Source: Tsukamurella ocularis (GTDB taxonomy: Bacteria; Actinomycetota; Actinomycetes; Mycobacteriales; Mycobacteriaceae). Taken from it: 64,000 nucleotides of DNA. Where the stretch lies: NCBI RefSeq assembly GCF_024807615.1, contig NZ_JANUCJ010000001.1, forward strand, positions 620,001 to 684,000, written 5' to 3'. This document shows positions 1 to 64,000 of the stretch, piece by piece (positions within the stretch are counted from its first letter, which is position 1; each line of letters begins with the position of its first letter). A program made the position numbers and the translations under genes. Under the pieces are notes generated by a model. It worked only from the letters and a program-made list of their open reading frames with translations, had not been told where the DNA came from and did not search any database.

Positions 1-472
1 CCGCGGCGATCCGCGACCAGGCGGAGCTGTCCCCCGCGTGCGCCCGGAGACCCATGGCCACGTCGCCGCCGAGTTCGGCCCGGCCGGCCATCTCCGCGAA
101 GACGGCCCGGACGCGCGAGTCGTCGGCGTCGCGGCCCGCGGTGGTGCAGGCGGCAGCGGGATGGGCGCCGACGGAGAGCTCGGCGACCATCGCCTCCACG
201 CCGGCGAGGATCGCCGACAGTCGGGACATCCTCTCCCGCGCGACGCGATTCCGCGCCCGAAGATCGCGGACCGTTCCCGCGGCGAGTGCCGCCGCCAACG
301 CCTGACCGGGGCCGATCAGAAGCGCACCAAGGGGCACCGCGACGACCAGCCACCCCCAGCGCAGCGCGACCGGCGAGGCCACGGGCGCGTACCGCGTCCG
401 GAGCCGCGCGGCGGCGGGACCGCCGGGCCAGGCCAGCGCCGCCGCGGCGAGCAGGAGGATCGCAGCAGTCAC
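1..472 (-). CDS. TadB-like Flp pilus assembly membrane protein (3' end outside window)
   Basis: Partial gene that runs off the left edge; about 157 residues are visible. It starts at a GTG that overlaps the stop codon of the upstream ATPase by four bases, so the two are probably translationally coupled. The visible part opens with a hydrophobic helix (starting [18 protein letters not shown]), has a second hydrophobic stretch near residues 40-65, and continues into a soluble, Arg- and Ala-rich segment. This is the layout of the N-terminus of TadB, the inner-membrane platform protein of Tad/Flp pili, and the position next to TadA and Ssd matches Rv3658c. Assignment rests mainly on context and hydropathy. 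Confidence 0.72.
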   Translation of the reverse strand, partial: MTAAILLLAAAALAWPGGPAAARLRTRYAPVASPVALRWGWLVVAVPLGALLIGPGQALAAALAAGTVRDLRARNRVARERMSRLSAILAGVEAMVAELSVGAHPAAACTTAGRDADDSRVRAVFAEMAGRAELGGDVAMGLRAHAGDSSAWSRIAA

Positions 473-1650
473 GGGACACCCCGCTCCGCAAGCAGCGCGT
501 GCATGCGCTCCGCCTCCGCCGTGAAGCCGCCCTCGCGGTCCCACGCGGGCAGCACCCGCACGTAGCCGTCGTCACCCCGGTCGACGACGCCGATGCTCCG
601 CAGCCCGCGCAGCCCCGAGGGCCAGCGGTGCACCGCGAACACCACCTGGAAGGCCGCGGCGAGCTGGGCGTGGAGCGCCTCCCGGCCCAGACCTCCGAGC
701 GCCGCCAGGGCCTCCAGGCGTGCCGGCACCTCGCGCGGGGAATTGGCGTGGACGGTGCCGGCGCCACCATCGTGGCCGGTGTTGAGGGCGGTGAGCAGAT
801 CGACCACCTCGGCGCCGCGGACCTCGCCGACCACGATCCGGTCGGGCCGCATCCGGAGCGCCTGTCGCACCAGGTCCCGCACCGTCACCTCACCGACGCC
901 CTCGACGTTCGCGCCTCGCGCCAGCAGCGAGACCACGTGTGGGTGCACGGGATCGAGCTCGTGCGCGTCCTCGACGCACAGCACCCGCTCGGCCGGATCC
1001 ACAACACCTAGCAGGCCGTTGAGCAGCGTCGTCTTGCCGCTGCCCGTGCCGCCGACCACCAGGAAGGCCAGCCGAGCCGCCACCACCCGTCGCACGAGGC
1101 CCGCCACCTCGTCGGGCACCGCCCCCTTGTCGACGAGTGTGTCGAGCGTCTGGGTGGCCGGTCGCAGCACGCGCAGCGAGATGCAGGTGCCTCCGTGCGC
1201 GAGGGGCGGCAGCACCGCATGCAGCCGGATCCCGCTCCCCGCGCGGCCGCCCGGCCCGGCGGGGAGATGTCCGTCCACCCAGGGCTGCGCGTCATCCAGC
1301 CGCCGCCCCGCCGCCAGCGCGAGGCGCGCAGCGAGGCGCCGCACGGCGGCGTCGTCCTCGAAGACGACGCCCGCGGCTTCGAGCCCTCGACCCCGGTCGA
1401 CCCACACCTTCCGCGGGCCACAGACCAGCACGTCCGCGACGTCCGGATCCGCGAGCAGGGGCTCGAGCCGGCCCGCGCCGACGAGCTCCGTCTCGAGGTA
1501 GGCGAGCCCGTCCAGCAGATCCGTATCGCCGAGCACTCCCCCGCATTCGGCGCGGAGCGCAGCCGCCATCACGTCGGGCGTGAGCACCTCGGCCGTGTGC
1601 GCGAGCCGCTCCCGCACCCGGGCCAGGAGATCGCCGTCCGGGGACGTCAC
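469..1650 (-). CDS. tadA: TadA-type secretion ATPase (CpaF family)
   Basis: 393-residue type II/IV secretion ATPase of the TadA/CpaF family, expected to power Flp pilus assembly at the inner face of the membrane. A Walker A motif GGTGSGKTT lies near residue 200 and a Walker B-type stretch RIVVGEVRG near residue 270. The N-terminal part carries the usual helical domain. The GTG start overlaps the end of the upstream ssd gene, and its stop overlaps the TadB-like start, so ssd-tadA-tadB is one tightly packed operon. Ortholog position corresponds to Rv3659c. Confidence 0.9.
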
Positions 1651-2750
1651 GCCGCACCTCGCCGCACACCGTCGAGCACGCGGCCCGCCGCCACCGCCAG
1701 TGGCGTACCCCGACGCAGCCGCAGGCCACCGTCGTCGAGCTGGGCGGCCAGGCCCGGCTGCGGGCGCATCGACGCCAGCAGCGGTACGCCGACGGCCTGC
1801 TCGACATCGCGTGCCGAGAGGCCGCCCGGCGCGGGACCGCGCACCACCAGTCCGACCTGCCGAGCATGTCCCGCCACCCCGTCAGCGACCGTGCGCGCGG
1901 CGGCGCACCCCCGCACCGTGGCAGCGGCGACGACGACCACCACGTCCGCGACCTCGAGGCACGCGGCGGTAGCCGGGTCGTCCCGCCTGGGCAGATCGAC
2001 GACGGTCACGCCCACGCTGCGGCGGCCCGCGTCGATCACCGCGAGCAGGCCCTCGACCGGGATCACGGGCGACGGGACCCCGCCCCCGGCGTCGCGCGCC
2101 CTGGCCGCGACCGATCCGCCCGCCGACAGCACCGCCACGGCCCCGGCACGCCCGGGGAGGGCAGCGACCAGCGCCTCGGACGGCACGTGCCCGCCGCGCA
2201 GAGCCAGGTCGCCCCATCGCAGGCCGGGCATGTCCGCGCAGCCAAGCAGGAGGTCGAGCCCTCCGCCCCACGGGTCCGCGTCGACGGCGAGCGCCGTGAT
2301 GCCTCGGCTCGGCGCCGTCACCGCGACGGCGGCCGCCAGAACGGACGCACCCGCTCCGCCGTGCCCGCCGACGACGGCGACGACGCGGGAGCGCGCCCCG
2401 TCGTCCTGCTCGCGGTCCGCGAGGAAACGGGCCAGGTCGCGCACCTGCGTAGGCAGCACGAAGACCTGCGCCGCCCCGACCTCGACGGCCGCCGCCAGCT
2501 CCGCGATCCCCACCTCGGCCGCGACGATCGCCACGCCCTCGCGGCGCGGAAGGCCCCCCGCCCGGGCGGCCTCGGCCATCGCCTTCGCGGCCGCGAGGTC
2601 GAGTACCAGCCCCGCGGCCGAAGCCCAGCCCGCGCGGGGCCTGCCCCGGTCGATGTCCGTCACCGACCGCGCGGCCGCGGCCGCAGCGCGCCGCACGTTG
2701 TCGGCCAGCGCACCGTCGGCCACCGCCATCCCGATCTCGATCCCCCGCAT
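1647..2750 (-). CDS. ssd: Ssd/CpaE-like septum-site determining protein
   Basis: About 367 residues, a MinD/CpaE-like P-loop family protein. The ATPase part is recognisable from VVAVVGGHGGAGASVLAAA, a deviant Walker A in which the usual Lys-Gly-Gly pattern is altered, followed by a VDADPWGGGLDLLLG segment. The N-terminal part resembles a receiver-like domain, as in CpaE. In mycobacteria this family (Rv3660c) is linked to septum placement; in Tad loci CpaE helps localise the pilus machine. The ATG at 2750 was chosen because an upstream start (3047) would run through the divergent HAD gene. It is the first gene of the ssd-tadA-tadB operon. Confidence 0.82.
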   Translation of the reverse strand: MRGIEIGMAVADGALADNVRRAAAAAARSVTDIDRGRPRAGWASAAGLVLDLAAAKAMAEAARAGGLPRREGVAIVAAEVGIAELAAAVEVGAAQVFVLPTQVRDLARFLADREQDDGARSRVVAVVGGHGGAGASVLAAAVAVTAPSRGITALAVDADPWGGGLDLLLGCADMPGLRWGDLALRGGHVPSEALVAALPGRAGAVAVLSAGGSVAARARDAGGGVPSPVIPVEGLLAVIDAGRRSVGVTVVDLPRRDDPATAACLEVADVVVVVAAATVRGCAAARTVADGVAGHARQVGLVVRGPAPGGLSARDVEQAVGVPLLASMRPQPGLAAQLDDGGLRLRRGTPLAVAAGRVLDGVRRGAA

Positions 2751-2871
2751 AGGCAGAGCATCACCCGAAGGCCTGTCCGGTTCGTCCGGTCCGTGCCCAG
2801 CCTGTGGATGACGCTGTCCAATTCGAAAAAGGTGTGGAGGAATCCAGGGTGCGCTCTTGCAGGGTGCGCAG

Positions 2872-2891
2872 CGGTGTGACACCGGTACGCT
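2872..2891 (+). promoter_or_regulatory. Palindrome and -10 element before the HAD gene
   Basis: CGGTGT-G-ACACCG forms a perfect 13-base dyad at 2872-2884, followed directly by TACGCT (2886-2891), a plausible -10 hexamer seven bases before the GTG start at 2899. This suggests a leaderless mRNA with an operator overlapping the spacer. No protein is known to me for this dyad. Confidence 0.4.
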
Positions 2892-2898
2892 GATTGGT

Positions 2899-3720
2899 GT
2901 GAGCCCTACCGCGCCCGACGAGGCCCCGGTGCGCCGGGTCGCCGCCTTCTTCGACCTGGACAAGACGATCATCGCGAAATCGTCCGCGCTGGCCTTCTCA
3001 CGTCCCTTTTTCGACGAGGGGCTGCTCAACCGCCGTGCCGTCCTCAAGTCGAGCTACGCACAGTTCCTCATGATGCTCACGGCCGCCGACCACGACCAGA
3101 TGGAACGCATGCGCGACCACCTCACGCAGATGTGCGAGGGCTGGAACGTCGAACAGGTGACCTCGATCGTCCGTGAAGCGCTGCACGACGTGGTGAACCC
3201 GCTCGTCTTCGCGGAAGCCTCGGAACTCATCGCCGGGCACCACGCACGCGGGCACGACGTGGTCATCGTCTCGGCCTCCGGCGAGGAGATGGTGAGCCCC
3301 ATCGCCGAGATGCTCGGCGCCGACTACTCGGTGGCATCGAAGATGAAGGTCGAGGACGGCAAGTACGCCGGCGAGGTCGAGTTCTACTGCTACGGACAGA
3401 ACAAGGTCGTCGCCATGGAGGCGCTCGCGGCTGAGCACGGCTACGACCTCGAACAGTGCTTCGCCTACTCGGATTCGATCACCGACGTACCTATGCTCGC
3501 CGCAGTCGGGCACCCTACCGCGGTCAACCCCGATCGCGGGCTGCGCAAGGAGGCCGCGGAGCGCGGCTGGCCCGTCGTCTCGTTCTCGAACCCCACACCG
3601 TTGCGCGACCGGATACCCACACCGTCGCGCAAATCCGTCCTCGCCAGCGCGGGCCTCGGCGTGGTCGCCGCGGGCGCCGGTATCGCGACTTACCTTGTGC
3701 TGCACCATAAGAAGCACTGA
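2899..3720 (+). CDS. HAD-IB family phosphatase (SerB-like, Rv3661-type)
   Basis: 273 residues. Motif I of the haloacid dehalogenase fold is FFDLDKTII (Asp nucleophile plus Asp-x-Thr). IVSASGEEMVSPI supplies the motif II serine region and YSDSITDVPML the metal-binding motif IV. The IB subclass includes phosphoserine phosphatase-like enzymes, but the true substrate is unknown. The C-terminus ends in a hydrophobic stretch followed by HHKKH, which may be a tail anchor. The GTG start was preferred to the upstream ATG at 2857 because a -10 element sits seven bases before it. It is divergent from ssd, as in mycobacteria. Confidence 0.85.
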   Translation: MSPTAPDEAPVRRVAAFFDLDKTIIAKSSALAFSRPFFDEGLLNRRAVLKSSYAQFLMMLTAADHDQMERMRDHLTQMCEGWNVEQVTSIVREALHDVVNPLVFAEASELIAGHHARGHDVVIVSASGEEMVSPIAEMLGADYSVASKMKVEDGKYAGEVEFYCYGQNKVVAMEALAAEHGYDLEQCFAYSDSITDVPMLAAVGHPTAVNPDRGLRKEAAERGWPVVSFSNPTPLRDRIPTPSRKSVLASAGLGVVAAGAGIATYLVLHHKKH

Positions 3721-3764
3721 TACCGACCGGTAGCAACTGGTCCGAGAAATTTCCCGTCTACCCC

Positions 3765-3793
3765 TTGCTGTGACGCCGCTCACAGGGTAGAAA
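3765..3793 (+). promoter_or_regulatory. Promoter with Crp-type site in the spacer (Ms1-like RNA)
   Basis: TTGCTG (3765-3770), a 17-base spacer and TAGAAA (3788-3793) form a good vegetative promoter, predicting a start near 3800. The spacer contains CTGTGA-N6-TCACAG (3768-3785), an exact match to the Crp/GlxR consensus TGTGA-N6-TCACA with one extra paired base on each side. Binding there would be expected to block RNA polymerase. The next coding sequence on this strand is far downstream, so the promoter most likely serves a non-coding RNA. Confidence 0.7.
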
Positions 3794-3799
3794 GGAGTC

Positions 3800-4106
3800 A
3801 CGGAGCGGCGCAAAGCCAAATCCTCACCGGAAGAGAAGGTCGAGGATTCCTGAGCGTCAAGGCTCCCAGCACGGACACCAGGCACCCACGCGGAGCTCGC
3901 CACCTATGGCGGAAAGCGCTGTGAGCCTGCGTCACCGGGGAATTTCAGTGGTCAGCACAAGATCCGCGGATAGTGGATCTCTCCACCGGTGAACGCCGAG
4001 GCCGTAATACAGCCCACCCTCACGCACGCTTGGTAACCGGGATCCGTGCTAGCGAACGGCGATTCGGACCCGTTCTGAGGAAGGCACCGCGAGTGCCCTT
4101 CCTCAG
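3800..4106 (+). ncRNA. Candidate Ms1/MTS2823-type small RNA
   Basis: An interval of about 300 bases with no convincing reading frame on either strand, between the HAD phosphatase (Rv3661-type) and the Rv3662c-type gene. In mycobacteria this exact gap holds MTS2823/Ms1, a roughly 300-nt abundant RNA reported to bind core RNA polymerase. Here a well-spaced promoter starts transcription near 3800 and a strong hairpin closes the unit at 4106. Internal stems include AATCCTC (3819) with GAGGATT (3842) and AGATCC (3960) with GGATCT (3975). The call rests on synteny, length and promoter; I could not compare the sequence with known Ms1 RNAs, and the exact ends are inferred. Confidence 0.62.
4075..4106. 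terminator. Strong hairpin ending the Ms1-like RNA
   Basis: CTGAGGAAGG-CAC, a five-base loop and GTG-CC-CTTCCTCAG pair over about 13 base pairs with a single bulged base. No U-tract follows, which is common in high-GC actinobacteria. It could also stop transcripts from the opposite-strand gene that ends at 4182. Confidence 0.6.
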
Positions 4107-4181
4107 CGCAGGCCGGGTCGCCGTTGCGCATGTCCGGGCACAATGCTGTCGGATGCCGGACCGCAGCAGCTGGTTCCGAGG

Positions 4182-4919
4182 TCAGCGCTCCGCGAGCGCC
4201 AATGCCTCCCTGCCTCCGGCCTCCAACGCCTGACAGCACAGGACCACCCACGCCACCACGCCGTCGGGCTCGCCCATCCCGAACGCGTCCGCGGCGTCGG
4301 CGTAGCTGGGCGCGAACTTCAGCCACGTGGTCTCGGGGATGCCGAGCGCGTGCGGATCGAGGCCGGACGCCACCGTCACCAGCCGCGACGCGGCACGGGC
4401 GACCACGCCATCGGCGACCTCGAAGGGCCGAAGCGAGAGCAGCTCCCCGTGCACGATCGCCGCGAGCACAGGTGCGGGGGCCTCCGTGCCGCCGGTCACG
4501 AGCTGCGCCAGCAGCCCGAGTCGCTCTCCCGCGCCGGCGCGGGGCCGGCCGAGGCGGGAGTCGTCGCCGTCGACGAGGTCCGCCGCCGCCAGGGTGTGCA
4601 GCCGGGCGAGCACCTGGAGCGGCGCGCGCCTCCACACGCCGACCGAGGCGTCGAGCAGATCGCCGTCGATCGCCTGGTAAGCCCGCATCGCCCCCGCGAG
4701 CACCGGATCATTGATCAGCTCGTCCCGGCTCAGCGCCACGGCCGCGCCGTCGAGGGCCGCCGAGGCGCGGGCACCGCGCAGCGACGATTCCGTGGCGGTC
4801 GCTCGCCACTCCCTGCGGTTCGCGGGATGACGGTGCACCTTCGCGAGCGCCTCGCGCGCGGCGGCGGCCGCCTCCGCGACGGCGGGGACGGCGACGAGCG
4901 GGCTCAGCGGGTCGGTCAC
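4182..4919 (-). CDS. Fic-like protein with degenerate active site (Rv3662c-type)
   Basis: 245 residues, mostly alpha-helical and Ala-rich. Near residue 60 the segment ASAALDGAAV resembles the Ser-x-x-x-Glu-Gly inhibitory/N-terminal signature of Fic proteins (Glu replaced by Asp). Near residue 180, LRPFEVADGVVAR lines up with the Fic core HPFxxGNGRxxR, but His is Arg, Asn is Asp and the first Arg is Val, so AMP-transfer chemistry is unlikely. The GTG at 4919 is preferred because TAGGGT lies seven bases before it; 4928 is an in-frame alternative. The gene lies 39 bases downstream of the dppDF stop and may be part of the dpp transcript. Function unknown. Confidence 0.7.
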   Translation of the reverse strand: MTDPLSPLVAVPAVAEAAAAAREALAKVHRHPANRREWRATATESSLRGARASAALDGAAVALSRDELINDPVLAGAMRAYQAIDGDLLDASVGVWRRAPLQVLARLHTLAAADLVDGDDSRLGRPRAGAGERLGLLAQLVTGGTEAPAPVLAAIVHGELLSLRPFEVADGVVARAASRLVTVASGLDPHALGIPETTWLKFAPSYADAADAFGMGEPDGVVAWVVLCCQALEAGGREALALAER

Positions 4920-4958
4920 ACGACCCACCCTAGCCCGCGCGCCGCGCGTCCCTGCCGG

Positions 4959-6737
4959 TCAGCCCGCTAGCTCGATGGAGCCGCCGGGGATCGCCTCGAT
5001 CAGCCTGCGCGTGTAGTCCGACGACGGGTTGTCGTAGACCTGATCCGTCGGGCCCTGCTCCATCACCTTGCCACCCGCCATCACGAGCGTCTGGTGCGCG
5101 ATCTGCTTGACCACCGCCAGGTCGTGCGTGATGAACAGGTACGTCAGCCCCAGCTCCTGCTGCAGACCCTCGAGCAAGTTCAGGATCTGCGCCTGCACCA
5201 GCACGTCGAGTGCGGAGACCGCCTCGTCGAGAACGATGACCTCGGGGTTGAGTGCCAATGCCCGCGCGATGGCGACGCGCTGCCGCTGCCCGCCCGACAG
5301 CTCGTTCGGGTAGCGGTGCATGGTGTCCACCGGTAGCGCCACCATCTCGAGCAGTTCCTTCGCACGGTCCACACGCGAGGCCTTGTCGCCGATGCCGTGC
5401 ACCACCAGCGGCTCGGTGATCGCCCGGTAGATCGAGTACATCGGATCCAGGGAGCCGTACGGGTTCTGGAAGACGGGCTGCACCCGGCGCCGGAACGCCT
5501 TCGCCTCCGCCCCACGGAGGGTGGTCACGTCCCGGCCGTCGAATTCGACGGTGCCGCTCGTCGGTTCGAGGAGACCGAGCACCATGCGTGCCACCGTCGA
5601 CTTGCCCGATCCGGACTCGCCGACCACCGCGGTCGTCGTCCCCCGCAGCATGGTGAAACTGACGTCGTCGACGGCACGGAAATCGCTGCTCTGGAAGGGC
5701 AGCGAGCCGCGGATCGGGAAGTCCTTCACCAGGTTCGCGGCGACCACGACCTCCGCCGGACCCTTCGCCGCGGAATCCCGGAGCTCGGCCTTGACCGTCT
5801 CCAGTGCGACGTCCGCGCCGTCGGCACCCGCCTCCACGACGTGCGTCACCGCGGCCGCGACCGGCGGGATCTCGGCCCGGTGGGCCGAGAGCGACGGCGC
5901 CGCCGACACCAAGCGCCTGGTGTACTCGTGCTGCGGATCCTGCAGGATCTCGAGCGCGGGACCGGATTCCACGACGCGGCCCTTGTACATCACGACGAGG
6001 TGGCTCGCACGCTCGGCGGCCAACCCCAGGTCGTGCGTGATGAGCAGCACCGCGGTGCCGAGGTCGGAGGTGAGCGTGTCCAGGTGATCGAGGATCTGCC
6101 GCTGCACCGTGACGTCGAGCGCCGAGGTCGGCTCGTCGGCGATGAGCAGCTTCGGCCGGCAGGCCAGTCCGATCGCGATGAGCGCGCGCTGCTTCATGCC
6201 GCCCGAGAACTCGTGCGGGTACTGGTTCACCCGCTTGTCCGGATCCTTCATCCCGGCCTCGGCGAGCAGCGCGATCGCCCGCTTCTTGGCGTCGCCCTCC
6301 TCGGCATTGTTGGCCTTGAGGGTCTCTCGGATCTGAAATCCCACGCGCCACAATGGATTCAGGTTCGTGTTCGGGTCCTGCGGGACCAGGCCGATGCCGT
6401 TGCCGCGGATCTTCTGGAAGTCCTTCTCGGAGGCCTTCGACAGGTCCTGACCGTCGAAGACGATCTGCCCGCTCGCCACTGTGCCGGTGCCCTGCAGCAG
6501 GCCCATCACGGCCGCGGCCGTGGTGGACTTGCCCGAACCGGACTCGCCGACGATCGCAACCGTCTGACCCGGGTAGACCGTGAGATTGGCGCCCCGGACC
6601 GCGGGAACCGGCTTGCCCTGGACCTCGAATTCCACGACCAGGTCGCGGATCTCGAGGAGCGGCGACGGCGAACTACCGTGCGCCGAGGCGACCTTGTCCT
6701 TGACCTCGCTCAGGCCATGCTCGTGCTCGTCGGACAT
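4959..6737 (-). CDS. dppD: Fused dipeptide ABC transporter ATP-binding protein (DppD-DppF)
   Basis: 592 residues with two complete ABC ATPase domains in one chain. Domain 1 has GESGSGKSTT, the signature FSGGMKQRALIAIGLA and LLIADEPTSALDV; domain 2 has GESGSGKSTV, LSGGQRQRVAIARALA and VIVLDEAVSALDV. This is the duplicated ATPase of oligo/dipeptide importers (COG1123) and energises the permeases encoded just upstream. Its start overlaps the dppC stop (TGATG), and the order A-B-C-D matches the Rv3666c-Rv3663c dpp operon. Both halves keep their Walker and signature residues, so both are probably active. Confidence 0.93.
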   Translation of the reverse strand: MSDEHEHGLSEVKDKVASAHGSSPSPLLEIRDLVVEFEVQGKPVPAVRGANLTVYPGQTVAIVGESGSGKSTTAAAVMGLLQGTGTVASGQIVFDGQDLSKASEKDFQKIRGNGIGLVPQDPNTNLNPLWRVGFQIRETLKANNAEEGDAKKRAIALLAEAGMKDPDKRVNQYPHEFSGGMKQRALIAIGLACRPKLLIADEPTSALDVTVQRQILDHLDTLTSDLGTAVLLITHDLGLAAERASHLVVMYKGRVVESGPALEILQDPQHEYTRRLVSAAPSLSAHRAEIPPVAAAVTHVVEAGADGADVALETVKAELRDSAAKGPAEVVVAANLVKDFPIRGSLPFQSSDFRAVDDVSFTMLRGTTTAVVGESGSGKSTVARMVLGLLEPTSGTVEFDGRDVTTLRGAEAKAFRRRVQPVFQNPYGSLDPMYSIYRAITEPLVVHGIGDKASRVDRAKELLEMVALPVDTMHRYPNELSGGQRQRVAIARALALNPEVIVLDEAVSALDVLVQAQILNLLEGLQQELGLTYLFITHDLAVVKQIAHQTLVMAGGKVMEQGPTDQVYDNPSSDYTRRLIEAIPGGSIELAG

Positions 6738-7687
6738 CAGCGCTTCCTCGCCTTCGGATCGAGTGCGTCGCTCAGGACGTCACCGAGCATCATGAACGTG
6801 AGAACAGTAATGGCCAGCGCAGCGGCCGGATAGAACAGGATGGGCGTGCCCTCACGCAGGAGTGTCTGTCCCGCGGAGATGTCCATGCCCCACGAGACCT
6901 CAGTCGTCGGGAGTCCGATACCGAGGTACGACAGCGTGGCCTCCGTGACGATGTAGATACCGAGCGCGACGGTGGCGACCACGATCACGGGCCCGAGGCA
7001 GTTCGGAATCACGTGCGTGAACAGCGTGCGGACCTTGGAGGCACCCAAGGACTTCGAGGCGTCGATGTACTCCTCGTTGCGGATCGAGATCGCCGCCGAC
7101 CGCGCGATGCGGGCGATCTGCGGCCAGCTGAAGATCGCAAGTACCAGCACCACGGAGTACACGGTGCGCGAACTGACCATCTGCATCACGACGACGGCCG
7201 CCAGCATGAGCGGCACGCCGAAGAAGACGTCCGACAGCCGCGCGATCAGCGAGTCGAGCCAGCCACCGTAGAACCCGGCGGTAGCGCCGAGCAAGCCGCC
7301 GACGACGACCACCGCCGCGGTGGTGAGCACCCCCACGATGACCGACGCCCGAGCGCCGTAGATCGTACGCGCGAAAATGTCGTGGCCCTGCAGATCGGTG
7401 CCGAACCAGAACTCGCTGCTCGGCGGGAGCAGTGAGCGATCCAACGACGCGAAGTAGGGATCCTTGCCGAAGGCGAAGACACTGGGAAAGAGCACGACCA
7501 GCACGATCAGCGTCAGCAAAGCGACGCACACCCAGAACAGCTTTTTGGCGCGTAGTTCGATCCATGCGGTCTTCCAGAAGCCGGCCGGCTGAGTCTTCTG
7601 GTCGACAGCGTCGATCGCGCCGACCACGACGTCGTCGGCTGCGGCAACGAAGCGTTCCTGTCCGGGATAGGTGTGATTGTCAGGCAT
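6737..7687 (-). CDS. dppC: Dipeptide ABC transporter permease DppC
   Basis: 316-residue inner-membrane permease. An N-terminal OppC-type cytoplasmic segment is followed by a first helix (FWVCVALLTLIVLVVLFPSV) and five more helices in the BPD_transp_1 domain. The EAA-type coupling loop reads SIRNEEYIDASKSLGASKVR near residue 200. The start lies inside the end of dppB, indicating coupled translation. It pairs with DppB to form the membrane channel for peptide import. Confidence 0.92.
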   Translation of the reverse strand: MPDNHTYPGQERFVAAADDVVVGAIDAVDQKTQPAGFWKTAWIELRAKKLFWVCVALLTLIVLVVLFPSVFAFGKDPYFASLDRSLLPPSSEFWFGTDLQGHDIFARTIYGARASVIVGVLTTAAVVVVGGLLGATAGFYGGWLDSLIARLSDVFFGVPLMLAAVVVMQMVSSRTVYSVVLVLAIFSWPQIARIARSAAISIRNEEYIDASKSLGASKVRTLFTHVIPNCLGPVIVVATVALGIYIVTEATLSYLGIGLPTTEVSWGMDISAGQTLLREGTPILFYPAAALAITVLTFMMLGDVLSDALDPKARKR

Positions 7688-8606
7688 AGCGGATCCTCGG
7701 GTCGAGGGCGGCGTAGAGCAGGTCGACCACCACGTTGGAGATGAGATAGATCAGAATCAGAACCGTGACGAAGGAGACGACCGTCGGCGCCTCACCACGA
7801 ATCACCGCCTGGTAGATCGTGCCGCCGACGCCGGGGATGTTGAAGATGCCCTCGGTGACGAGCGCGCCGCCCATCAGCGCGCCGATGTCGGCGCCCAGGA
7901 AGGTGACCACCGGAATGAGTGAGTTCCGCAGCACGTGCACCAGCACGACGCGCGAGCGCGGCAGGCCCTTGGCCGTCGCGGTCCGCACGTAGTCGGCGGT
8001 GAGGTTCTGCGAGACCTGCGATCGGGTGAGCCGCACGACGTACGCGAAGGAAACCAGACCGAGCACGATGCCTGGTAGCAGCAGGTGATAGAAGTCCAGG
8101 TTGCCGCCGACGGTGACCGGGAACCACTGCAGTTTCACGCCGAAGACGAACTGGGCGATGAACCCGAGCACGAAGATCGGCACCGCGATGATGATCAGCG
8201 AGACGAACAGGATCGACGTATCGAAGAGCTTGCCCTTCTTCAGGCCGGCGATCACGCCGAAGAAGATGCCGAGCACGGCTTCCACCACCAGTGCGATGAG
8301 CGCGAGGTTCACCGTGACGGGGAAGGCCCGCTTCATCACGTCCCATACCGGCTGCCCGGAGAAGGAGGTGCCGAAGTCGAGCGAGAAGACGCCCCGGATG
8401 TAGTACCAGTACTGCACCAGGAAGGGCTGGTCGAGGTGGTATTGCGCGCGCAAGCCCTCAACCACCTCGGGTGGGAGCTGGCGGTCGCCGCCGAGCGCCG
8501 CGATCGGGTCGTCCGGAATGAGGAAGACCAACGCGTAGATGAGCAGGGTGGCTCCGAAGAAGACGATCACCAGCTGCCCGATTCGACTGAGGAGATATCG
8601 CAGCAT
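7680..8606 (-). CDS. dppB: Dipeptide ABC transporter permease DppB
   Basis: 308-residue permease starting MLRYLLSRIGQLVIVFFGAT, the typical first helix of DppB/OppB. Five more membrane segments follow, with a coupling loop containing VRTATAKGLPRSRVVLVH near residue 215. A ribosome binding site (GGAGT) stands a few bases before the ATG. It lies seven bases after dppA on the same strand. Confidence 0.92.
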   Translation of the reverse strand: MLRYLLSRIGQLVIVFFGATLLIYALVFLIPDDPIAALGGDRQLPPEVVEGLRAQYHLDQPFLVQYWYYIRGVFSLDFGTSFSGQPVWDVMKRAFPVTVNLALIALVVEAVLGIFFGVIAGLKKGKLFDTSILFVSLIIIAVPIFVLGFIAQFVFGVKLQWFPVTVGGNLDFYHLLLPGIVLGLVSFAYVVRLTRSQVSQNLTADYVRTATAKGLPRSRVVLVHVLRNSLIPVVTFLGADIGALMGGALVTEGIFNIPGVGGTIYQAVIRGEAPTVVSFVTVLILIYLISNVVVDLLYAALDPRIRYA

Positions 8607-8612
8607 TTTCTG

Positions 8613-10244
8613 TTACTCCTTTGTGGTGTTCGCGTAGTCGGCCTCGCCGTTCCACGTCAGCGAAGACTGCACGCCCTCACCGCGGGCTCCGACCGCGAAG
8701 TAGTCCCACAGGGGCACGACGGGCAGGTCACGCAGAAGGATCTGCTGCGCTTCGTTGGCAAGCCTGTTCGAAGCGGCCGGATCGATCACCTGCTCCGCAG
8801 CACGGATCTTCGCGTCGTACTCCGGGTTGTCGTACACCGGATCGTTCGAACTTCCCGTGCTCAGATACTGCGGGCCGAGGAAGTTGAGCAACGACGGGTA
8901 GTCCGCCTGCCAGCCCGTACGCGCAGCGGACGTGAGAGACCTCGCAGTGACCTCGGTCCGGATCTGCTTGAACGTGGCGTAGGGCTTGCCGATGGCCTCG
9001 ATACCGAGGGTGTTCTTGATCTGGTTGGTCACCGCCTCGACCCACGTCTGATGACCGCCGTCAGTGTTGTAGGCGATCGGCAACGTCCCGCTCCAGGGCC
9101 GGATGGTGTTCGCCTGCGCCCAGAGTTGCTTCGCCTTCTCAGGGTTGTACTTCACGGTGTCGTTGCCCGGGATGTTCGGGTCCCACCCGGGGATCGACCG
9201 TGCGGTGAACTCCAGGGCCGGTTTACGCGAACCGAAGAACACCTTGTCGATGATCAGTTGTCGGTCGATCGACATCGAGATCGCCTGGCGTCGGAGCCGA
9301 CCCTCCTCGTCGTTCCTGAAGTGATCGAGGTACTCGGGGATGGAGAAGGCTTGGGTCTGTGCCGTGGACCGCTCCATGGCGCGGTTCCCGAGGACCTTCT
9401 TGTAGGAGCGTTGCGCGCTGGGCGGCAGGATCTCCATCACGTCGAGGTTGCCCGACTCGAGGTCGGCGTACGCCGCGTCCTGGGTTGCGTACAGGACGAA
9501 CGACAGTCCGCCGTTCTTCGGCTTCTCGCCCTTGTAGTCATCGTTGCGGACGAAGTCCGCCTGAACGTTGTGCCGCCACTGGGTCATCTTGTACTGACCG
9601 TTGCCGATCGGGCTCTGACCGAATTTGTCCTTGCCCTCGGTGAAGAAGACGTCGGGAAGGGGCATGAAGGGGTAGTGCCCCAGGCTCAGTTTGAAGTCGA
9701 TGTTCGGCTCCGTCAGGTCGACCGTGAAGGTGTAATCGTCGATCACCTTCAGACCGCGCATATCCTCGACGGTGGAGCCCTTCTTGGCCACGTCCTCGAA
9801 ACCGTCGATGGCGGCAAAGAAGTCCTGCTGCTTCTGCAGGTTCTTGACGTTGGCACCGAAGTTCCAGGCGCGCACGTAGTTCGACGCCTTCACCGGCGTT
9901 CCGTCGGTGAACTTCCAGTCACGCTTGAGTTTGACGGTGAAGTGCTTGTTGTCCGTCGTGTCGACCGACTCTGCATTCGCCAGCTGCGCGGTGCCGTCGG
10001 CCTGATACTCGTACAGCCCGGTGAAGAGCGCACGCAGCATGCGCCCGCCCATCTGCTCGTTCGTGTCCGTGGGGACCAGCCCGTTCTGAGGCTCACCGGC
10101 GAACGCGCGGATCACCGCGTCCGGCCCCGTCTTGTTGACGGTTCGCGCGCCGTCCATGCTGCACCCGGACACCGCCAGGCTCGCGGCGACCGTCGCCGCG
10201 AGGATCGCCCGCGTCGTCGACCACCGCTTACTTCGTATTCTCAC
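8613..10244 (-). CDS. dppA: Dipeptide-binding lipoprotein DppA
   Basis: 543-residue solute-binding protein of the SBP_bac_5 family. The N-terminus has a basic region, a hydrophobic core and a lipobox AVSGC, so the mature protein should be anchored to the membrane by a lipidated Cys near residue 28. Family segments include VKLKRDWKFTDGTPVKASN and the C-terminal VVPLWDYFAVGARG. It delivers peptides (in mycobacteria, heme has also been proposed) to the DppBC channel. The GTG start has a GGAGGT ribosome binding site, and the gene leads the dpp operon, divergent from acs. Confidence 0.92.
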   Translation of the reverse strand: MRIRSKRWSTTRAILAATVAASLAVSGCSMDGARTVNKTGPDAVIRAFAGEPQNGLVPTDTNEQMGGRMLRALFTGLYEYQADGTAQLANAESVDTTDNKHFTVKLKRDWKFTDGTPVKASNYVRAWNFGANVKNLQKQQDFFAAIDGFEDVAKKGSTVEDMRGLKVIDDYTFTVDLTEPNIDFKLSLGHYPFMPLPDVFFTEGKDKFGQSPIGNGQYKMTQWRHNVQADFVRNDDYKGEKPKNGGLSFVLYATQDAAYADLESGNLDVMEILPPSAQRSYKKVLGNRAMERSTAQTQAFSIPEYLDHFRNDEEGRLRRQAISMSIDRQLIIDKVFFGSRKPALEFTARSIPGWDPNIPGNDTVKYNPEKAKQLWAQANTIRPWSGTLPIAYNTDGGHQTWVEAVTNQIKNTLGIEAIGKPYATFKQIRTEVTARSLTSAARTGWQADYPSLLNFLGPQYLSTGSSNDPVYDNPEYDAKIRAAEQVIDPAASNRLANEAQQILLRDLPVVPLWDYFAVGARGEGVQSSLTWNGEADYANTTKE

Positions 10245-10456
10245 AACTACCTCCGCCGGAGTTGGCCAGTTCAGTGCTCAGCACTTTAAGCGCACCTCAG
10301 TACTCTGTCCCGGCAATGCGCGCCGCCGGGCCCGCTCGCGGCGAGTCCGGCCCGAACATCGTCGCCTCGGGGTATAAGCGGAGGGCAACCCCGTGCAACC
10401 CCGCTGCGCCACGCCCCAGATTCGGGAAAGCTCTGTTCGGGTCGTGGCGGGATCCC

Positions 10457-10462
10457 TACGAT
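10457..10462 (+). promoter_or_regulatory. -10 element of leaderless acs mRNA
   Basis: TACGAT ends six bases before the acs ATG and there is no ribosome binding site, so the mRNA is probably leaderless. Further upstream, a 13-base dyad AGTGCT-C-AGCACT (10273-10285) lies nearer the dppA start. Confidence 0.45.
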
Positions 10463-10468
10463 TGACCC

Positions 10469-12415
<1,947 letters not shown>

Positions 12416-12450
12416 CAGCCGACTGACGAGGGCGGTAACGTCCGGTAGCT

Positions 12451-13302
12451 GTGTCGTCGACCACCGCGGCCGCAGTTCCCGGGCGTGCCGCCCTCCTCGC
12501 CGTTCTCCGCCCCTACGTCCGCCTGACCGTGGCCGGATTCCGCCAGCAGTCCACGTATCTGGGCGCGGCGGCCGCCGGCGTGTTCACCAACGCCGTCTTC
12601 GGCTTCGTCAAGATGGCGATCCTGCTCGCGACGCTCGCCGGCGCTGGCGGCGTCGCGGGCGGGTACACGCCGGAGCTGATGGTCAGCTACATCTTCCTGT
12701 CGCAGGGCATGCTCACGGCGATCGGCGCCTTCGGCGGCGACGGGTCCCTCGCCGAGCGGATCCGCACCGGCGACATCGCCGTCGACTTCCTCCGACCGCT
12801 CAATGTGCAGTTCGCCACGCTGGCGACCGTGCTCGGCGGCGCGGTCTACTCCCTGATCCCGCGGGCCCTGCCCCTCGCGGCGATCGGTGTCGCGACCTCG
12901 ATGATGGCGTGGGCGAGCGAGTCCGCCGCCTACCCGCTCGCCGCCGTCAGCGTCGTGCTGTCGATCGCCCTGGCACAGGCGCTGCTCTACTGCGTGCAGA
13001 TCCTCGGCTTCTGGGTCGTGGACACGCGCGGCATCCAGATGTTCTACGTCGTCGCGGGCACGTTCCTCATGGGCATGTTCGTGCCGGTGGGCCTGTTTCC
13101 CGGCTGGCTGGCCCGGATCGCTGAGTTCACGCCGTTCGGGTGGATCCTCATGCCGCCGTGCGACATCCTGTCCGGGCGCATCGACGCCGCGGCGGGCCTG
13201 ACCGCCGTGGGGATCCAGGCGGGGTGGACGGTCGCGGTGCTCGCAGTGGGCGGACTGCTCACGGCGGCGGGCCGCCGCCGTCTGGAGGTGCAGGGTGGCT
13301 GA
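12451..13302 (+). CDS. ABC-2 family exporter permease (first subunit)
   Basis: 283 residues with about six membrane segments, starting at a GTG. The pattern resembles the COG4587-type permease of a two-permease ABC exporter, in which two different six-helix proteins combine with one ATPase. Its end overlaps the next permease by eight bases. The substrate cannot be read from the sequence; relatives include viologen and drug exporters. The three-gene unit sits between acs and later core genes and has no counterpart at this position in M. tuberculosis, so it is probably an insertion relative to that genome. Confidence 0.82.
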   Translation: MSSTTAAAVPGRAALLAVLRPYVRLTVAGFRQQSTYLGAAAAGVFTNAVFGFVKMAILLATLAGAGGVAGGYTPELMVSYIFLSQGMLTAIGAFGGDGSLAERIRTGDIAVDFLRPLNVQFATLATVLGGAVYSLIPRALPLAAIGVATSMMAWASESAAYPLAAVSVVLSIALAQALLYCVQILGFWVVDTRGIQMFYVVAGTFLMGMFVPVGLFPGWLARIAEFTPFGWILMPPCDILSGRIDAAAGLTAVGIQAGWTVAVLAVGGLLTAAGRRRLEVQGG

Positions 13303-14122
13303 CACCGCCGCCCAAACCCGTCCCGGCCCGCTCGCGCCGTACCGCGCGGTGCTGAGCTCGCGCGTGCAGGCGCAGGTGAGCTACCGCGCTTCACTCGCGA
13401 TGGACCTGTTCGCGGCGCTGCTGCTCGGCCTCGTCGAGCTCGCCGAGGTGTGGCTACTGTTCCACAACGCGAAGATCATCGGCGGCCTCACCTTCTCCGC
13501 GGTGCTTCTGGTCTTCGCGCTCGCCGATCTCTCCTTCTGCGCGGCGGACATCCTCTTCGGACACCTGGACAAGCTGCCCCGGTACGTGCGGGCCGGGACC
13601 ATCGACGTCTTCTATCTGCGCCCGCAGCCGATCCTGCTGCAGCTCATGACCAGTGACATCCGCATCCACCGGCTCACCCGGCCCGCGGTCAGCCTGTTCG
13701 CGCTCGGCTACGCGCTCACGCACAACGCGATCGCCTGGGGCCCGGGCACCGTCGGCATGCTCGCCCTGGCCCTGATCTGCGGGCCGATCATCTACTCGGC
13801 GGTCTTCGTGATCGCCGCGGGGCTCCAGTTCGTGCTCGTCAACGGAGCGGAGTTCACCAGCTCCTTCGTCTACGGCGGTCGCTACGCCGCCTCGCAGCCG
13901 GCGTCGGTCTGGCCGGGCGCGATCAAGGTGACCTTCGGATTCGTCCTGCCGCTCGCCTTCACCGGCTACCTTCCGGCCCTGTACATTCTGGGTCTGCCCG
14001 GCGACGGCATCTTCCGGCCGGAGCTGGCGTGGGCGCTGCCACTGGCCACCGCGTGGGTGGTGTTCCTGGCCGGCGCGACGTGGCGCTGGGGACTGCGGCA
14101 CTACCGGGGAGCGGGCGGATGA
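13295..14122 (+). CDS. ABC-2 family exporter permease (second subunit)
   Basis: 275 residues, about six hydrophobic segments, COG3694-like. It begins inside the preceding permease gene and its TGA overlaps the ATG of the ATPase gene, so all three subunits are made from one coupled message. The N-terminal region up to residue 35 is cytosolic, with ALLLGLVELAEVWLLFHNAK near the first helix. Together with the previous protein it should form the heterodimeric membrane part of the exporter. Confidence 0.82.
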   Translation: MADTAAQTRPGPLAPYRAVLSSRVQAQVSYRASLAMDLFAALLLGLVELAEVWLLFHNAKIIGGLTFSAVLLVFALADLSFCAADILFGHLDKLPRYVRAGTIDVFYLRPQPILLQLMTSDIRIHRLTRPAVSLFALGYALTHNAIAWGPGTVGMLALALICGPIIYSAVFVIAAGLQFVLVNGAEFTSSFVYGGRYAASQPASVWPGAIKVTFGFVLPLAFTGYLPALYILGLPGDGIFRPELAWALPLATAWVVFLAGATWRWGLRHYRGAGG

Positions 14123-15078
14123 CCGAGCACATCATCGAGACGCGCGGCCTGACGCGCACCTTCGTCAAGCGGGGCTGGAACGGCCGTACCAGGACCGTCA
14201 CGACCGCCGTCGACCACCTGGACCTGCGGATCGCGCCGGGCGAGTCCGTCGGCTACATCGGCGCGAACGGCGCCGGGAAGTCGACCACGATCAAGATGCT
14301 CATGGGCATCCTGGTGCCCACGTCGGGGACGGTGCGCACCGTCGGGCTCGATCCCCTGGCCCGGCGGCGCGACGTGGCCAGGCGCGTGGGCGTCGTCTTC
14401 GGGCAGCGCTCGCAACTGTGGTGGGACCTGCCCACCGGCAGGTCGCTGGAGATCCTGGCCGCCGTACACCGCCTGCCCGACGCGGTGGCGAAGGAGCGCT
14501 CGGACCGGCTGATCGGGCAGCTGGAGCTGGGCGCGTACCTCGACCGGCCGGTGCGCCAGCTCAGCCTGGGCGAGCGGATGCGGGCCGAAGTCGCCGCGTC
14601 GCTGATCCATTCGCCGGAGCTGCTGATCCTCGACGAGCCCACGATCGGCCTCGACGTGCTCAGCAAGCAGCGGCTGCGCGAGTTCCTCATCGCCGAGCGC
14701 GCCGAGCGCGGCCTCACGCTGCTGCTCACCACGCACGACATGGGCGATGTGGAGCGGCTGTGCGAGCGCATCCTCGTCGTCGACCACGGGCGCACCGCCT
14801 TCGACGGCACGCTCGACGGGCTGGTCGGCACCGTCGGCGCGGCGCGCGTGCTCGTGCTCGACCTGGACCGGCCCACACCGGATCTCGAGGTCGACGGTGC
14901 GCGGCACCTCGCCAGCGAGGGCGGAGGCCTGCGCCAGCGGCTGGAGCTGAGCGCGCCGCTGCCCCAGGTGCTCGCGGCCGTCGCCGAGCGGGCGACGGTG
15001 CGCGACCTCACGGTCGACGAGCCCGACATCGAGGACGTCGTGCGGCGGCTCTACGAGCGCTCGCGCCCGAACACCTGA
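14119..15078 (+). CDS. ABC transporter ATP-binding protein
   Basis: 319 residues. Walker A is GANGAGKSTTIKML near residue 55, the Q-loop region is VVFGQRSQLWWDLP, the signature is QLSLGERMRAEVAASL, and Walker B is LLILDEPTIGLDV. The FGQ...LWWDLP stretch is typical of ATPases paired with COG4587/COG3694 permeases. The start was set at 14119, where ATGA overlaps the upstream stop, rather than at a longer upstream start. The C-terminal part beyond residue 235 is a short accessory domain. Its last 28 bases overlap the convergent SnoaL-like gene. Confidence 0.88.
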   Translation: MTEHIIETRGLTRTFVKRGWNGRTRTVTTAVDHLDLRIAPGESVGYIGANGAGKSTTIKMLMGILVPTSGTVRTVGLDPLARRRDVARRVGVVFGQRSQLWWDLPTGRSLEILAAVHRLPDAVAKERSDRLIGQLELGAYLDRPVRQLSLGERMRAEVAASLIHSPELLILDEPTIGLDVLSKQRLREFLIAERAERGLTLLLTTHDMGDVERLCERILVVDHGRTAFDGTLDGLVGTVGAARVLVLDLDRPTPDLEVDGARHLASEGGGLRQRLELSAPLPQVLAAVAERATVRDLTVDEPDIEDVVRRLYERSRPNT

Positions 15079-15575
15079 GCCCGCAGCGCGTCGACCGGAT
15101 CGCGACCGCCGCGCGCGGGCGGCGGACCGGCCTCGGGGACGCCGAGCGGCCCCGTCAGGTCCTTCTCCCATCGCGTCCAGTCGGTGACCGCCCAGCGCTC
15201 GGCGATCGCCCACCGCCCGTCCCGGCGCTCGAACCGGTCGACGTAGCGCAGTCCCAGCGTCAGATAGGCCTGCAGCTCGGCGTCCGGCGCGGACCAGTGC
15301 GTTGCGGTGCAGTAGGTCTCGACCACCGCGACGTCGCCCGCGATCTCGGACAGGTGGTTGCCGATCTGGTGGTGTGTGCCGCCGAGCGACTCCAGCTGCC
15401 CGCGCACCCAGGGCACGTACTCCTCGACGGGGCCGTCGAAGCCGGTGTGGTGATCGACGGCGCCCGGGTGATAGCAGGCGCGCACCACCTCCCGATCGAG
15501 GCGATCGATGCCGCGGCAGTACCGCAGCACCACGTCCTCGATCTCGCGCCGGGCCAGGAGTTCGTCGACCGTCAT
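15051..15575 (-). CDS. SnoaL-like / NTF2-fold protein
   Basis: 174 residues of the SnoaL_4/NTF2-like fold. The start MTVDELLARREIEDVVLRYC and the following RGIDRLDREVVRACYHPGAV are characteristic. The family includes ring-hydroxylating dioxygenase small-subunit-like proteins and dehydratases, with a pocket lined by His and Tyr. Possible pocket residues are seen in AVDHHTGFDG. No partner gene suggests a pathway. The gene stands alone, convergent with and overlapping the ABC ATPase, and divergent from mug with 57 bases between. Confidence 0.75.
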   Translation of the reverse strand: MTVDELLARREIEDVVLRYCRGIDRLDREVVRACYHPGAVDHHTGFDGPVEEYVPWVRGQLESLGGTHHQIGNHLSEIAGDVAVVETYCTATHWSAPDAELQAYLTLGLRYVDRFERRDGRWAIAERWAVTDWTRWEKDLTGPLGVPEAGPPPARGGRDPVDALRAQVFGRERS

Positions 15576-15632
15576 GGCGACAGTGGACCACGGGAGGTGG
15601 ACCACGCGGGCACGAACCGGTAGGCAGTATCC

Positions 15633-16232
15633 ATGGGTTTCACCCGCGAGCAGCTGCTCGCCTACTCGGATACGACGGTGCCCGACCTCATCGGTCCCGG
15701 CTGCCGGCTGCTGTTCTCCGGCATCAACCCCGGGCTGTGGACCGCGGCGACGGGCGCGCACTTCGCCCGGCCGGGCAACCGCTTCTACCCGGCGCTGTAC
15801 GAGGCGGGCATCGTCGACCACGTCATCGACGCCGCCGACGGGATGAGCTTCGCCGACCGGAACGCGCTGGTGGACGCCGGGATCGGCATCACCAACGTCG
15901 CGCCGCGGGCGACGGCGAAGGCGAGCGAGCTGACCGCGGAGGAGCTCCGGGAGGGCGGCGAGGCACTGGTCGAGCGGGTGCTCCAGGTGGCGCCGCGCAT
16001 CCTCGCGGTCCTCGGGATCACCGCCTACCGCACCGCTTTCCACGAGCCGAAGGCCGTGCCGGGACCGCAGGACCGCACCATCGGCGCAACGGAGGTGTGG
16101 GTGCTACCGAACCCGAGCGGGCTCAACGCCCACGAGACCGTGCCGACGCTCGCGGCGGCGTACCGTCGGGCCGCCGAGGCGGCAGGGATCACCCTCGCTG
16201 CACCGCGTCCGCCCGGACCTGCACCAGCGTGA
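15633..16232 (+). CDS. mug: G/U mismatch-specific DNA glycosylase
   Basis: 199 residues of the uracil-DNA glycosylase superfamily, Mug/TDG branch. The catalytic motif 1 reads LLFSGINPGLW with the Asn typical of Mug, and motif 2 reads VLPNPSGLNAH. It excises uracil or ethenocytosine from mismatches in the first step of base excision repair. The last 44 bases overlap the convergent panE-like gene. Confidence 0.9.
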   Translation: MGFTREQLLAYSDTTVPDLIGPGCRLLFSGINPGLWTAATGAHFARPGNRFYPALYEAGIVDHVIDAADGMSFADRNALVDAGIGITNVAPRATAKASELTAEELREGGEALVERVLQVAPRILAVLGITAYRTAFHEPKAVPGPQDRTIGATEVWVLPNPSGLNAHETVPTLAAAYRRAAEAAGITLAAPRPPGPAPA

Positions 16233-17085
16233 GGTCCAACAGCGGCGTCGCCACGCCCAGCTCGCGGGCGCGCGCCGCGAGGTCGCCGAGGATGTGCCCG
16301 GCTTCGTTCGGCAGGCCGGCTAGCAGGTCCCGGTAGAGCGAGGAGGTCATCGCCGACTCCGGATCCAGCAGCGTCGCAGCGGTCCGCTCGTGGGATTCCG
16401 CGGGCACGGGGTGGCCGGCGGCGGCCGCAACGGCCTCGGTCTCCGCGATGATCGCCCGCACGTGCGGCCCGCCGCCCGCGGCGATGACCGGCCCGACGGG
16501 GCTGCGGAACAGGCAGCAGAGGATGCCCGTGGCCGCGATGAACGCCCACTTCGCCCATAGCGCGCCGGTGACGTCGTCGCTCACCGCGAGCCGGATGCCG
16601 GGCACGTCGAGCGCCCGGGCGACGTCGGGCGCACCGTCGCCGATGGTGAGGGCGGACCAGTCGGTCATCTGGACCACCGCCCCGTCGTCCAGCGTGGCGA
16701 CGATCATCGCGAGCGCGCCCAGCACTCGCGGCCCGAACGCGGCCTCGAGCCGGCCCAGGTGCGCCATCCCGTTGAGGATCGGCAGGACGATGGTGCCCTC
16801 CCCCACCGCTGGGCGCAGGTCGGCGATCGCGGCGTCGAGCGCCGGCGCCTTGACCGTGAGGATCACCAGGTCGAAGTCCTGCGGCGCGGCCGCGAGCTCG
16901 TCGGCCGTGAGCACCGCGATGTCGAGCGTGCGGGTGCCCTCCGGATCGGTGAACCGCAGCCCGTCGCGGCGCAGTACCGCGGCCCGGGCCGGCCGGACCA
17001 GGAAGGTCACGTCCCGGCCCGCCTCGATCAGGCGGGAGCCGAACGCCCCGCCCGTCGCGCCCGCACCCACGATGAGGATCCGCAC
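16189..17085 (-). CDS. Ketopantoate reductase family protein (PanE/ApbA)
   Basis: 298 residues. The N-terminal NAD(P)-binding motif is MRILIVGAGATGGAFGSRL. A catalytic-type Lys occurs in LTVKAPALD near residue 78, and the C-terminal helical domain contains the family's Ser/Glu region. Canonical PanE reduces ketopantoate to pantoate for coenzyme A synthesis, but this family also contains reductases for other 2-oxo acids. It follows an MHS-type transporter with only three bases between, which favours a role in the catabolism or modification of an imported carboxylate over housekeeping pantothenate synthesis. Confidence 0.78.
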   Translation of the reverse strand: MRILIVGAGATGGAFGSRLIEAGRDVTFLVRPARAAVLRRDGLRFTDPEGTRTLDIAVLTADELAAAPQDFDLVILTVKAPALDAAIADLRPAVGEGTIVLPILNGMAHLGRLEAAFGPRVLGALAMIVATLDDGAVVQMTDWSALTIGDGAPDVARALDVPGIRLAVSDDVTGALWAKWAFIAATGILCCLFRSPVGPVIAAGGGPHVRAIIAETEAVAAAAGHPVPAESHERTAATLLDPESAMTSSLYRDLLAGLPNEAGHILGDLAARARELGVATPLLDLTLVQVRADAVQRG

Positions 17086-17088
17086 GAG

Positions 17089-18408
17089 CTACACCTCGTC
17101 GAGTTCCACGTCGCGCGTCTCGTGCATCACGAGGAGGGCAATCAGCGTGGCGCCGCCCGCGAGCGCGAGGTAGACGCCCACCCAGCCGACGCCGTACGAG
17201 CTGACCAGCCAGGTGGCGATGAACGGCGCGATGGCGGCGCCGAGGATCGACGCGAAGTTGTACGAGATGCCGCTGCCCGTGTAGCGGACGTTGGTGGCGA
17301 AGAGCTCCGGGAGGACGGCGCTCATCGGGCCGAAGGTGAGACCCATGAGTGTGAGGCCCGCGATGAGGACGGCGAGCATCGTGCCCTGCGTGGTGGTCGA
17401 CGGGTCGAGGATCCACTGGAAGGACAGGCCGTAGAGGATGATCGCGATCGTCACGCCGATGAGCAGCTTGCGGCGGCCGACGCGGTCGGCGAAGTAGCCG
17501 GATACCGCCACGAAGACAGCGAAAAAGAGCACCGCAATGAGTTGCATCTCGAGGAAGTCGATGTACGAGATGCCGAGCTTGATGCCCGACTTGTCGACCA
17601 CCTTGCCCGTGCCGTAGGAAACGATCCACGTGGTGACCAGGTAGAACAGCGTGTAGGTGGCGACCATGACGAAGGTGCCGATGATGAGCGGCCGCCACGC
17701 GGTGCGGAGCACCTCGCCGAGCGGCGTCTTGACCTTCTTGCCATCCTTGACGGCCTTCGCGAAGACCGGCGTCTCGGTCAGCTTGAGACGGACGTACAGA
17801 CCCACGATCACCATGACGGCCGAGGCGAGGAACGGGATGCGCCAGCCCCAGGTCATGAACGCGTGGTTCGAGGTGGACGTCTTCGAGTCGAACTCCATCA
17901 GCTGCATGATCACCAGGAAGGTGCCGTTGGCCAGGAAGAAGCCGAACGGCGCGCCCAGCTGCGGCCACATCGCCGCCCAGGCGCGCTTACCCGGCGCGGC
18001 GGTCTCTGTCGCCAGCAGCGCCGCGCCCGACCACTCGCCGCCCAGGCCCAGGCCCTGCGCGAAGCGCATCAGTGCGAGCAGCGCCGGGGCCCAGTAGCCG
18101 ACCTGATCGAAGGTGGGGAGCACGCCGATGAGGAAGGTCGCGACGCCCATCGTGAGCAGCGAACCCACGAGGGTCGCCTTGCGGCCCACCCGGTCGCCGA
18201 AGTGGCCGAACAGGATCGAGCCGAGGGGTCGCGCCGCGAAGGCGAGGCCGAAGGTCGCGAACGAGGCGAGCAGCGCCGCCGTGTCGTCCCCCTTGGGGAA
18301 GAACAGGGTGGGGAAGACCAGCACTGCTGCGGTCGCGTAGATGTAGAAGTCGAAGAACTCGATGGTGGTACCCACCATGGAGGCGACGACGATTCGCCTG
18401 CGATTCAT
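17089..18408 (-). CDS. MFS transporter, metabolite:H+ symporter (MHS) type
   Basis: 439 residues, twelve predicted membrane segments. The N-terminus VASMVGTTIEFFDFYIYATA is the hallmark of the MHS subfamily (ProP, ShiA, KgtP relatives). The loop between helices 2 and 3 holds GHFGDRVGRKATL. The family imports organic acids, osmolytes or shikimate with protons. The gene precedes the panE-like reductase in one operon and is divergent from nhaA, with a 16-base palindrome in the gap that may control one or both. Confidence 0.88.
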   Translation of the reverse strand: MNRRRIVVASMVGTTIEFFDFYIYATAAVLVFPTLFFPKGDDTAALLASFATFGLAFAARPLGSILFGHFGDRVGRKATLVGSLLTMGVATFLIGVLPTFDQVGYWAPALLALMRFAQGLGLGGEWSGAALLATETAAPGKRAWAAMWPQLGAPFGFFLANGTFLVIMQLMEFDSKTSTSNHAFMTWGWRIPFLASAVMVIVGLYVRLKLTETPVFAKAVKDGKKVKTPLGEVLRTAWRPLIIGTFVMVATYTLFYLVTTWIVSYGTGKVVDKSGIKLGISYIDFLEMQLIAVLFFAVFVAVSGYFADRVGRRKLLIGVTIAIILYGLSFQWILDPSTTTQGTMLAVLIAGLTLMGLTFGPMSAVLPELFATNVRYTGSGISYNFASILGAAIAPFIATWLVSSYGVGWVGVYLALAGGATLIALLVMHETRDVELDEV

Positions 18409-18445
18409 TGGCCAGAGATTACGCGGAGCGGCACCGGCCGGATGC

Positions 18446-18461
18446 GGTGACCCGGGTCACC
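18446..18461. promoter_or_regulatory. 16-base perfect palindrome between MFS and nhaA
   Basis: GGTGACCCGGGTCACC is a perfect dyad between divergent genes. TACGGT (18476-18481), six bases before the nhaA ATG, is a likely -10 of a leaderless nhaA mRNA, placing the dyad near its -35. No regulator gene is adjacent. Confidence 0.45.
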
Positions 18462-18487
18462 CTCGCCACCTGCGGTACGGTCGACCG

Positions 18488-19702
18488 ATGAACGACGCAC
18501 CGCCCCGGTTCCGGGCCTCACGGGCGTTGATCCGCTTCCTGCGCACCGAGACCGTCGGCGGCACAGCCCTTCTCGTTGCGGCGGCGATCGCGCTTCTGTG
18601 GGCCAACTCGTCCTGGTCGGAAGGCTACGCCCACCTCGCCGAGATCAAGATCGGCAGCGACGACTGGACGATCTTCGGACAGTCCCTTCACCTCCGGCTG
18701 ACGCTGGCCGACTGGGCCAAGGACGGGCTGCTCGCGATCTTCTTCTTCGTCGCCGGCCTGGAGCTCAAACGCGAACTCGTCGTCGGCGAGCTGTCGACCG
18801 TGCGCGGCGCCGCCCTGCCGGTGTTGTGCGCGGTCGGCGGCGTGGTGGTGCCCGCGATCATCGCGTTCGGCATCGCCCGCGACAACCCGTACATCGGCAG
18901 TGCCTGGGCCGTGCCCATCGCCACCGACATCGCCTTCGCCCTCGGCATCCTGTCGCTCATCGGCTCCCGCCTCCCGTCGGGGGCGCGGGTCTTCCTGCTC
19001 GGCCTGGCGGTGGTCGACGACCTCATCGCCATCGCGGTGATCGCCGTGCTCTTCGCAGGCGACCTCAAGGTCGGGTGGCTGGCCGTCGCCGCCGTCGGCA
19101 GCGCGCTCTACTGGTTCGGGCAGCACCGTCGGATCACCACGCCCCTCTACTACGTGCCCATCGCGATCGTCGTGTGGGTCGCCATGCTCCAGTCGGGCGT
19201 GCACGCGACGATCGCGGGCGTCGCGCTGGGCCTGCTGACCCGCGTGAAGCCGGACCGGGGCGAGCACGAGTCGCCCGCGGAACGACTCGAGCACCGGATC
19301 CAGCCGGTCTCGGCCCTGTTCTGCGTGCCGGTGTTCGCCTTCTTCGCCTCCGGCGTCGCCGTGAACGGCGAGGTCTTCCGCGAGCTGTTCACCGACGAGC
19401 TGGCGTTGGGCATCATGATCGGCCTGTTCTTCGGCAAGATCATCGGCATCTCGGGCGCCAGCGTGATCGCGGTCAAGCTGCGACTGGCGGAGCGCCCCGA
19501 GGGCCTCGACAACCGGGACATCCTGGCGCTCAGCGTGCTCGGCGCGATCGGCTTCACGGTAAGCCTCCTCGTCGCGGAGCTCGCGCTGCCCGAGGGCGAG
19601 GCCGATCTCGCCAAGGCGGCGGTCCTGCTCACGTCGGTCGCGGCGTCGGTGATCGGGGCGTTGTTGCTCATGCGGCGTGGGAGGGTGCACGAGGCCAGGT
19701 GA
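18488..19702 (+). CDS. nhaA: Na+/H+ antiporter NhaA
   Basis: 404 residues, about twelve membrane helices. The core contains the paired transport aspartates in VAVVDDLIAIAVIAVLF near residue 175 and the unwound-helix region AVPIATDIAFALGILSL near residue 140. It exports Na+ in exchange for protons and matters for alkaline and salt tolerance. The ATG at 18488 was chosen over longer upstream frames because the family begins with the FLRTETVGGTALL helix shortly after it. It is a single-gene unit with an apparently leaderless promoter. Confidence 0.92.
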   Translation: MNDAPPRFRASRALIRFLRTETVGGTALLVAAAIALLWANSSWSEGYAHLAEIKIGSDDWTIFGQSLHLRLTLADWAKDGLLAIFFFVAGLELKRELVVGELSTVRGAALPVLCAVGGVVVPAIIAFGIARDNPYIGSAWAVPIATDIAFALGILSLIGSRLPSGARVFLLGLAVVDDLIAIAVIAVLFAGDLKVGWLAVAAVGSALYWFGQHRRITTPLYYVPIAIVVWVAMLQSGVHATIAGVALGLLTRVKPDRGEHESPAERLEHRIQPVSALFCVPVFAFFASGVAVNGEVFRELFTDELALGIMIGLFFGKIIGISGASVIAVKLRLAERPEGLDNRDILALSVLGAIGFTVSLLVAELALPEGEADLAKAAVLLTSVAASVIGALLLMRRGRVHEAR

Positions 19703-19799
19703 CTGGCCGTGCGCGCGGCGCAGAGGTCGACACGTCGTGGTCGCGCGGACACGCCGGGGTGACCTCTGGCACGATGACTGATAACTAGAGGAGGACCAA

Positions 19800-20294
19800 G
19801 TGAGCTTGGACAGCACACCCACCGGCGGGACCCCGCGGACGCTCTCCGCGATCCCGCTCACCGATCCCAACGTGACCGCCTCCGGCGATCCGACGATCGG
19901 CAGTCTCGTCCGTGACGCCTCGACGCAGGTCTCCTCGCTGGTCCGCGCCGAGGTCGAGCTCGCCAAGGCCGAGACCATGCGGGACGTCAAGAAGGCGGCC
20001 ACCGGCTCGGCTTTCTTCGCCATCGCGGGCGTCGTGGCCCTGTACTCGTCGTTCTTCTTCTTCTTCTTCCTCACCTGGCTGCTCAACGTGTGGCTGCCGA
20101 TGTGGGCCGCGTCGCTCATCGTCTTCATCCTCATGTTGCTCGTGGCCGGTGCCGCGGCGTTCCTCGGCTACCTCAAGGTCAAGCGCATCAAGGGCCCGCA
20201 GAAGACGATCGCCTCGCTCAAGGAGTCGCAGTCCCTGCTCTCCGCCGGAGAGCGCGAGGCGGCGGGCGCACCGTCGACCGTCGCGCGACGCTAA
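19800..20294 (+). CDS. Phage-holin-like (superfamily III) membrane protein, Rv3669-type
   Basis: 164 residues starting at a GTG with a GAGGAGG ribosome binding site. The N-terminal 60 residues are soluble (TIGSLVRDASTQVSSLVRAE). They are followed by two membrane helices with a Phe-rich core (SSFFFFFFLTWLL) and a second helix near 115-135, then a basic tail. This matches DUF1469/holin-X small membrane proteins found upstream of the EphE-type hydrolase in mycobacteria. The function is not established. Confidence 0.78.
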   Translation: MSLDSTPTGGTPRTLSAIPLTDPNVTASGDPTIGSLVRDASTQVSSLVRAEVELAKAETMRDVKKAATGSAFFAIAGVVALYSSFFFFFFLTWLLNVWLPMWAASLIVFILMLLVAGAAAFLGYLKVKRIKGPQKTIASLKESQSLLSAGEREAAGAPSTVARR

Positions 20295-20318
20295 GGGCAC
20301 GACCCTGAGGCACCACCG

Positions 20319-21284
20319 GTGACCACTCCCGATCCATCGAGCGTCCGGTTCCCCGGCCCGTGGGAGCACCTCGACGTGCGCGCCAACGGCATCCGGCTGC
20401 ACGCCGTCGAGTACCGGCCCGAGGGCACCGAACCCGTCCAGGACCGACAGCTCGTGGTGCTGATGCACGGATTCGGCGGCTTTTGGTGGAGCTGGCGGCA
20501 CGTGCTGCCGCAGCTGCACGACGCCGGCTACCGGGCCGTCGCCTTCGACCTGCGCGGCTACGGAGACAGCGACAAGCCGCCGCGCGGCTACGACGGCTGG
20601 ACCCTCTCCGGCGACGTCGCCGGGCTCGTTCGGGCGCTCGGCCACACGTCGGCGGCGCTCGTCGGGCACGGCGAGGGCGGCCTCGGCTGCTGGGCCACCG
20701 CCACCCTGCACCCGCGGGTGGTCTCCGCGATCGCGGTCATCTCGTCCCCGCACCCGATCGCGCTCAAGCGCTCCGCGCTGCGCAACAAGGAGCAGCGCTC
20801 GGCGATGCTCGGACCCATCACCTTCGCGCAGCTTCCCCGCGTCGCGGAGGACCGCATGGTCCGGGACGACGGTGCCGAGATCGGCGCCGTGTACGCCGCC
20901 CGCAGCGGCGCGACCTGGCGGCGCAGCGCCGACTACGCCGACGCCCTCCCGCGCTACCGCAACGCCATCCAGATCCCCGGCACAGCGCACAGCGCCCTCG
21001 AGTACGCCCGCTGGGCGTGGCGCAGCCAGTTCCGCCCCGACGGGGCGCGGTTCCTCAGCAGCATGAACCAGCGGCTGCACATCCCGGTGCTCGCCTTCCG
21101 CGGCGAGGTCGACCCGTATGTGCTGCCGCAGCCCGTCTACTCCAGCCACGACTGGGCGACCGACTACCGCGTCCGCGCCGTCGAGAACGCCGGGCACTAC
21201 GCGCACGAAGAGGCTCCCGGCACCGTCGGGCCGCAACTCGTGGACTTCCTGGCGGGCCTGCCCGGGCCCCGCCTGCTCACCTGA
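20319..21284 (+). CDS. Alpha/beta hydrolase, EphE-like, lacking a standard nucleophile
   Basis: 321 residues of the alpha/beta hydrolase fold. The oxyanion region is HGFGGFWWSW and the acid and His regions near the C-terminus are present (RGEVDPYVL; NAGHYAHEE). The nucleophile elbow reads LVGHGEGGLG, so the position taken by Ser, Asp or Cys in active members is a glycine. The Rv3670 ortholog is called epoxide hydrolase EphE, but here classical covalent catalysis is doubtful. It lies 24 bases after the holin-like gene on the same strand. Confidence 0.82.
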   Translation: MTTPDPSSVRFPGPWEHLDVRANGIRLHAVEYRPEGTEPVQDRQLVVLMHGFGGFWWSWRHVLPQLHDAGYRAVAFDLRGYGDSDKPPRGYDGWTLSGDVAGLVRALGHTSAALVGHGEGGLGCWATATLHPRVVSAIAVISSPHPIALKRSALRNKEQRSAMLGPITFAQLPRVAEDRMVRDDGAEIGAVYAARSGATWRRSADYADALPRYRNAIQIPGTAHSALEYARWAWRSQFRPDGARFLSSMNQRLHIPVLAFRGEVDPYVLPQPVYSSHDWATDYRVRAVENAGHYAHEEAPGTVGPQLVDFLAGLPGPRLLT

Positions 21285-21330
21285 CCTCTTCGCGCCCGAC
21301 GGTGCCGCCGGCAGGGCGGCGCGACGCGGC

Positions 21331-22530
21331 CTACCGGTTGACGCAGGCCCCCGTCGAGACGCCTGCGGTGGCGGTGGCGCCCGATTGCAGCGCCGGCTCG
21401 ACCTGCTTGGCGGTGAGGGCGAAGGCGGTGTCGGCGTCGTCGACGGCCACGCCGAAGATCACTCCCACCACGTTGCCCTCGCGGTCGAAGACAGGGCCGC
21501 CCGAGTTGCCGGGCCGCACCTGGCCGCGGAGCAGGTAGACGTCGCGGCGGACCTGCGCGTCGCGGTAGATGTTGCGGCCTTCGAGGGTCTGCTGGCTGCG
21601 CACCCGCGACGACGACAGCGTCAGCGGCCCACCGCCGGGGTAGCCGAGCACGAAGCCGGGATCGCCGGGCTTGGCGCCGTTGAAGACGATCCGCAGCGGC
21701 TTCGCCTGCAGGCCCGGCACGTTCAGCACCGCGACGTCGGTCTGCGCGTCGAAGTAGACGACCTGCGCGCTGTACTTCTTGGTTCCGTCGACGGTGACCT
21801 GCACGCTGCGGGTGCCCGCGACCACGTGCGCGTTGGTGACCACCCTGCCCGGCGCCGCCACGAATCCCGAGCCCTCGAGGGCGCGGCTGCACGACGGCGC
21901 CTGGCCGTCGACGCGCACCACGGACGGACGGACGCGCTGCACCACCGGGTCGGTGAAGTCGACGCGGTCGGGCGTCTCGACGCTGACGACCGGGGTGTTC
22001 ACGAACGGGCCGAGCGCCTGCGGTAAACCGGAATCGTCGATGATCGCGGAGAACTTCTGCGGTAGGCCGTCAGCACCGACCACCTTCGAGAAGTCGTTGA
22101 CGGCGCCGAGCACCACCGAGCCGTTGACGGAGCGGGAGACCTGCGGCGCGGCCGCCGAGGTGAGCGGGATCGCCACCAGCCAGGCCGCGACGAGCAGCGC
22201 GCCGACCTGTACGACGGCGCCGACGCCGGAGTCCACGGTCCGCAGCCCGGTGCTGCGGATCGAGCTGCGCACCGCGCGCCCCAGCACCATGCCGGACAGC
22301 TCGCCGATGATCACCAGGCCGGCCAGCAGGCCCACGCCGAGGAGGACCCGGCCCTTGGCGTCGTCGACCGAGTCGAGGACGTGCGGGGCGAGCAGGACGC
22401 CGGCGGCGGCGCCGAGCACCACGCCGATGAAGGCGAGCACGGACGCGGCGGCACCTTGCCGGTAGCCGGAGATCGCAGCCAGGATCATGAGGACGACGAC
22501 GATCACGTCGACCCAGGTCGAACCGGTCAT
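21331..22530 (-). CDS. marP: Acid-resistance periplasmic serine protease MarP
   Basis: 399 residues, close to the 397 of Rv3671c. The N-terminal CvpA/colicin-V-like region has four membrane helices (about residues 5-130), followed by a linker and a trypsin-like domain. Catalytic residues are visible: His in VVTNAHVVAG, Asp in FDAQTDVAVL and Ser in VRPGNSGGPVF. Two cysteines in the protease domain may form the redox disulfide described for MarP. In mycobacteria it keeps the cytoplasm neutral in acid. The ATG overlaps the Nudix gene stop. Confidence 0.92.
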   Translation of the reverse strand: MTGSTWVDVIVVVLMILAAISGYRQGAAASVLAFIGVVLGAAAGVLLAPHVLDSVDDAKGRVLLGVGLLAGLVIIGELSGMVLGRAVRSSIRSTGLRTVDSGVGAVVQVGALLVAAWLVAIPLTSAAAPQVSRSVNGSVVLGAVNDFSKVVGADGLPQKFSAIIDDSGLPQALGPFVNTPVVSVETPDRVDFTDPVVQRVRPSVVRVDGQAPSCSRALEGSGFVAAPGRVVTNAHVVAGTRSVQVTVDGTKKYSAQVVYFDAQTDVAVLNVPGLQAKPLRIVFNGAKPGDPGFVLGYPGGGPLTLSSSRVRSQQTLEGRNIYRDAQVRRDVYLLRGQVRPGNSGGPVFDREGNVVGVIFGVAVDDADTAFALTAKQVEPALQSGATATAGVSTGACVNR

Positions 22531-23237
22531 CGAGCGCTCTCCTGCCAGGTCTGGGCGCGGGCGGCCGCGGCGCGCACCTCGTCGGTGAGCGGCCGCACGT
22601 CCTCGGTGTCCCAGGGCTGCTCCCAGCCCGCGGCGCCGATCAGCGCGTTCACGAGGCCGCCGGTGAAGCCCCACACCAGCATCGGGCCGGCCGCGAAGGC
22701 CGGGCCGCGGTAGAAGGACTTGCGCACCATGAACCTGTGCGCAGGGTCGATGAGCTCGGCCAGCGGTACCCGCCGCACCAGCGCCGTCTCGCCGGGGTCG
22801 ACCGCGCGGACCTCGGGCGGGCTCGCCGCGTATCCGATGACGGGGACCACGCGGAAGCCCGAGACGGGCACCTCGATCGGGTCCAGTTCGGCGACGATCT
22901 CGACCGAATCGGGGTCGAGGCCCGTCTCCTCCCACGCCTCGCGCAGCGCGACGGCCACGTCGTCGGCGTCCTCGGGGTCGCGGGCGCCGCCGGGGAAGGC
23001 GACCTGCCCCGCGTGCTGCCGCATCGCGGAGGCGCGCTGGGTGAGCAACACCGTCGCGTCCCCGGGCGGCGTGGCGCCGGAAGCGCTCGGGTCACCGTCG
23101 AACAGGATGAGCACGGATGCGCGACGCGGGTTCCGCACGCGCTGCAGGGCGGCGACGGCGCCGCCGCGCTGCTCGATCTCGCCCGCGATCCCGCCGAGAT
23201 TCCCGAGCAGCGGGTCCAGCCACCGCGGCGCGCTCAC
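22527..23237 (-). CDS. Nudix hydrolase, CoA pyrophosphatase type
   Basis: 236 residues. The Nudix box lies near residues 85-107 and ends in REAWEETGL, preceded by the CoA-hydrolase signature QHAGQVAFPGG. The family cleaves CoA or its derivatives to phosphopantetheine and 3',5'-ADP. The GTG at 23237 was chosen because it overlaps the stop of the upstream thioredoxin-like gene by four bases; longer starts would be embedded in that gene. Ortholog position is Rv3672c. Confidence 0.88.
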   Translation of the reverse strand: MSAPRWLDPLLGNLGGIAGEIEQRGGAVAALQRVRNPRRASVLILFDGDPSASGATPPGDATVLLTQRASAMRQHAGQVAFPGGARDPEDADDVAVALREAWEETGLDPDSVEIVAELDPIEVPVSGFRVVPVIGYAASPPEVRAVDPGETALVRRVPLAELIDPAHRFMVRKSFYRGPAFAAGPMLVWGFTGGLVNALIGAAGWEQPWDTEDVRPLTDEVRAAAARAQTWQESAR

Positions 23238-23926
23238 AGGGTCACCCCGAGCTCGGTCCGCAACAGGGCGGACACCTCGTCGACGGATGTGAAGGGTTGG
23301 GCGTGCACACCGGCCACAGTGCCATCGGAACGCAACAGAACGGTCACGGGGTAGGCCCGCGGCGCGCCGAGGGCCGTCGCGACGACGCCCTGCGGATCCT
23401 GCACGGTGGGCAACGCGACCTTGAGCTCGGCCAGCAGGTCCAGGCCCGCGACCGCGTTGGGGTCGGCGTGCACGCCGAGCACCGTCAGCCGGTCGCCGGC
23501 ACGCGCCGCGACGTCGGCGAGCACGGGCAGCTCGACGCGGCACGGCCCGCACCACCAGGCCCAGACGTTGAGCAGGACCGGCTTGTTGCCCGGAACCGCC
23601 AGATCGACGGGGGCACCGTCGCCGAGGCAGGTGAGGTTCCTTCCGTTGAGTGCGGTCGCACCGATGCCCGCGGGACAGGGCGGCAGGGCCGCCCGGGTCC
23701 GCGCGTCCGCCAGCTGGCCGGGACTCGCACTGGTCGACGGTGCTGCCGCCGGCGTGGTCGGGGCCGCGGCACCGTCGTTCCCGCGTGGCCAGATGGCCAC
23801 AGCCAGGGCGACGGCGACGATCCCGCAGACGATGAGCCAGCGCACGCCTGCGGGGATGCGGCTCCGCTCGCCCGGCAGCAGGGGCGCGGGCTCACGCCCG
23901 GCGTCGGGCTTCTCAGGCTCGGTCAC
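23234..23926 (-). CDS. Membrane-anchored thioredoxin-like protein (TlpA/ResA family)
   Basis: 230 residues. A cytoplasmic N-terminus of about 28 residues is followed by a membrane helix ([19 protein letters not shown]) and an extracytoplasmic Thr/Ala/Pro linker, then a thioredoxin fold with the active site [13 protein letters not shown]. The cis-Pro region reads AYPVTVLL. It is likely to exchange thiols in the cell envelope, possibly on MarP or cytochrome c-type clients. The GTG start overlaps the nth stop. Ortholog position is Rv3673c. Confidence 0.88.
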
Positions 23927-24693
23927 CGGGCGGCCTCCGGCTGGACGCGCCGGCGCCGCGGCGGGGGCGGCGCGATCTCGAGCAGGTGGTCGCGCTCCGG
24001 CCCCTTGACGAGGTCGGCGGCCTCGGCGGGGTCGATCGGCCCGGTCCCGAACGAGGGACAGTCCTTGGCGAGCACGCAGACGCCGCACGCGGGCTTGCGG
24101 GCGTGGCAGACGCGGCGGCCGTGGAAGATCACGCGGTGGCTCAGCAGGGTCCATTCCTTGCGTGGGATCAGCTCGCCGGCGGCGTGCTCGATCTTCACCG
24201 GGTCGTTCTCCTCCGTCCACTCCCAGCGGTGCACGAGCCGTGAGAAGTGCGTGTCGACGGTGATGCCGGGGACGTCGAAGGCGTTGCCGAGGATCACGTT
24301 GGCGGTCTTACGACCGAAGCCGGGCAACGTCACCAGCTCCTTCATGGTGCGCGGAACCTCGCCGTCGAAGCGGTCAACGAGGGCCTGGCCGAGCCCCATG
24401 ATCGACGTGGCCTTGTTGCGGTAGAAGCCCGTCGAGCGGATGTACTCCTCCAGCTCCGCTCGGTTCGCGCCGGCGTAGTCGGCGGCCGTCCGGTAGCGCG
24501 CGAACAGAGCCGGTGTGACTTGATTCACGCGCACGTCGGTGCACTGTGCGGACAGGATCGTGGCCACCGACAGCTCGAGCGGATCGGTGAAGTCGAGTTC
24601 GCAGTACACGTGGGGGAAAGCGGTGGCGAGTGTCCGATTCATCCGCCGGGCACGGCGCACCAGTCCGAGGTGGGTTTCCGGCTGCGGGGGCAT
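23923..24693 (-). CDS. nth: Endonuclease III
   Basis: 256 residues of the HhH-GPD family. The catalytic Lys lies in the hairpin [12 protein letters not shown], the catalytic Asp in [10 protein letters not shown], and the C-terminal [4Fe-4S] ligands follow C-x6-C-x2-C-x5-C ([17 protein letters not shown]). It removes oxidised pyrimidines and nicks abasic sites. It is the first gene of a four-gene unit (nth, thioredoxin-like, Nudix, marP) in which each start overlaps the preceding stop. Confidence 0.95.
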
Positions 24694-24768
24694 GGGAACC
24701 GATTCTAACGACGGCGACGTGGCTCGTTCGTTGCCGTATCGAGACCTTGGCTGTGTTTACTGTCCGGC

Positions 24769-24984
24769 ATGCAAGGATTGCTCGGGTTGCTGTTCCCGGT
24801 GGTACTGATGCTCTTCGCCCTGGCCATGGAGCGGATCGAGACGCGCGTGACGGCCGAGCCCGTCGCGCCTGCCGCCACCAGCGACGACGAGGCCCCCGAC
24901 GTCGAGACGCTGGCGCGGATCGGCCTTCCCAAGGCCGTGGACAGCCTCGACCTCGACGGTGGAGCGGAGCGCCGCGCCAGCTGA
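24769..24984 (+). CDS. Small membrane protein, Rv3675-type
   Basis: 71 residues. A single N-terminal hydrophobic helix (LLGLLFPVVLMLFALAM) is followed by an acidic cytosolic or periplasmic tail of about 45 residues. Codon use and position between nth and crp match the small membrane gene Rv3675 of mycobacteria, though this one is shorter. Function unknown. Confidence 0.68.
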   Translation: MQGLLGLLFPVVLMLFALAMERIETRVTAEPVAPAATSDDEAPDVETLARIGLPKAVDSLDLDGGAERRAS

Positions 24985-25077
24985 CCCGGAGGCGTACTGG
25001 GAGGGCCCGAGCGGCCCGAATGCGGAACGCCGGCGTGCCCTTCGATATGCGAACGGGTAACCTTTCCAGTAGCCGTC

Positions 25078-25093
25078 TGTGCGATTTCCCACA
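25078..25093 (+). promoter_or_regulatory. Crp-type site upstream of crp
   Basis: TGTGC-GATTTC-CCACA matches eight of ten informative positions of the Crp/GlxR consensus and is a perfect dyad in its outer five bases. It lies about 25 bases upstream of a plausible -10 (CATAAACT near 25110) and about 100 bases before the crp GTG, consistent with autoregulation. Confidence 0.5.
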
Positions 25094-25179
25094 TCCGCAC
25101 GGAACGCTGCATAAACTCACACTTCAGGTCGCGGCGATGTCCGCCTGCGACGGTCGTCGATCAAGGAACGAGGTACCCC

Positions 25180-25854
25180 GTGGACGAGGTCCTGGCGCGG
25201 GCCGGCATTTTTCAGGGTGTCGAGCCGGGCGCGGTCGATGCGCTCACCAAGGATCTGCACGAGGTCGACTACCCCCGTGGGCACGTCATCTTCAACGAGG
25301 GCGAGCCCGGTGACCGGCTGTACATCATCCTGTCCGGCAAGGTGAAGTTGGGCCGTCGCTCCCCTGACGGCCGCGAGAACCTGCTGTCGGTGATGGGCCC
25401 GTCGGACATGTTCGGTGAGATGTCGATCTTCGACCCGGGCCCCCGCACGTCGAGCGCGACCTGCATCACCGAGGTCCGCGCGATGACGATGGACCGCGAG
25501 GCCCTGCGCGCGTGGATCCGGGACCGGCCCGAGATCGCGGAGCAGCTGCTGCGCGTGCTGGCCCGCCGCCTGCGCCGCACCAACAACAACCTGGCCGATC
25601 TCATCTTCACCGACGTCCCCGGCCGCGTCGCTAAGCAGCTGCTGCAGCTCGCGCAGCGCTTCGGCACGCACGAGAACGGCGCACTGCGGGTGACGCACGA
25701 CCTCACGCAGGAGGAGATCGCGCAGCTCGTCGGCGCCTCCCGTGAGACCGTGAACAAGGCCCTGGCTGACTTCGCGCACCGCGGCTGGCTCCGCCTGGAG
25801 GGCAAGTCCGTGGTCATCACCGACTCCGAGCGTCTGGCACGCCGAGCCCGTTAG
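25180..25854 (+). CDS. crp: cAMP receptor-type transcriptional regulator Crp (GlxR family)
   Basis: 224 residues, the same length as Rv3676. The N-terminal cyclic-nucleotide domain has [18 protein letters not shown] and the phosphate-binding cassette [15 protein letters not shown]. The C-terminal HTH carries the recognition helix [13 protein letters not shown]. It binds TGTGA-N6-TCACA-like sites as a dimer and in this order controls carbon, respiration and stress genes. GTG start. A 195-base upstream region carries a Crp-type site. A perfect 19-base inverted repeat follows the gene. Confidence 0.95.
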
Positions 25855-25860
25855 TCCTGT

Positions 25861-25906
25861 ACGAGAAGAGCCTCCCCGAGACGACGATCGGGGAGGCTCT
25901 TCTCGT
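25861..25906. terminator. Bidirectional terminator between crp and the MBL gene
   Basis: ACGAGAAGAGCCTCCCCGA and its exact reverse complement are separated by eight bases. The dyad starts seven bases after the crp stop and ends eight bases before the convergent MBL stop, so it probably serves both. The second arm ends in CTTCTCGTT. Confidence 0.85.
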
Positions 25907-25913
25907 TCGACGG

Positions 25914-26753
25914 TCAGCCGTGCTCGGCGAGGTACTGCAGCTGGACCTTCACGGACATCTTCGCCGCGGGCCAGGCCTTCTTGTCGACGTCGCGGTAGAC
26001 GTGTTTGACGACCTTCATCGGCTTGGCGTCGGCGGCGCTCACGCCCATCGCCGTGAGCCCGTCGCGGACCTGCTGCAGCCGGTCCTGACGGTGCGCGGCG
26101 TACGCGGCGACCACGGGCGCCGCGTCGGGCAGGTCGGGGCCGTGGCCGGGCAGCAGGACACGGCCGGCGGCCACCGTCGACAGCGTCTTCAACGAGCCGA
26201 GGTAGTCGGCGAGGGTGCCGTCGCTCGCGTCGAGCACCGTCGTGCCGCGGCCCAGGATGGTGTCGCCCGAGACCAGTGCGCCGGGCTCGCCCCCGGCACC
26301 GTCGACCAGGAAGCTCAGCGAGTCGGCCGTGTGCCCCGGGGTGTGGAGCACCGTGATCCGCAGGCCCGCGACCTCGATGACTTCGCCGCCGGTGAGCGGC
26401 GTCGCGGTGTTGATGCAGTACGTCGGGGAGAAGGCGCGGATGGGGCTGCGGGTGAGCTCCTCCCAGCGCTTGAGGCCGCCGGTGTGGTCGGCATGGCGGT
26501 GCGTCACCAGGGTCAGGGCGACCGTGCCTGCCGCCTTGGCGACCCGCTTCAGGTGCTTCTTGTCGCCCTTGGGCCCGGGGTCGACGACGACGGCCTCCTC
26601 GCGGCCCGGCGCGCGCAGGATCCAGGTGTTGGTGCCCTCGAGCGTCATCACCGACGGGTTGTCGCAGAGCAGCACCGCCGCGTAAGGGGTGACCTGCCGT
26701 AGCTTCCCCGGCAGCGGGTGGCCCGGGTGGGAATCTGCCGGGTGCTCGGTCAT
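25914..26753 (-). CDS. MBL-fold metallohydrolase (Rv3677c-type)
   Basis: 279 residues. The metal-binding motif is THRHADHTGG near residue 105, with further ligands in LHTPGHTADS and LVSGDTILG and a late LLPGHGPD. The layout resembles LACTB2/beta-CASP-less MBL hydrolases with a C-terminal winged-helix segment, a group that includes an RNase. The substrate is not determinable. The ATG at 26753 overlaps the RidA stop (ATGA). Confidence 0.86.
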   Translation of the reverse strand: MTEHPADSHPGHPLPGKLRQVTPYAAVLLCDNPSVMTLEGTNTWILRAPGREEAVVVDPGPKGDKKHLKRVAKAAGTVALTLVTHRHADHTGGLKRWEELTRSPIRAFSPTYCINTATPLTGGEVIEVAGLRITVLHTPGHTADSLSFLVDGAGGEPGALVSGDTILGRGTTVLDASDGTLADYLGSLKTLSTVAAGRVLLPGHGPDLPDAAPVVAAYAAHRQDRLQQVRDGLTAMGVSAADAKPMKVVKHVYRDVDKKAWPAAKMSVKVQLQYLAEHG

Positions 26754-27214
26754 ACCTGGACCGTGAGCTCGACCTCGACGGGGGCGCCGAGCGGAAGCTC
26801 CGCGACGCCGACGGCCGACCGGACGTGCACGCCCGCGTCGCCGAAGACCTCGCCGAGCAGCAGCGACGCGCCGTTGAGAACTTGCGCCTGGTTGGAGAAC
26901 CCGGGCGCGGAGGCCACGTAGCCGGTGACCTTGACGATGCGCTTGACCGAGTCGATGCCCACGAGCGCATGGATCGCCGCGAGCGCGTTCAGCGCGCACT
27001 GCCGGGCCGCGAACTGCGCGTCCTCGAGGTGGACGATGCCCTCGCGGTTCTCGCTGACCTTGCCCTGCGCCACGAGCTCGCCGTCGCGCATCGGCAGCTG
27101 GCCGGAGGTGTAGACGAAGTCACCGACCTGCGTGGCCGGGACGTACGCGGCGAGCGGAGGCACCACGTCGGGCAGGACGATACCCAGTTCGGCGAGGCGC
27201 GCGGAGGCGGTCAC
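26750..27214 (-). CDS. RidA family protein
   Basis: 154 residues of the YjgF/YER057c/UK114 fold, as in Rv3678c. Recognisable elements are GDFVYTSGQLP and the C-terminal strand segment VRSAVGVAELPLGAPVEVEL. RidA members hydrolyse reactive enamine/imine intermediates released by PLP enzymes, although this subgroup is less well defined because the usual Arg is replaced in the pocket region. GTG start overlapping the stop of the DUF4177 gene. Confidence 0.88.
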   Translation of the reverse strand: MTASARLAELGIVLPDVVPPLAAYVPATQVGDFVYTSGQLPMRDGELVAQGKVSENREGIVHLEDAQFAARQCALNALAAIHALVGIDSVKRIVKVTGYVASAPGFSNQAQVLNGASLLLGEVFGDAGVHVRSAVGVAELPLGAPVEVELTVQV

Positions 27215-27375
27215 GACGTGGCCCGCTTCATGTACGCGACGTGCTGCTCCCCGGTCGGGCCGGGGAGCACGGTGACGAGCTCCCAGCCGTCGGAGCCCCA
27301 GGTGTCGAGGATCTGCTTGGTGGCGTGGGTCAACAGCGGGATGGTGGCGTACTCCCAGGTGGTCTTCTCGCTCAT
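27211..27375 (-). CDS. DUF4177 small protein (Rv3678A-type)
   Basis: A 54-residue gene, found by reading the minus strand. The protein starts MSEKTTWEYATIPLLTHATK and has the DUF4177 core DTWGSDGWELVTVLPG, ending in the basic YMKRATS. It opens the operon DUF4177-ridA-MBL, each gene overlapping the next by four bases. Conserved position with a small gene upstream of ridA in mycobacteria. Function unknown. Confidence 0.82.
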   Translation of the reverse strand: MSEKTTWEYATIPLLTHATKQILDTWGSDGWELVTVLPGPTGEQHVAYMKRATS

Positions 27376-27502
27376 GGCATCACCCTATCCACCGCGGGCG
27401 CGGCGCGACAGGCGCGATCCCGACGCCGCCGGAGAACGTGTTCTCGGTCGCATTGCCGGTGAAGGTTCACGTTAACGGCCCGGTCGTGTCCAGAGGTATG
27501 GA

Positions 27503-27508
27503 TATGCT
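27503..27508 (+). promoter_or_regulatory. -10 element of the paired ATPase operon
   Basis: TATGCT ends six bases before the GTG start at 27515 and no ribosome binding site is present, which predicts a leaderless message. Confidence 0.45.
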
Positions 27509-27514
27509 CCGAAC

Positions 27515-28555
27515 GTGGTGGTGAGTGAGGCGGACTCCGGCGGGGTCGCGCAGGACGCGGGGACGACCTGGCCGGAAGGGCTGCGGGAGTCCCGGCTGCA
27601 CTTCGTGTCCGGCAAGGGCGGCACCGGCAAATCGACGGTGGCCGCGGCGCTGGCCCTGGCCCTCGCCTCCGGCGGCAAGAAGGTCCTGCTCATCGAGGTG
27701 GAGGGTCGTGGCGGGATCGCCCCGACGTTCGAGGTGGGCGAGCTGCCCCCGACCGAGACTCGGATCGCGACGGCCGACGGCGGCGGGGAGATCCACGCGC
27801 TGTCCATGGATGTCGAGGCGACCTTCCTCGACTACCTCAAGACGAACTACGGCATGGGCCTCGCGGCTCGGGCGCTCAAATCGATCGGCGCCATCGAGTT
27901 CGCGACAACGCTCGCGCCGGGCCTCAAGGACATCCTCATCACCGGCAAGATCATGGAGTGCACCCAGCGCCGCGCGCGCGACGGCCGCTACACCTACGAC
28001 GCGATCGTGGTGGACGCCCCTCCCACGGGCCGGATCGGGAAGTTCCTCGACGTCACGCGGGCGATGAAGGAGATCGCGAAAGCAGGGCCGATCGCCGGCC
28101 AGGCCGACCGCGTGGTGCGCCTGCTGCACTCGCCCGACACCGTCGTGCACCTGGTGACGCTGCTCGAGTCGCTGCCGATCCAGGAGACCGCGGAGGCCGT
28201 CAAGGAGCTGCACGCGCTGGACCTCAAGGTCGGCGCCGTGATCGTGAACCGCTCGCTGCCGCCGTTGCTCTCCGACGCGGAGCTCGACGCCGCCGCCGAC
28301 GGGGCCGTGGACGGGCCGGCCGTGCGGGCCGCGCTCGACGGTGCCGGGCTGCCGCTCTCCGACGATGACCTGGCCGGCCTGCTCACCGAGACCATCCAGT
28401 TCGCGCGGACGGTGCGCGGGCAGGACGAGGCGCGTGCCGACCTGGACGCGATCGACGCTCCGGGCCGACTGGAGCTGCCGCTGCTCACCGGCGGCGTAGA
28501 CCTGAACGGCGTCCGCGAACTGTCGGGCGACCTGGTCGAGGCGGGGGTCCGATGA
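27515..28555 (+). CDS. ArsA/GET3-like ATPase, first of pair (Rv3679-type)
   Basis: 346 residues. The deviant Walker A motif [16 protein letters not shown] is near residue 35, and the switch region is [16 protein letters not shown]. Related to anion-transporting ATPase ArsA and the tail-anchored-protein factor GET3. In mycobacteria the Rv3679-Rv3680 pair forms a heteromeric ATPase linked to stress and glycerol metabolism. Its stop overlaps the start of the partner gene, supporting a fixed heterocomplex. No GET3-type Cys-x-x-Cys is seen here. Confidence 0.9.
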
Positions 28556-29652
28556 TCGACCTGAAGCTCGGGCCGCAGCTCCTGGATCCGGGCACGCGCG
28601 TGGTCGTGTGCTGCGGCAGCGGTGGCGTGGGCAAGACGACGACGGCCGCGGCGATGGCGCTGTGGGCGGCGGAGCACGGCCGCCGGGTCGTGGTCCTGAC
28701 GATCGACCCTGCGCGCCGGCTGGCGCAGGCGCTGGGCGTCGCGGATCTGACGAATGAGCCGCAGGCCGTCGCCGTCCCGGGCGACGGGACGCTGCACGCC
28801 ATGATGCTCGACATGAAGCGGACCTTCGACGAGATGGTCACCTCCAACGCCGATCCCGTTCGGGCGCAGGAGATCCTGGCGAACCCGTTTTACCAGACGG
28901 TGGCCTCGTCGTTCTCCGGCACGCAGGAGTACATGGCGATGGAGAAGCTGGGCCAGCTCACCGCCGACGACCGCTGGGACCTCGTGGTGGTCGACACCCC
29001 GCCGTCGCGCAACGCCCTCGACTTCCTGGACGCCCCGAAGCGCTTCGGCTCGATGCTGGACTCGCGCCTGATGGGCCTGATCGCGGGCCCCACCCGCGGC
29101 ATCGGCCGGCTCGTCTCCGGCGGCATGGGCATCGCGTTGAAGCTCGTGTCCACGATCGTGGGTAGCCAGATGCTCTCGGACGCTTCGACGTTCGTCTCGC
29201 AGATGGATTCCCTGATCGGCGGCTTCCAGGAGCGCGCCAACCAGACCTATGCACTCCTTGCCCGCCCCAGCACCCGATTCGTGGTGGTCGCCTCGCCCGA
29301 GGAGGACACGCTGCGCGAGGCCACCTACTTCGTGGAGCGGCTCGCCGGCGAGTCGATGCCACTGGCCGGGCTGATCGTCAACCGCACCCATCCTGGCCTG
29401 GCGGCGATCGGCACGGAGCAGGCCCGGGAGGCCGCGAGCCGTCTCGGGTCCGACGGTGCCGCCCGCACGGCGGAGGGCCTGCTTCGGGTGCACGCCTGGC
29501 GCGCGGAGATCGCGGCGCGGGAAGTGCAGGTGCTCGGCACCTTCGTCGGTCGCTGCCCGACGGTGCCGGTGGTCGGGGTGCCCTCACTCCCGTTCGAGGT
29601 GGCGAACCTCGAGGCACTGCAGGCCGTCGCCGAGCAGATCGTCGGGCCTTGA
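28552..29652 (+). CDS. ArsA/GET3-like ATPase, second of pair (Rv3680-type)
   Basis: 366 residues. The P-loop is [17 protein letters not shown], followed by [14 protein letters not shown] (A-loop Asp) and the switch II stretch [17 protein letters not shown]. It includes the hydrophobic helical insert expected of GET3 relatives (residues about 165-220). ATG overlaps the upstream stop. Both members keep the Lys and Asp needed for ATP hydrolysis, so each may be active. Confidence 0.9.
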
Positions 29653-29697
29653 GCCCGGTCTGCTCCCCACGACGAAATCTGTAGCTGGACAAACGAA

Positions 29698-29730
29698 AGG
29701 GCCCCGCACCGTCGAACGGTACGAGGCCCT
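29698..29730. terminator. Terminator between ATPase pair and whiB4
   Basis: AGGGCC (29698-29703) pairs with GGCCCT (29725-29730), with an inner ACCGT/ACGGT stem. It lies between convergent genes and could serve both. Confidence 0.6.
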
Positions 29731-29757
29731 GGTCTCTCCCGGACGGGAGCCGGGGAA

Positions 29758-30072
29758 TCAGCCCGCGGCAACGCGCTTGCGGTCGCGCTGGGCTTCGAAG
29801 AAGGAACGCCAGCTGGTGACCTCGGGGTGCTGCCGCAGGAGGGCGCGGCGCTGACGCTCGGTCATGCCGCCCCAGACGCCGAACTCGACGCGGCTGTCGA
29901 GCGCATCGGCGCCGCACTCGAGCTGGACGGGGCAGTGACGACAAATGGTCGCGACCTTGCGCTGCGCGGCGCCGCGGACGAACAACTCGTCGGGATCGAC
30001 CTCGCGACACTTGGCCTTGGAAACCCAAACCAGGCGATCCTCGTCGTCGACCAGAACGCGTGCACTTGTCAT
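29758..30072 (-). CDS. whiB4: WhiB4-type iron-sulfur redox regulator
   Basis: 104 residues. The four [4Fe-4S] ligands are Cys22, Cys44, Cys47 and Cys53 (ICRHCPVQLEC), followed by the signature turn EFGVWGGMT and a basic C-terminal tail. WhiB proteins bind the primary sigma factor and DNA; WhiB4 responds to oxygen and oxidants. The ATG at 30072 was chosen because an upstream extension (to 30186) lacks family similarity. Neighbours (paired ATPases and ponA2) match Rv3681c. Confidence 0.92.
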   Translation of the reverse strand: MTSARVLVDDEDRLVWVSKAKCREVDPDELFVRGAAQRKVATICRHCPVQLECGADALDSRVEFGVWGGMTERQRRALLRQHPEVTSWRSFFEAQRDRKRVAAG

Positions 30073-30171
30073 GTGACTCCCCTTTCCCGTGGTGCGGCCC
30101 GGACCGGCGACGGCCCATCCCGGAGGTGTGCAGGGGGCCAATCGAGGTGTTCGCCACATCGTCTGCAATAG

Positions 30172-30187
30172 TGTTACCTGAATCACA
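30172..30187 (+). promoter_or_regulatory. Near-consensus Crp-type site between whiB4 and ponA2
   Basis: TGTTA-CCTGAA-TCACA matches nine of ten informative positions of the Crp consensus. It lies about 100 bases upstream of whiB4 and about 130 bases upstream of ponA2, so it could act on either. Confidence 0.45.
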
Positions 30188-30316
30188 CGACGGACACAAG
30201 TCGAGGGCCGAGGGAAATCGAACAGTGGTCCAAGAAATCCAGCACGCCCGTACCGATCACCTGGTCGGCGCGTCGGGACCGGGTTTCACAGCGGGTCGGC
30301 ACGTATCCTGGTGACC

Positions 30317-32842
30317 GTGTCGAAACCCGGAGTGATCGCGAAGCTGGCCGGCTGCATCCTGCTGGCCGGACTGCTGGTCGCCGGCGTCCTGTTCCCCTAC
30401 ATCGGCGGGCTCGGCCTGATCTCGAACCGGGCCGCGGACACCGTCGACAACATCAGTTCCGAGCTGCTGGAGGGCCAGGTCCCGGAGGTCACGACGGTCA
30501 CCGACGCCACGGGTGCGCCCATGGCCTACCTCTACGACCAGCGCCGCATACAGGTCCCGTTCGATCAGATCTCGCCCGACATGGTGCGCTCGATCATCTC
30601 GATCGAGGACAAGCGCTTCATGGAGCACGACGGCGTCGACTACCAGGGCACCGTGCGCGCCTTCCTCAAGAACCAGTCGGCCGGCGAGGTGCAGCAGGGC
30701 GCGTCCACCCTCGATCAGCAGTACATCAAGAACTACCAGCTGCTGGTCCTCGCGAAGTCGGACGCCGACCGGCGGGCGGCGGTCGCCACCACCCCGGCGC
30801 GCAAGCTCCGCGAGGTGCGCATGGCGCTCACCCTCGAGCGCACGCTCACCGAGCGTGCCAAGCAGGAGCACGGGGTCGACGACGCCCGGGCCAAAGTGAT
30901 CGCCAAGGAGCAAATCCTGGCCCGATACCTCAACCTGGTCCCCTTCGGCAACGGCGCCTACGGCATCGAGGTGGCCGCGCAGACCTACTTCGGCAAGCGC
31001 GCCGCGCAGCTGAACATCCAGGAGTCGGCGATGCTCGCCGGGATGGTGCAGTCGAGCTCGTCGCTCAATCCGTACGCCAACGCGCAGGGCGTGATCGAGC
31101 GGCGCAACACGGTGCTCGACACCCTCGTCGCGAACTTCCCGGACAAGGCGGCGGAGTACGAGGCCGCGAAGCGGACGCCGCTCGGCGTGCTGCCGCGCCC
31201 CAACACCCTCCCTGGCGGCTGCATCTCCGCGGTCGCGAACCGCGGCTACTTCTGCGACTACGTGCTGCAGTACCTCTCGGAAGCGGGCATCCCGAAGGAG
31301 ACGGTGATGCGCGGCGGGTACACGATCCGCACCACGCTGGACCCGCGGGTGCAGGACTCCGTGCAGGCCGCCCTCAACGCCACCGCCAGCCCGACGCTGT
31401 CGAACGTCGCGCAGGTCATGAACGTGATCAAGCCGGGCGAGAACTCGCACGACATCGTCGCGATGAACTCCTCGCGGGTCTACGGCCTGGACGTCGGCAA
31501 GCGGCAGACCGTCCAGCCCGAGCCCTTCGCCCAAGTCGGTGACGGTGCGGGCTCGACGTTCAAGATCTTCACCGTCGCGGCGGCGATGGAGAAGGGCATG
31601 GGCCTGGACACCAACGTGACGGTCCCGTCCACGGTGCAGGTCAAGGGCATGGGCCACGGTGGCTACGCCGGTTGTCCGTCGGACTCCTACTGCGTGAAGA
31701 ACGCCGGCCCGTACCCGTACTCGATGTCGCTGACGCAGGCGCTCGCCACATCCCCGAACACCCCGTTCATCAAGCTGATCGAGCAGGTGGGCGTGACCCC
31801 GGTCGTCGACATGGCGGTCAAGCTCGGTCTGCGCTCGTACACCCAGCCCGGCAGCTCGGGCTTCGGCACCGACAGCCTCGCCGACATGTTCAAGAAGCAG
31901 AACCTCGCGTCGTTCACGCTCGGCCCGACCGCGGTCAACGCGCTGGAGCTGACCAACGTCTCAGCCACACTGGCCTCTGGCGGCGTCTGGTGCCCCGCGA
32001 ATCCGATCCAGTCGATCACGCAGCCCAAGCGCAACAGCGACGGCATCCAGACCGTCGGGCCCGACGGTAAGCCGGAGACCACGCCGGTGCCCTTCAAGTC
32101 GGAGAAGTGCGAGCAGGTCATCGAGAAGGGCCTCGCGAACACCCTCGCCAACGCGCTCAGCGCGGACGATCGCGGCGCGGGCACCTCGGCCGCGGCGGCC
32201 TCGCGCGCCGGCTGGACGCTGCCGCTCTCGGGCAAGACCGGCACCACGGAGACCTTCCGTTCGTCGGCCTTCCTCGCGTACACGAACCAGTACGCCGGTG
32301 CCAGCTACGTCTACAACGATGGCAACTCCCCCGGGCCCATCTGCACCAGCCCGCTGCGTCCGTGCGGCGACGGCAACGTCTACGGCGGCAACGAGCCGGC
32401 GACGGCGTGGTACACCGCGCTCAAGCCGATCTCGACGATCTACGGCCCGGTCTCCCTGCCGCCCGTGGATCCGAAGTACAAGGACGGCTTCGGCCCGGGC
32501 AAGATCCCGAACGTCATCGGGCTCACGCAGGCGGCGGCGAAGTCCCGCGTCGAGGCAGCCGGCTTCAAGACAACGGTGGCATGGGTCAACAACTCCGCGG
32601 CGAACGGCACCGTCGTCTCGACGTCGCCGTCGGGATTCAGCCAGCCCGGCTCGACGATCACGCTGAACCTGTCGAACGGGATCGCGCCGGCACCGTCGAA
32701 CCCGTCCGCGCCGGGCGTGCAGACGGGGCCGGGCGGCACCACGATCACGATCCCTGGCTTCGGCCAGTTCACCATCCCCGGCGCAGGCGGCCGGGGCGGC
32801 GGCCCGGTGGAGACGCCGGCGCCGGAGCCTCCAGGGAACTGA
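30317..32842 (+). CDS. ponA2: Bifunctional penicillin-binding protein PonA2 with PASTA domain
   Basis: About 841 residues. A membrane anchor (residues 8-30) is followed by a GT51 transglycosylase (EDKRFMEHDGVDYQ, GASTLDQQYIKN, ARYLNLVPFGNGAYG) and a transpeptidase with GAGSTFKIF (Ser nucleophile), SPN and SGKTGTTE. The C-terminal PASTA domain starts IPNVIGLTQAAAKSRVE, and a Pro-rich tail follows. It polymerises and cross-links peptidoglycan outside the membrane. TATCCT seven bases before the GTG at 30317 supports this start over the in-frame GTG at 30311. Divergent from whiB4, as in Rv3682. Confidence 0.94.
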   Translation: MSKPGVIAKLAGCILLAGLLVAGVLFPYIGGLGLISNRAADTVDNISSELLEGQVPEVTTVTDATGAPMAYLYDQRRIQVPFDQISPDMVRSIISIEDKRFMEHDGVDYQGTVRAFLKNQSAGEVQQGASTLDQQYIKNYQLLVLAKSDADRRAAVATTPARKLREVRMALTLERTLTERAKQEHGVDDARAKVIAKEQILARYLNLVPFGNGAYGIEVAAQTYFGKRAAQLNIQESAMLAGMVQSSSSLNPYANAQGVIERRNTVLDTLVANFPDKAAEYEAAKRTPLGVLPRPNTLPGGCISAVANRGYFCDYVLQYLSEAGIPKETVMRGGYTIRTTLDPRVQDSVQAALNATASPTLSNVAQVMNVIKPGENSHDIVAMNSSRVYGLDVGKRQTVQPEPFAQVGDGAGSTFKIFTVAAAMEKGMGLDTNVTVPSTVQVKGMGHGGYAGCPSDSYCVKNAGPYPYSMSLTQALATSPNTPFIKLIEQVGVTPVVDMAVKLGLRSYTQPGSSGFGTDSLADMFKKQNLASFTLGPTAVNALELTNVSATLASGGVWCPANPIQSITQPKRNSDGIQTVGPDGKPETTPVPFKSEKCEQVIEKGLANTLANALSADDRGAGTSAAAASRAGWTLPLSGKTGTTETFRSSAFLAYTNQYAGASYVYNDGNSPGPICTSPLRPCGDGNVYGGNEPATAWYTALKPISTIYGPVSLPPVDPKYKDGFGPGKIPNVIGLTQAAAKSRVEAAGFKTTVAWVNNSAANGTVVSTSPSGFSQPGSTITLNLSNGIAPAPSNPSAPGVQTGPGGTTITIPGFGQFTIPGAGGRGGGPVETPAPEPPGN

Positions 32843-32874
32843 CCGTCGTCACGCCGGCACAGTGTGGGCGCTTC

Positions 32875-32968
32875 GGGTGCGGATGCGCATCCGCACCCGT
32901 TTCGCCCGGTCGCACCCGGCGTGCGGGGTGCGCTGACGCATTTCGGGTGCGGATGTGCATCCGCACCC
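32875..32968. repeat. Cluster of related palindromes between convergent genes
   Basis: Three hairpin-forming dyads share the stem GGGTGCG/CGCACCC. At 32875-32898, GGGTGCGGATGC is followed by its exact reverse complement. At 32945-32968 a second copy has one mismatch at the centre. At 32911-32932 CGCACCC and GGGTGCG flank an eight-base loop. The two long copies are 70 bases apart. They may act as terminators for ponA2 and the AidB-like gene, or be a repetitive extragenic palindrome family. Confidence 0.7.
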
Positions 32969-32987
32969 ATTCTGCGACAATCGCGCG

Positions 32988-34637
32988 TCAGCCGATCTTG
33001 GGCGTCGCGCGATCGAGGATCGCCGCGGTGTCGACCCCCTGTGGGAGGGTGCCGAAGACATCGCCGCGATCGCCGGCAAGGCGGGTGCGGGTGTAGGCGT
33101 CCGCGACGGCCGGATGCCCGAAGCGCACGAGAAGCGAACCCTGCAGCGCGGCCGCCATGTCGCCGACGAGGCGGCGCGCACCGAACTGCAGCGCGACCTG
33201 GTCGGTGAGGTCCAGCGCGCCGAAGGAGCCTTTGAGCTTCGCGACGGCCTCGTCGTAGAACGAGTCGGCGCCCGCGGCGGCGTCGAGCTCGGCGAAGAAG
33301 GCAGCGACGGCCTGCGGCTCGCGGGCCATCGCGCGCAGCACGTCGAGGGCGGCGACGTTGCCGGAGCCCTCCCAGACCGAGAGCAGCGGTGCCTCGCGGT
33401 ACAGCCGCGGCATCCGCGAGTCCTCGATGTAGCCGTTGCCGCCCAAGCACTCCAGAGCCTCGGCGGCGTGGATGGGGCCGCGCTTGCAGACGTGGTACTT
33501 GGTGACGGCGAGGGCGATCCGGCGCAGCAGGGACGCGTCCTCGTCGCCGGCGACGGACCGGTCGGTGAGGCCCGCGAGCCAGAGCCCGGCGGTGGTGGCG
33601 CCCTCGGCCTCGACGGCGAGGTCGGCGAGCACGTTGCGCATGAGCGGCTGGTCGATGAGGTCGGCGCCGAAGGCCGTGCGATGCGCGGCGTGGTGCGCGG
33701 CCTGCGCGAGCCCGGCGCGCATGCCGGTGGCGGTGCCGAGCACGCAGTCGAGGCGGGTCATGTTGACCATCTCAACGATGGTTCGAACACCGCGGCCCTC
33801 CTCGCCGACCAGCCAGCCGACGGTGTCGTCGTACTCGACCTCACTGCTGGCATTGGAGTGGTTGCCGAGCTTGTCCTTCAGCCGCTGCAGGGCGAAGACG
33901 TTGCGCGTCCCGTCGGGCAGCACGCGCGGGATGAAGAAGCAGGAGACGCCGGACTCGGTCTGCGCGAGCGTGAGGAACAGGTCCGACATGGGCGCGGAGG
34001 TGAACCACTTGTGGCCTGTGATCCGGTACGTCCCATCGGATTGCGGGATTGCGCGCGTGGTGTTGGCCCGGACGTCGGAGCCGCCCTGCTTCTCCGTCAT
34101 CGACATGCCGGCGATGAGGCCGCGCTTGCTCAGGGGTGCCCGCAGGCCGAAGTCGTACTCGGTGGCGGTGAGCAGCGGCTCGTATTGCGCCGCGAGCCCG
34201 GCATTGGCGCGCAGCGCCGGCACCACGGCGTAGGTCATGGAGATCGGGCAGCCGTGCCCAGCGTCGACGTGACCCCACACGCTGAACTTGGCAGCGCGCA
34301 CCAGGTGCGCGTTCGGGTCGGTGTCGGCCCACGGCGCGGCGTGCAGGCCGTGCTCGACGGCGACCTGCATGAGCCGGTGGTAGGCGGGGTCGTAGACCAC
34401 CTCGTCGACGCGGTTGCCGTACCGGTCGTGAGTCTTCAGGACGGGCGGGTGCGCCTCGGCGAGATCGCCCCACTCGAGCGCCTCAGCCGTGCCGCCGAGC
34501 ACACCGAGCGCGTGGATCGCATCGAGCTGCGCCGCGTCGACGTGGGCGCGTCGCAGCGCGTCGTCGATCATCGGGGTTTCGGCGGTGTTGAAGCCGAGCA
34601 GTGGTGGCACCTGGTTGGTCACTTCGTGGGTGGGCAC
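32988..34637 (-). CDS. AidB-like acyl-CoA dehydrogenase family protein
   Basis: 549 residues, longer than normal acyl-CoA dehydrogenases (about 380) and equal to the AidB branch. Visible FAD/substrate motifs are MTEKQGGSDVRANTT, HKWFTSAPMSDLFL and the late catalytic region LLSVWEGSGNVAALDVL. E. coli AidB is a flavoprotein induced by alkylating agents that also has weak isovaleryl-CoA dehydrogenase activity; the natural substrate here is unknown. GTG start with a GAAGGAG ribosome binding site. It begins the accessory segment after ponA2. Confidence 0.85.
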   Translation of the reverse strand: MPTHEVTNQVPPLLGFNTAETPMIDDALRRAHVDAAQLDAIHALGVLGGTAEALEWGDLAEAHPPVLKTHDRYGNRVDEVVYDPAYHRLMQVAVEHGLHAAPWADTDPNAHLVRAAKFSVWGHVDAGHGCPISMTYAVVPALRANAGLAAQYEPLLTATEYDFGLRAPLSKRGLIAGMSMTEKQGGSDVRANTTRAIPQSDGTYRITGHKWFTSAPMSDLFLTLAQTESGVSCFFIPRVLPDGTRNVFALQRLKDKLGNHSNASSEVEYDDTVGWLVGEEGRGVRTIVEMVNMTRLDCVLGTATGMRAGLAQAAHHAAHRTAFGADLIDQPLMRNVLADLAVEAEGATTAGLWLAGLTDRSVAGDEDASLLRRIALAVTKYHVCKRGPIHAAEALECLGGNGYIEDSRMPRLYREAPLLSVWEGSGNVAALDVLRAMAREPQAVAAFFAELDAAAGADSFYDEAVAKLKGSFGALDLTDQVALQFGARRLVGDMAAALQGSLLVRFGHPAVADAYTRTRLAGDRGDVFGTLPQGVDTAAILDRATPKIG

Positions 34638-35194
34638 GCCTGCTCCTTCGTTCGACGGTGCGCGGCCCCTCCGGGCCGTACCTCCTAGTGTTGCATATTC
34701 CGAACAGTCGCACCAGATTCGCAATAAGCTCGTGCGCGGCGGACCCACCCGACCGCCCGACGGGCCGCGAGGGAGCGCGGGGCCGCGCCCTTGCCTCTGG
34801 CGTTCACGCCACTCTCGGAATCTGTCCGATTCGGACACTGCGCCGTCTTCACGCCTGGAGCATTCGGACGAGCTGAGCGTTGCCCCGCGGGGAACGACGG
34901 AGACTGGGGCGACGGCACCCGGCAACCTGAACCGCGAAACCCACATGCGGAGCCAACCGATCGACTGCCGACGCTCGCTCATCGGGCGGCCCGAGGAGTC
35001 GGCCCGAGGAGCCGTCGCGCATGAGGCCGGGCGCAGCGCCGTCCCGCGCGGCGCCCCGTCCGAGCCGGACGGAATCCGAGAGTCACGACGACGCAGCACC
35101 CTCAGCCCCCATCCCACCGCAGCTCCGCGAGCGCGTCCCGTCGGGCACGCTGCTGACCCGGCGACCACGCCACCGCGGTGTAGCGTCGACGCCG
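34638..35194. other. Intergenic region, 557 bases, no gene recognised
   Basis: Lies between the divergent AidB-like and PaaX-like genes. No reading frame here looks coding. Notable items are a TGTT-N10-AACA element in TGTTGCATATTCCGAACA near 34692 and a tandem pair of GGCCCGAGGAG near 34987 and 35000. Neither has a known role. Confidence 0.5.
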
Positions 35195-35914
35195 ATGTCC
35201 ACGCCCCTCACCTCCACGGTCTCGGCACGCTCGGCCGTGCTGAGCCTGCTGTTGGGCGCGCACCCGCCGGAGCTGGAGGGTCGCGAGATAGTCGCCGCGA
35301 TGCGGCTGTTCGGGGTCTCCGAATCCACGACGCGAGCGGCGATGTCTCGCATGGTGTCCGCCGGTGATCTGGTCCGCGACGGCGGGCTCTACGCGCTGTC
35401 GGACCGTCTCGCCCAGCGCCAGGCGCGCACGGACTCCCCCGCGACGCTGCCCTGGGACGGGACCTGGGAGACGGCGATCGTGACGACCAGCGGACGCAGC
35501 GCCTCCGACCGCGCCGAGCTGCGCACGGAGATGACCAGGCTGCGGCTCTCCGAACTACGCGAGGGCGTCTGGATGCGGCCCGCGAACCTGGACCGCACGT
35601 TCCCGGCGACAGTGCGGCAGGTGACCACGCGCTTCACCGCACGGCCGGACGACGACCCCGTCGACCTGGCGAGCACGCTGTGGGATCTACCGGAATGGTC
35701 CCGGCACGGGCATGCGCTGCTGGGAGCGATCGCCGACGTCGGCGACGACGGGCAGGCACGCTTCCTGACCATGGTCTCGGTGGTACGGCACCTCTACCGG
35801 GATCCGCTGCTCCCGCCGGAGCTGCGGCCGGCGGACTGGCCGGCGGACGAGCTCACCGCCGCCTACGCGGACTTCCGCGCGTGGCTGGCCGCGATGCGGA
35901 TCGGCAGGGGCTGA
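35195..35914 (+). CDS. PaaX-family transcriptional regulator
   Basis: 239 residues. The N-terminal winged helix is recognisable from SARSAVLSLLLG and AAMRLFGVSESTTRAAMSRM, as in PaaX, the repressor of phenylacetate catabolism. The C-terminal part (LRELREGVWMRPANL-like region, then WDLPEWSRHGHALL) is the PaaX ligand/dimer domain. No paa genes are nearby; the adjacent AidB-like gene and the crotonase/thioesterase pair are possible targets. ATG at 35195; longer upstream frames lack similarity. Confidence 0.82.
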   Translation: MSTPLTSTVSARSAVLSLLLGAHPPELEGREIVAAMRLFGVSESTTRAAMSRMVSAGDLVRDGGLYALSDRLAQRQARTDSPATLPWDGTWETAIVTTSGRSASDRAELRTEMTRLRLSELREGVWMRPANLDRTFPATVRQVTTRFTARPDDDPVDLASTLWDLPEWSRHGHALLGAIADVGDDGQARFLTMVSVVRHLYRDPLLPPELRPADWPADELTAAYADFRAWLAAMRIGRG

Positions 35915-36145
35915 TCAGGCGAGCGAGTCGACCACCTTCGTGATGCGCGCCTGCAGTCGCCGCAGCTGCAGCCCCTGGTCGTCGAGGCGGCGGGCGATGG
36001 AGTTGACCGCGTCGCACGAGCCGGTCTCGTGCAGGCTGCGGGCATCGATCTGGAGGTCATCGCCGGTGCGGCCGATGGACGCGGCGATGGTCGTGAGCTG
36101 GGTGGTGAGATCGTCGAGTTCGCTGCGGACGCCGGCGAGCCCCAT
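35915..36145 (-). CDS. Small coiled-coil hypothetical protein
   Basis: 76 residues starting MGLAGVRSELDDLTTQLTTI. Heptad-like spacing of hydrophobics over nearly the whole length suggests an alpha-helical hairpin or coiled coil. It has one Cys and no membrane segment. It abuts the convergent PaaX gene directly. It has the size of WXG100 proteins but lacks the Trp-x-Gly turn. Function unknown. Confidence 0.6.
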   Translation of the reverse strand: MGLAGVRSELDDLTTQLTTIAASIGRTGDDLQIDARSLHETGSCDAVNSIARRLDDQGLQLRRLQARITKVVDSLA

Positions 36146-36330
36146 GGTGTTCCCTACTTTCCGCCGCAATCGGGTGTGCGGCAATGCGCCGCGGTGCGGC
36201 TCTCGACGACCCACCCGCTTGACCCTAGGTGGACCGTTCACCTGCACAGTAGGTGGCGGCTGTGACCGGTGTGACTAATTGCAGGTGACCGTCGCGTGTC
36301 CGTTACCCGACGATTCGGCTGTCGCACAGG

Positions 36331-37098
36331 TTATTCGTCGCGGAACGCGCCGTGCCGCCCCGCACCGTCGGAGAATCGGGTGGCGCCCGCGACGGCGCCG
36401 TCTGCGAGGGAGGCGAGCCCGTACCGGTACTCGATCGCGAGGGCCTCGGCCTCGGACTCCGCTTCCCCGTCGAGCATCGACAGGCGATCGTTGCGCAGGC
36501 AGGTCTGCGGGAATCCAGCGAGCTGCTGTCCGAGCTCGACGGCGGCCTCCAGGGCCGTTCCGGGTTCGACGGTGCGGTTGACCAGGCCGATCGCCTCGGC
36601 CTCGACCGCGTCGACGGGGCGCCCAGTGAGGATGAGGTCCATCGCGCGGCTCGCGCCGATGAGCCGGGGCAGTCGCACGGTGCCGCCGTCGATGAGGGGC
36701 ACTCCCCAGCGGCGGCAGAAGACGCCGAGAACCGCGTCGGTGGCCGCGACCCGCAGGTCCGCCCAGATGGCGAGTTCGAGGCCGCCGGCCACGGCGTGCC
36801 CCTCGATCGCGGCGATGACCGGCTTACTCAGCCGCATCCGCGAGATGCCCATCGGCGCGTCCCCGTCAGGCTCCACGCGGTTCGGGGTACCGGCGGCGAC
36901 GGCCTTGAGATCGGCTCCTGCGCAGAAGATCCCACCCCGCCCGTGCAACACGGCGACGGAGGCGTCCGGGTCGGTGTCGAAGGCGCGGAAGGCCTCGGCG
37001 AGGGCCTCGGCGGTGGCGCGGTCGACGGCGTTGCGCACGGCGGGGCGGTCGATCTCCACGACGGTGACCGGTCCGCGCCGGCTGACGACGACGCTCAT
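36331..37098 (-). CDS. Enoyl-CoA hydratase/isomerase (crotonase) family protein
   Basis: 255 residues. The CoA-binding and oxyanion elements are FCAGADLKAVAAG near residue 60 and GHAVAGGLELAIWADLRVAA near residue 100, followed by GVPLIDGGTVRLPRLIG. The two Glu residues used by classical hydratases are not evident in this last segment, so the reaction may be isomerisation, hydrolysis or another crotonase chemistry. The ATG overlaps the stop of the upstream thioesterase gene, so the two act in one unit, probably on acyl-CoA intermediates. Confidence 0.85.
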   Translation of the reverse strand: MSVVVSRRGPVTVVEIDRPAVRNAVDRATAEALAEAFRAFDTDPDASVAVLHGRGGIFCAGADLKAVAAGTPNRVEPDGDAPMGISRMRLSKPVIAAIEGHAVAGGLELAIWADLRVAATDAVLGVFCRRWGVPLIDGGTVRLPRLIGASRAMDLILTGRPVDAVEAEAIGLVNRTVEPGTALEAAVELGQQLAGFPQTCLRNDRLSMLDGEAESEAEALAIEYRYGLASLADGAVAGATRFSDGAGRHGAFRDE

Positions 37099-37886
37099 GA
37101 CGACGTGGGCCCGTGAACGGCGGAGCCGGTGGCGATCCCGGTGACCGTGCAGACACCGAACCGGCCCTCGCGGTCGAACATGCTGGCCGAGGAGATGCTG
37201 ATGCCGTCGACGATGACGAACTGGTCCGCCTCCAGGCCGATCTCGTCGCCGCGGGGGGCGCGGGCGATGGCCATGGAGACGTCGCCATTGATGGTCTCGA
37301 CGCCGCCGGTGCCCATGCCGGTCACCAGGTTGGTGCAGTCGGAGACCATCGCGGCGCGGGCGAAGGGCGTCGTCTCCTCGCCGTCGAGAACGCGCCACCC
37401 GCGGGTCCAGACGCGCTTGCGCTCGGCCGTAGCCCAGCGCTCCGGGGTGTCCGACGAGACGTACTCCCCGCTGCCGCCTGCCATCGCGAGCCGCGGGGCG
37501 CCGGGTGGAGGCGGGGCGGGCAGGTGCGGATCGGACCAGACGACACCGTCGGGCTGCGGGGCCCGGTGGTAGAAGGTGACAGCGGCCCGGACGACGGTCT
37601 TGTCGTTCTGGATGATCTCCGCTTCCGCGACGCGGATGCGACGGCCCGAGCGGACCAGGCGGGTGCGCACGTCGACGTGGCCCGAGCGGACCATGCGGAA
37701 CATGTCGCAGTGCCAGCGGGTTCCGACGAGGCCCTCTCCGAACTCGGAGTCGAGGACCTGCGCGAGCAGGCCCGCGATCGCCGGCCCTGACAGGGTGCCG
37801 GGCGCCCAGCGGCCCTCCGCGGCGGGCAGCGAATCGAAGCCGCCGCCGCTGCGGGCGAACTGCGCGGATACCTTCGGGGTGGTCAT
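37095..37886 (-). CDS. Acyl-CoA thioesterase-like double hotdog protein
   Basis: 263 residues, two hotdog-like halves as in the TesB/DUF thioesterase family. Segments include LVGTRWHCDMFRMVRSGHVD near residue 55 and the C-terminal DGISISSASMFDREGRFGV. It presumably cleaves an acyl-CoA thioester. It leads a two-gene operon with the crotonase. The ATG at 37886 is the first start that gives family similarity and leaves room for the divergent methyltransferase promoter. Confidence 0.75.
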   Translation of the reverse strand: MTTPKVSAQFARSGGGFDSLPAAEGRWAPGTLSGPAIAGLLAQVLDSEFGEGLVGTRWHCDMFRMVRSGHVDVRTRLVRSGRRIRVAEAEIIQNDKTVVRAAVTFYHRAPQPDGVVWSDPHLPAPPPPGAPRLAMAGGSGEYVSSDTPERWATAERKRVWTRGWRVLDGEETTPFARAAMVSDCTNLVTGMGTGGVETINGDVSMAIARAPRGDEIGLEADQFVIVDGISISSASMFDREGRFGVCTVTGIATGSAVHGPTSS

Positions 37887-37976
37887 TCCATTGGGTTTAC
37901 CAGGCGCCGCCGCGAGCCCTGTACCCGCATCCATCGGAACGCCGCCGCGGACGTCGCCATGCGGTACTGATGGAGC

Positions 37977-38585
37977 ATGGGCGATTCGTTCTTCGTGAAG
38001 ATATGGCCGCGGCTGGTGCGCAACGAGCCGCCACTGCTGACCGAGCTGCGGCGACGCAACCTGGCCGGGCTGTCGGGCCGGGTCCTGGAGGTGGGCGCGG
38101 GCACCGGCACGAACTTCGCGCTTTACCCGCCGGAGGTCACGACGGTGGTCGCGCTGGAGCCCGAGGACGCCCTGCGCTCGGAGGCCGCGCAGGGCGCCGA
38201 CACGCGCATCGAGGTGCGGCCCGAGCGGCTCGACGAGTACGTCGCCGCTACGCCCTTCGACGCCGTCGTCTTCAGCCTGGTCCTGTGCTCGCTGCCCGAT
38301 CCGGAGGGCGCGGTCCGGCAGGTCCGCGGGTTCCTGCGGCCCGACGGCGAGCTCCGCTTCCTCGAGCACGTCGCCGCGCGCGGCGGGATGCTGGAGGGCC
38401 TGCAGAAGGCGGCCGACGCCACCGTCTGGCCGCGGCTGTTCGGGAACTGCCACGCGCATCGCGACGCCGTCGGGCTCATCAGCGGGGCCGGCTTCGCCGT
38501 AACGACGGTCGAAGACAGGATGCTGGCGCCCGCGTGGGTGCCGATCCCGACGTCGCCACTGGTCCTCGGCCGCGCGCACGCCTGA
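37977..38585 (+). CDS. Class I SAM-dependent methyltransferase
   Basis: 202 residues. The SAM-binding glycine motif is VLEVGAGTGTNFALY near residue 40, followed by VVALEPEDA (acidic residue for ribose) and FDAVVFSLVLCSLPDPE. It resembles methyltransferase-like 7/UbiE-type small-molecule methyltransferases. The substrate cannot be predicted. It is divergent from the thioesterase gene with 90 bases between. Confidence 0.88.
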   Translation: MGDSFFVKIWPRLVRNEPPLLTELRRRNLAGLSGRVLEVGAGTGTNFALYPPEVTTVVALEPEDALRSEAAQGADTRIEVRPERLDEYVAATPFDAVVFSLVLCSLPDPEGAVRQVRGFLRPDGELRFLEHVAARGGMLEGLQKAADATVWPRLFGNCHAHRDAVGLISGAGFAVTTVEDRMLAPAWVPIPTSPLVLGRAHA

Positions 38586-38621
38586 GGATCTGCGCAGTCG
38601 CGTCAGCGACGATCGCTGCCC

Positions 38622-39500
38622 TCACCCCCGCGCGGATTCGATCAATCGCACCAGCGTCGCGGCCTCGTCGCCGTCCAGTTCTAGGAGCGGCCGACGGGGC
38701 GTACCGGCTGGAATCCCCGTTCGAGCGAGCCCGGCCTTCACCGTCGTCGGCAGGCCGCGCGCCACGATGAACTGCAGGAGCGGCTCGATCCGAGCGAAAA
38801 CCCCCTCGGCGGTGGAGATATCACCGTCCACGACTGCGGCGTGGAACGCCGCGATCTGCTCGGGGATCAGACACGGTGCAGCGGTACACCATCCCGCCGC
38901 GCCCGCCCGGAAGGCCTCGAGAGCGAGCGGGTTGCTGCCGTTGAAGAACGGGAGCGAACCACCACTGAGCTCGCGGAGGCGATGCATCCGCTCGACGTCT
39001 CCGGTCGATTCCTTGACCATCGTGATGTTCTCGACGTCGCGCACCAATTCCCAGAGCTGTTCCGGGGCGAGATCGATACCCGCCGTGGCGGGGTTGTTGT
39101 AGACCATGACGGGAATGCGCACGGCCCCGGCGATCGACTCGAAATGGCGCTGCACCTCGAGCTCGGTCAATCGCCAGTACGAGACCGGCAGCGCCATGAT
39201 CGCATCCGCGCCGAGGGACTCCGCGATCCGTGCACGGCGGACCGCACCGTCAGTGGTCAGGTCCGAGACACCGACCACCGTCGGAGCGCGACCGGCGACG
39301 TGGCGAATGGTGCTCGCGGCCGTCTCGGTCCATTCAGTGAGGTCCAAGTAGGCCGCTTCGCCGGTACTCCCGAGCGGCGCGACGGCGGACGCGCCTCCGT
39401 CGAGCAGTCGGTCGATGATCGCGTGCAGCGCTGTGTGGTCGATGCGACCGCCCGCCGTGAACGGCGTGACGGGATAGGCGACGATGCCGTGGATGGTCAT
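38622..39500 (-). CDS. Dihydrodipicolinate synthase-family aldolase/lyase
   Basis: 292 residues of the DapA/N-acetylneuraminate lyase family, a TIM barrel. The Schiff-base Lys is in TMVKESTGD near residue 160 and the catalytic Tyr in VMVYNNPATAG near residue 134. PLGSTGEAAYL near residue 42 is the conserved GTTGE-type loop. Genuine lysine-pathway DapA is unlikely because the gene sits behind a class II aldolase under a dedicated regulator. A sugar-acid or hydroxy-oxo-acid aldolase or dehydratase is more plausible. Confidence 0.85.
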   Translation of the reverse strand: MTIHGIVAYPVTPFTAGGRIDHTALHAIIDRLLDGGASAVAPLGSTGEAAYLDLTEWTETAASTIRHVAGRAPTVVGVSDLTTDGAVRRARIAESLGADAIMALPVSYWRLTELEVQRHFESIAGAVRIPVMVYNNPATAGIDLAPEQLWELVRDVENITMVKESTGDVERMHRLRELSGGSLPFFNGSNPLALEAFRAGAAGWCTAAPCLIPEQIAAFHAAVVDGDISTAEGVFARIEPLLQFIVARGLPTTVKAGLARTGIPAGTPRRPLLELDGDEAATLVRLIESARG

Positions 39501-39524
39501 CAGATCTCTCCTCTGGTAGGTCGG

Positions 39525-40304
39525 TCAGACGGTGTCGGGGTGATTGCGCAGGGCGCGCCGGGCGTAGTACTGGAAGTTGGCCTCACTGCGGCGCGGGCTG
39601 AGCGTCCAGTCGTGGGCCTCCTGCGCGAGTCGCGGTGGCAGAGCCTTGATCTCGCCCGCGCTCATCGCGAGTAGCTGGAGCCGGGCGGCACGTTCGATCA
39701 AGTGCGCGAGGGAGCAGGCCTCCTCGATGGTCGCGCCGACCACGAGCTGTCCGTGGTGCGCCAGCAGGATCGCCCGCTTGTCACCGAGCGCGGCCGAGAT
39801 GATCTCCCCCTCCTCGTTGCCCACCGGAACGCCCGGCCAATCGGGAAGGAATGCGCAGTCGTCGTACAGCGGCGCGATGTCCATTTGCGAGATCTGGAGG
39901 GGCACCTCCAGCATCGACAGCGCGGCGACGTGCAGCGGATGGGTGTGGATGATGCAGTTGACGTCCGGCCGGGCGCGGTAGATCCAACTGTGGAAACGGT
40001 TGGCGGGATTCGCCATCCCCTCTCCCTGTAGGACGGTGAGGTCCTCGTCCACCAGCAGGAGATTGCCGCTGGTGATCTCGTCGAAGCCGAGTCCCAGACG
40101 CTGGGTCCAGAACGTCGCTGCCGCCTCGCCCCGCGCCGAGATCTGGCCCGCCAGGCCGGCGTTGTGACCGTCGTCGAAGAGCGCCCGACAGGTGAGCGCG
40201 AGCTTCTCTCGGTCATTCCACTCGCGAACGGCGATCTCGGATCGCATCGCTGCGTGCGCGGTGTCCATCAGTTCCTGCTTGCCGAGCTTCATCGTTGACG
40301 CCAT
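39525..40304 (-). CDS. Class II aldolase/adducin family protein
   Basis: 259 residues. The zinc ligands are in IIHTHPLHVAAL (His-x-His) and the third in AILLAHHGQLVVG; TSGNLLLVDED is the phosphate/substrate loop. Relatives are L-fuculose-phosphate and L-ribulose-phosphate handling enzymes, but many members act on other hydroxy acids. It is first in an operon with the DapA-like lyase (24-base gap). The promoter contains a palindromic operator (see 40348-40388), which implies substrate-dependent induction. Confidence 0.87.
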   Translation of the reverse strand: MASTMKLGKQELMDTAHAAMRSEIAVREWNDREKLALTCRALFDDGHNAGLAGQISARGEAAATFWTQRLGLGFDEITSGNLLLVDEDLTVLQGEGMANPANRFHSWIYRARPDVNCIIHTHPLHVAALSMLEVPLQISQMDIAPLYDDCAFLPDWPGVPVGNEEGEIISAALGDKRAILLAHHGQLVVGATIEEACSLAHLIERAARLQLLAMSAGEIKALPPRLAQEAHDWTLSPRRSEANFQYYARRALRNHPDTV

Positions 40305-40347
40305 GGTCTATTCCGCCTCTCCGGTGGTGCATCGTTCGACGAAACCC

Positions 40348-40388
40348 ACGATAGGACACTTGTGTCCTATCGTCAACTTGAGTCTTAT
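40348..40388. promoter_or_regulatory. Overlapping divergent promoters with palindromic operator
   Basis: CGATAGGACAC-TT-GTGTCCTATCG (24 bases, 40349-40372) is a perfect dyad. Read on the minus strand, TTGACG (complement of 40371-40376), a 17-base spacer and TATCGT (complement of 40348-40353) form the aldolase promoter, with the dyad in the spacer. On the plus strand TTGTGT (40360-40365), 17 bases and TCTTAT (40383-40388) could drive the XRE gene. A partial half-site GAGTCTTATG follows near 40380. The XRE-cupin regulator is the obvious candidate ligand sensor. Confidence 0.75.
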
Positions 40389-40447
40389 GCAGCACGTGTT
40401 GCCGCGGCGTGTACCCTCCAAGGGGCCGTCGACCGAGAGGTACACCC

Positions 40448-41017
40448 ATGTCTGCGATGCTCCGCGCGCACCGCCTGAGCGCCGGAATGACACTGGAAGC
40501 CCTCGCCGACCGGGTCGGCGTCACGAAGAGCTATCTGTCGAAGGTCGAGCGGGGAAAGAGCTCGCCGTCGATCGCGATCGCTCTGCGGATCGCCGAGACG
40601 CTCGGCGTGGACGCCGCCGATATCTTCGGCACCCCGGACGCGGAACAGCCGGGCACCGTCACCGTCGAACGCGCTGCGCAGCGGATCGACCCGGCGTCCG
40701 CCCCACTGCCGATCCACGACCCCATCGCGGCCGTCGTCCCGGGCAAGCAGATGCACCCGTTCGTCGTTTACCCGACTCAGATCGGCGGCAGTCCGGTGCA
40801 CCACGAGGGGGACGAGCTGGTGTACGTCACCGCGGGCTCCATCAGACTCATCGTCGACGACGAGACCACGGTTCTGCACGTAGGCGATTCGGCCTACTTC
40901 GACGCCCGGCGCCCGCACCGCCTCACGGCCGAGCCCGGCACCCCCGCTACGGCCTTGGTCGTCACGACGATCGGCCACCACCACCCGCACTCGCACGACG
41001 GAACCGAGGACGCATGA
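40448..41017 (+). CDS. XRE-family regulator with C-terminal cupin domain
   Basis: 189 residues. An N-terminal HTH_3 domain (LEALADRVGVTKSYLSKVER, residues about 15-35) is followed by a short linker and a cupin barrel (residues about 105-180) with GDELVYVTAGSIRLIVDD. The cupin probably binds a small ligand that releases the DNA-binding half. It is divergent from the aldolase operon, with a perfect 24-base dyad between them. ATG at 40448 was chosen for its GAGAGG ribosome binding site. A His-rich tail (IGHHHPHSHD) is unusual and could bind metal. Confidence 0.87.
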   Translation: MSAMLRAHRLSAGMTLEALADRVGVTKSYLSKVERGKSSPSIAIALRIAETLGVDAADIFGTPDAEQPGTVTVERAAQRIDPASAPLPIHDPIAAVVPGKQMHPFVVYPTQIGGSPVHHEGDELVYVTAGSIRLIVDDETTVLHVGDSAYFDARRPHRLTAEPGTPATALVVTTIGHHHPHSHDGTEDA

Positions 41018-41448
41018 CGATCGACGCCGCCGCGCTGGGCCTCGACACCCGGCTGACGCTGCTCGCCTCCGGCCTGGTCTTCCTGTGGGCGCTGGCGCTC
41101 GGAGTGTGGAAGTACCACGGGATCATGACTTCCCCGGGGCACCACGCGCACATCTACGTGGACATCGCGCATCGCGCCGCGCTGCTCTACTCCTTCGCGA
41201 TCGCGCTGGCTGCGGTCTTCGTGGAGCTCAGCGCGTGGCCGCAGTGGGTGGACTTGACGGCTGCCGCGATCCTGGTGTTCTTCTTCGTCGCGGCGATCGC
41301 CAGCTACTGCTGGCACGGTGCGCGCCGCGACACCGAGAACCAACTCGCCCCGCCCGGCCCCGGAGTGCGAGGCTTCATGGTGGCGCTCATCGTCGCCGAG
41401 ATCGGAGCCTTCACGGTCCTGCTCACTGGATTCGTCGCGGCCTGGTGA
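41014..41448 (+). CDS. Small four-helix membrane protein
   Basis: 144 residues with four predicted membrane helices, starting MTIDAAALGLDTRLTLLASG. A His-rich loop (KYHGIMTSPGHHAHIYVDIAHR) links helices 1 and 2. The ATG overlaps the regulator's stop, so it is co-translated with the XRE-cupin protein. This pairing suggests a permease, sensor partner or accessory protein for the same substrate, but no family is recognised. Confidence 0.72.
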   Translation: MTIDAAALGLDTRLTLLASGLVFLWALALGVWKYHGIMTSPGHHAHIYVDIAHRAALLYSFAIALAAVFVELSAWPQWVDLTAAAILVFFFVAAIASYCWHGARRDTENQLAPPGPGVRGFMVALIVAEIGAFTVLLTGFVAAW

Positions 41449-41472
41449 CCGCCGCCGGTGCAGCGGCGGTCA
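41446..41472. terminator. Hairpin made from two convergent stop codons
   Basis: TGACCGCCGC, a seven-base loop and GCGGCGGTCA form a perfect 10-base stem. The first arm begins with the TGA of the plus-strand gene and the second ends with the complement of the stop of the minus-strand MFS gene. Confidence 0.75.
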
Positions 41473-42843
41473 GGCGGCCTGCCCGCACGTGCACTGGCAT
41501 TCGGTGAGCGTGCCGCCCGCCGCAGCTGCGTGCCGCCACGCCGAGCTGCCGGCCACCAGGGCGGGCTCGCGCTCCGGAGTACGGTCCTCCGCGGCCGACG
41601 GTGCCGCGCCGGCCGCGTCCCCGTCCGCGCCCACCGGCACGGCGAGTGTCGACGGCGTGCGGCGCCACAGTGCGGGCGCGAGGACCGCTCCGGCAGCGGC
41701 GATTCCGGCGAGAAGAGCCCAGGCCGGGACCAGCCCGAAGCGGTTCGCGCCCCAGCCCGAGATCGGGTAGGCGATGAGCCAGGCGAGGTGTGAGAGGGAG
41801 AACTGCGCGGCGAAGACGGCGGCCACGTCGCGGGGTGCCGCGGCGGCACGCAGGGCCTTTCCGGTGGGCGTGATCGCCATGGCGGAGCCGGAGCCGCTGG
41901 CGAACCACACCATTGCGGTCAGTGCCCACGACGGGGTGTCGGCGACCGCCATCGCGACGGCACCGGCGGCCGAGGTGGTGAGCAGCGCTGCGCCCGTGAG
42001 CATCACGGACCGCTCGGAGAACCGGTCCAACAGGCGCGGGACGGCCAGCGCCACGAGCAGGGTGCCGCCGCCGGAGGCGGCGAGCATCCAGGCGACCTGG
42101 GATTCGCTGCCGCCGAGGCGGTCGCGGACGTAGTTGACGGTGTTGACCACCACGATCGAGCCGGCCGCAGCCACCGCGAAGTTCACCGCGAAGACGCCGC
42201 GCAGGCTCGGGGCGCCGGCGAACAGCCGTACCCCGGACAGGATCCGCTCAGCGGGGCCGCCCGCGGGCGCCGAGCGCGCGTCGGGCACCGTCGCCCGGAG
42301 CACCAGGAAGGCGGAGACGACGAATCCGACTGCGGTGCCGAGGAACAGGACGTCGAAGTCGATGAGCAGGAGTGCGAGCGCGGCGACGACGGGGCTGACC
42401 AGGCTCTCCATCGTGTACGCGACCTGCGACGCGGACAGCGCCGTGGTGTAGTCGCGCTCGTCGGTGATGATGTCCGGAATTACGGCCTGGAAGGTCGGCG
42501 TGAACGCCGCCGACGCCGCCTGCAGGGTACCGATGAGCACGTAGATCTGCCAGACCTCGGTGACGAAGGGCAGCGCGAGGACGATGCCCGCGCGCACCAC
42601 GTCGAGCGCCACCAGGAAGGCCCGCCGCGGGAGCCGGTCGACGTAGGCCGCGGCGATCGGAGCGATGACCACGTACAGCACCATCTTGATGGTGAGCGCG
42701 GTGCCGAGCACGACGGCGGCCGACGACCCGGCGATCTCGTACGCGAGAAGGCCCAGCGCGACGGTGGTCAAGCCGGTGCCCAGCAGGGCAACGACCTGCG
42801 CGCTGAACAGCAGCCGGAAGTCGCGGTTGGCGAAGGGACCCAC
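41470..42843 (-). CDS. MFS exporter with Cys-rich C-terminal tail (putative copper efflux)
   Basis: 457 residues with twelve predicted membrane segments in the MFS_3/EntS-like group (starting MGPFANRDFRLLFSAQVVAL). The extreme C-terminus reads TECQCTCGQAA, a Cys-x-Cys-x-Cys cluster fit for binding a soft metal such as Cu(I). It is 39 bases downstream of a His-rich protein gene whose promoter holds two copper-sensor-type palindromes, so it is probably a copper-inducible metal or metal-complex exporter. The metal role is inferred from tail and operator, not from the MFS core. GTG start with GGAGA upstream. Confidence 0.8.
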   Translation of the reverse strand: MGPFANRDFRLLFSAQVVALLGTGLTTVALGLLAYEIAGSSAAVVLGTALTIKMVLYVVIAPIAAAYVDRLPRRAFLVALDVVRAGIVLALPFVTEVWQIYVLIGTLQAASAAFTPTFQAVIPDIITDERDYTTALSASQVAYTMESLVSPVVAALALLLIDFDVLFLGTAVGFVVSAFLVLRATVPDARSAPAGGPAERILSGVRLFAGAPSLRGVFAVNFAVAAAGSIVVVNTVNYVRDRLGGSESQVAWMLAASGGGTLLVALAVPRLLDRFSERSVMLTGAALLTTSAAGAVAMAVADTPSWALTAMVWFASGSGSAMAITPTGKALRAAAAPRDVAAVFAAQFSLSHLAWLIAYPISGWGANRFGLVPAWALLAGIAAAGAVLAPALWRRTPSTLAVPVGADGDAAGAAPSAAEDRTPEREPALVAGSSAWRHAAAAGGTLTECQCTCGQAA

Positions 42844-42882
42844 GGTATCTCCTGAGTTCGATTCGGGCGTAGTGGAATCGGA

Positions 42883-43719
42883 TCAGTGGTGGTGCGCAGC
42901 GTGATGACTGCTGTGCGGGCCGGCGTGCGTGACGGGCTCCGCACCGTCCGCGGGCTCCTCCGGAGCCTCGGTAGCGGCGGGCTCGCCCGCGACGAGCGTG
43001 AAGTCCGCGGTCCGGACGGTGCCGGCGTGCTGGAAGTCGAGGAACAGCCGGTACGTGCCCGCCGACGGAGCCGTGGCGTGGAACCGGATGTCGGGGCCCG
43101 CCGGAGTGGCGGGGTCCGAGGGGTCGCCCTCGGGGTGGACGTGCAGGAAGGCGAGGTCGCCGGCGCGCAGCGCGACGAGGTGGCCGTAGGCGGCGAGGTA
43201 GGGCTCGAGGTCGGTGACGGGAATGCCGCCGCGGGCGACCCGGGCGCGAAGCTCGGCGCCCTCGCCGGGCAGGAGCGCACCGTCGAGCGTGACGACGTAG
43301 TCGTCGACCGTCGAGACCGTGCGGCGCTCGAGCAGGTCGCGGGGCCGGTAGTCGCCGGGAACGGTGACGTCGGCGCCAAGAACGATGCCCACGCCGAGGG
43401 CCGTCGGGGCGATGTCGGCGAAGAAGCGCCACACGCCCGGCGTCAGGTCCAGCTCGACCGACCAGGTACCGGCCGCGTCCATGACGGGGTGCACGTGCTG
43501 AAAGCCGCTGGTGTCGCGCTGGACGGCGATGAAGTGCAGCCGCTTGTCGTGCTGCTCATCGAACGCGGTGACCGGCGCATCGTCGGGTCCGAGGATCGCG
43601 AACTCGACACGGATACGGCCGGCATCGTGGATCGTCAGCGACGGAGTGATGCGGTAGCCCCTCTCCGCGGTCTGCAGCCCCTGCGGAAACGGTGCGGTGG
43701 CGTGTGCGCTGTGGTCCAT
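42883..43719 (-). CDS. His-rich metal-binding protein, first gene of copper-type operon
   Basis: 278 residues with no signal peptide or membrane segment seen. Two repeated beta-rich modules each carry an H-x-H-P element (FQHVHPVMD near residue 72, FLHVHPEGD near residue 205). The N-terminus has MDHSAHA and the C-terminus THAGPHSSHHAAHHH. The modules look similar to YtkA/FixH-like or heavy-metal-binding extracytoplasmic domains, but the lack of an export signal is odd. It leads the operon with the MFS exporter and has two operator-like dyads upstream. A cytosolic copper buffer or chaperone is a reasonable guess. ATG at 43719 has GGAGCA upstream. Confidence 0.72.
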   Translation of the reverse strand: MDHSAHATAPFPQGLQTAERGYRITPSLTIHDAGRIRVEFAILGPDDAPVTAFDEQHDKRLHFIAVQRDTSGFQHVHPVMDAAGTWSVELDLTPGVWRFFADIAPTALGVGIVLGADVTVPGDYRPRDLLERRTVSTVDDYVVTLDGALLPGEGAELRARVARGGIPVTDLEPYLAAYGHLVALRAGDLAFLHVHPEGDPSDPATPAGPDIRFHATAPSAGTYRLFLDFQHAGTVRTADFTLVAGEPAATEAPEEPADGAEPVTHAGPHSSHHAAHHH

Positions 43720-43766
43720 GACGTGCTCCTTCGGCGTGCGTGCGCGGCGGATCAACCGTCGTGCGG

Positions 43767-43817
43767 GTACCCCCTGAGGGTACTTGGATTTATACCCCCT
43801 GGGGGTATCTACGTCAA
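43767..43817 (-). promoter_or_regulatory. Promoter with two CsoR/RicR-type copper operators
   Basis: Two dyads fit TACCC-N5-GGGTA exactly: GTACCCCCTGAGGGTAC (43767-43783) and ATACCCCCTGGGGGTAT (43792-43808). On the minus strand TTGACG (complement of 43812-43817), a 17-base spacer and TATAAA (complement of 43789-43794) form a near-ideal promoter. The upstream dyad fills the spacer and the other covers the start site. This is the pattern of copper-relieved repression by CsoR/RicR-family proteins. No such regulator gene is in the window. Confidence 0.78.
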
Positions 43818-43877
43818 CCGTCTTCACGACACGGACACACCGATGGGTTCGTCCGCCTGCGGCGGATTCGCGCGGCG

Positions 43878-44108
43878 TCAGTCGTTGGGCACCGCCGCGA
43901 GGCGCGGCTTGGAGTAGTACAGCGTCAAGCTCAGCCAGCTTCCGTCCTCGGTGATCTCGTCGTGCATCACGAGGTCCTCCACCTCGATGGTGCCCAACGC
44001 CTCGACGGTCTCAGCGAACCGACGCAGCAGCGCCGGCAGGTCGTCCTGGCCGGCGCCCCTCGGGTTCCCCTGCGAGATGGATCTCAGCAGCGTGCGGTCA
44101 TCAGCCAT
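43878..44108 (-). CDS. Small hypothetical protein
   Basis: 76 residues starting MADDRTLLRSISQGNPRGAG. It appears soluble, with a helical first half (LPALLRRFAETVEALGTIEV) and a beta-like second half ending YYSKPRLAAVPND. Codon use looks normal. It stands alone between the copper-type promoter and a hairpin at 44188. No family recognised. Confidence 0.6.
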   Translation of the reverse strand: MADDRTLLRSISQGNPRGAGQDDLPALLRRFAETVEALGTIEVEDLVMHDEITEDGSWLSLTLYYSKPRLAAVPND

Positions 44109-44187
44109 ACCGCGATGGTGCCACGGTCATCGCGCCTGATCGAGCCTGTTTCTACCCAGGTATCTTCGCCGAAGCCCGCACGAACGC

Positions 44188-44225
44188 GATGTGGCCGCCC
44201 CGGATCGCTCCGGGACGGCCACATC
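44188..44225. terminator. Strong hairpin after the protease remnant
   Basis: GATGTGGCCG (44188-44197) pairs with CGGCCACATC (44216-44225), with an inner CCCGGA/TCCGGG stem. It lies downstream of the minus-strand protease and its remnant and is the likely end of that transcript. Confidence 0.7.
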
Positions 44226-44257
44226 ACAACTGCTGCTTGCTCTGAGCGCGTGTCCGA

Positions 44258-44512
44258 CTAGTACTCCCCGAGCGTGACGGTCTCCGTCACGGTGAGCAGT
44301 TCCTGATCCTCCTGAGCAGGATCCGACGCCTGCTGCTGCACGGGCCCGCCGACCGCCAGGCGCAGGCCGCCGGCTCGCGCGAAGGCGTCGCGCACACTCC
44401 AATAGGTGCTCGTCTTCGGCGTTCCCGCCGGAGCGTTCTCGGACTCAACCGTCCGATGGCCGCCCTCTGTTCGAGCGCGGCCATCGAACTTCCTGCAGCT
44501 TCCCGGGAGCAA
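44258..44512 (-). pseudogene. Remnant copy of the protease C-terminus
   Basis: An 84-codon frame whose middle segment YWSVRDAFARAGGLRLAVGG resembles YVSLRDVLARAGGGLRLATT at the C-terminus of the protease encoded just upstream. The catalytic His, Asp and Ser regions are absent, and the N-terminal 30 residues have no counterpart. This looks like the leftover of a tandem duplication. It could still be a short expressed protein; no ribosome binding site is evident. Confidence 0.45.
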
Positions 44513-44548
44513 CGCTTCGTGCGCGACCAGGCCGGTCGGTACTGTTTG

Positions 44549-45400
44549 TTAATTGACGACCGTGGTCGGCGCGGTGGGCATCACTGCGGGGTCCGACGTG
44601 AACACTGCGATCTCCTCGGCTGCGACCGCACGTCGCGGATCGACGCGACCTCCGCCCTTGTTGGTGGTCGCCAGCCGCAGTCCGCCGCCGGCGCGGGCCA
44701 GTACATCCCGCAAGCTCACATACAAGGTCGCCTGTCGGGTGGCCGGTACACGGTCGTCGGTCGCCTCGGTAGCGATCGCCACTGCTGCGCCATCGGACAG
44801 GCGCACCAACGGGCCGCCGCTGTCACCCGGGCGCGACCTGATGTCGGTCAGAATCCGGTTCGGTGTCACAGCGCGCACGACGCCGCAACGCCACCCCGAG
44901 CTGATCCCCTGCTGGCACACCCGATCTCCCACGCGGGCATCGCCAACCACGCTCTGCCGCACAGGCCCGCGCGTCGATACTGTCGGCACCGACGGCAGCA
45001 GGTCCACTACCGCCCAGTCCGGCGAGGTGAAGTCGTCCTCCGCCGGGTTCGACGACTGCGACACCACTCCTACCTGGCGTAGTGCACCCGCGCGTCCCGG
45101 CGTCGGAGCGCCCACCAGCTGTCCCCGACGACCACAATGCCCCGCCGTCACGGCAACCCGACGACCATCAGGCCGCTCCGCCACGAAGCCCACCGTGCAC
45201 TCGCGCGTGCGAACGCGCCCGTCCGCACGTCGCTCCTGCACCACACCAATCTCCGAACCGGGCCCCACCACCGGCATCGCCACGCGTGCACCACCAGGAG
45301 AGGGCGCGGGAGCGGCAGACGCCGTACCCGGAACGGTAAGGCCGACAAGTGCAGCAGGGACTGCTACCGCCAGCACGGCGGAGCGAGAGAGGTGTCGCAT
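44549..45400 (-). CDS. Secreted trypsin-like serine protease
   Basis: 283 residues. A Sec signal peptide (MRHLSRSAVLAVAVPAALVG, ending near ASAAPAP) precedes an S1-family domain. The triad is visible as His in VAVTAGHCGRR, Asp in SPDWAVVDLL and Ser in RPGDSGGPLV. Cysteines in VCQQGISSGWRC probably form the disulfide typical of streptogrisin-like enzymes. The ATG at 45400 is preferred because GGAGA lies eight bases upstream; the frame also opens at 45418. A partial C-terminal copy follows 36 bases downstream. Confidence 0.86.
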   Translation of the reverse strand: MRHLSRSAVLAVAVPAALVGLTVPGTASAAPAPSPGGARVAMPVVGPGSEIGVVQERRADGRVRTRECTVGFVAERPDGRRVAVTAGHCGRRGQLVGAPTPGRAGALRQVGVVSQSSNPAEDDFTSPDWAVVDLLPSVPTVSTRGPVRQSVVGDARVGDRVCQQGISSGWRCGVVRAVTPNRILTDIRSRPGDSGGPLVRLSDGAAVAIATEATDDRVPATRQATLYVSLRDVLARAGGGLRLATTNKGGGRVDPRRAVAAEEIAVFTSDPAVMPTAPTTVVN

Positions 45401-45434
45401 CAGTTTTTCTCCAGTCATCGAATCGACAGTTGAG

Positions 45435-46025
45435 TCAAGAACGGCGATCGAATCGCGCGCCGAGCGGGTTCGTGTTCAGCACACCGAAGACGATCCAGGT
45501 GAAGTAGTTAACCAGCGGAACGAAGGAGAGTAGGTACAGCCAGCCGGAGAGGTTCGCATCGTGCAGGCGGCGCACCGACACTGCGATCCACGGCACCAGC
45601 AGCGCCAGGCCGACCACAACCATGATCAAACCGACGACGCCTGCGGCGGCGTCTCCGTCACCACCGGTCGCAGTGGCAATGATGCCTGCAATGAGCGCGA
45701 CCACGATGACGAGCAGGAAGTTGACCAGGGCGGCCCACCAGTACTCGCTCTTGGACGCTCGCCCCGAGAAGTTCGTGTAGTTGCGGAAGAACCGGCTCAC
45801 GCCCTGGCCGAACGTCGCACCGTAGAGCGGCAGCGTTAGGTCATCGGGGTCCTGGGCACCAGGGTTCGCTCCCGGACCGGGGAACCCGCCGTAGCCTCCC
45901 GCCGCGGGATACGCGGGCGGGTAGGGCTGACCCGCGAATGGATACTGCCCCTGCTGCGGTTGTCCGCCGCCGAACTGCTGCCCGGGCTCACCTTGGCCGC
46001 CGCACGGCGGTTGTCCATACGTCAC
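45435..46025 (-). CDS. DUF805 membrane protein with Gly/Pro/Gln-rich N-terminus
   Basis: 196 residues. The first 75 are low-complexity (GQQFGGGQPQQGQYPFAGQP), probably unstructured and cytosolic. The rest is a DUF805 domain with the typical FFRNYTNFSGRASKSEYWWA entry, three or four membrane helices and the VSVRRLHDANLSGWLYLL loop. The GTG at 46025 sits six bases after GGGGGGA; the ATG at 46031 would leave no spacing. DUF805 proteins are of unknown function. Confidence 0.84.
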   Translation of the reverse strand: MTYGQPPCGGQGEPGQQFGGGQPQQGQYPFAGQPYPPAYPAAGGYGGFPGPGANPGAQDPDDLTLPLYGATFGQGVSRFFRNYTNFSGRASKSEYWWAALVNFLLVIVVALIAGIIATATGGDGDAAAGVVGLIMVVVGLALLVPWIAVSVRRLHDANLSGWLYLLSFVPLVNYFTWIVFGVLNTNPLGARFDRRS

Positions 46026-46279
46026 TAGCATTCCCCCCTGAGGTGCGTAATCCTCCGTGCAAGCTGCGGCGAGACCGAGGTGGATGACCACGCCGTGAAG
46101 CCACATCCGCAATGTAACACTTAACCACAACAAATCGCGCGCCAGTGTCCCCGGCGCACCGCCCCAGCCGACAATGCGACCCGCACGGCGGAACGCGTTC
46201 TCGTTCTGTCCGGAAATGAATACGGCAAAACCGACGCTTTGATTTCTCGCACAACGGGTGGGTGGGTGATGATGGCGGC

Positions 46280-46960
46280 ATGCGTGCCGACTTCCATCAG
46301 CGCCTCAACGAGCTGGGTACCACTCTTGTTGCGATGTGCGGTGTTTCGGCCGACATCCTTGCTGCGGCCAACGCCGCATTCAATGACACTGATCCGATCG
46401 CAGCAGACCGGGCGATCGCGCAATCCAAACGGCTGACCGACATGCGCGAGCCGGCCGAGTCCCAGGCAATGTCGTTGTTGACGCTCCAGGCGCCAGTGGG
46501 GCGGGACCTACGCCAGGTCGTGGTGAGTATTCACTTGATCGGCGACCTGGTTCGGATGGGGCAACTGGCCAGACATGTTGCCGAGATAGTGCACCGGAAC
46601 CACCCAGTCGAGTCTGCGGGCGCTGGGCGACCAATACTGACGCGGATGGGGCAGGCGGCTCTCGAGCTCGCGACGACTGCCCGCCGCGCTCTCGTCGCGC
46701 AGGATCCGGAGACCGCAGCCGCGATCGACATCGGCGACGAGCTGATTGATTCACTCGCGGCGGAGTTGGCGACCGTCCTCACGACAGATAGTGAGGTCGC
46801 GGTTCCCGAGGCGGTCGATGCGATCCTGTTGTGCCGGTTCTATGAGCGCTACGGCGACCATGCGGTCGCGGTCGGCAGGCGCATCGCCTTCCTGGCGACC
46901 GGAGCGTTCCCGGAGGTGGACCGGCCGAACCACCCTCGTCCAGGCGGTGCAGCCACATGA
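46280..46960 (+). CDS. PhoU-like protein
   Basis: 226 residues, all-helical, with two PhoU repeats (MRADFHQRLNELGTTLVAMC at the start; LLCRFYERYGDHAVAVGRRI near residue 195, the conserved metal-binding E-x-x-x-D type motif). PhoU represses the Pst-PhoBR phosphate system. No pst or pho genes flank it, so this is an orphan copy. The ATG at 46280 was chosen; a GTG at 46262 is in frame. Confidence 0.86.
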   Translation: MRADFHQRLNELGTTLVAMCGVSADILAAANAAFNDTDPIAADRAIAQSKRLTDMREPAESQAMSLLTLQAPVGRDLRQVVVSIHLIGDLVRMGQLARHVAEIVHRNHPVESAGAGRPILTRMGQAALELATTARRALVAQDPETAAAIDIGDELIDSLAAELATVLTTDSEVAVPEAVDAILLCRFYERYGDHAVAVGRRIAFLATGAFPEVDRPNHPRPGGAAT

Positions 46961-47152
46961 CGATCGCCAGTTGCTCAACCGCATGTAACCGACGAGCGGG
47001 CATCACGGACCGGGGTCAAACCCTAGTGCGGGACCGGCCGCGCTCGGTGATCACGATGCGAGATCGCAGCAGGGTCGCCTGATACGACGCGCGCAGAACT
47101 TTGGATCAGGCCAAGTCAGAACCTGGCAGGGCGACAGGTTCACTGCTGAACT

Positions 47153-48055
47153 ATGCCGATGGGATCACCCGAGCCAGACGACGAAGACGGAGCGGTCGAA
47201 TCTGCGATCGAGTGGATCGACGCGTCCAGCCACCTGGACGTTGGGGAAGGCCTCCGGATCGCCTACCGCCGTCGCGGGGAGGGGCCGGCGATCGTCCTGC
47301 TTCATGGATTCCCGACATGGTCGTACGACTATGCGATCGTCGCTGACGACCTCTCGCGTGACCATACGGTGATCACGCTCGACTTCTTGGGCTATGGCGC
47401 GTCGGACAAGCCCCGGAATCACCAGTATTCGGTGGCTTCGTCAGCGGACGCCGTCGCCGCGGTCCTTGCTACGGAGCAGATCACGGCGGCGTGGTTGGTA
47501 GTCCATGACTACGGATCGATCGTTGCGCAGGAGATTCTCGACCGCCGCCGCCGCGCGGTGCTGCCCTACTCGATCACCGGTGTCGATGTGCTCAACTCCG
47601 GAATCGTTTACGCCGCATACCGGCCCACACAGACACAACGCGCACTGAGCGCCCCCATCGTAGGTGCTCTCCTGGCCAGGCTGGTCAGCCGACGAACCCT
47701 CAAGCACGCCGTCGACGGTGTCCGGGCGCATCCCACATCGGAGGCTGAATTCGACGAGCTCTGGGTGGGGATCGCACGCTTCCAAGGGCACCGGATCACA
47801 GACCGGCTTCTCGGCTACAACGCCGAACGAGCCGTTCACCACACACGATGGGAGACGGCCCTCAAAGCTTGGGAGGGCCCACTTCACCTGATCTGGGGCC
47901 TCGAGGATCCCGTGTCCGGTGCCCATGTGCTCGCAGCCGCGCAGGAACAACTGCCACAGGCGAAGATCACCCGCCTTGAGGGTGTCGGTCACTTCCCCCA
48001 GTCCGAGGCACCCGCAGCTGTCTTGGCCGCCCTCCGCTCACACCTCTACCACTAG
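47153..48055 (+). CDS. Alpha/beta hydrolase, haloalkane dehalogenase/epoxide hydrolase-like
   Basis: 300 residues. The oxyanion loop is LLHGFPTWSYDYAIV and the elbow reads VVHDYGSIVAQE, with Asp in the nucleophile place as in dehalogenases and epoxide hydrolases. The late His is in GVGHFPQSEAP and a charge-relay acid in WGLEDPVSG. A cytosolic hydrolase acting through an alkyl-enzyme ester is likely; the substrate is unknown. Codon use is slightly less GC-biased than in the core genes, compatible with transfer. Confidence 0.85.
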   Translation: MPMGSPEPDDEDGAVESAIEWIDASSHLDVGEGLRIAYRRRGEGPAIVLLHGFPTWSYDYAIVADDLSRDHTVITLDFLGYGASDKPRNHQYSVASSADAVAAVLATEQITAAWLVVHDYGSIVAQEILDRRRRAVLPYSITGVDVLNSGIVYAAYRPTQTQRALSAPIVGALLARLVSRRTLKHAVDGVRAHPTSEAEFDELWVGIARFQGHRITDRLLGYNAERAVHHTRWETALKAWEGPLHLIWGLEDPVSGAHVLAAAQEQLPQAKITRLEGVGHFPQSEAPAAVLAALRSHLYH

Positions 48056-48076
48056 CCGCGTGCGAGACCGCCGCGA

Positions 48077-48505
48077 TCACCCCCGCCGCGGATCGGTCCC
48101 CGTCACGGAGAACCCACCCATCTCCTGCGGCTCATCAAGGCTCGCGCCAAGCTCAGACAGCCAAACATCGCCGTCCGGATCTGCATTTTGCGTGCGCGAA
48201 CCCCAGTGTCCATACATCGCCAGCAGGGCAGCGCCGACGCAGAGAGCAGCGAGCAATATCGATGCGGCCACGTGTCCGAGCGCCAGCTCCCACGCCGCCA
48301 ACCCGAAAAGCACAATCGGCGCACCGACGAACAACGCCTGCCAGGCCCGAGTCCGCCTCGGGCGGTCCGACTGATCCCACAGGCTTACGCACACCGCCGC
48401 AGACAGGCCCGCGATGACAAGTTGCCCGAGAGCCAGCGTGAGCACCGCCAGCGCGCCTGCAACAAGGGCAGGCGCGTCCCACCTGTTTCGATTTCGCGAA
48501 TCCAT
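48077..48505 (-). CDS. Four-helix hypothetical membrane protein
   Basis: 142 residues with about four hydrophobic segments (APALVAGALAVLTLALGQLV, WQALFVGAPIVLFGLAAWEL, HVAASILLAALCVGAALLAM) and a soluble acidic tail of about 35 residues (DPDGDVWLSELGASLDEP). It is convergent with the hydrolase. No family recognised. Confidence 0.68.
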   Translation of the reverse strand: MDSRNRNRWDAPALVAGALAVLTLALGQLVIAGLSAAVCVSLWDQSDRPRRTRAWQALFVGAPIVLFGLAAWELALGHVAASILLAALCVGAALLAMYGHWGSRTQNADPDGDVWLSELGASLDEPQEMGGFSVTGTDPRRG

Positions 48506-48587
48506 AGTGCTTGATCTTAAACACTGCGGGCACTCGCCTCACTCCGACGCGCTCTTGCCAGCAATCCCAGCCCCGCCCGACAAGTAA

Positions 48588-48621
48588 GGCCCCTGGCCAG
48601 CATCTCTGCTGATCAGGGGCC
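48588..48621 (-). terminator. Terminator downstream of tRNA-Pro
   Basis: GGCCCCTG (48588-48595) pairs with CAGGGGCC (48614-48621), with an inner AGCA/TGCT stem. It lies 24 bases past the 3' end of the tRNA on its strand. Confidence 0.7.
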
Positions 48622-48644
48622 CTGCTGTCGTCTCAACCAACGAG

Positions 48645-48718
<74 letters not shown>

Positions 48719-48773
48719 TGGTGACAACCTGCAATAGATTACTACAGCCACCGTCGGGCGGGAAATCCGCAGG

Positions 48774-49724
48774 TCAGGCCTGCACCGCCTCCGGGGCGAT
48801 GACGGGGCCCAGCTCCACCTCCCGGTCGCGCACCGGCGCGCCGACGAGGGTGAGCAGCGAGGCCTCCGGGCGGCAGAAGGTGCGGAACGGCGCCCACGGC
48901 GACGTGCCGAGCCCCGCGCTCACGTGCAGCTTCATGTGCGCGCCCCACGCGGACGCGCCCTTCACGCGCGACCGGTCCAGCCCGCAGTTGGTGATCAGGG
49001 CGCCGTACACCGGCAGACACAGCTGCCCGCCGTGGGTGTGGCCGGCGAGCGCGAGATCGTAACCGTCGTCGGCGAACCGGTCGAGCACGCGCGGCTCCGG
49101 CGAGTGGGTCAGGGCGAGCCGCAAGTCGACGGACTCGTCGGCGCGGCCGGCGATGGTCTCGTACCGGTCCCGCTCGATGTGCGGATCGTCGACGCCTGCC
49201 ACCTGGATCGTGACCCCGCCTGCCTCGAGCCGCCGTCGCTGGTGCGTCGCGTCCAGCCAACCGCGCTCGGCGAAGGCGGCCCGCAGGTCCTGCCAGGGCA
49301 GAGGCTCGCCGTGCTTGCGCTCGTGGTTCTTGTCGAAGTACTTCGCCGGGTTCTTCGGCGTCGGCCCGAAGTAGTCGTTGGAGCCGAACACGAATAGACC
49401 AGGAAGGCCCAGCAGCGGGCCCAGCGTCTGCACCACCGACGGAACGGCACGCGGGTGCGAGAGGTTGTCGCCGGTGTTCACCACCAGGTCCGGCCCGAGC
49501 GCGGCCAGCTCCTGCACCCATGCCTGCTTGCGCCGCTGGCCTGGCGTCATGTGCAGGTCCGAGATGTGCAGGATCCGCAGCGTGGGCGTGCCGGGCGGCA
49601 GGATCGGCAGCGTGTGCTCACGCAGCGTGAAGGCGTTGCGCTCGAAGACTCCTGCGTAGGCGACAGAGGCGACGCCCGCGCCCGCCAGCCCGGCGCCGGC
49701 CTTGAGAAGAGGATGAACTGCCAT
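48774..49724 (-). CDS. Metallophosphoesterase (Rv3683-type)
   Basis: 316 residues. Calcineurin-like metal motifs are LHISDLHMTPG (Asp-x-His), NTGDNLSH, FGSNDYFGP and LAGHTHGGQLCLP. A hydrophobic N-terminal segment (LLKAGAGLAGAGVASVAYAG) may anchor it in the membrane, as in YkuE-like enzymes. The substrate is probably a phosphodiester or lipid-linked phosphate. In M. tuberculosis its counterpart follows ponA2 directly, whereas here about 16 kb separates the two. Confidence 0.88.
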   Translation of the reverse strand: MAVHPLLKAGAGLAGAGVASVAYAGVFERNAFTLREHTLPILPPGTPTLRILHISDLHMTPGQRRKQAWVQELAALGPDLVVNTGDNLSHPRAVPSVVQTLGPLLGLPGLFVFGSNDYFGPTPKNPAKYFDKNHERKHGEPLPWQDLRAAFAERGWLDATHQRRRLEAGGVTIQVAGVDDPHIERDRYETIAGRADESVDLRLALTHSPEPRVLDRFADDGYDLALAGHTHGGQLCLPVYGALITNCGLDRSRVKGASAWGAHMKLHVSAGLGTSPWAPFRTFCRPEASLLTLVGAPVRDREVELGPVIAPEAVQA

Positions 49725-49777
49725 TCCCCCAGGATACTCAGCTGCCGCACCCTCGCACACTGCGTAACGTAGACCTC

Positions 49778-50242
49778 ATGTCAGAAGTGAAGGCCGCGAT
49801 CCGTGACGACCTCAAGACCGCGATGAAGGCCAAGGACGTGCTGGTCACCGGCACGCTGCGTATGCTGCTGTCGGCGATCCAGAACGAGGAGACCTCCGGC
49901 ACGGCGCACGCGCTGACCGACGAGGAGTTCCTCAAGGTGGTCGCGCGCGAGGTGAAGAAGCGCGGCGAGGCCGCCGAGATATTCGAGGCCAACGACCGCG
50001 CCGAGCTCGCCGCCAAGGAGCGGGCCGAGGCCGAGGTCATGTCCCGCTACCTGCCGAAGCAGCTCGGCGACAACGAGCTGGCGTCCCTCGTCGACGCCGC
50101 GGTCGCCGAGGTGACCGCGGAGCTCGGAGAGGCGCCGACGGTACGCCAGATGGGCCAGGTCATGAAGGTCGCCAACGCGAAGGCCGCGGGCGCCGCGGAC
50201 GGCAAGCGGCTCTCCTCCGCCGTCAAGGCGAAGCTCGCGTAG
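49778..50242 (+). CDS. GatB/YqeY domain protein
   Basis: 154 residues of the YqeY family, starting MSEVKAAIRDDLKTAMKAKD. The fold is the helical tail domain of the amidotransferase subunit GatB, here stand-alone. A role in tRNA-dependent amidation has been suggested but not shown. TAACGT seven bases before the ATG suggests a leaderless mRNA. Its stop shares a base with the GTG of the next gene. Confidence 0.92.
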   Translation: MSEVKAAIRDDLKTAMKAKDVLVTGTLRMLLSAIQNEETSGTAHALTDEEFLKVVAREVKKRGEAAEIFEANDRAELAAKERAEAEVMSRYLPKQLGDNELASLVDAAVAEVTAELGEAPTVRQMGQVMKVANAKAAGAADGKRLSSAVKAKLA

Positions 50243-50745
50243 TGGCAAAGGTGCGCCGCCCCGGCGCAATCTGGCTGTGGTTCCTCGCCTCGCTCGCCGC
50301 GGGCGCGGGGGCCATCGCCCTGTATGTGACGGCGATCATCCAGTGCTCGGCTCTGCTGGGCACCACCGGCTACCCGGGTAACTTCGCCGCGTCGCCGCTG
50401 GGCATGCGCACGATCACGATCCTGGTCATCGCGATCGCCGGGCTGGTGATCGTCGCGGCGATGGCCTTCACGGGCCTGTTCGCGCTGTTCGGGCAGCGCT
50501 GGGCGACGGTGCTCTACGGGCTCGCCGTGTTCGTCGGTTTCCTGTGCGCCGCCGCGGCGGTGCTGCTCGGCAACGAACGCGACTACAGCGATCCGGTGAG
50601 CCGGTTCGGTGTCGACCACAACGGCGCACCCCTGGCGGGCCTGCCCATGTGGGGCGCCCTGATCGTCATGTTCCTGATGCTGTTCTCGCTGGCACTCACC
50701 CGCCCGGTGTACCGGTACGCGGTGGAGCGCAGCGGCGGGGCGTGA
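50242..50745 (+). CDS. Four-helix membrane protein, hypothetical
   Basis: 167 residues with four membrane helices (IWLWFLASLAAGAGAIALYV; TITILVIAIAGLVIVAAMAF; ATVLYGLAVFVGFLCAAAAV; ALIVMFLMLFSLAL). GTG start overlaps the G of the YqeY stop codon, so the two are co-translated. No recognised domain. Confidence 0.75.
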   Translation: MAKVRRPGAIWLWFLASLAAGAGAIALYVTAIIQCSALLGTTGYPGNFAASPLGMRTITILVIAIAGLVIVAAMAFTGLFALFGQRWATVLYGLAVFVGFLCAAAAVLLGNERDYSDPVSRFGVDHNGAPLAGLPMWGALIVMFLMLFSLALTRPVYRYAVERSGGA

Positions 50746-50746
50746 C

Positions 50747-51103
50747 TCAGAGCGCGCCGAGGGCGTAGCCGCCCCACACCGCGACGACGCTCGCGCCGAG
50801 CGTCATCAGCCCGTACACCGCACCGTCGCGGTACTGCTTGTCCCGCAGCAGGATCAGGGTCTCGACGGTGGCCGTGCTGAAGGTCGTGTAGCCGCCGCAC
50901 ACTCCGGTGCCGAGCACGGCCAGCGCCGTCCCACCGAGCCCTCCCCCGGCGACGAGTCCGGCGAGGAGGCCCAGCACGAACGAGCCGGAGATGTTGATCG
51001 CCGCCGTGGCCCAGAAGGACAGGCGGGCGCGGAAGGCACCGTCGACGAGGTAGCGCACGACGGCCCCGAGGCCACCGCCGAGGCAGATCAGCACGGTGGT
51101 CAT
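50747..51103 (-). CDS. crcB: Fluoride channel FluC/CrcB, second subunit
   Basis: 118 residues with four membrane helices. The family signature GGGLGAVVRYLVD near the start and VCGGYTTFSTATVE (the Phe/Thr track) are present. Together with the upstream paralog it should form the antiparallel fluoride exporter seen in Gram-positive and actinobacterial pairs. GTG-type overlap with the first subunit. Confidence 0.92.
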   Translation of the reverse strand: MTTVLICLGGGLGAVVRYLVDGAFRARLSFWATAAINISGSFVLGLLAGLVAGGGLGGTALAVLGTGVCGGYTTFSTATVETLILLRDKQYRDGAVYGLMTLGASVVAVWGGYALGAL

Positions 51104-51465
51104 CGGCGCACCACCGCTGCGCCGGCCAGGGCCGCGACGAGGCCGAGGAGCACCGACGCACCGGCGTACAGGGCACCGACGGCCGGGGCCGCGTCGTGGA
51201 TGTCCAGCGCGAACGCGCTGTAGGTGGTCAGGCCCCCACAGAAGCCGGTGCCGAACAGCAGCCGGATGCGACGGTGCCGCTCGTCGTCAGGCCGCTGGGA
51301 CAGAGCCTCGACGATGCCGCCGAGGAGGAACGCGCCGACCATGTTCACCGTGAACGTGGACCACGCAAAGGGGCTGTGCGGCAGCCAGTGCCCCACCTCG
51401 GCTCGGACGAAGGTGCCGGCCGCACCGCCCAGGAAGACCAGTCCCAGGGCGGCGGGCCGCAGCAA
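51100..51465 (-). CDS. crcB: Fluoride channel FluC/CrcB, first subunit
   Basis: 121 residues, four helices, with FLGGAAGTFVRAEVG and FCGGLTTYSAFALD matching the FluC core motifs. It is a distinct paralog of the next gene; heterodimeric assembly is expected. The gene starts 16 bases after the ohr stop on the same strand, leaving no room for a fluoride riboswitch. Confidence 0.92.
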   Translation of the reverse strand: MLRPAALGLVFLGGAAGTFVRAEVGHWLPHSPFAWSTFTVNMVGAFLLGGIVEALSQRPDDERHRRIRLLFGTGFCGGLTTYSAFALDIHDAAPAVGALYAGASVLLGLVAALAGAAVVRR

Positions 51466-51481
51466 TGCGCTCAGCTGTCGG

Positions 51482-51907
51482 TCAGACCGCGGTGGTCAGG
51501 TCGACGTCGATGTTGCCGCGCGTGGCGTTGGAGTACGGGCACAGCTGGTGCGCCTTGGCCACGAGGGCCTCCGCGTCGGCCTGGGCGAGGCCGGGCAGCG
51601 TGGCCTTGATGGCGGCGTTGATACCGAAGCCGGACTCGGTCTTGCCGAAGCCGACGGTGACGTCGACGGTGGTGTCGTCCGGGACGGCCACCTTCTCGTT
51701 GCGGCCGACGGCGCGGATCGCACCCAGGAAGCAGGCTGCGTAACCGGCGGAGAACAGCTCCTCCGGGTTGGTGCCCTCGCCGTTGCCGCCCATCTCCTTC
51801 GGGGGCCGGGTGTCCAGGTCGATGCGGCCGGTGGCCGACTTCACGTGCCCGTCGCGACCGCCACCGGTGGCGGTCGAGGAGATGGTGTAGACGACGTCCA
51901 AGCTCAT
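51482..51907 (-). CDS. ohr: Organic hydroperoxide resistance protein (Ohr/OsmC)
   Basis: 141 residues. The two redox cysteines are in GYAACFLGAIR and HQLCPYSNATRGN, and the catalytic Arg/Glu region is in NPEELFSAGYA. The enzyme reduces organic hydroperoxides with a dihydrolipoyl-type donor. Start at the ATG following the GGAGCG ribosome binding site. No OhrR regulator is adjacent. Confidence 0.93.
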   Translation of the reverse strand: MSLDVVYTISSTATGGGRDGHVKSATGRIDLDTRPPKEMGGNGEGTNPEELFSAGYAACFLGAIRAVGRNEKVAVPDDTTVDVTVGFGKTESGFGINAAIKATLPGLAQADAEALVAKAHQLCPYSNATRGNIDVDLTTAV

Positions 51908-52020
51908 ATCCGGCGCTCCTTCGCGTTGTGCCCGCCCGGTCGGGCGGGGTTCCCTCTCGACAGTAGTCCGAGTCACAGCCGGTCTCCGGCCGATGTCCTT
52001 ATCCGCAGCCGGGCGGTCGC

Positions 52021-52440
52021 TCAGGGCGCGCAGTCAGGGCAGTATCCCCAGAAGGTGACCTCGGCCTCGTCGATGACGAAGCCGTGGTCGTCGTCGGCGG
52101 TGAGACAGGGCGCGGCGCCGACGGCACAGTCGATGTCGACGATCGTGGCGCACGACCTGCACACCAGGTGGTGGTGGTTGTCAGCGACGCGGGCCTCGTA
52201 CCGGACGGCCGAGCCCGCGGGCTCGATGCGGCGGAGCAGCCCCTTCTCGGCACACACCCGCAGGACGTCGTAGACGGTCTGCGTGGCGACGGTGCCGAGC
52301 CTGCCGCGCAGGTACTCGGCCACATCGTCGGCGGTGGCATGCGGGTGCCCGTCGAGGTAGCCGAGCGCGGCGACGCGGGGCGCGGTGATCCGCAGCCCCA
52401 CGGCCCGCAGCCGGTCCTCGGCGGTGTCCACCTCACTCAT
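52021..52440 (-). CDS. Fur family transcriptional regulator
   Basis: 139 residues. The N-terminal winged helix has LGTVATQTVYDVLRVC as recognition helix, followed by the metal-sensing part (NHHHLVCRSCATIVDID) and a second Cys-x-x-Cys (GYCPDC), which would hold structural zinc. This is the FurA/CatR/PerR branch. TAGTCT seven bases before the ATG, with a dyad overlapping the -35, predicts a leaderless, self-regulated gene. No katG lies downstream, unlike mycobacterial furA. Confidence 0.9.
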   Translation of the reverse strand: MSEVDTAEDRLRAVGLRITAPRVAALGYLDGHPHATADDVAEYLRGRLGTVATQTVYDVLRVCAEKGLLRRIEPAGSAVRYEARVADNHHHLVCRSCATIVDIDCAVGAAPCLTADDDHGFVIDEAEVTFWGYCPDCAP

Positions 52441-52463
52441 GCGAACTAGACTACGCCCGATTT

Positions 52464-52476
52464 TGGAATGATTCCA
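52464..52476 (-). promoter_or_regulatory. Fur-type dyad at its own promoter
   Basis: TGGAAT-G-ATTCCA is a perfect 13-base dyad. On the minus strand it overlaps the -35, 17 bases upstream of TAGTCT, which is the likely -10 and ends seven bases before the fur ATG. Confidence 0.6.
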
Positions 52477-52677
52477 GGGTCGATCGACAGGTGTGAGCAG
52501 CAAGGGGATCTGACGCCGGATCGACGCCACGGGGGAGATGGTGACCTCCCCCGTCCACGCGGTCAGGGGCGTCCCTGATCTGCGCGAGCTCGGCGGCGAC
52601 GGCTTCCACTCACGCCCGCCGATTGTGCCGCTTCCCGTCGCGGCTGCGGCGCGATGAGGCTGGCTAGACTCCGGCGC

Positions 52678-53523
52678 ATGGACCTCATCCGGCACCTGCG
52701 CTTCTTCGTCGCGGTCGCCGAGGAGCAGCACTTCGGCCGCGCCGCCGACCGGCTCGGGATCACGCAGCCGCCGGTCTCGGCGGGCCTGCGCCGGCTCGAG
52801 GAGGCCCTGGGGGTCACCCTCATCGACCGGAGCCGACGGGGCACCGACCTCACCCCCGCGGGCCGCGAGCTGCTCCCCCGTGCCCGGGTCATGGTCCGCG
52901 ACGCCGACCGGTTCGTGGCCGAGGCTGCGCGCCTCGGCGCTGGGACCGGGGAACGCCGAGTCGCCCTCTGCGATGCGCTCGGCGGAGCGGTGGCCGCCGC
53001 CTGCGCCGCCGCGTTGGCGCCCGGGGTCGACGGTGCGCCGCTGACCCTCTCGGCCGGAGCCTCTCCCCAGCTGGCGCGAGCCGTCGCCGAGGACCTGCTG
53101 GACATCGCCGTGGTAGAGCACCCCGTACTCGGGGACGGCGCACCGTCGGGGCCAGTGATCGCACTGCCGCGGGACTTCCTGGTGCCCGAGGGTTTCCGGT
53201 CGCCGCGCCTGCGCGATCTGTCGGCGCTCGCGGTCGCGCTGCCGCCGCGCGCGGCCAATCCGCCCGCGGCGGACCTCCTGCTGGACCGGCTGACGGCGCG
53301 GGGCATCACGTCGACGGTGCTCATCACAGAGAACGAGGCCGCAGCGCACGCCGCCGTCGCCGCGGGCCTGGCGTTCACGCTCGTCGCCGCAGGGGACGGT
53401 AGTCCCGCCGGGACCGCGCGCCGCTCGGCGACCGACTTCCCGTTGCGGGTCAAGGTCCTCGGCCGCCGCGACCACCCGGACGCGGCACGACTGGAGTCGG
53501 TGCTGTGGCGGTTGGCGCGATGA
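52678..53523 (+). CDS. LysR-family transcriptional regulator
   Basis: 281 residues. The N-terminal HTH is typical ([20 protein letters not shown], then [20 protein letters not shown]). The C-terminal effector domain is shorter and more Ala-rich than most. TAGACT seven bases before the ATG suggests a leaderless message. Its stop overlaps the ATG of a serine hydrolase gene, so unlike AmpR it is co-directional with, and translationally coupled to, its neighbour. Confidence 0.9.
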
Positions 53524-54422
53524 CCGCGGCTGAGCGGATCGACGCCGTCTTCGCCGACGCGGGGTGCAACGGATGGCTCCACGCGCGCGTCGTGGGACAC
53601 CCGTCCGGCCCGGCGGCCGCTTTGTCGCTCGGCGGCGAGCAGCCGGTCGTCCCCGCGTCGGTCTACAAAGTGGTGCTCCTGGTCGCGGCAGCGCGCGCCG
53701 TCGACGCCGGGCGGCTCGATCCCCGTGCGCGGGTCCTCGTCGATCCTGCTTCCTCGACGCCCGGGCCGACGGGGATCGCGACGCTGTCGGACCCGGTCGA
53801 GATGAGCGTGCGCGACCTGCTGCGCTCGATGGTCGCGGTCTCCGACAACGCGGCGGCGGGCGTGCTCATGCGGCTCGTGGGCCTGGACGCCGTGCAGGCG
53901 ACCGCCCTCGACCTGGGGCTGCGCGGCACGCGGATCGTGGGCGGCGACGCCGAGATCCAGGCCGCGATGATGGCGGAGACCGACACGCATACCGTCGCCG
54001 AGGCGTTCGCGGCACTGGCGGACGACGACCTCGCGCGCCCCGCGCGCGCCTACGATCCGACCTTCGGCAGCGCGACCACGGCCGCGGACATGACCGCGCT
54101 GCTCGCCGCGATCTGGTCGGACACCGCGGCGTCCGCCGACCAGTGCGCGTTCACCCGCTCAGCGCTCGCGGGGCAGGTCTTCCGGCACCGCGTCGCCTCG
54201 GGCTTCGGCTCTGCACCGTCGATCGCGGGCAAGACGGGCACCCTGGGCGCGCTCCGCAACGAGGTGGCCGTGGTCGAATACCCCGGCGAGCATCCCGTCG
54301 CGGTGGCGGTGTTCACGCACGCGGCGCGCAACGATCCGAGCCTGCCCCGCGTCGACGCGGCCATCGGGACCGTCGCGGCGATCGCCGTCGACGCGCTCCG
54401 CGTACCGATCGACCTGCACTGA
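53520..54422 (+). CDS. Class A beta-lactamase-related serine hydrolase without signal peptide
   Basis: 300 residues. The penicillin-recognising motifs are SVYK (nucleophile Ser near residue 52), SDN in [10 protein letters not shown] and KTG in [10 protein letters not shown]. The Glu-x-x-Leu-Asn omega-loop motif of true class A enzymes is not seen, and the protein starts [19 protein letters not shown] with no export signal. It may be a cytosolic esterase or amidase built on the same fold and not a resistance enzyme. ATGA overlap with the LysR gene. Confidence 0.78.
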
Positions 54423-54437
54423 TAGCGAATCGCTATC
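54421..54437. promoter_or_regulatory. 17-base perfect dyad before the lipoprotein PBP gene
   Basis: GATAGCGA-A-TCGCTATC overlaps the hydrolase stop and lies about 60 bases before the PBP start. It has the form of a TetR- or LysR-type operator; no identified protein binds it. Confidence 0.45.
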
Positions 54438-54494
54438 GTCTGCGCCGGTTTCGCTGTTTGGCGGGTATCACCGCGCGCCGGTTGACTGAGGCGC

Positions 54495-56267
54495 ATGCGT
54501 TCCACCTTGCTCCCGTCCGCCCACCCCTCCCGCAGCGGCGCGGCGGTCCTCGCGATTGCCGCCCTCGCGGCTTCCCTCGTCGCCTGCTCCGAGGATGACG
54601 TGGTGACCAAGTTCGCGACCGCGCTCTCGGCGCGGGACGCCTCGCAGGCCGCAGGCGTCACCTCCGATCCCGAGTCCGCCACGACCGCGCTCCAGGCCAC
54701 CTTCGACGGCATGGGCGATGCGAAGCCGACCGTCACCGCCGGCAAGGACGGGGAGGACCGGACACTCACGTGGTCGTGGGCACTGCCCCGCAAGCACGGC
54801 GTGCGTTTCACTACCAAGGTCGCGGCCGGGGGCGGCAAGGTCACCTGGAAGCCCTCCGTCGTGCATCCCGACGCGACATCCGAGGGCGCGCGGCTGCTCT
54901 ACGCGGACGAGAAGCCGTACAGCACACCGGTCGTGGACCGGAAGAACGCGCCGTTCTTGACCTGGCAAACGGTGACCGTCGTGAACCTGGACCCGGCGAA
55001 GGCCGCCTCCGCGGACGCACTCGCCACCCGGCTCGCCGCCGCCGACCCGACGGTGACCGCCGCCGGCCTGCGGAAGACGGTGGAGGGCAAGGACTCCCCC
55101 ACGGCCGTCATCTCGCTACGTGCCGCCGACGCGAAGAAGGTCGGGAAGCTCAGCGGGATCGACGGGGTGACCGTGCGCGAGGAGGGACGCCTGCTCACCG
55201 CGGCGCCGGTGCTGCGGTCGCCCGTCGTCGCGGGCCTGGAGGAGAAGTGGCGCAGCGCCGTCGACGCCGCGGCCGGGTCCTCCGTCACTGTCGTCGACGG
55301 CAACGGCAAGCCACTGCGGCTCGTCGACTCCTTCCCCGCCGCGCCGGTGCAGCCCGTCCGGACCACGCTGGACGCAGGGCTGCAGCGCGCCGCCAACGCC
55401 GCCGTCGCCGGCGAGAAGCGCGCGACGATGCTCGTCGCGATCCGCCCGTCGACCGGCGGGATCCTCGCGGTCGCGCAGAACGCGGCCGCCGACAAGCAGG
55501 GCCCCGTCGCCCTGACGGGCCTGTACGCGCCCGGCTCGACGTTCAAGACCATCACCACCGCCGCCGCTCTGGACGCGAAGATCACCACGCCCGACGCGCA
55601 GCTCGCCTGCCCGGGCCGCGCCACCTTCGGCGACCGCACGATCCCCAACGAGAACGAGTTCGCGCTCGGCACCGTGCCGTTGCACACCGCCTTCGCGAAG
55701 TCCTGCAACACGACGATGGCGGGCCTGGGCACGCGGCTCGGCGACACCGCCCTCGCCGACACGGCGAAGCGGTTCGGGCTGGGCGTGGACTTCACCATCC
55801 CCGGGATCACGACGGTGACCGGCTCGGTCCCCGCCGCCCGCACCCCCGCCGAGCGCGTCGAGGAGTCGATCGGGCAGGGCCGGGTCACCGCGTCACCCTT
55901 CGGCCTGGCGGTCGTCGAGGCCTCGCTCGCGAGCAGCACCATGGTCCGGCCCGCGCTGTTCGAGGGTGAGCCCGCCCCGGCGAACACGCAGCCCCAGCCG
56001 ATCGACGCCGGCGTCGCGGACGCGCTGCGCACCGCGATGCGCGAGACGGTGACTTCGGGAACCGCGACGGCGCTGCGCGACATCGAGGGTCTCGGGGGCA
56101 AGACCGGCACCGCCGAGTTCGGCGACAACACCCACGCGCACGGCTGGTTCGCCGGCATCGTCGGCGACCTCGCCTTCGCGACACTCGTGGTCTCCGGCGA
56201 AAGCTCCGGGCCTGCCGTCGCCGTGAGCGGCGCCTTCCTCCGCGGCGCGGGCGGCGACCTTCCCTGA
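54495..56267 (+). CDS. Lipoprotein penicillin-binding protein (PbpLipo-like)
   Basis: 590 residues. The N-terminal lipobox is ASLVAC (Cys near residue 31). An NTF2-like MecA_N domain (about 35-145) is followed by a PBP dimerisation part and a transpeptidase with PGSTFKTI (Ser nucleophile), SCNTT and GGKTGTAEFG. This layout matches Rv2864c-type PBPs, which cross-link peptidoglycan and tolerate some beta-lactams. It follows a beta-lactamase-like gene and a LysR regulator, which suggests a small cell-wall module. Confidence 0.92.
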   Translation: MRSTLLPSAHPSRSGAAVLAIAALAASLVACSEDDVVTKFATALSARDASQAAGVTSDPESATTALQATFDGMGDAKPTVTAGKDGEDRTLTWSWALPRKHGVRFTTKVAAGGGKVTWKPSVVHPDATSEGARLLYADEKPYSTPVVDRKNAPFLTWQTVTVVNLDPAKAASADALATRLAAADPTVTAAGLRKTVEGKDSPTAVISLRAADAKKVGKLSGIDGVTVREEGRLLTAAPVLRSPVVAGLEEKWRSAVDAAAGSSVTVVDGNGKPLRLVDSFPAAPVQPVRTTLDAGLQRAANAAVAGEKRATMLVAIRPSTGGILAVAQNAAADKQGPVALTGLYAPGSTFKTITTAAALDAKITTPDAQLACPGRATFGDRTIPNENEFALGTVPLHTAFAKSCNTTMAGLGTRLGDTALADTAKRFGLGVDFTIPGITTVTGSVPAARTPAERVEESIGQGRVTASPFGLAVVEASLASSTMVRPALFEGEPAPANTQPQPIDAGVADALRTAMRETVTSGTATALRDIEGLGGKTGTAEFGDNTHAHGWFAGIVGDLAFATLVVSGESSGPAVAVSGAFLRGAGGDLP

Positions 56268-56332
56268 TTCGGCTGTGCGATCGCAGTGAACATTGCTAAC
56301 CTGAAACCCGCATTCGCAAAGAAGGGATTCTC

Positions 56333-56623
56333 ATGGCGCATCGACGATCGCTCGGCAGTCGAGCACTGGCCACCGGCCTCGCCGCGTTCGGCCTGGTCTC
56401 GGCGACCTTCGTGTCCCCGATCGCCATCGGCGCGGCAAACGCACTCGAGCCGTGCCCTCAGGGGCAGGCGCCCTTCTGGAACGGCAAGAACTGCGTCCTG
56501 CAGCTGTGCACACCGCCCTACAACCCGACGTTCCCGCCGTGCACGATGCCGCCGCCCACCGCTGCGCCGACGGCCGTGCCGACCGCTCCTGCGGCTCCCG
56601 GAGCCGTCCCCGGCATGCCGTGA
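56333..56623 (+). CDS. Small secreted Pro/Thr-rich protein
   Basis: 96 residues. A signal peptide (LATGLAAFGLVSATFVSPIA, cleavage near AANA) precedes a short Cys-containing part (EPCPQGQAPFWNGKNC, LCTPPYNPTFPPC) with four cysteines, and a Pro/Ala/Thr tail (PPPTAAPTAVPTAPAAPGA). AAGGGA lies eight bases upstream of the ATG. Probably an exported cell-wall-associated protein of unknown role. Confidence 0.75.
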   Translation: MAHRRSLGSRALATGLAAFGLVSATFVSPIAIGAANALEPCPQGQAPFWNGKNCVLQLCTPPYNPTFPPCTMPPPTAAPTAVPTAPAAPGAVPGMP

Positions 56624-56637
56624 CCTAGTATCGGCCC

Positions 56638-57228
56638 GTGTTCGTCAAGGTGTGTGGGCTGCGGACGCCCGAGACCGTCGACGCCGCGGTCGAGGCGGGC
56701 GCCGACGCGATGGGTTTCGTCTTCGCGCCCGGCAGCGTCCGGCTGATCGGCCCCGTCTCGGCCAGGGAGCTGATCGCACGGGTTCCGGACCGCATCGAGA
56801 CTGTCGGCGTCTTCCGCGGCCAGGCGATCGACGAGGTGCTGCGCCTCGCCCGGGACTCCGGCGTCGACACCATCCAGCTGCACGGCGACGAGCCCGCCGA
56901 GCACTTCGCCCGCGCCGCCGAGGGGGGATTCCGCACCATCCGCGCGATCTCCGCCTCCCGATTCACCGCCTCGGGCCACACCGGTGACGGGCGCCTGCTC
57001 ATCGACGCGACAGTGCCGGGCTCCGGCGCGACCTTCGCCCCCGCGGACCTACCCGTGCCGCCGACCGTCGACTGGCTGCTTGCCGGCGGCCTGCGCCCGG
57101 ACAACGTCGCCGCGCTGATCGCCGCCTTCGGGCCGTCGGGCGTGGACGTCTCCAGCGGCGTCGAGTCAGCACCCGGGGTGAAGGATCCTGCGCTGATCCG
57201 CGCGTTCGTCGCCGCCGCCCGGTCCTGA
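56638..57228 (+). CDS. trpF: Phosphoribosylanthranilate isomerase (stand-alone TrpF)
   Basis: 196-residue TIM barrel. The catalytic Cys is in FVKVCGLRTPE and the catalytic Asp in LLIDATVPG; the phosphate-binding ends LLAGGLRPDNV and VDVSSGVES are intact. It catalyses the third step of tryptophan synthesis. Many related actinobacteria lack trpF because bifunctional PriA covers this reaction, so a separate copy is notable. TAGTAT six bases before the GTG suggests a leaderless mRNA. No other trp genes are nearby. Confidence 0.88.
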   Translation: MFVKVCGLRTPETVDAAVEAGADAMGFVFAPGSVRLIGPVSARELIARVPDRIETVGVFRGQAIDEVLRLARDSGVDTIQLHGDEPAEHFARAAEGGFRTIRAISASRFTASGHTGDGRLLIDATVPGSGATFAPADLPVPPTVDWLLAGGLRPDNVAALIAAFGPSGVDVSSGVESAPGVKDPALIRAFVAAARS

Positions 57229-57252
57229 CCTGCGGTTCCCGGTCCGAAGCCA

Positions 57253-57272
57253 TCCCCTACGGGGAGTAGTAT
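57253..57272 (+). promoter_or_regulatory. Dyad and -10 before the Met/His-rich membrane protein
   Basis: TCCCC-TAC-GGGGA (57253-57265) is a perfect dyad resembling copper-sensor sites in its C- and G-runs but lacking the outer TA pairs. TAGTAT (57267-57272) follows and ends seven bases before the GTG at 57280. Confidence 0.45.
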
Positions 57273-57279
57273 TCCGCCT

Positions 57280-57924
57280 GTGTTCCGCCCCGCCCACCCC
57301 GAAGCCGCGCTCCGTGGCGCCGCGGTGGGCACGGTCTCCTTCGCGGCGAGCCTGACTGCGCACGCGTTCGCCATGCGCGGCGGAGGTTCCGCGATGTCGG
57401 GCCATTCGATGCCCGGCCACGACATGAGCGCCATGCCGGGACACGACATGTCGACGATGACCGGGCACGCCATGGCCGGGCACGCGATGCACTCGATGCC
57501 GGCGATGGACGCGCCCGCCGTTGCTGCGACACCGTCGATCCCCACGACCTCGGTACTGCTCCTCGCCGTCGTGTGCGCGCTCCTCGGGGTGCTCGCCGCG
57601 CGGCCACGCACGGCCGGGCCGCGGGCCGCCGCCGCACTGTTGCTGCTCGGCCAGGGTGCGGGCCATCTCGCGCTCGGTGTGACGATGGGCCATCTCGCTG
57701 TGAGCCCGACCATGGCCGCCGCGCACCTGGTGGCTGCGGTCACCGCGGGCGCCGCGATCGCCGGAGCCGAGCACGCGCTGCGCGTCGCGCTGGCGACGCT
57801 CGCACCCCTGACCCCGACCTGGCGGGAGCGGTCGCGCACCGTCGTCACCCCGGTCTGGACATTCCGCGCCGTCCCGCTCCCCGTGCTCGCGCGGCACGGG
57901 GCGCTGCGCGCGCCGCCCGCCTGA
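57280..57924 (+). CDS. Met/His-rich membrane protein (putative copper handling)
   Basis: 214 residues. After a first hydrophobic segment comes a loop (residues about 35-75) of repeated Gly-His-x-Met units, for example SGHSMPGHDMSAMPGHDM, then three membrane helices and a basic tail. Such Met/His loops bind Cu(I)/Cu(II) in copper carriers. A conserved GHLALGVTMGHLA helix also holds His and Met. It lies 88 bases upstream of a PepSY protein gene and probably shares its function. The metal is inferred. Confidence 0.7.
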   Translation: MFRPAHPEAALRGAAVGTVSFAASLTAHAFAMRGGGSAMSGHSMPGHDMSAMPGHDMSTMTGHAMAGHAMHSMPAMDAPAVAATPSIPTTSVLLLAVVCALLGVLAARPRTAGPRAAAALLLLGQGAGHLALGVTMGHLAVSPTMAAAHLVAAVTAGAAIAGAEHALRVALATLAPLTPTWRERSRTVVTPVWTFRAVPLPVLARHGALRAPPA

Positions 57925-58012
57925 CACCCCACACCCCGCATCACCCACCCGGATCGGCCCTGCGCCGCCCGGGCTTCCCGCGCGTACGCGCACTACCTCG
58001 TGAGGTGTTCCC

Positions 58013-59482
58013 ATGTCAGTGACCGATTCGGCGGCCGAGAACGCGCCGCCGACCGAATCCACTCCACCCGCCGCCCCGCCCGCCCGGGCCCGGCCCGGGT
58101 GGCGCGCCGCGATCCTGCGGCTCCACTTCTACGCGGGCCTGCTCGTCGGCCCGTTCCTGCTCATCGCGGCGATCAGCGGCGGCCTGTACGCCGCCGCACC
58201 GACCGTCGAGAAGTTCGTCTACGCCGACCAGCTCAAGACGCGGACGGACGGCCCCGCCCGGCCGCTGGCCGAGCAGGTCGCCGCGGCGCAGGCCGCCCGC
58301 CCCGGCCTGCAGGTGACGGCGGTACGGACCGGCGACGGCCCCGGGCTCACCACCCGCGTGCTGTTCGACGATCCGGCGCTCACCGCCGACGGCCGCCAGC
58401 TCGCCGTCTACGTCGACCCCGCGTCGGCGCAGGTCCAGGGCGCGCTGCCCGTCTACGGCTCCGTCGAGGCGTTGCCGATCCGGTTCTGGATCGACCGGCT
58501 GCACGTCGACCTGCACCTCGGCGACGTGGGGCGCTTCTACAGCGAGCTCGCGGCGTCGTGGCTGTGGGTCGTCGCGCTCGGCGGCTTCTACCTGTGGTGG
58601 CGGCACCGGCGGGGAAACCTGCGGCGGATGCTGGCCTACGACCGCAAGGCCAAGGGCCGGGGCGGCCGGATGAGCCGGCACGCCGCCGTCGGCACCTGGC
58701 TGCTCCTCGGACTGCTGTTCTTCTCCGCGACCGGTTTGACCTGGTCGAAGTACGCGGGCGAGAACATCGGCCAACTGCGCGCGGAGCTGGGGTGGACCAA
58801 GCCCGCACTGTCCACGTCACTGACGCCGGGCGGCGAGCACGGCGGCGGCGGTGAACACGCCGATCACCAGATGCCCGTCGCTGCCCCTGCGGTGGCGCCG
58901 GAGGTCGCGGAGCAGACCAGGGCCCGCAACATCGCGGTCCTGGACCGGGCCGTCACGGAGGCCGCCGCCCGCGGGGTCGACGGTGCCGTCCAGGTCTCCA
59001 TCCCGAAGGATCCGAACGTCGCGATCACGGTGGCCCAGACCCGGCAGCCGTGGCGGATGGGGATCGACTCCGCCACCGTCGACCCGAACACCGGGCAGGT
59101 GATCACGGTGCTCGCCTTCGCGTCCTGGCCGCTACTGGCGAAGGCGACGGAGCTGCTCATCAACACCCACATGGGCTGGCAGTTCGGTCTGCTCAACCAG
59201 ATCGTATTGGTTGCGTTCGCAGCACTTCTCGCCACGGTGATCGTGCGCGGCTACCTCATGTGGTGGCAGCGGCGGCCGAAACGCGGCGGGCTCCCGAAGC
59301 CGCCGGCGCGGGGCGCGATCCGGAAGGTCGAACCGTCGCACGCGATTCCGGCGATTCTGGGCATCGCGTTCCTCGGTTGGTTCTTGCCGGTGTTCGGCGT
59401 TTCGCTGCTGGCGTTCGTGGTCCTCGATCTTGCGATAGGCGTGGCTAAGAGGGGTAGGGCTAACCTAAGAAATAGCCCCTGA
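58013..59482 (+). CDS. PepSY-associated transmembrane protein
   Basis: 489 residues. An N-terminal membrane helix (LHFYAGLLVGPFLLIAAISG) begins the PepSY_TM layout, with further helices near 190 (SWLWVVALGGFYLWWRHRRG), 390 and 450. The large extracytoplasmic part has a His-rich loop GGEHGGGGEHADHQMPVA near residue 280. PepSY_TM proteins are often next to iron or copper uptake and cuproenzyme genes and may reduce or pass metal. Upstream is the Met/His-rich protein; downstream is ferritin. Confidence 0.88.
   Translation: MSVTDSAAENAPPTESTPPAAPPARARPGWRAAILRLHFYAGLLVGPFLLIAAISGGLYAAAPTVEKFVYADQLKTRTDGPARPLAEQVAAAQAARPGLQVTAVRTGDGPGLTTRVLFDDPALTADGRQLAVYVDPASAQVQGALPVYGSVEALPIRFWIDRLHVDLHLGDVGRFYSELAASWLWVVALGGFYLWWRHRRGNLRRMLAYDRKAKGRGGRMSRHAAVGTWLLLGLLFFSATGLTWSKYAGENIGQLRAELGWTKPALSTSLTPGGEHGGGGEHADHQMPVAAPAVAPEVAEQTRARNIAVLDRAVTEAAARGVDGAVQVSIPKDPNVAITVAQTRQPWRMGIDSATVDPNTGQVITVLAFASWPLLAKATELLINTHMGWQFGLLNQIVLVAFAALLATVIVRGYLMWWQRRPKRGGLPKPPARGAIRKVEPSHAIPAILGIAFLGWFLPVFGVSLLAFVVLDLAIGVAKRGRANLRNSP
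59450..59468 (+). promoter_or_regulatory. IdeR/DtxR-type box upstream of ferritin
   Basis: The 19-base site ends in GGCTAACCTAA, a perfect half of the iron-box consensus, with about 14 of 19 positions matching overall. A weaker TAGG/GGCTAA element lies 15 bases upstream. The site is inside the end of the PepSY gene and centred about 87 bases before the predicted ferritin start site, which suits activation. Confidence 0.6.
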
Positions 59483-59545
59483 CCTGCGGAAAGGGTCGCC
59501 TTGCCTGCGTTGCGCGGCAGCTGGAACGGTTCTAGAGTCGAGCCC

Positions 59546-60049
59546 ATGAAGCTCACGGATGCACTCGAAGAGAAGTTCAACGATCAGATCACGCTCGAGT
59601 TCGAGGCCTCGCTGGTCTACCGCCAGCTGGCCATCGAGATGGAGATCCGGGATCTGCCGGGCATCGCCGCCTGGCTGCGCCATCAGGCCGACGAGGAGAT
59701 CGTCCACGCCAACAAGTGGATCGATCACCTCTCGGACCGCGACAACCACCCGAAGATCGGCGCCTCGGCGGCCCCGAAGGTGGACGTGCAGACCGTCCTC
59801 GACGTCTTCAACGTCGCGCTCGAGCACGAGCGTCGCGTGTCGGACTCGATCCGCGACCTGTACCGGGCCGCGAACGACGACATCGACTCCAAGAGCCTCA
59901 TCCAGTGGTTCGTCAACGAGCAGGTCGAGGAGGAGGCCACGGTCAGTGAGATCGTCGGTCGCCTCAAGCTGATCGACGGTGACGGCCCCGGCCTCCTGCG
60001 CCTCGACGAGGAGCTGGGCTCACGTCCGACGCGCACCACCGAGGCCTGA
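59546..60049 (+). CDS. Ferritin (non-heme)
   Basis: 167 residues forming the four-helix ferritin bundle. Ferroxidase ligands are visible in TLEFEASLVYRQL, ADEEIVHANKW, ALEHERRVSD and EQVEEEATVSE. It resembles BfrB/Rv3841, which stores iron and limits Fenton damage. TTGCGC (59510-59515), 17 bases and TAGAGT (59533-59538), the last ending seven bases before the ATG, predict a leaderless mRNA. A strong terminator follows. An IdeR-type box upstream suggests iron activation. Confidence 0.93.
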   Translation: MKLTDALEEKFNDQITLEFEASLVYRQLAIEMEIRDLPGIAAWLRHQADEEIVHANKWIDHLSDRDNHPKIGASAAPKVDVQTVLDVFNVALEHERRVSDSIRDLYRAANDDIDSKSLIQWFVNEQVEEEATVSEIVGRLKLIDGDGPGLLRLDEELGSRPTRTTEA

Positions 60050-60073
60050 TCAAGCCACCTATTGCAGCCCGGG

Positions 60074-60105
60074 AAACGGGGTCCTCCGCCAGGAGGGCCC
60101 CGTTT
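60074..60105 (+). terminator. Intrinsic terminator after ferritin
   Basis: AAACGGGGTCCTCC pairs with GGAGGGCCCCGTTT over a four-base loop with one G-U pair, followed by a T run. A classical Rho-independent terminator, unusual in such GC-rich DNA. Confidence 0.9.
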
Positions 60106-60145
60106 TTCGCGCGTTGGACTTGACCGCCCGTGCTAATTTTTGACC

Positions 60146-60781
60146 ATGCGGCCAGAAAACGAGTCGACCGGCCAACGGTCGTTCATCGAGGAGGCACGCC
60201 GCCGACAGATCCTCGATGCGGCGGTCGAGGTGCTGGCCGAGGCCGGCTTCGGCGGCGCCTCCCTCGCCCGGATCGCCGAGCGCGCCGGCATCTCGAAAGG
60301 CGTCATCTCGTACCACTTCGACGGCAAGGACGAGCTCCTCCGGCAGGTCGTGATCTCTCTGTACGAGGACGGCGCCGCAGCGATGATCCCTCGGATCGAG
60401 GCGGAGCCGACCGCGCTCGGCCGGGTGCGCGCCTACATCGCGTCCAACCTCGAGTTCCTCGACTCCCACCGCGTGCACATCACGGCGATGATCGAGGTCG
60501 TCTACGGCCTCCGCGACGCCGCCGGACGCCCGGTGTTCGGTGTGACCGACGCGGACGATCCGTCCGTCGGCCCGCTGGCCGAGCTGCTCGCGGACGGCCA
60601 GGCCTCCGGGGAGCTCGGCGAGTTCGACGTCCGGTTCATGGCGCAGCAGATCCGCGACTCCATCGACGGGGCCGGCAACCGCGCATCCCGCGACCCCGGT
60701 CTCGACCTCGGTCCGTACACCGCACGCATGCTCGACCTCTACCTCACCGCGGTGCAGCCCTCGCCGCGCGACCCCGCCTGA
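60146..60781 (+). CDS. TetR family transcriptional regulator
   Basis: 211 residues. The N-terminal HTH is clear (ARRRQILDAAVEVLAEAGFG, then IAERAGISKGVISYHFDGKD). The C-terminal ligand domain is typical in length and helical. TAATTT six bases before the ATG at 60146 supports this start over the TTG at 60140 and suggests a leaderless mRNA. It is 18 bases upstream of a glycosyltransferase gene, probably its target or operon partner. Confidence 0.92.
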   Translation: MRPENESTGQRSFIEEARRRQILDAAVEVLAEAGFGGASLARIAERAGISKGVISYHFDGKDELLRQVVISLYEDGAAAMIPRIEAEPTALGRVRAYIASNLEFLDSHRVHITAMIEVVYGLRDAAGRPVFGVTDADDPSVGPLAELLADGQASGELGEFDVRFMAQQIRDSIDGAGNRASRDPGLDLGPYTARMLDLYLTAVQPSPRDPA

Positions 60782-60799
60782 CCCTCTCGGAGGCGCACC

Positions 60800-62314
60800 A
60801 TGACGGAGACCAGCACGGCATCCTCGGCGGACCCGACGCCCACTGACCGCCACGACCTCGCCCCGATCGCATGGATCCTGCTGCTGCCGATCCTGGGCAT
60901 CAGCGCCGGCGCGGCACTGTTCGGCGCGAGTAGGTACCACCTCTTCGGCGACGAGCTGTACTTCATCGCCGCGGGCCACCACCTGTCGGTGAGCTACGCC
61001 GACCAGGGGCCGATCCTGCCGCTGCTCGCGCTCCTCGGCGACGCCATGCCCGGCGATTCCCTCGTGCTGTTCCGGCTGCCCTCGGTCCTGATCACGCTCG
61101 CCGGGATCCTGGTGTCGGCGTTGATCGCCCGCGAGCTCGGCGGCGGTCGCTTCGCGCAGTCCCTGGCCGCGGGCGCGTACGCCACGTCGACCTTCCTGCT
61201 GCTGCAATCCTCGCTGCTCGCGACCAACGCGATCGACACCCCGCTGTGGGTGGCGATCACGTGGCTGCTGGTGCGCTGGGTGCGCACCCGGCAGGACCGG
61301 CTGCTGTTCGCGGTAGGCGTGGTGACCGCGATCGACATGCAGGTCAAGTGGCTGATCCCCGTGTTCTGGGTGTGCACGATCGCGGCATCCCTCGTCTGGG
61401 GCCCACGGGATCTCGCGCGCCGGCCCGCGCTGTGGGCGGGCGGCGCGTTCACCGTGGTCACGATGGTCCCCGCCCTGCGGTGGCAGGCAGAGCGCGGCTG
61501 GCCGTACCTCCAGCTCACCGATCAGGTCGCCGAGGAGAGCCAGTACGCGGGCGGGCGCATCGGCTTCGTCCCGATCATGCTGCTCACCGCGGGCGTACTC
61601 GGCGCACTCCTGCTCCTCTACGGCCTCTACGCCCTGATGCGGTCGGATCGGTTCCGCCCGTACCGGTTCCTGGCGCCCGCCTTCGTGCTGCTGGTGATCG
61701 TCTTCATCATCACGGCCGGTCGCCCGTACTACCCCGGCGGGATGCTGCCGGTGATCATCGCCGCCGGCGCCGTCGCCTTCGAGGCGCTGCCGAAACTGAA
61801 GGTGGCGCTGACCGTGCCCCTGTCGATCCTCGCGGTGGCCTCCATCGTCGTGAGCCTGCCCCTCACGCCCGAATCCGAGATCAAGCCGGCGAAGTCCCTG
61901 GAAGAGGCCGGACCGCAGATCTCGGTGTACGGCCAGTTCGGCTGGCCCGAACTGACCCGGACGGTCGAGCAGTCGATCGCGGAGCTGCCGGAAGGCGAAC
62001 GGCCGCAGGCGATCGTCGCCAGCTCCTACTGGCAGGCGTCGGCTCTGCAGTACTACGGGCACGGCCTGCCTCCCGTCTACAGCCCCAGCCGAGGCTACGG
62101 ATACTTCGGCGAGCCCGCGGATTCGGCGACGACGGTGCTCCGCGTCATCAACTCCGACGCCGAGCTGCGGGACGACATGTGCGACCGGGCACGCACGCTC
62201 CGGCGCTTCGACCACCGGATCGGCTTCCCGACCGCCTCGACCGGCGTGGACATCCGGCTGTGCCACCCGCGTGCGCCGTGGTCGAGGCTGTGGCCGGAGC
62301 TGCGCCGTATGTGA
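60800..62314 (+). CDS. GT39-like membrane glycosyltransferase (ArnT/PMT family)
   Basis: 504 residues with about ten membrane segments. The first extracytoplasmic loop carries LFGDELYFIAAGHHLS, the Asp-Glu pair used by GT-C enzymes to take polyprenyl-phosphate-linked sugars. The C-terminal part (about 370-504) is an extracytoplasmic domain. It probably transfers mannose or another sugar to a lipid, protein or wall glycan. GGAGG precedes the ATG. Downstream of a TetR gene. Confidence 0.86.
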   Translation: MTETSTASSADPTPTDRHDLAPIAWILLLPILGISAGAALFGASRYHLFGDELYFIAAGHHLSVSYADQGPILPLLALLGDAMPGDSLVLFRLPSVLITLAGILVSALIARELGGGRFAQSLAAGAYATSTFLLLQSSLLATNAIDTPLWVAITWLLVRWVRTRQDRLLFAVGVVTAIDMQVKWLIPVFWVCTIAASLVWGPRDLARRPALWAGGAFTVVTMVPALRWQAERGWPYLQLTDQVAEESQYAGGRIGFVPIMLLTAGVLGALLLLYGLYALMRSDRFRPYRFLAPAFVLLVIVFIITAGRPYYPGGMLPVIIAAGAVAFEALPKLKVALTVPLSILAVASIVVSLPLTPESEIKPAKSLEEAGPQISVYGQFGWPELTRTVEQSIAELPEGERPQAIVASSYWQASALQYYGHGLPPVYSPSRGYGYFGEPADSATTVLRVINSDAELRDDMCDRARTLRRFDHRIGFPTASTGVDIRLCHPRAPWSRLWPELRRM

Positions 62315-62349
62315 GACGCCGGACCGGGCCCTGGGCCCGGTCCGGTCTC
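62313..62349. terminator. Terminator between convergent glycosyltransferase and dehydrogenase genes
   Basis: CCGGACCGGGCCC (62319-62331) and its exact reverse complement (62333-62345) flank a single T, with an extra GAGA/TCTC pairing outside. Fits between the two convergent stops and can serve both. Confidence 0.85.
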
Positions 62350-62350
62350 G

Positions 62351-63577
62351 TCAGACGAGCTGGTCCAGCGCGATCTCGAACGCGGTCGCGGCCACCAGCG
62401 TCGAGCTCGCGGAGCGCGCACGACACCGCTCGAGCGCGGTGCCGATCGTGCGCGAGACGTCGCCGAAGATCACCTCGTCGGACACCTCGACCTCGCCCTC
62501 CATGAGCATCGCGAACGCGCGGGCCATACCGCAGTTCGCGATGAAGTCCGGAATCACGGCGACCTGCCGATCAGCGTGCTCGTACACCGGGCCGTAGAAG
62601 ATCTCGGGGTCGGCGAACGGGACGTTGGCCCCCGAGGCGACGACCTCGAGGCCGACGCCGATCATCGCATCGACCTGTTCGCGGGTGACGAGACGCGAAG
62701 CAGCGCAGGGCAGGAAGACCTCCGCGCCGACCGACCAGATCCGCTCCGCGGCCTCGTCGAACGGAAGCAGATCGTCCGCGACCAGCTGGTTGCCCCGTTT
62801 CGCCAGGAACAGGTCGGTCACCTCGTCGGCGCCGAACCCCTCATGCCGGACGAGGCCGCCGTCACGGTCCAGAATTCCGACGACGAGCGCCCCTGCCTGC
62901 GCGGCGTAGAAGGCCGCGGCAGCGCCCACGTTGCCCCAGCCCTGCACGATCACCCGCTTGCCCGCGAGCGAGCCGCCGTAGACTCGGTAGAAGTGTCGCA
63001 CCGATTCGGCGACGCCCCAGCCGGTGATGAGATCGGAGACGCTGTAGCGGCTCCCGTGGTCCGGCGTGAACCGCGGGTCCTCGACCATCTTCGCGACGCC
63101 GAGCCGGAGTTGGCCGACCCGCTGCACGTGATCACGGCCGTCCGCGGCGAAGTGACCGTTCACCACGCCCTCCTGCGGGTGCCACAGGCCGTAGCTCTCG
63201 GTGATCGGCACGACCTCCGACTTCTCGTCGACGTTGAGGTCCCCGCCGGTGCCGTAGTAGGCCTTGAGCAGGGGCGTGACCGCCTTGAACCAGCGCCGCA
63301 GCACCTCGTCCTTACGCGGGTCCGTCGGATCGAAGTCGATCCCCGACTTGGCGCCGCCGATCGCCGGCCCGGCGACGGTGAACTTGACCTCCATGGTCTT
63401 GGCGAGCGATTCGACCTCGCGCCGGTCGAGACCGCGGCGCATGCGGGTGCCGCCGCCGGCCGCGCCGCCGCGCAGGGAGTTGATGACGGTCCATCCGCGG
63501 GCGGAGGTCTCGGGATCGTGCCATTCGAAGACCACCTCGGGCGCCTTCGCTTCGAACCGGGTGAGCAGCTGCTTCAT
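62351..63577 (-). CDS. Glu/Leu/Phe/Val-family amino acid dehydrogenase
   Basis: 408 residues. The catalytic Lys region is GPAIGGAKSGIDFDP near residue 75, and the NAD-binding Rossmann motif is IVQGWGNVGAAAAFYAA near residue 205. The reaction is reversible oxidative deamination of an amino acid to a 2-oxo acid and ammonia. The substrate cannot be fixed from sequence: the length fits glutamate-type or leucine-type. It lies downstream of an AsnC/Lrp regulator on the same strand, with a Crp-type site and direct repeats in the 142-base gap. Confidence 0.9.
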   Translation of the reverse strand: MKQLLTRFEAKAPEVVFEWHDPETSARGWTVINSLRGGAAGGGTRMRRGLDRREVESLAKTMEVKFTVAGPAIGGAKSGIDFDPTDPRKDEVLRRWFKAVTPLLKAYYGTGGDLNVDEKSEVVPITESYGLWHPQEGVVNGHFAADGRDHVQRVGQLRLGVAKMVEDPRFTPDHGSRYSVSDLITGWGVAESVRHFYRVYGGSLAGKRVIVQGWGNVGAAAAFYAAQAGALVVGILDRDGGLVRHEGFGADEVTDLFLAKRGNQLVADDLLPFDEAAERIWSVGAEVFLPCAASRLVTREQVDAMIGVGLEVVASGANVPFADPEIFYGPVYEHADRQVAVIPDFIANCGMARAFAMLMEGEVEVSDEVIFGDVSRTIGTALERCRARSASSTLVAATAFEIALDQLV

Positions 63578-63605
63578 GTCGCTCCTGAGGACTGCGGGAT
63601 ACCGA

Positions 63606-63621
63606 TGTGAACGGCATCACT
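63606..63621 (-). promoter_or_regulatory. Crp-type site before the amino acid dehydrogenase
   Basis: TGTGA-ACGGCA-TCACT matches nine of ten informative bases of the Crp/GlxR consensus. It begins 29 bases upstream of the start codon and overlaps a second dyad, CTGTG-N5-CACAG, at 63620-63634. Confidence 0.55.
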
Positions 63622-63670
63622 GTGGAACTCACAGCACCTCGCAGGCAACGATCCGCCGGACGATCACACA

Positions 63671-63690
63671 GAATGCGCACCGAATGCGCA
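63671..63690. repeat. Tandem 9-base direct repeat, 11-base period
   Basis: GAATGCGCA occurs twice with a CC between, so the copies face the same side of the helix. Located between the AsnC/Lrp gene and the dehydrogenase, it could be a binding site for the upstream regulator. Confidence 0.4.
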
Positions 63691-63719
63691 GCCCCGGGAT
63701 GCGGAGCTGTGCAATCTGC

Positions 63720-64000
63720 TCAGGCGCGGTACCGCGGCGAGCGGGACACCGGTCGTGCGTCCAGCGTCCGTAGGAGCGGCATCGCCCGGAAGGGCACGAT
63801 CTCGGACAGCACGACGATGCTGATCGACCGCGCGACGAGCGGGGAACGCCCGATCCGGAGCAGGGTCTCCTGCAGTCCCTCATGCGATTCGGCTGCCACC
63901 CGGCACAGCACGTCGCTCCCGCCGGTGGTCGCGAAGGCCTCGAGGACGTTCGGGACGTCGGCGAGCGCCTCGGCGACGGCGCTGAGCTCGCCCTGCGCCG
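63720..64000 (-). CDS. AsnC/Lrp family regulator (5' end outside window)
   Basis: The 3' part of a gene that enters from the right edge; about 93 residues are visible. The segment ADVPNVLEAFATTGGSDVLC and the following LQETLLRIGRSPLVARSISI match the RAM ligand-binding domain of Lrp/AsnC proteins. The DNA-binding half is outside. It is co-directional with the amino acid dehydrogenase and probably regulates it in response to an amino acid. Confidence 0.85.
   Translation of the reverse strand, partial: AQGELSAVAEALADVPNVLEAFATTGGSDVLCRVAAESHEGLQETLLRIGRSPLVARSISIVVLSEIVPFRAMPLLRTLDARPVSRSPRYRA

Follow-up and report, generated by a model that had tools for sequence, protein, structure and literature searches.

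We identified, in a 64,000-nucleotide stretch of the Tsukamurella ocularis genome (hereafter the window), a homologue of the small RNA Ms1 (MTS2823 in Mycobacterium tuberculosis), which very probably shares the RNA polymerase core-binding role of this RNA, and, inside its promoter, a CRP/GlxR-type dyad, a likely site for the cAMP receptor CRP that looks new. We consider it moderately probable that Ms1 is a direct and widely conserved CRP target. In this reading, CRP on the dyad between the -35 and -10 elements would block transcription, and cAMP signalling would determine the pool of free polymerase in Tsukamurella and in many related bacteria, with loss of this control in some lineages.

The RNA itself is already known in Tsukamurella. 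Tsukamurella paurometabola was named as a carrier of Ms1/MTS2823 in 2011 (PMC3207917), and the genus is listed in Table 4 of a survey that reported Ms1 in 824 species and 146 genera (Vankova Hausnerova 2022, PMC9130861). Ms1 was also reported in Nocardia and Rhodococcus (Hnilicova 2014, PMC4191392), and the class includes Ms1/scr3559 of Streptomyces coelicolor, which is reported to associate with the RNA polymerase core without HrdB (PMC9130861). Thus, an earlier interpretation of this DNA, made from its letters and without database searches (hereafter the sequence-only reading), had proposed an extension of the RNA beyond Mycobacterium that was in print for all of these taxa; since Tsukamurella was named in 2011 and 2022, the finding as first stated was already known and adds little, and it is the promoter that matters.

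The Ms1 locus and its distribution

The homology to Ms1/MTS2823 rests on a covariance model, the predicted start, synteny and the place of the gene relative to dnaA. Searched by E-value, the Rfam model of Ms1, RF02566, matched positions 3800-4100 of the window over its full length (model positions 1-304; 98.5 bits, E 3.5e-25), which was the single match genome-wide (E 5.2e-25), and the first base matched is the same as the start that the sequence-only reading had expected. That reading had named a covariance-model search as a possible refutation, and similarity to RF02566 was found instead. The score falls short of the 162 bits that Rfam sets as its gathering score, which is a cut-off for reporting and not a property of the RNA, and the RNA was therefore missed by the default Rfam scan, which at the curated cut-off reported tRNA only in the window.

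Searches of 201 genomes of the family and 150 of the order, run with stricter filters under which some weak matches are lost, returned RF02566 in 182 of the former at E <= 0.01 and in 37 of the latter at E <= 0.001 (17 of the 37 outside the family). Only 36 of the 182 family matches exceed 162 bits, and the Rfam cut-off thus conceals the RNA in the other 146. Fifteen of the 19 family genomes without a match make up every sampled genome of one small-genome genus (g3). Another genus (g4; genomes of 3.0-3.9 Mb) gave weak matches of 34-43 bits in three loci (L170, L171, L172) and none in three further sampled genomes, and its Ms1 can be read as diverged or decaying.

In M. tuberculosis, MTS2823 is flanked by Rv3661 and Rv3662c (PMC3207917). 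The corresponding gap in the window, between an Rv3661-type HAD gene and an Rv3662c-type gene, occupies exactly 3721-4181, the 461 bases claimed for it. The true start of the HAD-IB gene may lie downstream of the TTG with which it opens in Table 1; for the convergent gene, searches of Pfam and NCBIfam gave nothing at E <= 0.001. This pair is surrounded by ssd (TIGR03815), the septum-site gene, and by a gene for a dipeptide-type ABC transporter, and the gene order is that of Rv3660c-Rv3663c of M. tuberculosis, these being what we take to be the numbers of the outer genes. The 6C/B11 RNA, which in M. tuberculosis presumably sits between the ssd and HAD genes (here the interval 2600-2857), had no match at the Rfam cut-off in the 64-kb window.

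Table 1. Features of the Ms1 locus and the CRP gene (positions in the window)
Feature	Position	Strand	Basis or remark
HAD-IB hydrolase gene (Rv3661 position)	2857..3720	+	TIGR01490 213.8 bits vs cut-off 98.3; PF12710
-35 element TTGCTG	3765..3770	+	sequence
CRP/GlxR-type dyad TGTGA-N6-TCACA, TGTGACGCCGCTCACA	3769..3784	.	candidate operator; centre -23.5
-10 element TAGAAA	3788..3793	+	sequence; 17-base spacer
Ms1 RNA gene	3800..4129	+	RF02566 match, conservation profile, fold z -6.79; start by homology, 3' end predicted
5' hairpin	3802..3866	+	fold; some consensus pairs changed on both sides
Closing stem, central open region and long hairpin (6S-like body)	3868..4050	+	RNAalifold consensus
Terminator-type hairpin, enlarged in Tsukamurella	4052..4129	+	predicted; outer stem 4052-4070 with 4111-4129
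Apical hairpin of the sequence-only reading	4075..4106	+	variable in sequence among species
Convergent gene, family unassigned (Rv3662c position)	4182..4928	-	partner of the HAD gene in relatives
CRP gene, likely dyad binder	25180..25854	+	phmmer E 1.3e-129 to 3h3u_A; HTH_Crp_2 67.4 bits

Open frames do traverse the gap, including one of 86 aa with a GTG start (3973-4233) and others on the antisense strand, as is expected at such G+C. The longest stop-to-stop stretch in any frame measured 78-132 aa in 14 of the 16 Tsukamurella gaps (the count omits L010 and L016, the borders of which are poorly set), and the indels between these gaps have lengths that are not multiples of three. By inspection, rather than by a formal coding test, we saw no common frame and rejected a protein-coding gap; the view that the gap holds no coding frame stands to the extent that none is convincing.

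The Ms1 RNA was present, by DNA match, in all 16 Tsukamurella genomes including that of the window, and both flanking genes were found in 15, the contig of the sixteenth ending before the HAD gene. Among 80 named loci retrieved through their HAD protein, four of them from Tsukamurella, a relative of the convergent gene faces the HAD gene in 79, across gaps of 342-806 bases, and two core motifs both occur with at most one substitution in 79.

Ms1 is published as lying close to the origin and being transcribed towards it in 84% of cases (PMC4191392). Taking dnaA as the origin marker, which is an assumption, we found it 331 kb downstream of Ms1 in the window's genome and at about 354, 395, 431 and 475 kb in four other Tsukamurella, with Ms1 pointing to dnaA each time. 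Thus, Ms1 lies 0.33-0.48 Mb from dnaA and is oriented to it in all five genomes in which both share a contig (six of the 16 were searched; G005 has dnaA on another contig, and two of the five distances assume a circular contig). The RNA of the window combines the full-length model match, the gap between HAD and Rv3662c-type genes and the near-origin, origin-directed placement by which Ms1 is recognised, and its assignment to the Ms1/MTS2823 type by the sequence-only reading was borne out.

Predicted fold and length of the RNA

The region 3800-4130 folds at -166.8 kcal/mol (z -6.79), with none of 100 shuffles equally stable, in keeping with the several internal stems that had been proposed. A consensus of the 5' hairpin and body across 51 sequences (RNAalifold) contains 40 pairs, of which 15 are changed on both sides in at least one sequence and are still paired. 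The alignment was built from 52 hand-picked loci, including the near-duplicates L025/L047 and L027/L077, with L164 dropped as its 3' border was absent at the usual motif. The blocks ACCCACGC and CGCCGAGG are invariant in the 51 aligned sequences, and among 14 Tsukamurella the central region is the most conserved, with a mean identity of 1.0 at 3869-3896. The conserved unit extends in these 14 genomes from the promoter to about 4138, and identity to the window drops to 0.32 further on. As predicted, the fold corresponds to a long hairpin with a central bubble and two short end hairpins, except that the 3' hairpin is enlarged and not short.

Tsukamurella thus shares with Ms1 of Mycobacterium smegmatis and MTS2823 of M. 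tuberculosis the start of the model match, the structure of the body, the central blocks, the flanking genes and the origin-ward orientation, and differs from them in the enlarged 3' hairpin, with an RNA that is probably about 25-30 nt longer. Across the 14 genomes, mean identity is 0.72 at 4077-4103, compared with 0.99 and 0.95 in the two flanking blocks. All 16 Tsukamurella sequences are predicted to be able to form a long 3' hairpin of 79-91 nt, with the arms GCGAACGGCGA... and ...TCGCCGTTGC and a variable hairpin at the tip, whereas sequences of other genera, read by eye, have a compact hairpin after the closing stem, typically GCGGGCGG...CCGCCCGC. Automated measurement of the hairpin span performed poorly: of the 119 non-Tsukamurella rows, 30 were unanchored or folded otherwise and the remaining rows shown span 30-56 nt, and in a wider context three of the 16 Tsukamurella rows span only 56-59 nt, so that the ranges touch. 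The enlargement is accordingly argued from the folding of all 16 sequences and from the sequences read by eye.

The outer 3' stem comprises 18 pairs, and across 15 distinct sequences 100% of its 270 cells are paired. Two of the pairs have both sides changed; covariation of this stem inside Tsukamurella is thin, because these two compensated pairs come from one genome (L016). In a shuffle control, 3 of 500 shuffles reached the observed value for each of cells paired, both-side changes and covariation score, and all 500 did so for the number of further pair types. Neither conserved 3' block behaves as a repeat: allowing up to 3 mismatches, 4056-4076 has a single occurrence in the window, and the 29-base block 4109-4137 occurs once each in 15 of 140 loci, all of them Tsukamurella.

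The 13-base-pair 3' hairpin of the sequence-only reading is real, but it forms only the apical part of the longer predicted hairpin (Table 1). Because it is the tip of that hairpin and conservation reaches about 4138, the modelled RNA is probably about 330-339 nt long rather than about 300, the size and 3' end first given being off by probably about 25-30 nt. An E. coli-type scan of 3600-4300 found no U-tailed terminators, and no U-run follows the 3' hairpin, unlike in usual intrinsic terminators. As to a precedent for the enlarged hairpin, the word terminator occurs 0 times in the text of PMC9130861 and 2 times in that of PMC4191392.

A CRP-type dyad within the Ms1 promoter

The promoter proposed from sequence (TTGCTG, 17 bases, TAGAAA) is present at 3765-3793, and an E. 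coli-type promoter scan of 3600-4300 returned none. The TTG / TA..A arrangement occurs in all 16 Tsukamurella, although the search required these letters, so that their conservation is no independent evidence. The letters of the dyad, which shares two bases with the end of the -35 element and occupies most of the spacer, were not required. TGTGA-N6-TCACA is what we take to be the CRP/GlxR operator consensus.

Fourteen of the 16 Tsukamurella carry a perfect dyad and the other two a dyad with one mismatch, and its distance to each promoter element is constant throughout the 16. The promoter script located 145 of 151 loci (missing L030, L166, L167 and L170-L172). In 76 named loci outside Tsukamurella the dyad was perfect in 21 and had one mismatch in 34 (55 of 76 within one) and more in 21; in 53 of 59 other loci, a set that overlaps the named one in some of the same genomes, the figures were 4, 26 and 23. 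These mismatches were counted at one fixed offset, which gives a slight undercount: a looser scan found a perfect dyad one base off in L072 and L084 and a dyad within one mismatch in L063. The high-scoring loci L111-L115 have one mismatch, and the dyad is eroded in L121, L123 and L124. Since at this fixed offset at least two mismatches were found in 21 of the 76 named and 23 of the 53 other loci, control by CRP cannot hold for Ms1 in general.

The half-sites carry more information than the central six bases, with means of 1.94 bits compared with 1.19 in Tsukamurella (15 distinct sequences), 1.30 compared with 0.60 in the named loci (56 distinct) and 1.06 compared with 0.48 in the other loci (45 distinct). 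The perfect dyad occurs at 9 sites in the window's genome (0 for a reversed control) and at 6-12 sites in each of the 16 Tsukamurella genomes (0-1 for the control), and the Ms1 site is the single perfect one in the 64-kb window. Two others lie 42 and 83 bases before the genes for NADH dehydrogenase chain 3 (nuo) and EctA (ectA), respectively. Of the rest, one falls within a long open frame and one beside a small gene lacking an NCBIfam match, and the others lie in the vicinity of genes for a thiamine-diphosphate enzyme, a short-chain dehydrogenase, an MgtE-domain protein and, at a greater distance, a superoxide dismutase. We additionally observed dyads with one mismatch at 24514-24529 (about 650 bases upstream of the crp gene), 30172-30187 and 63606-63621 of the window.

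The genome thus contains both a consensus dyad and a gene for a CRP orthologue, the likely binder of the dyad (Table 1). This CRP shares an identical 30-residue stretch with chain 3h3u_A, which we take to be the M. tuberculosis protein, the stretch presumably surrounding the recognition helix.

We found no published report of CRP control of Ms1/MTS2823 in the literature covered, mostly open-access papers without their supplements. A ChIP-seq study of M. tuberculosis CRP names three sRNAs with CRP sites upstream, none of them as MTS2823, and the words Rv3661 and Rv3662 are absent from its main text (PMC4117774). Other inputs to the locus have been described, namely LexA binding at MTS2823 (PMC4191392) and contributions of the -491/+9 region to Ms1 control (reviewed in PMC8628891).

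RF02566 matched twice in 12 genomes, and in six of these we identified a second Ms1-like RNA (L173, L174, L175, L176, L177 and L178; 246-260 nt, 77-107 bits, match from 1501 to about 1750) with the core motifs present. These come from three genera (g2, g20 and g45), G083 being Aldersonia sp. NBC_00410, and no CRP dyad was found in the 30-60 upstream bases inspected; together with the first Ms1 they look like a paralogue pair comparable to 6S-1/6S-2. One further genome (G026, genus g12) has two Ms1-like RNAs, L166 and L179 (86 and 45 bits), with a one-mismatch CRP dyad upstream of L179. In the other five genomes the second matches (L180, L181, L182, L183 and L184) are weak, at 21-29 bits, and look like chance.

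Alternative readings and the proposed control of Ms1

The fold of Ms1 resembles that of classical 6S RNA (RF00013), a hairpin that mimics an open promoter and likewise acts on RNA polymerase; in the literature 6S RNA binds the holoenzyme and Ms1 the core. The chance that this RNA is a classical 6S RNA is minimal: RF02566 is matched over its full length and RF00013 is unmatched in the genome at E <= 10, in a search that returned RF00013 matches in 8 of 14 control genomes (4 over cut-off), and we rejected this identity as far as the models go. A further abundant and polymerase-bound RNA, CoRP of Corynebacterium, is set apart by its description, with a length of about 500 nt and close homologues reported only within Corynebacterium (PMC11077062). 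It is also very unlikely that the RNA is Ms1 by descent and has since diverged, losing polymerase binding and taking on some other present role. The remodelled 3' hairpin would fit such a history, as would the score of 98.5 bits beside the 224-310 bits of the best-scoring genus (g51, which includes Mycolicibacter arupensis); against this, the central region is the most conserved part of the RNA and its two blocks are invariant in the 51 sequences, and other genera fall under the Rfam cut-off too, including Rhodococcus oryzae (139.2 bits) and Rhodococcoides corynebacterioides (113.7 bits).

More weight attaches to the possibility, which we still regard as rather unlikely, that the dyad is not an operator but belongs to a longer promoter recognised by a sigma factor, or that another activator binds there. 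Its fixed distance from both promoter elements throughout Tsukamurella would agree with this, and the sigma factor for Ms1 has been stated to be not clear (PMC4191392), with a distinct one suggested in a review (PMC8628891). Five loci nonetheless keep TTG, the spacing and TA.AA in the absence of the dyad (L127, L129, L134, L136 and L138), the perfect motif recurs across each genome far above its reversed control, also upstream of nuo and ectA, and its central six bases vary more than its half-sites, all of which count against this reading.

Transcription of Ms1 in this strain would be driven by a promoter of its own and run in the direction of the replication origin. CRP on the promoter dyad may repress Ms1 and hold the promoter closed in growing cells, and lost CRP binding may help Ms1 to accumulate. 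The direction of CRP control is the weakest step of this scheme. In M. tuberculosis, CRP behaves like a classical regulator at some of its sites only, and for a subset of genes repression has been linked to CRP binding near the start (PMC4117774).

By homology, the RNA would bind the sigma-free RNA polymerase core in stationary phase, keeping a reserve of polymerase that would be freed on outgrowth. Ms1 has been reported to bind the core free of sigma, and to do so much less without its bubble, and to rise about 130-fold in stationary M. smegmatis (PMC4191392). More than 60% of the reads in a stationary-phase polymerase sample were Ms1 (PMC11077062), and in one experiment in which CarD or its partner CrsL was depleted, the strongest stationary-phase effect was on Ms1 (PMC12709188).

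The regulator or sigma factor behind the strong stationary-phase rise of Ms1 has been stated to be open (PMC4191392), and the conserved CRP dyad names a candidate regulator. If true, it would tie carbon and energy (nutrient) signalling to the RNA polymerase reserve in actinobacteria.
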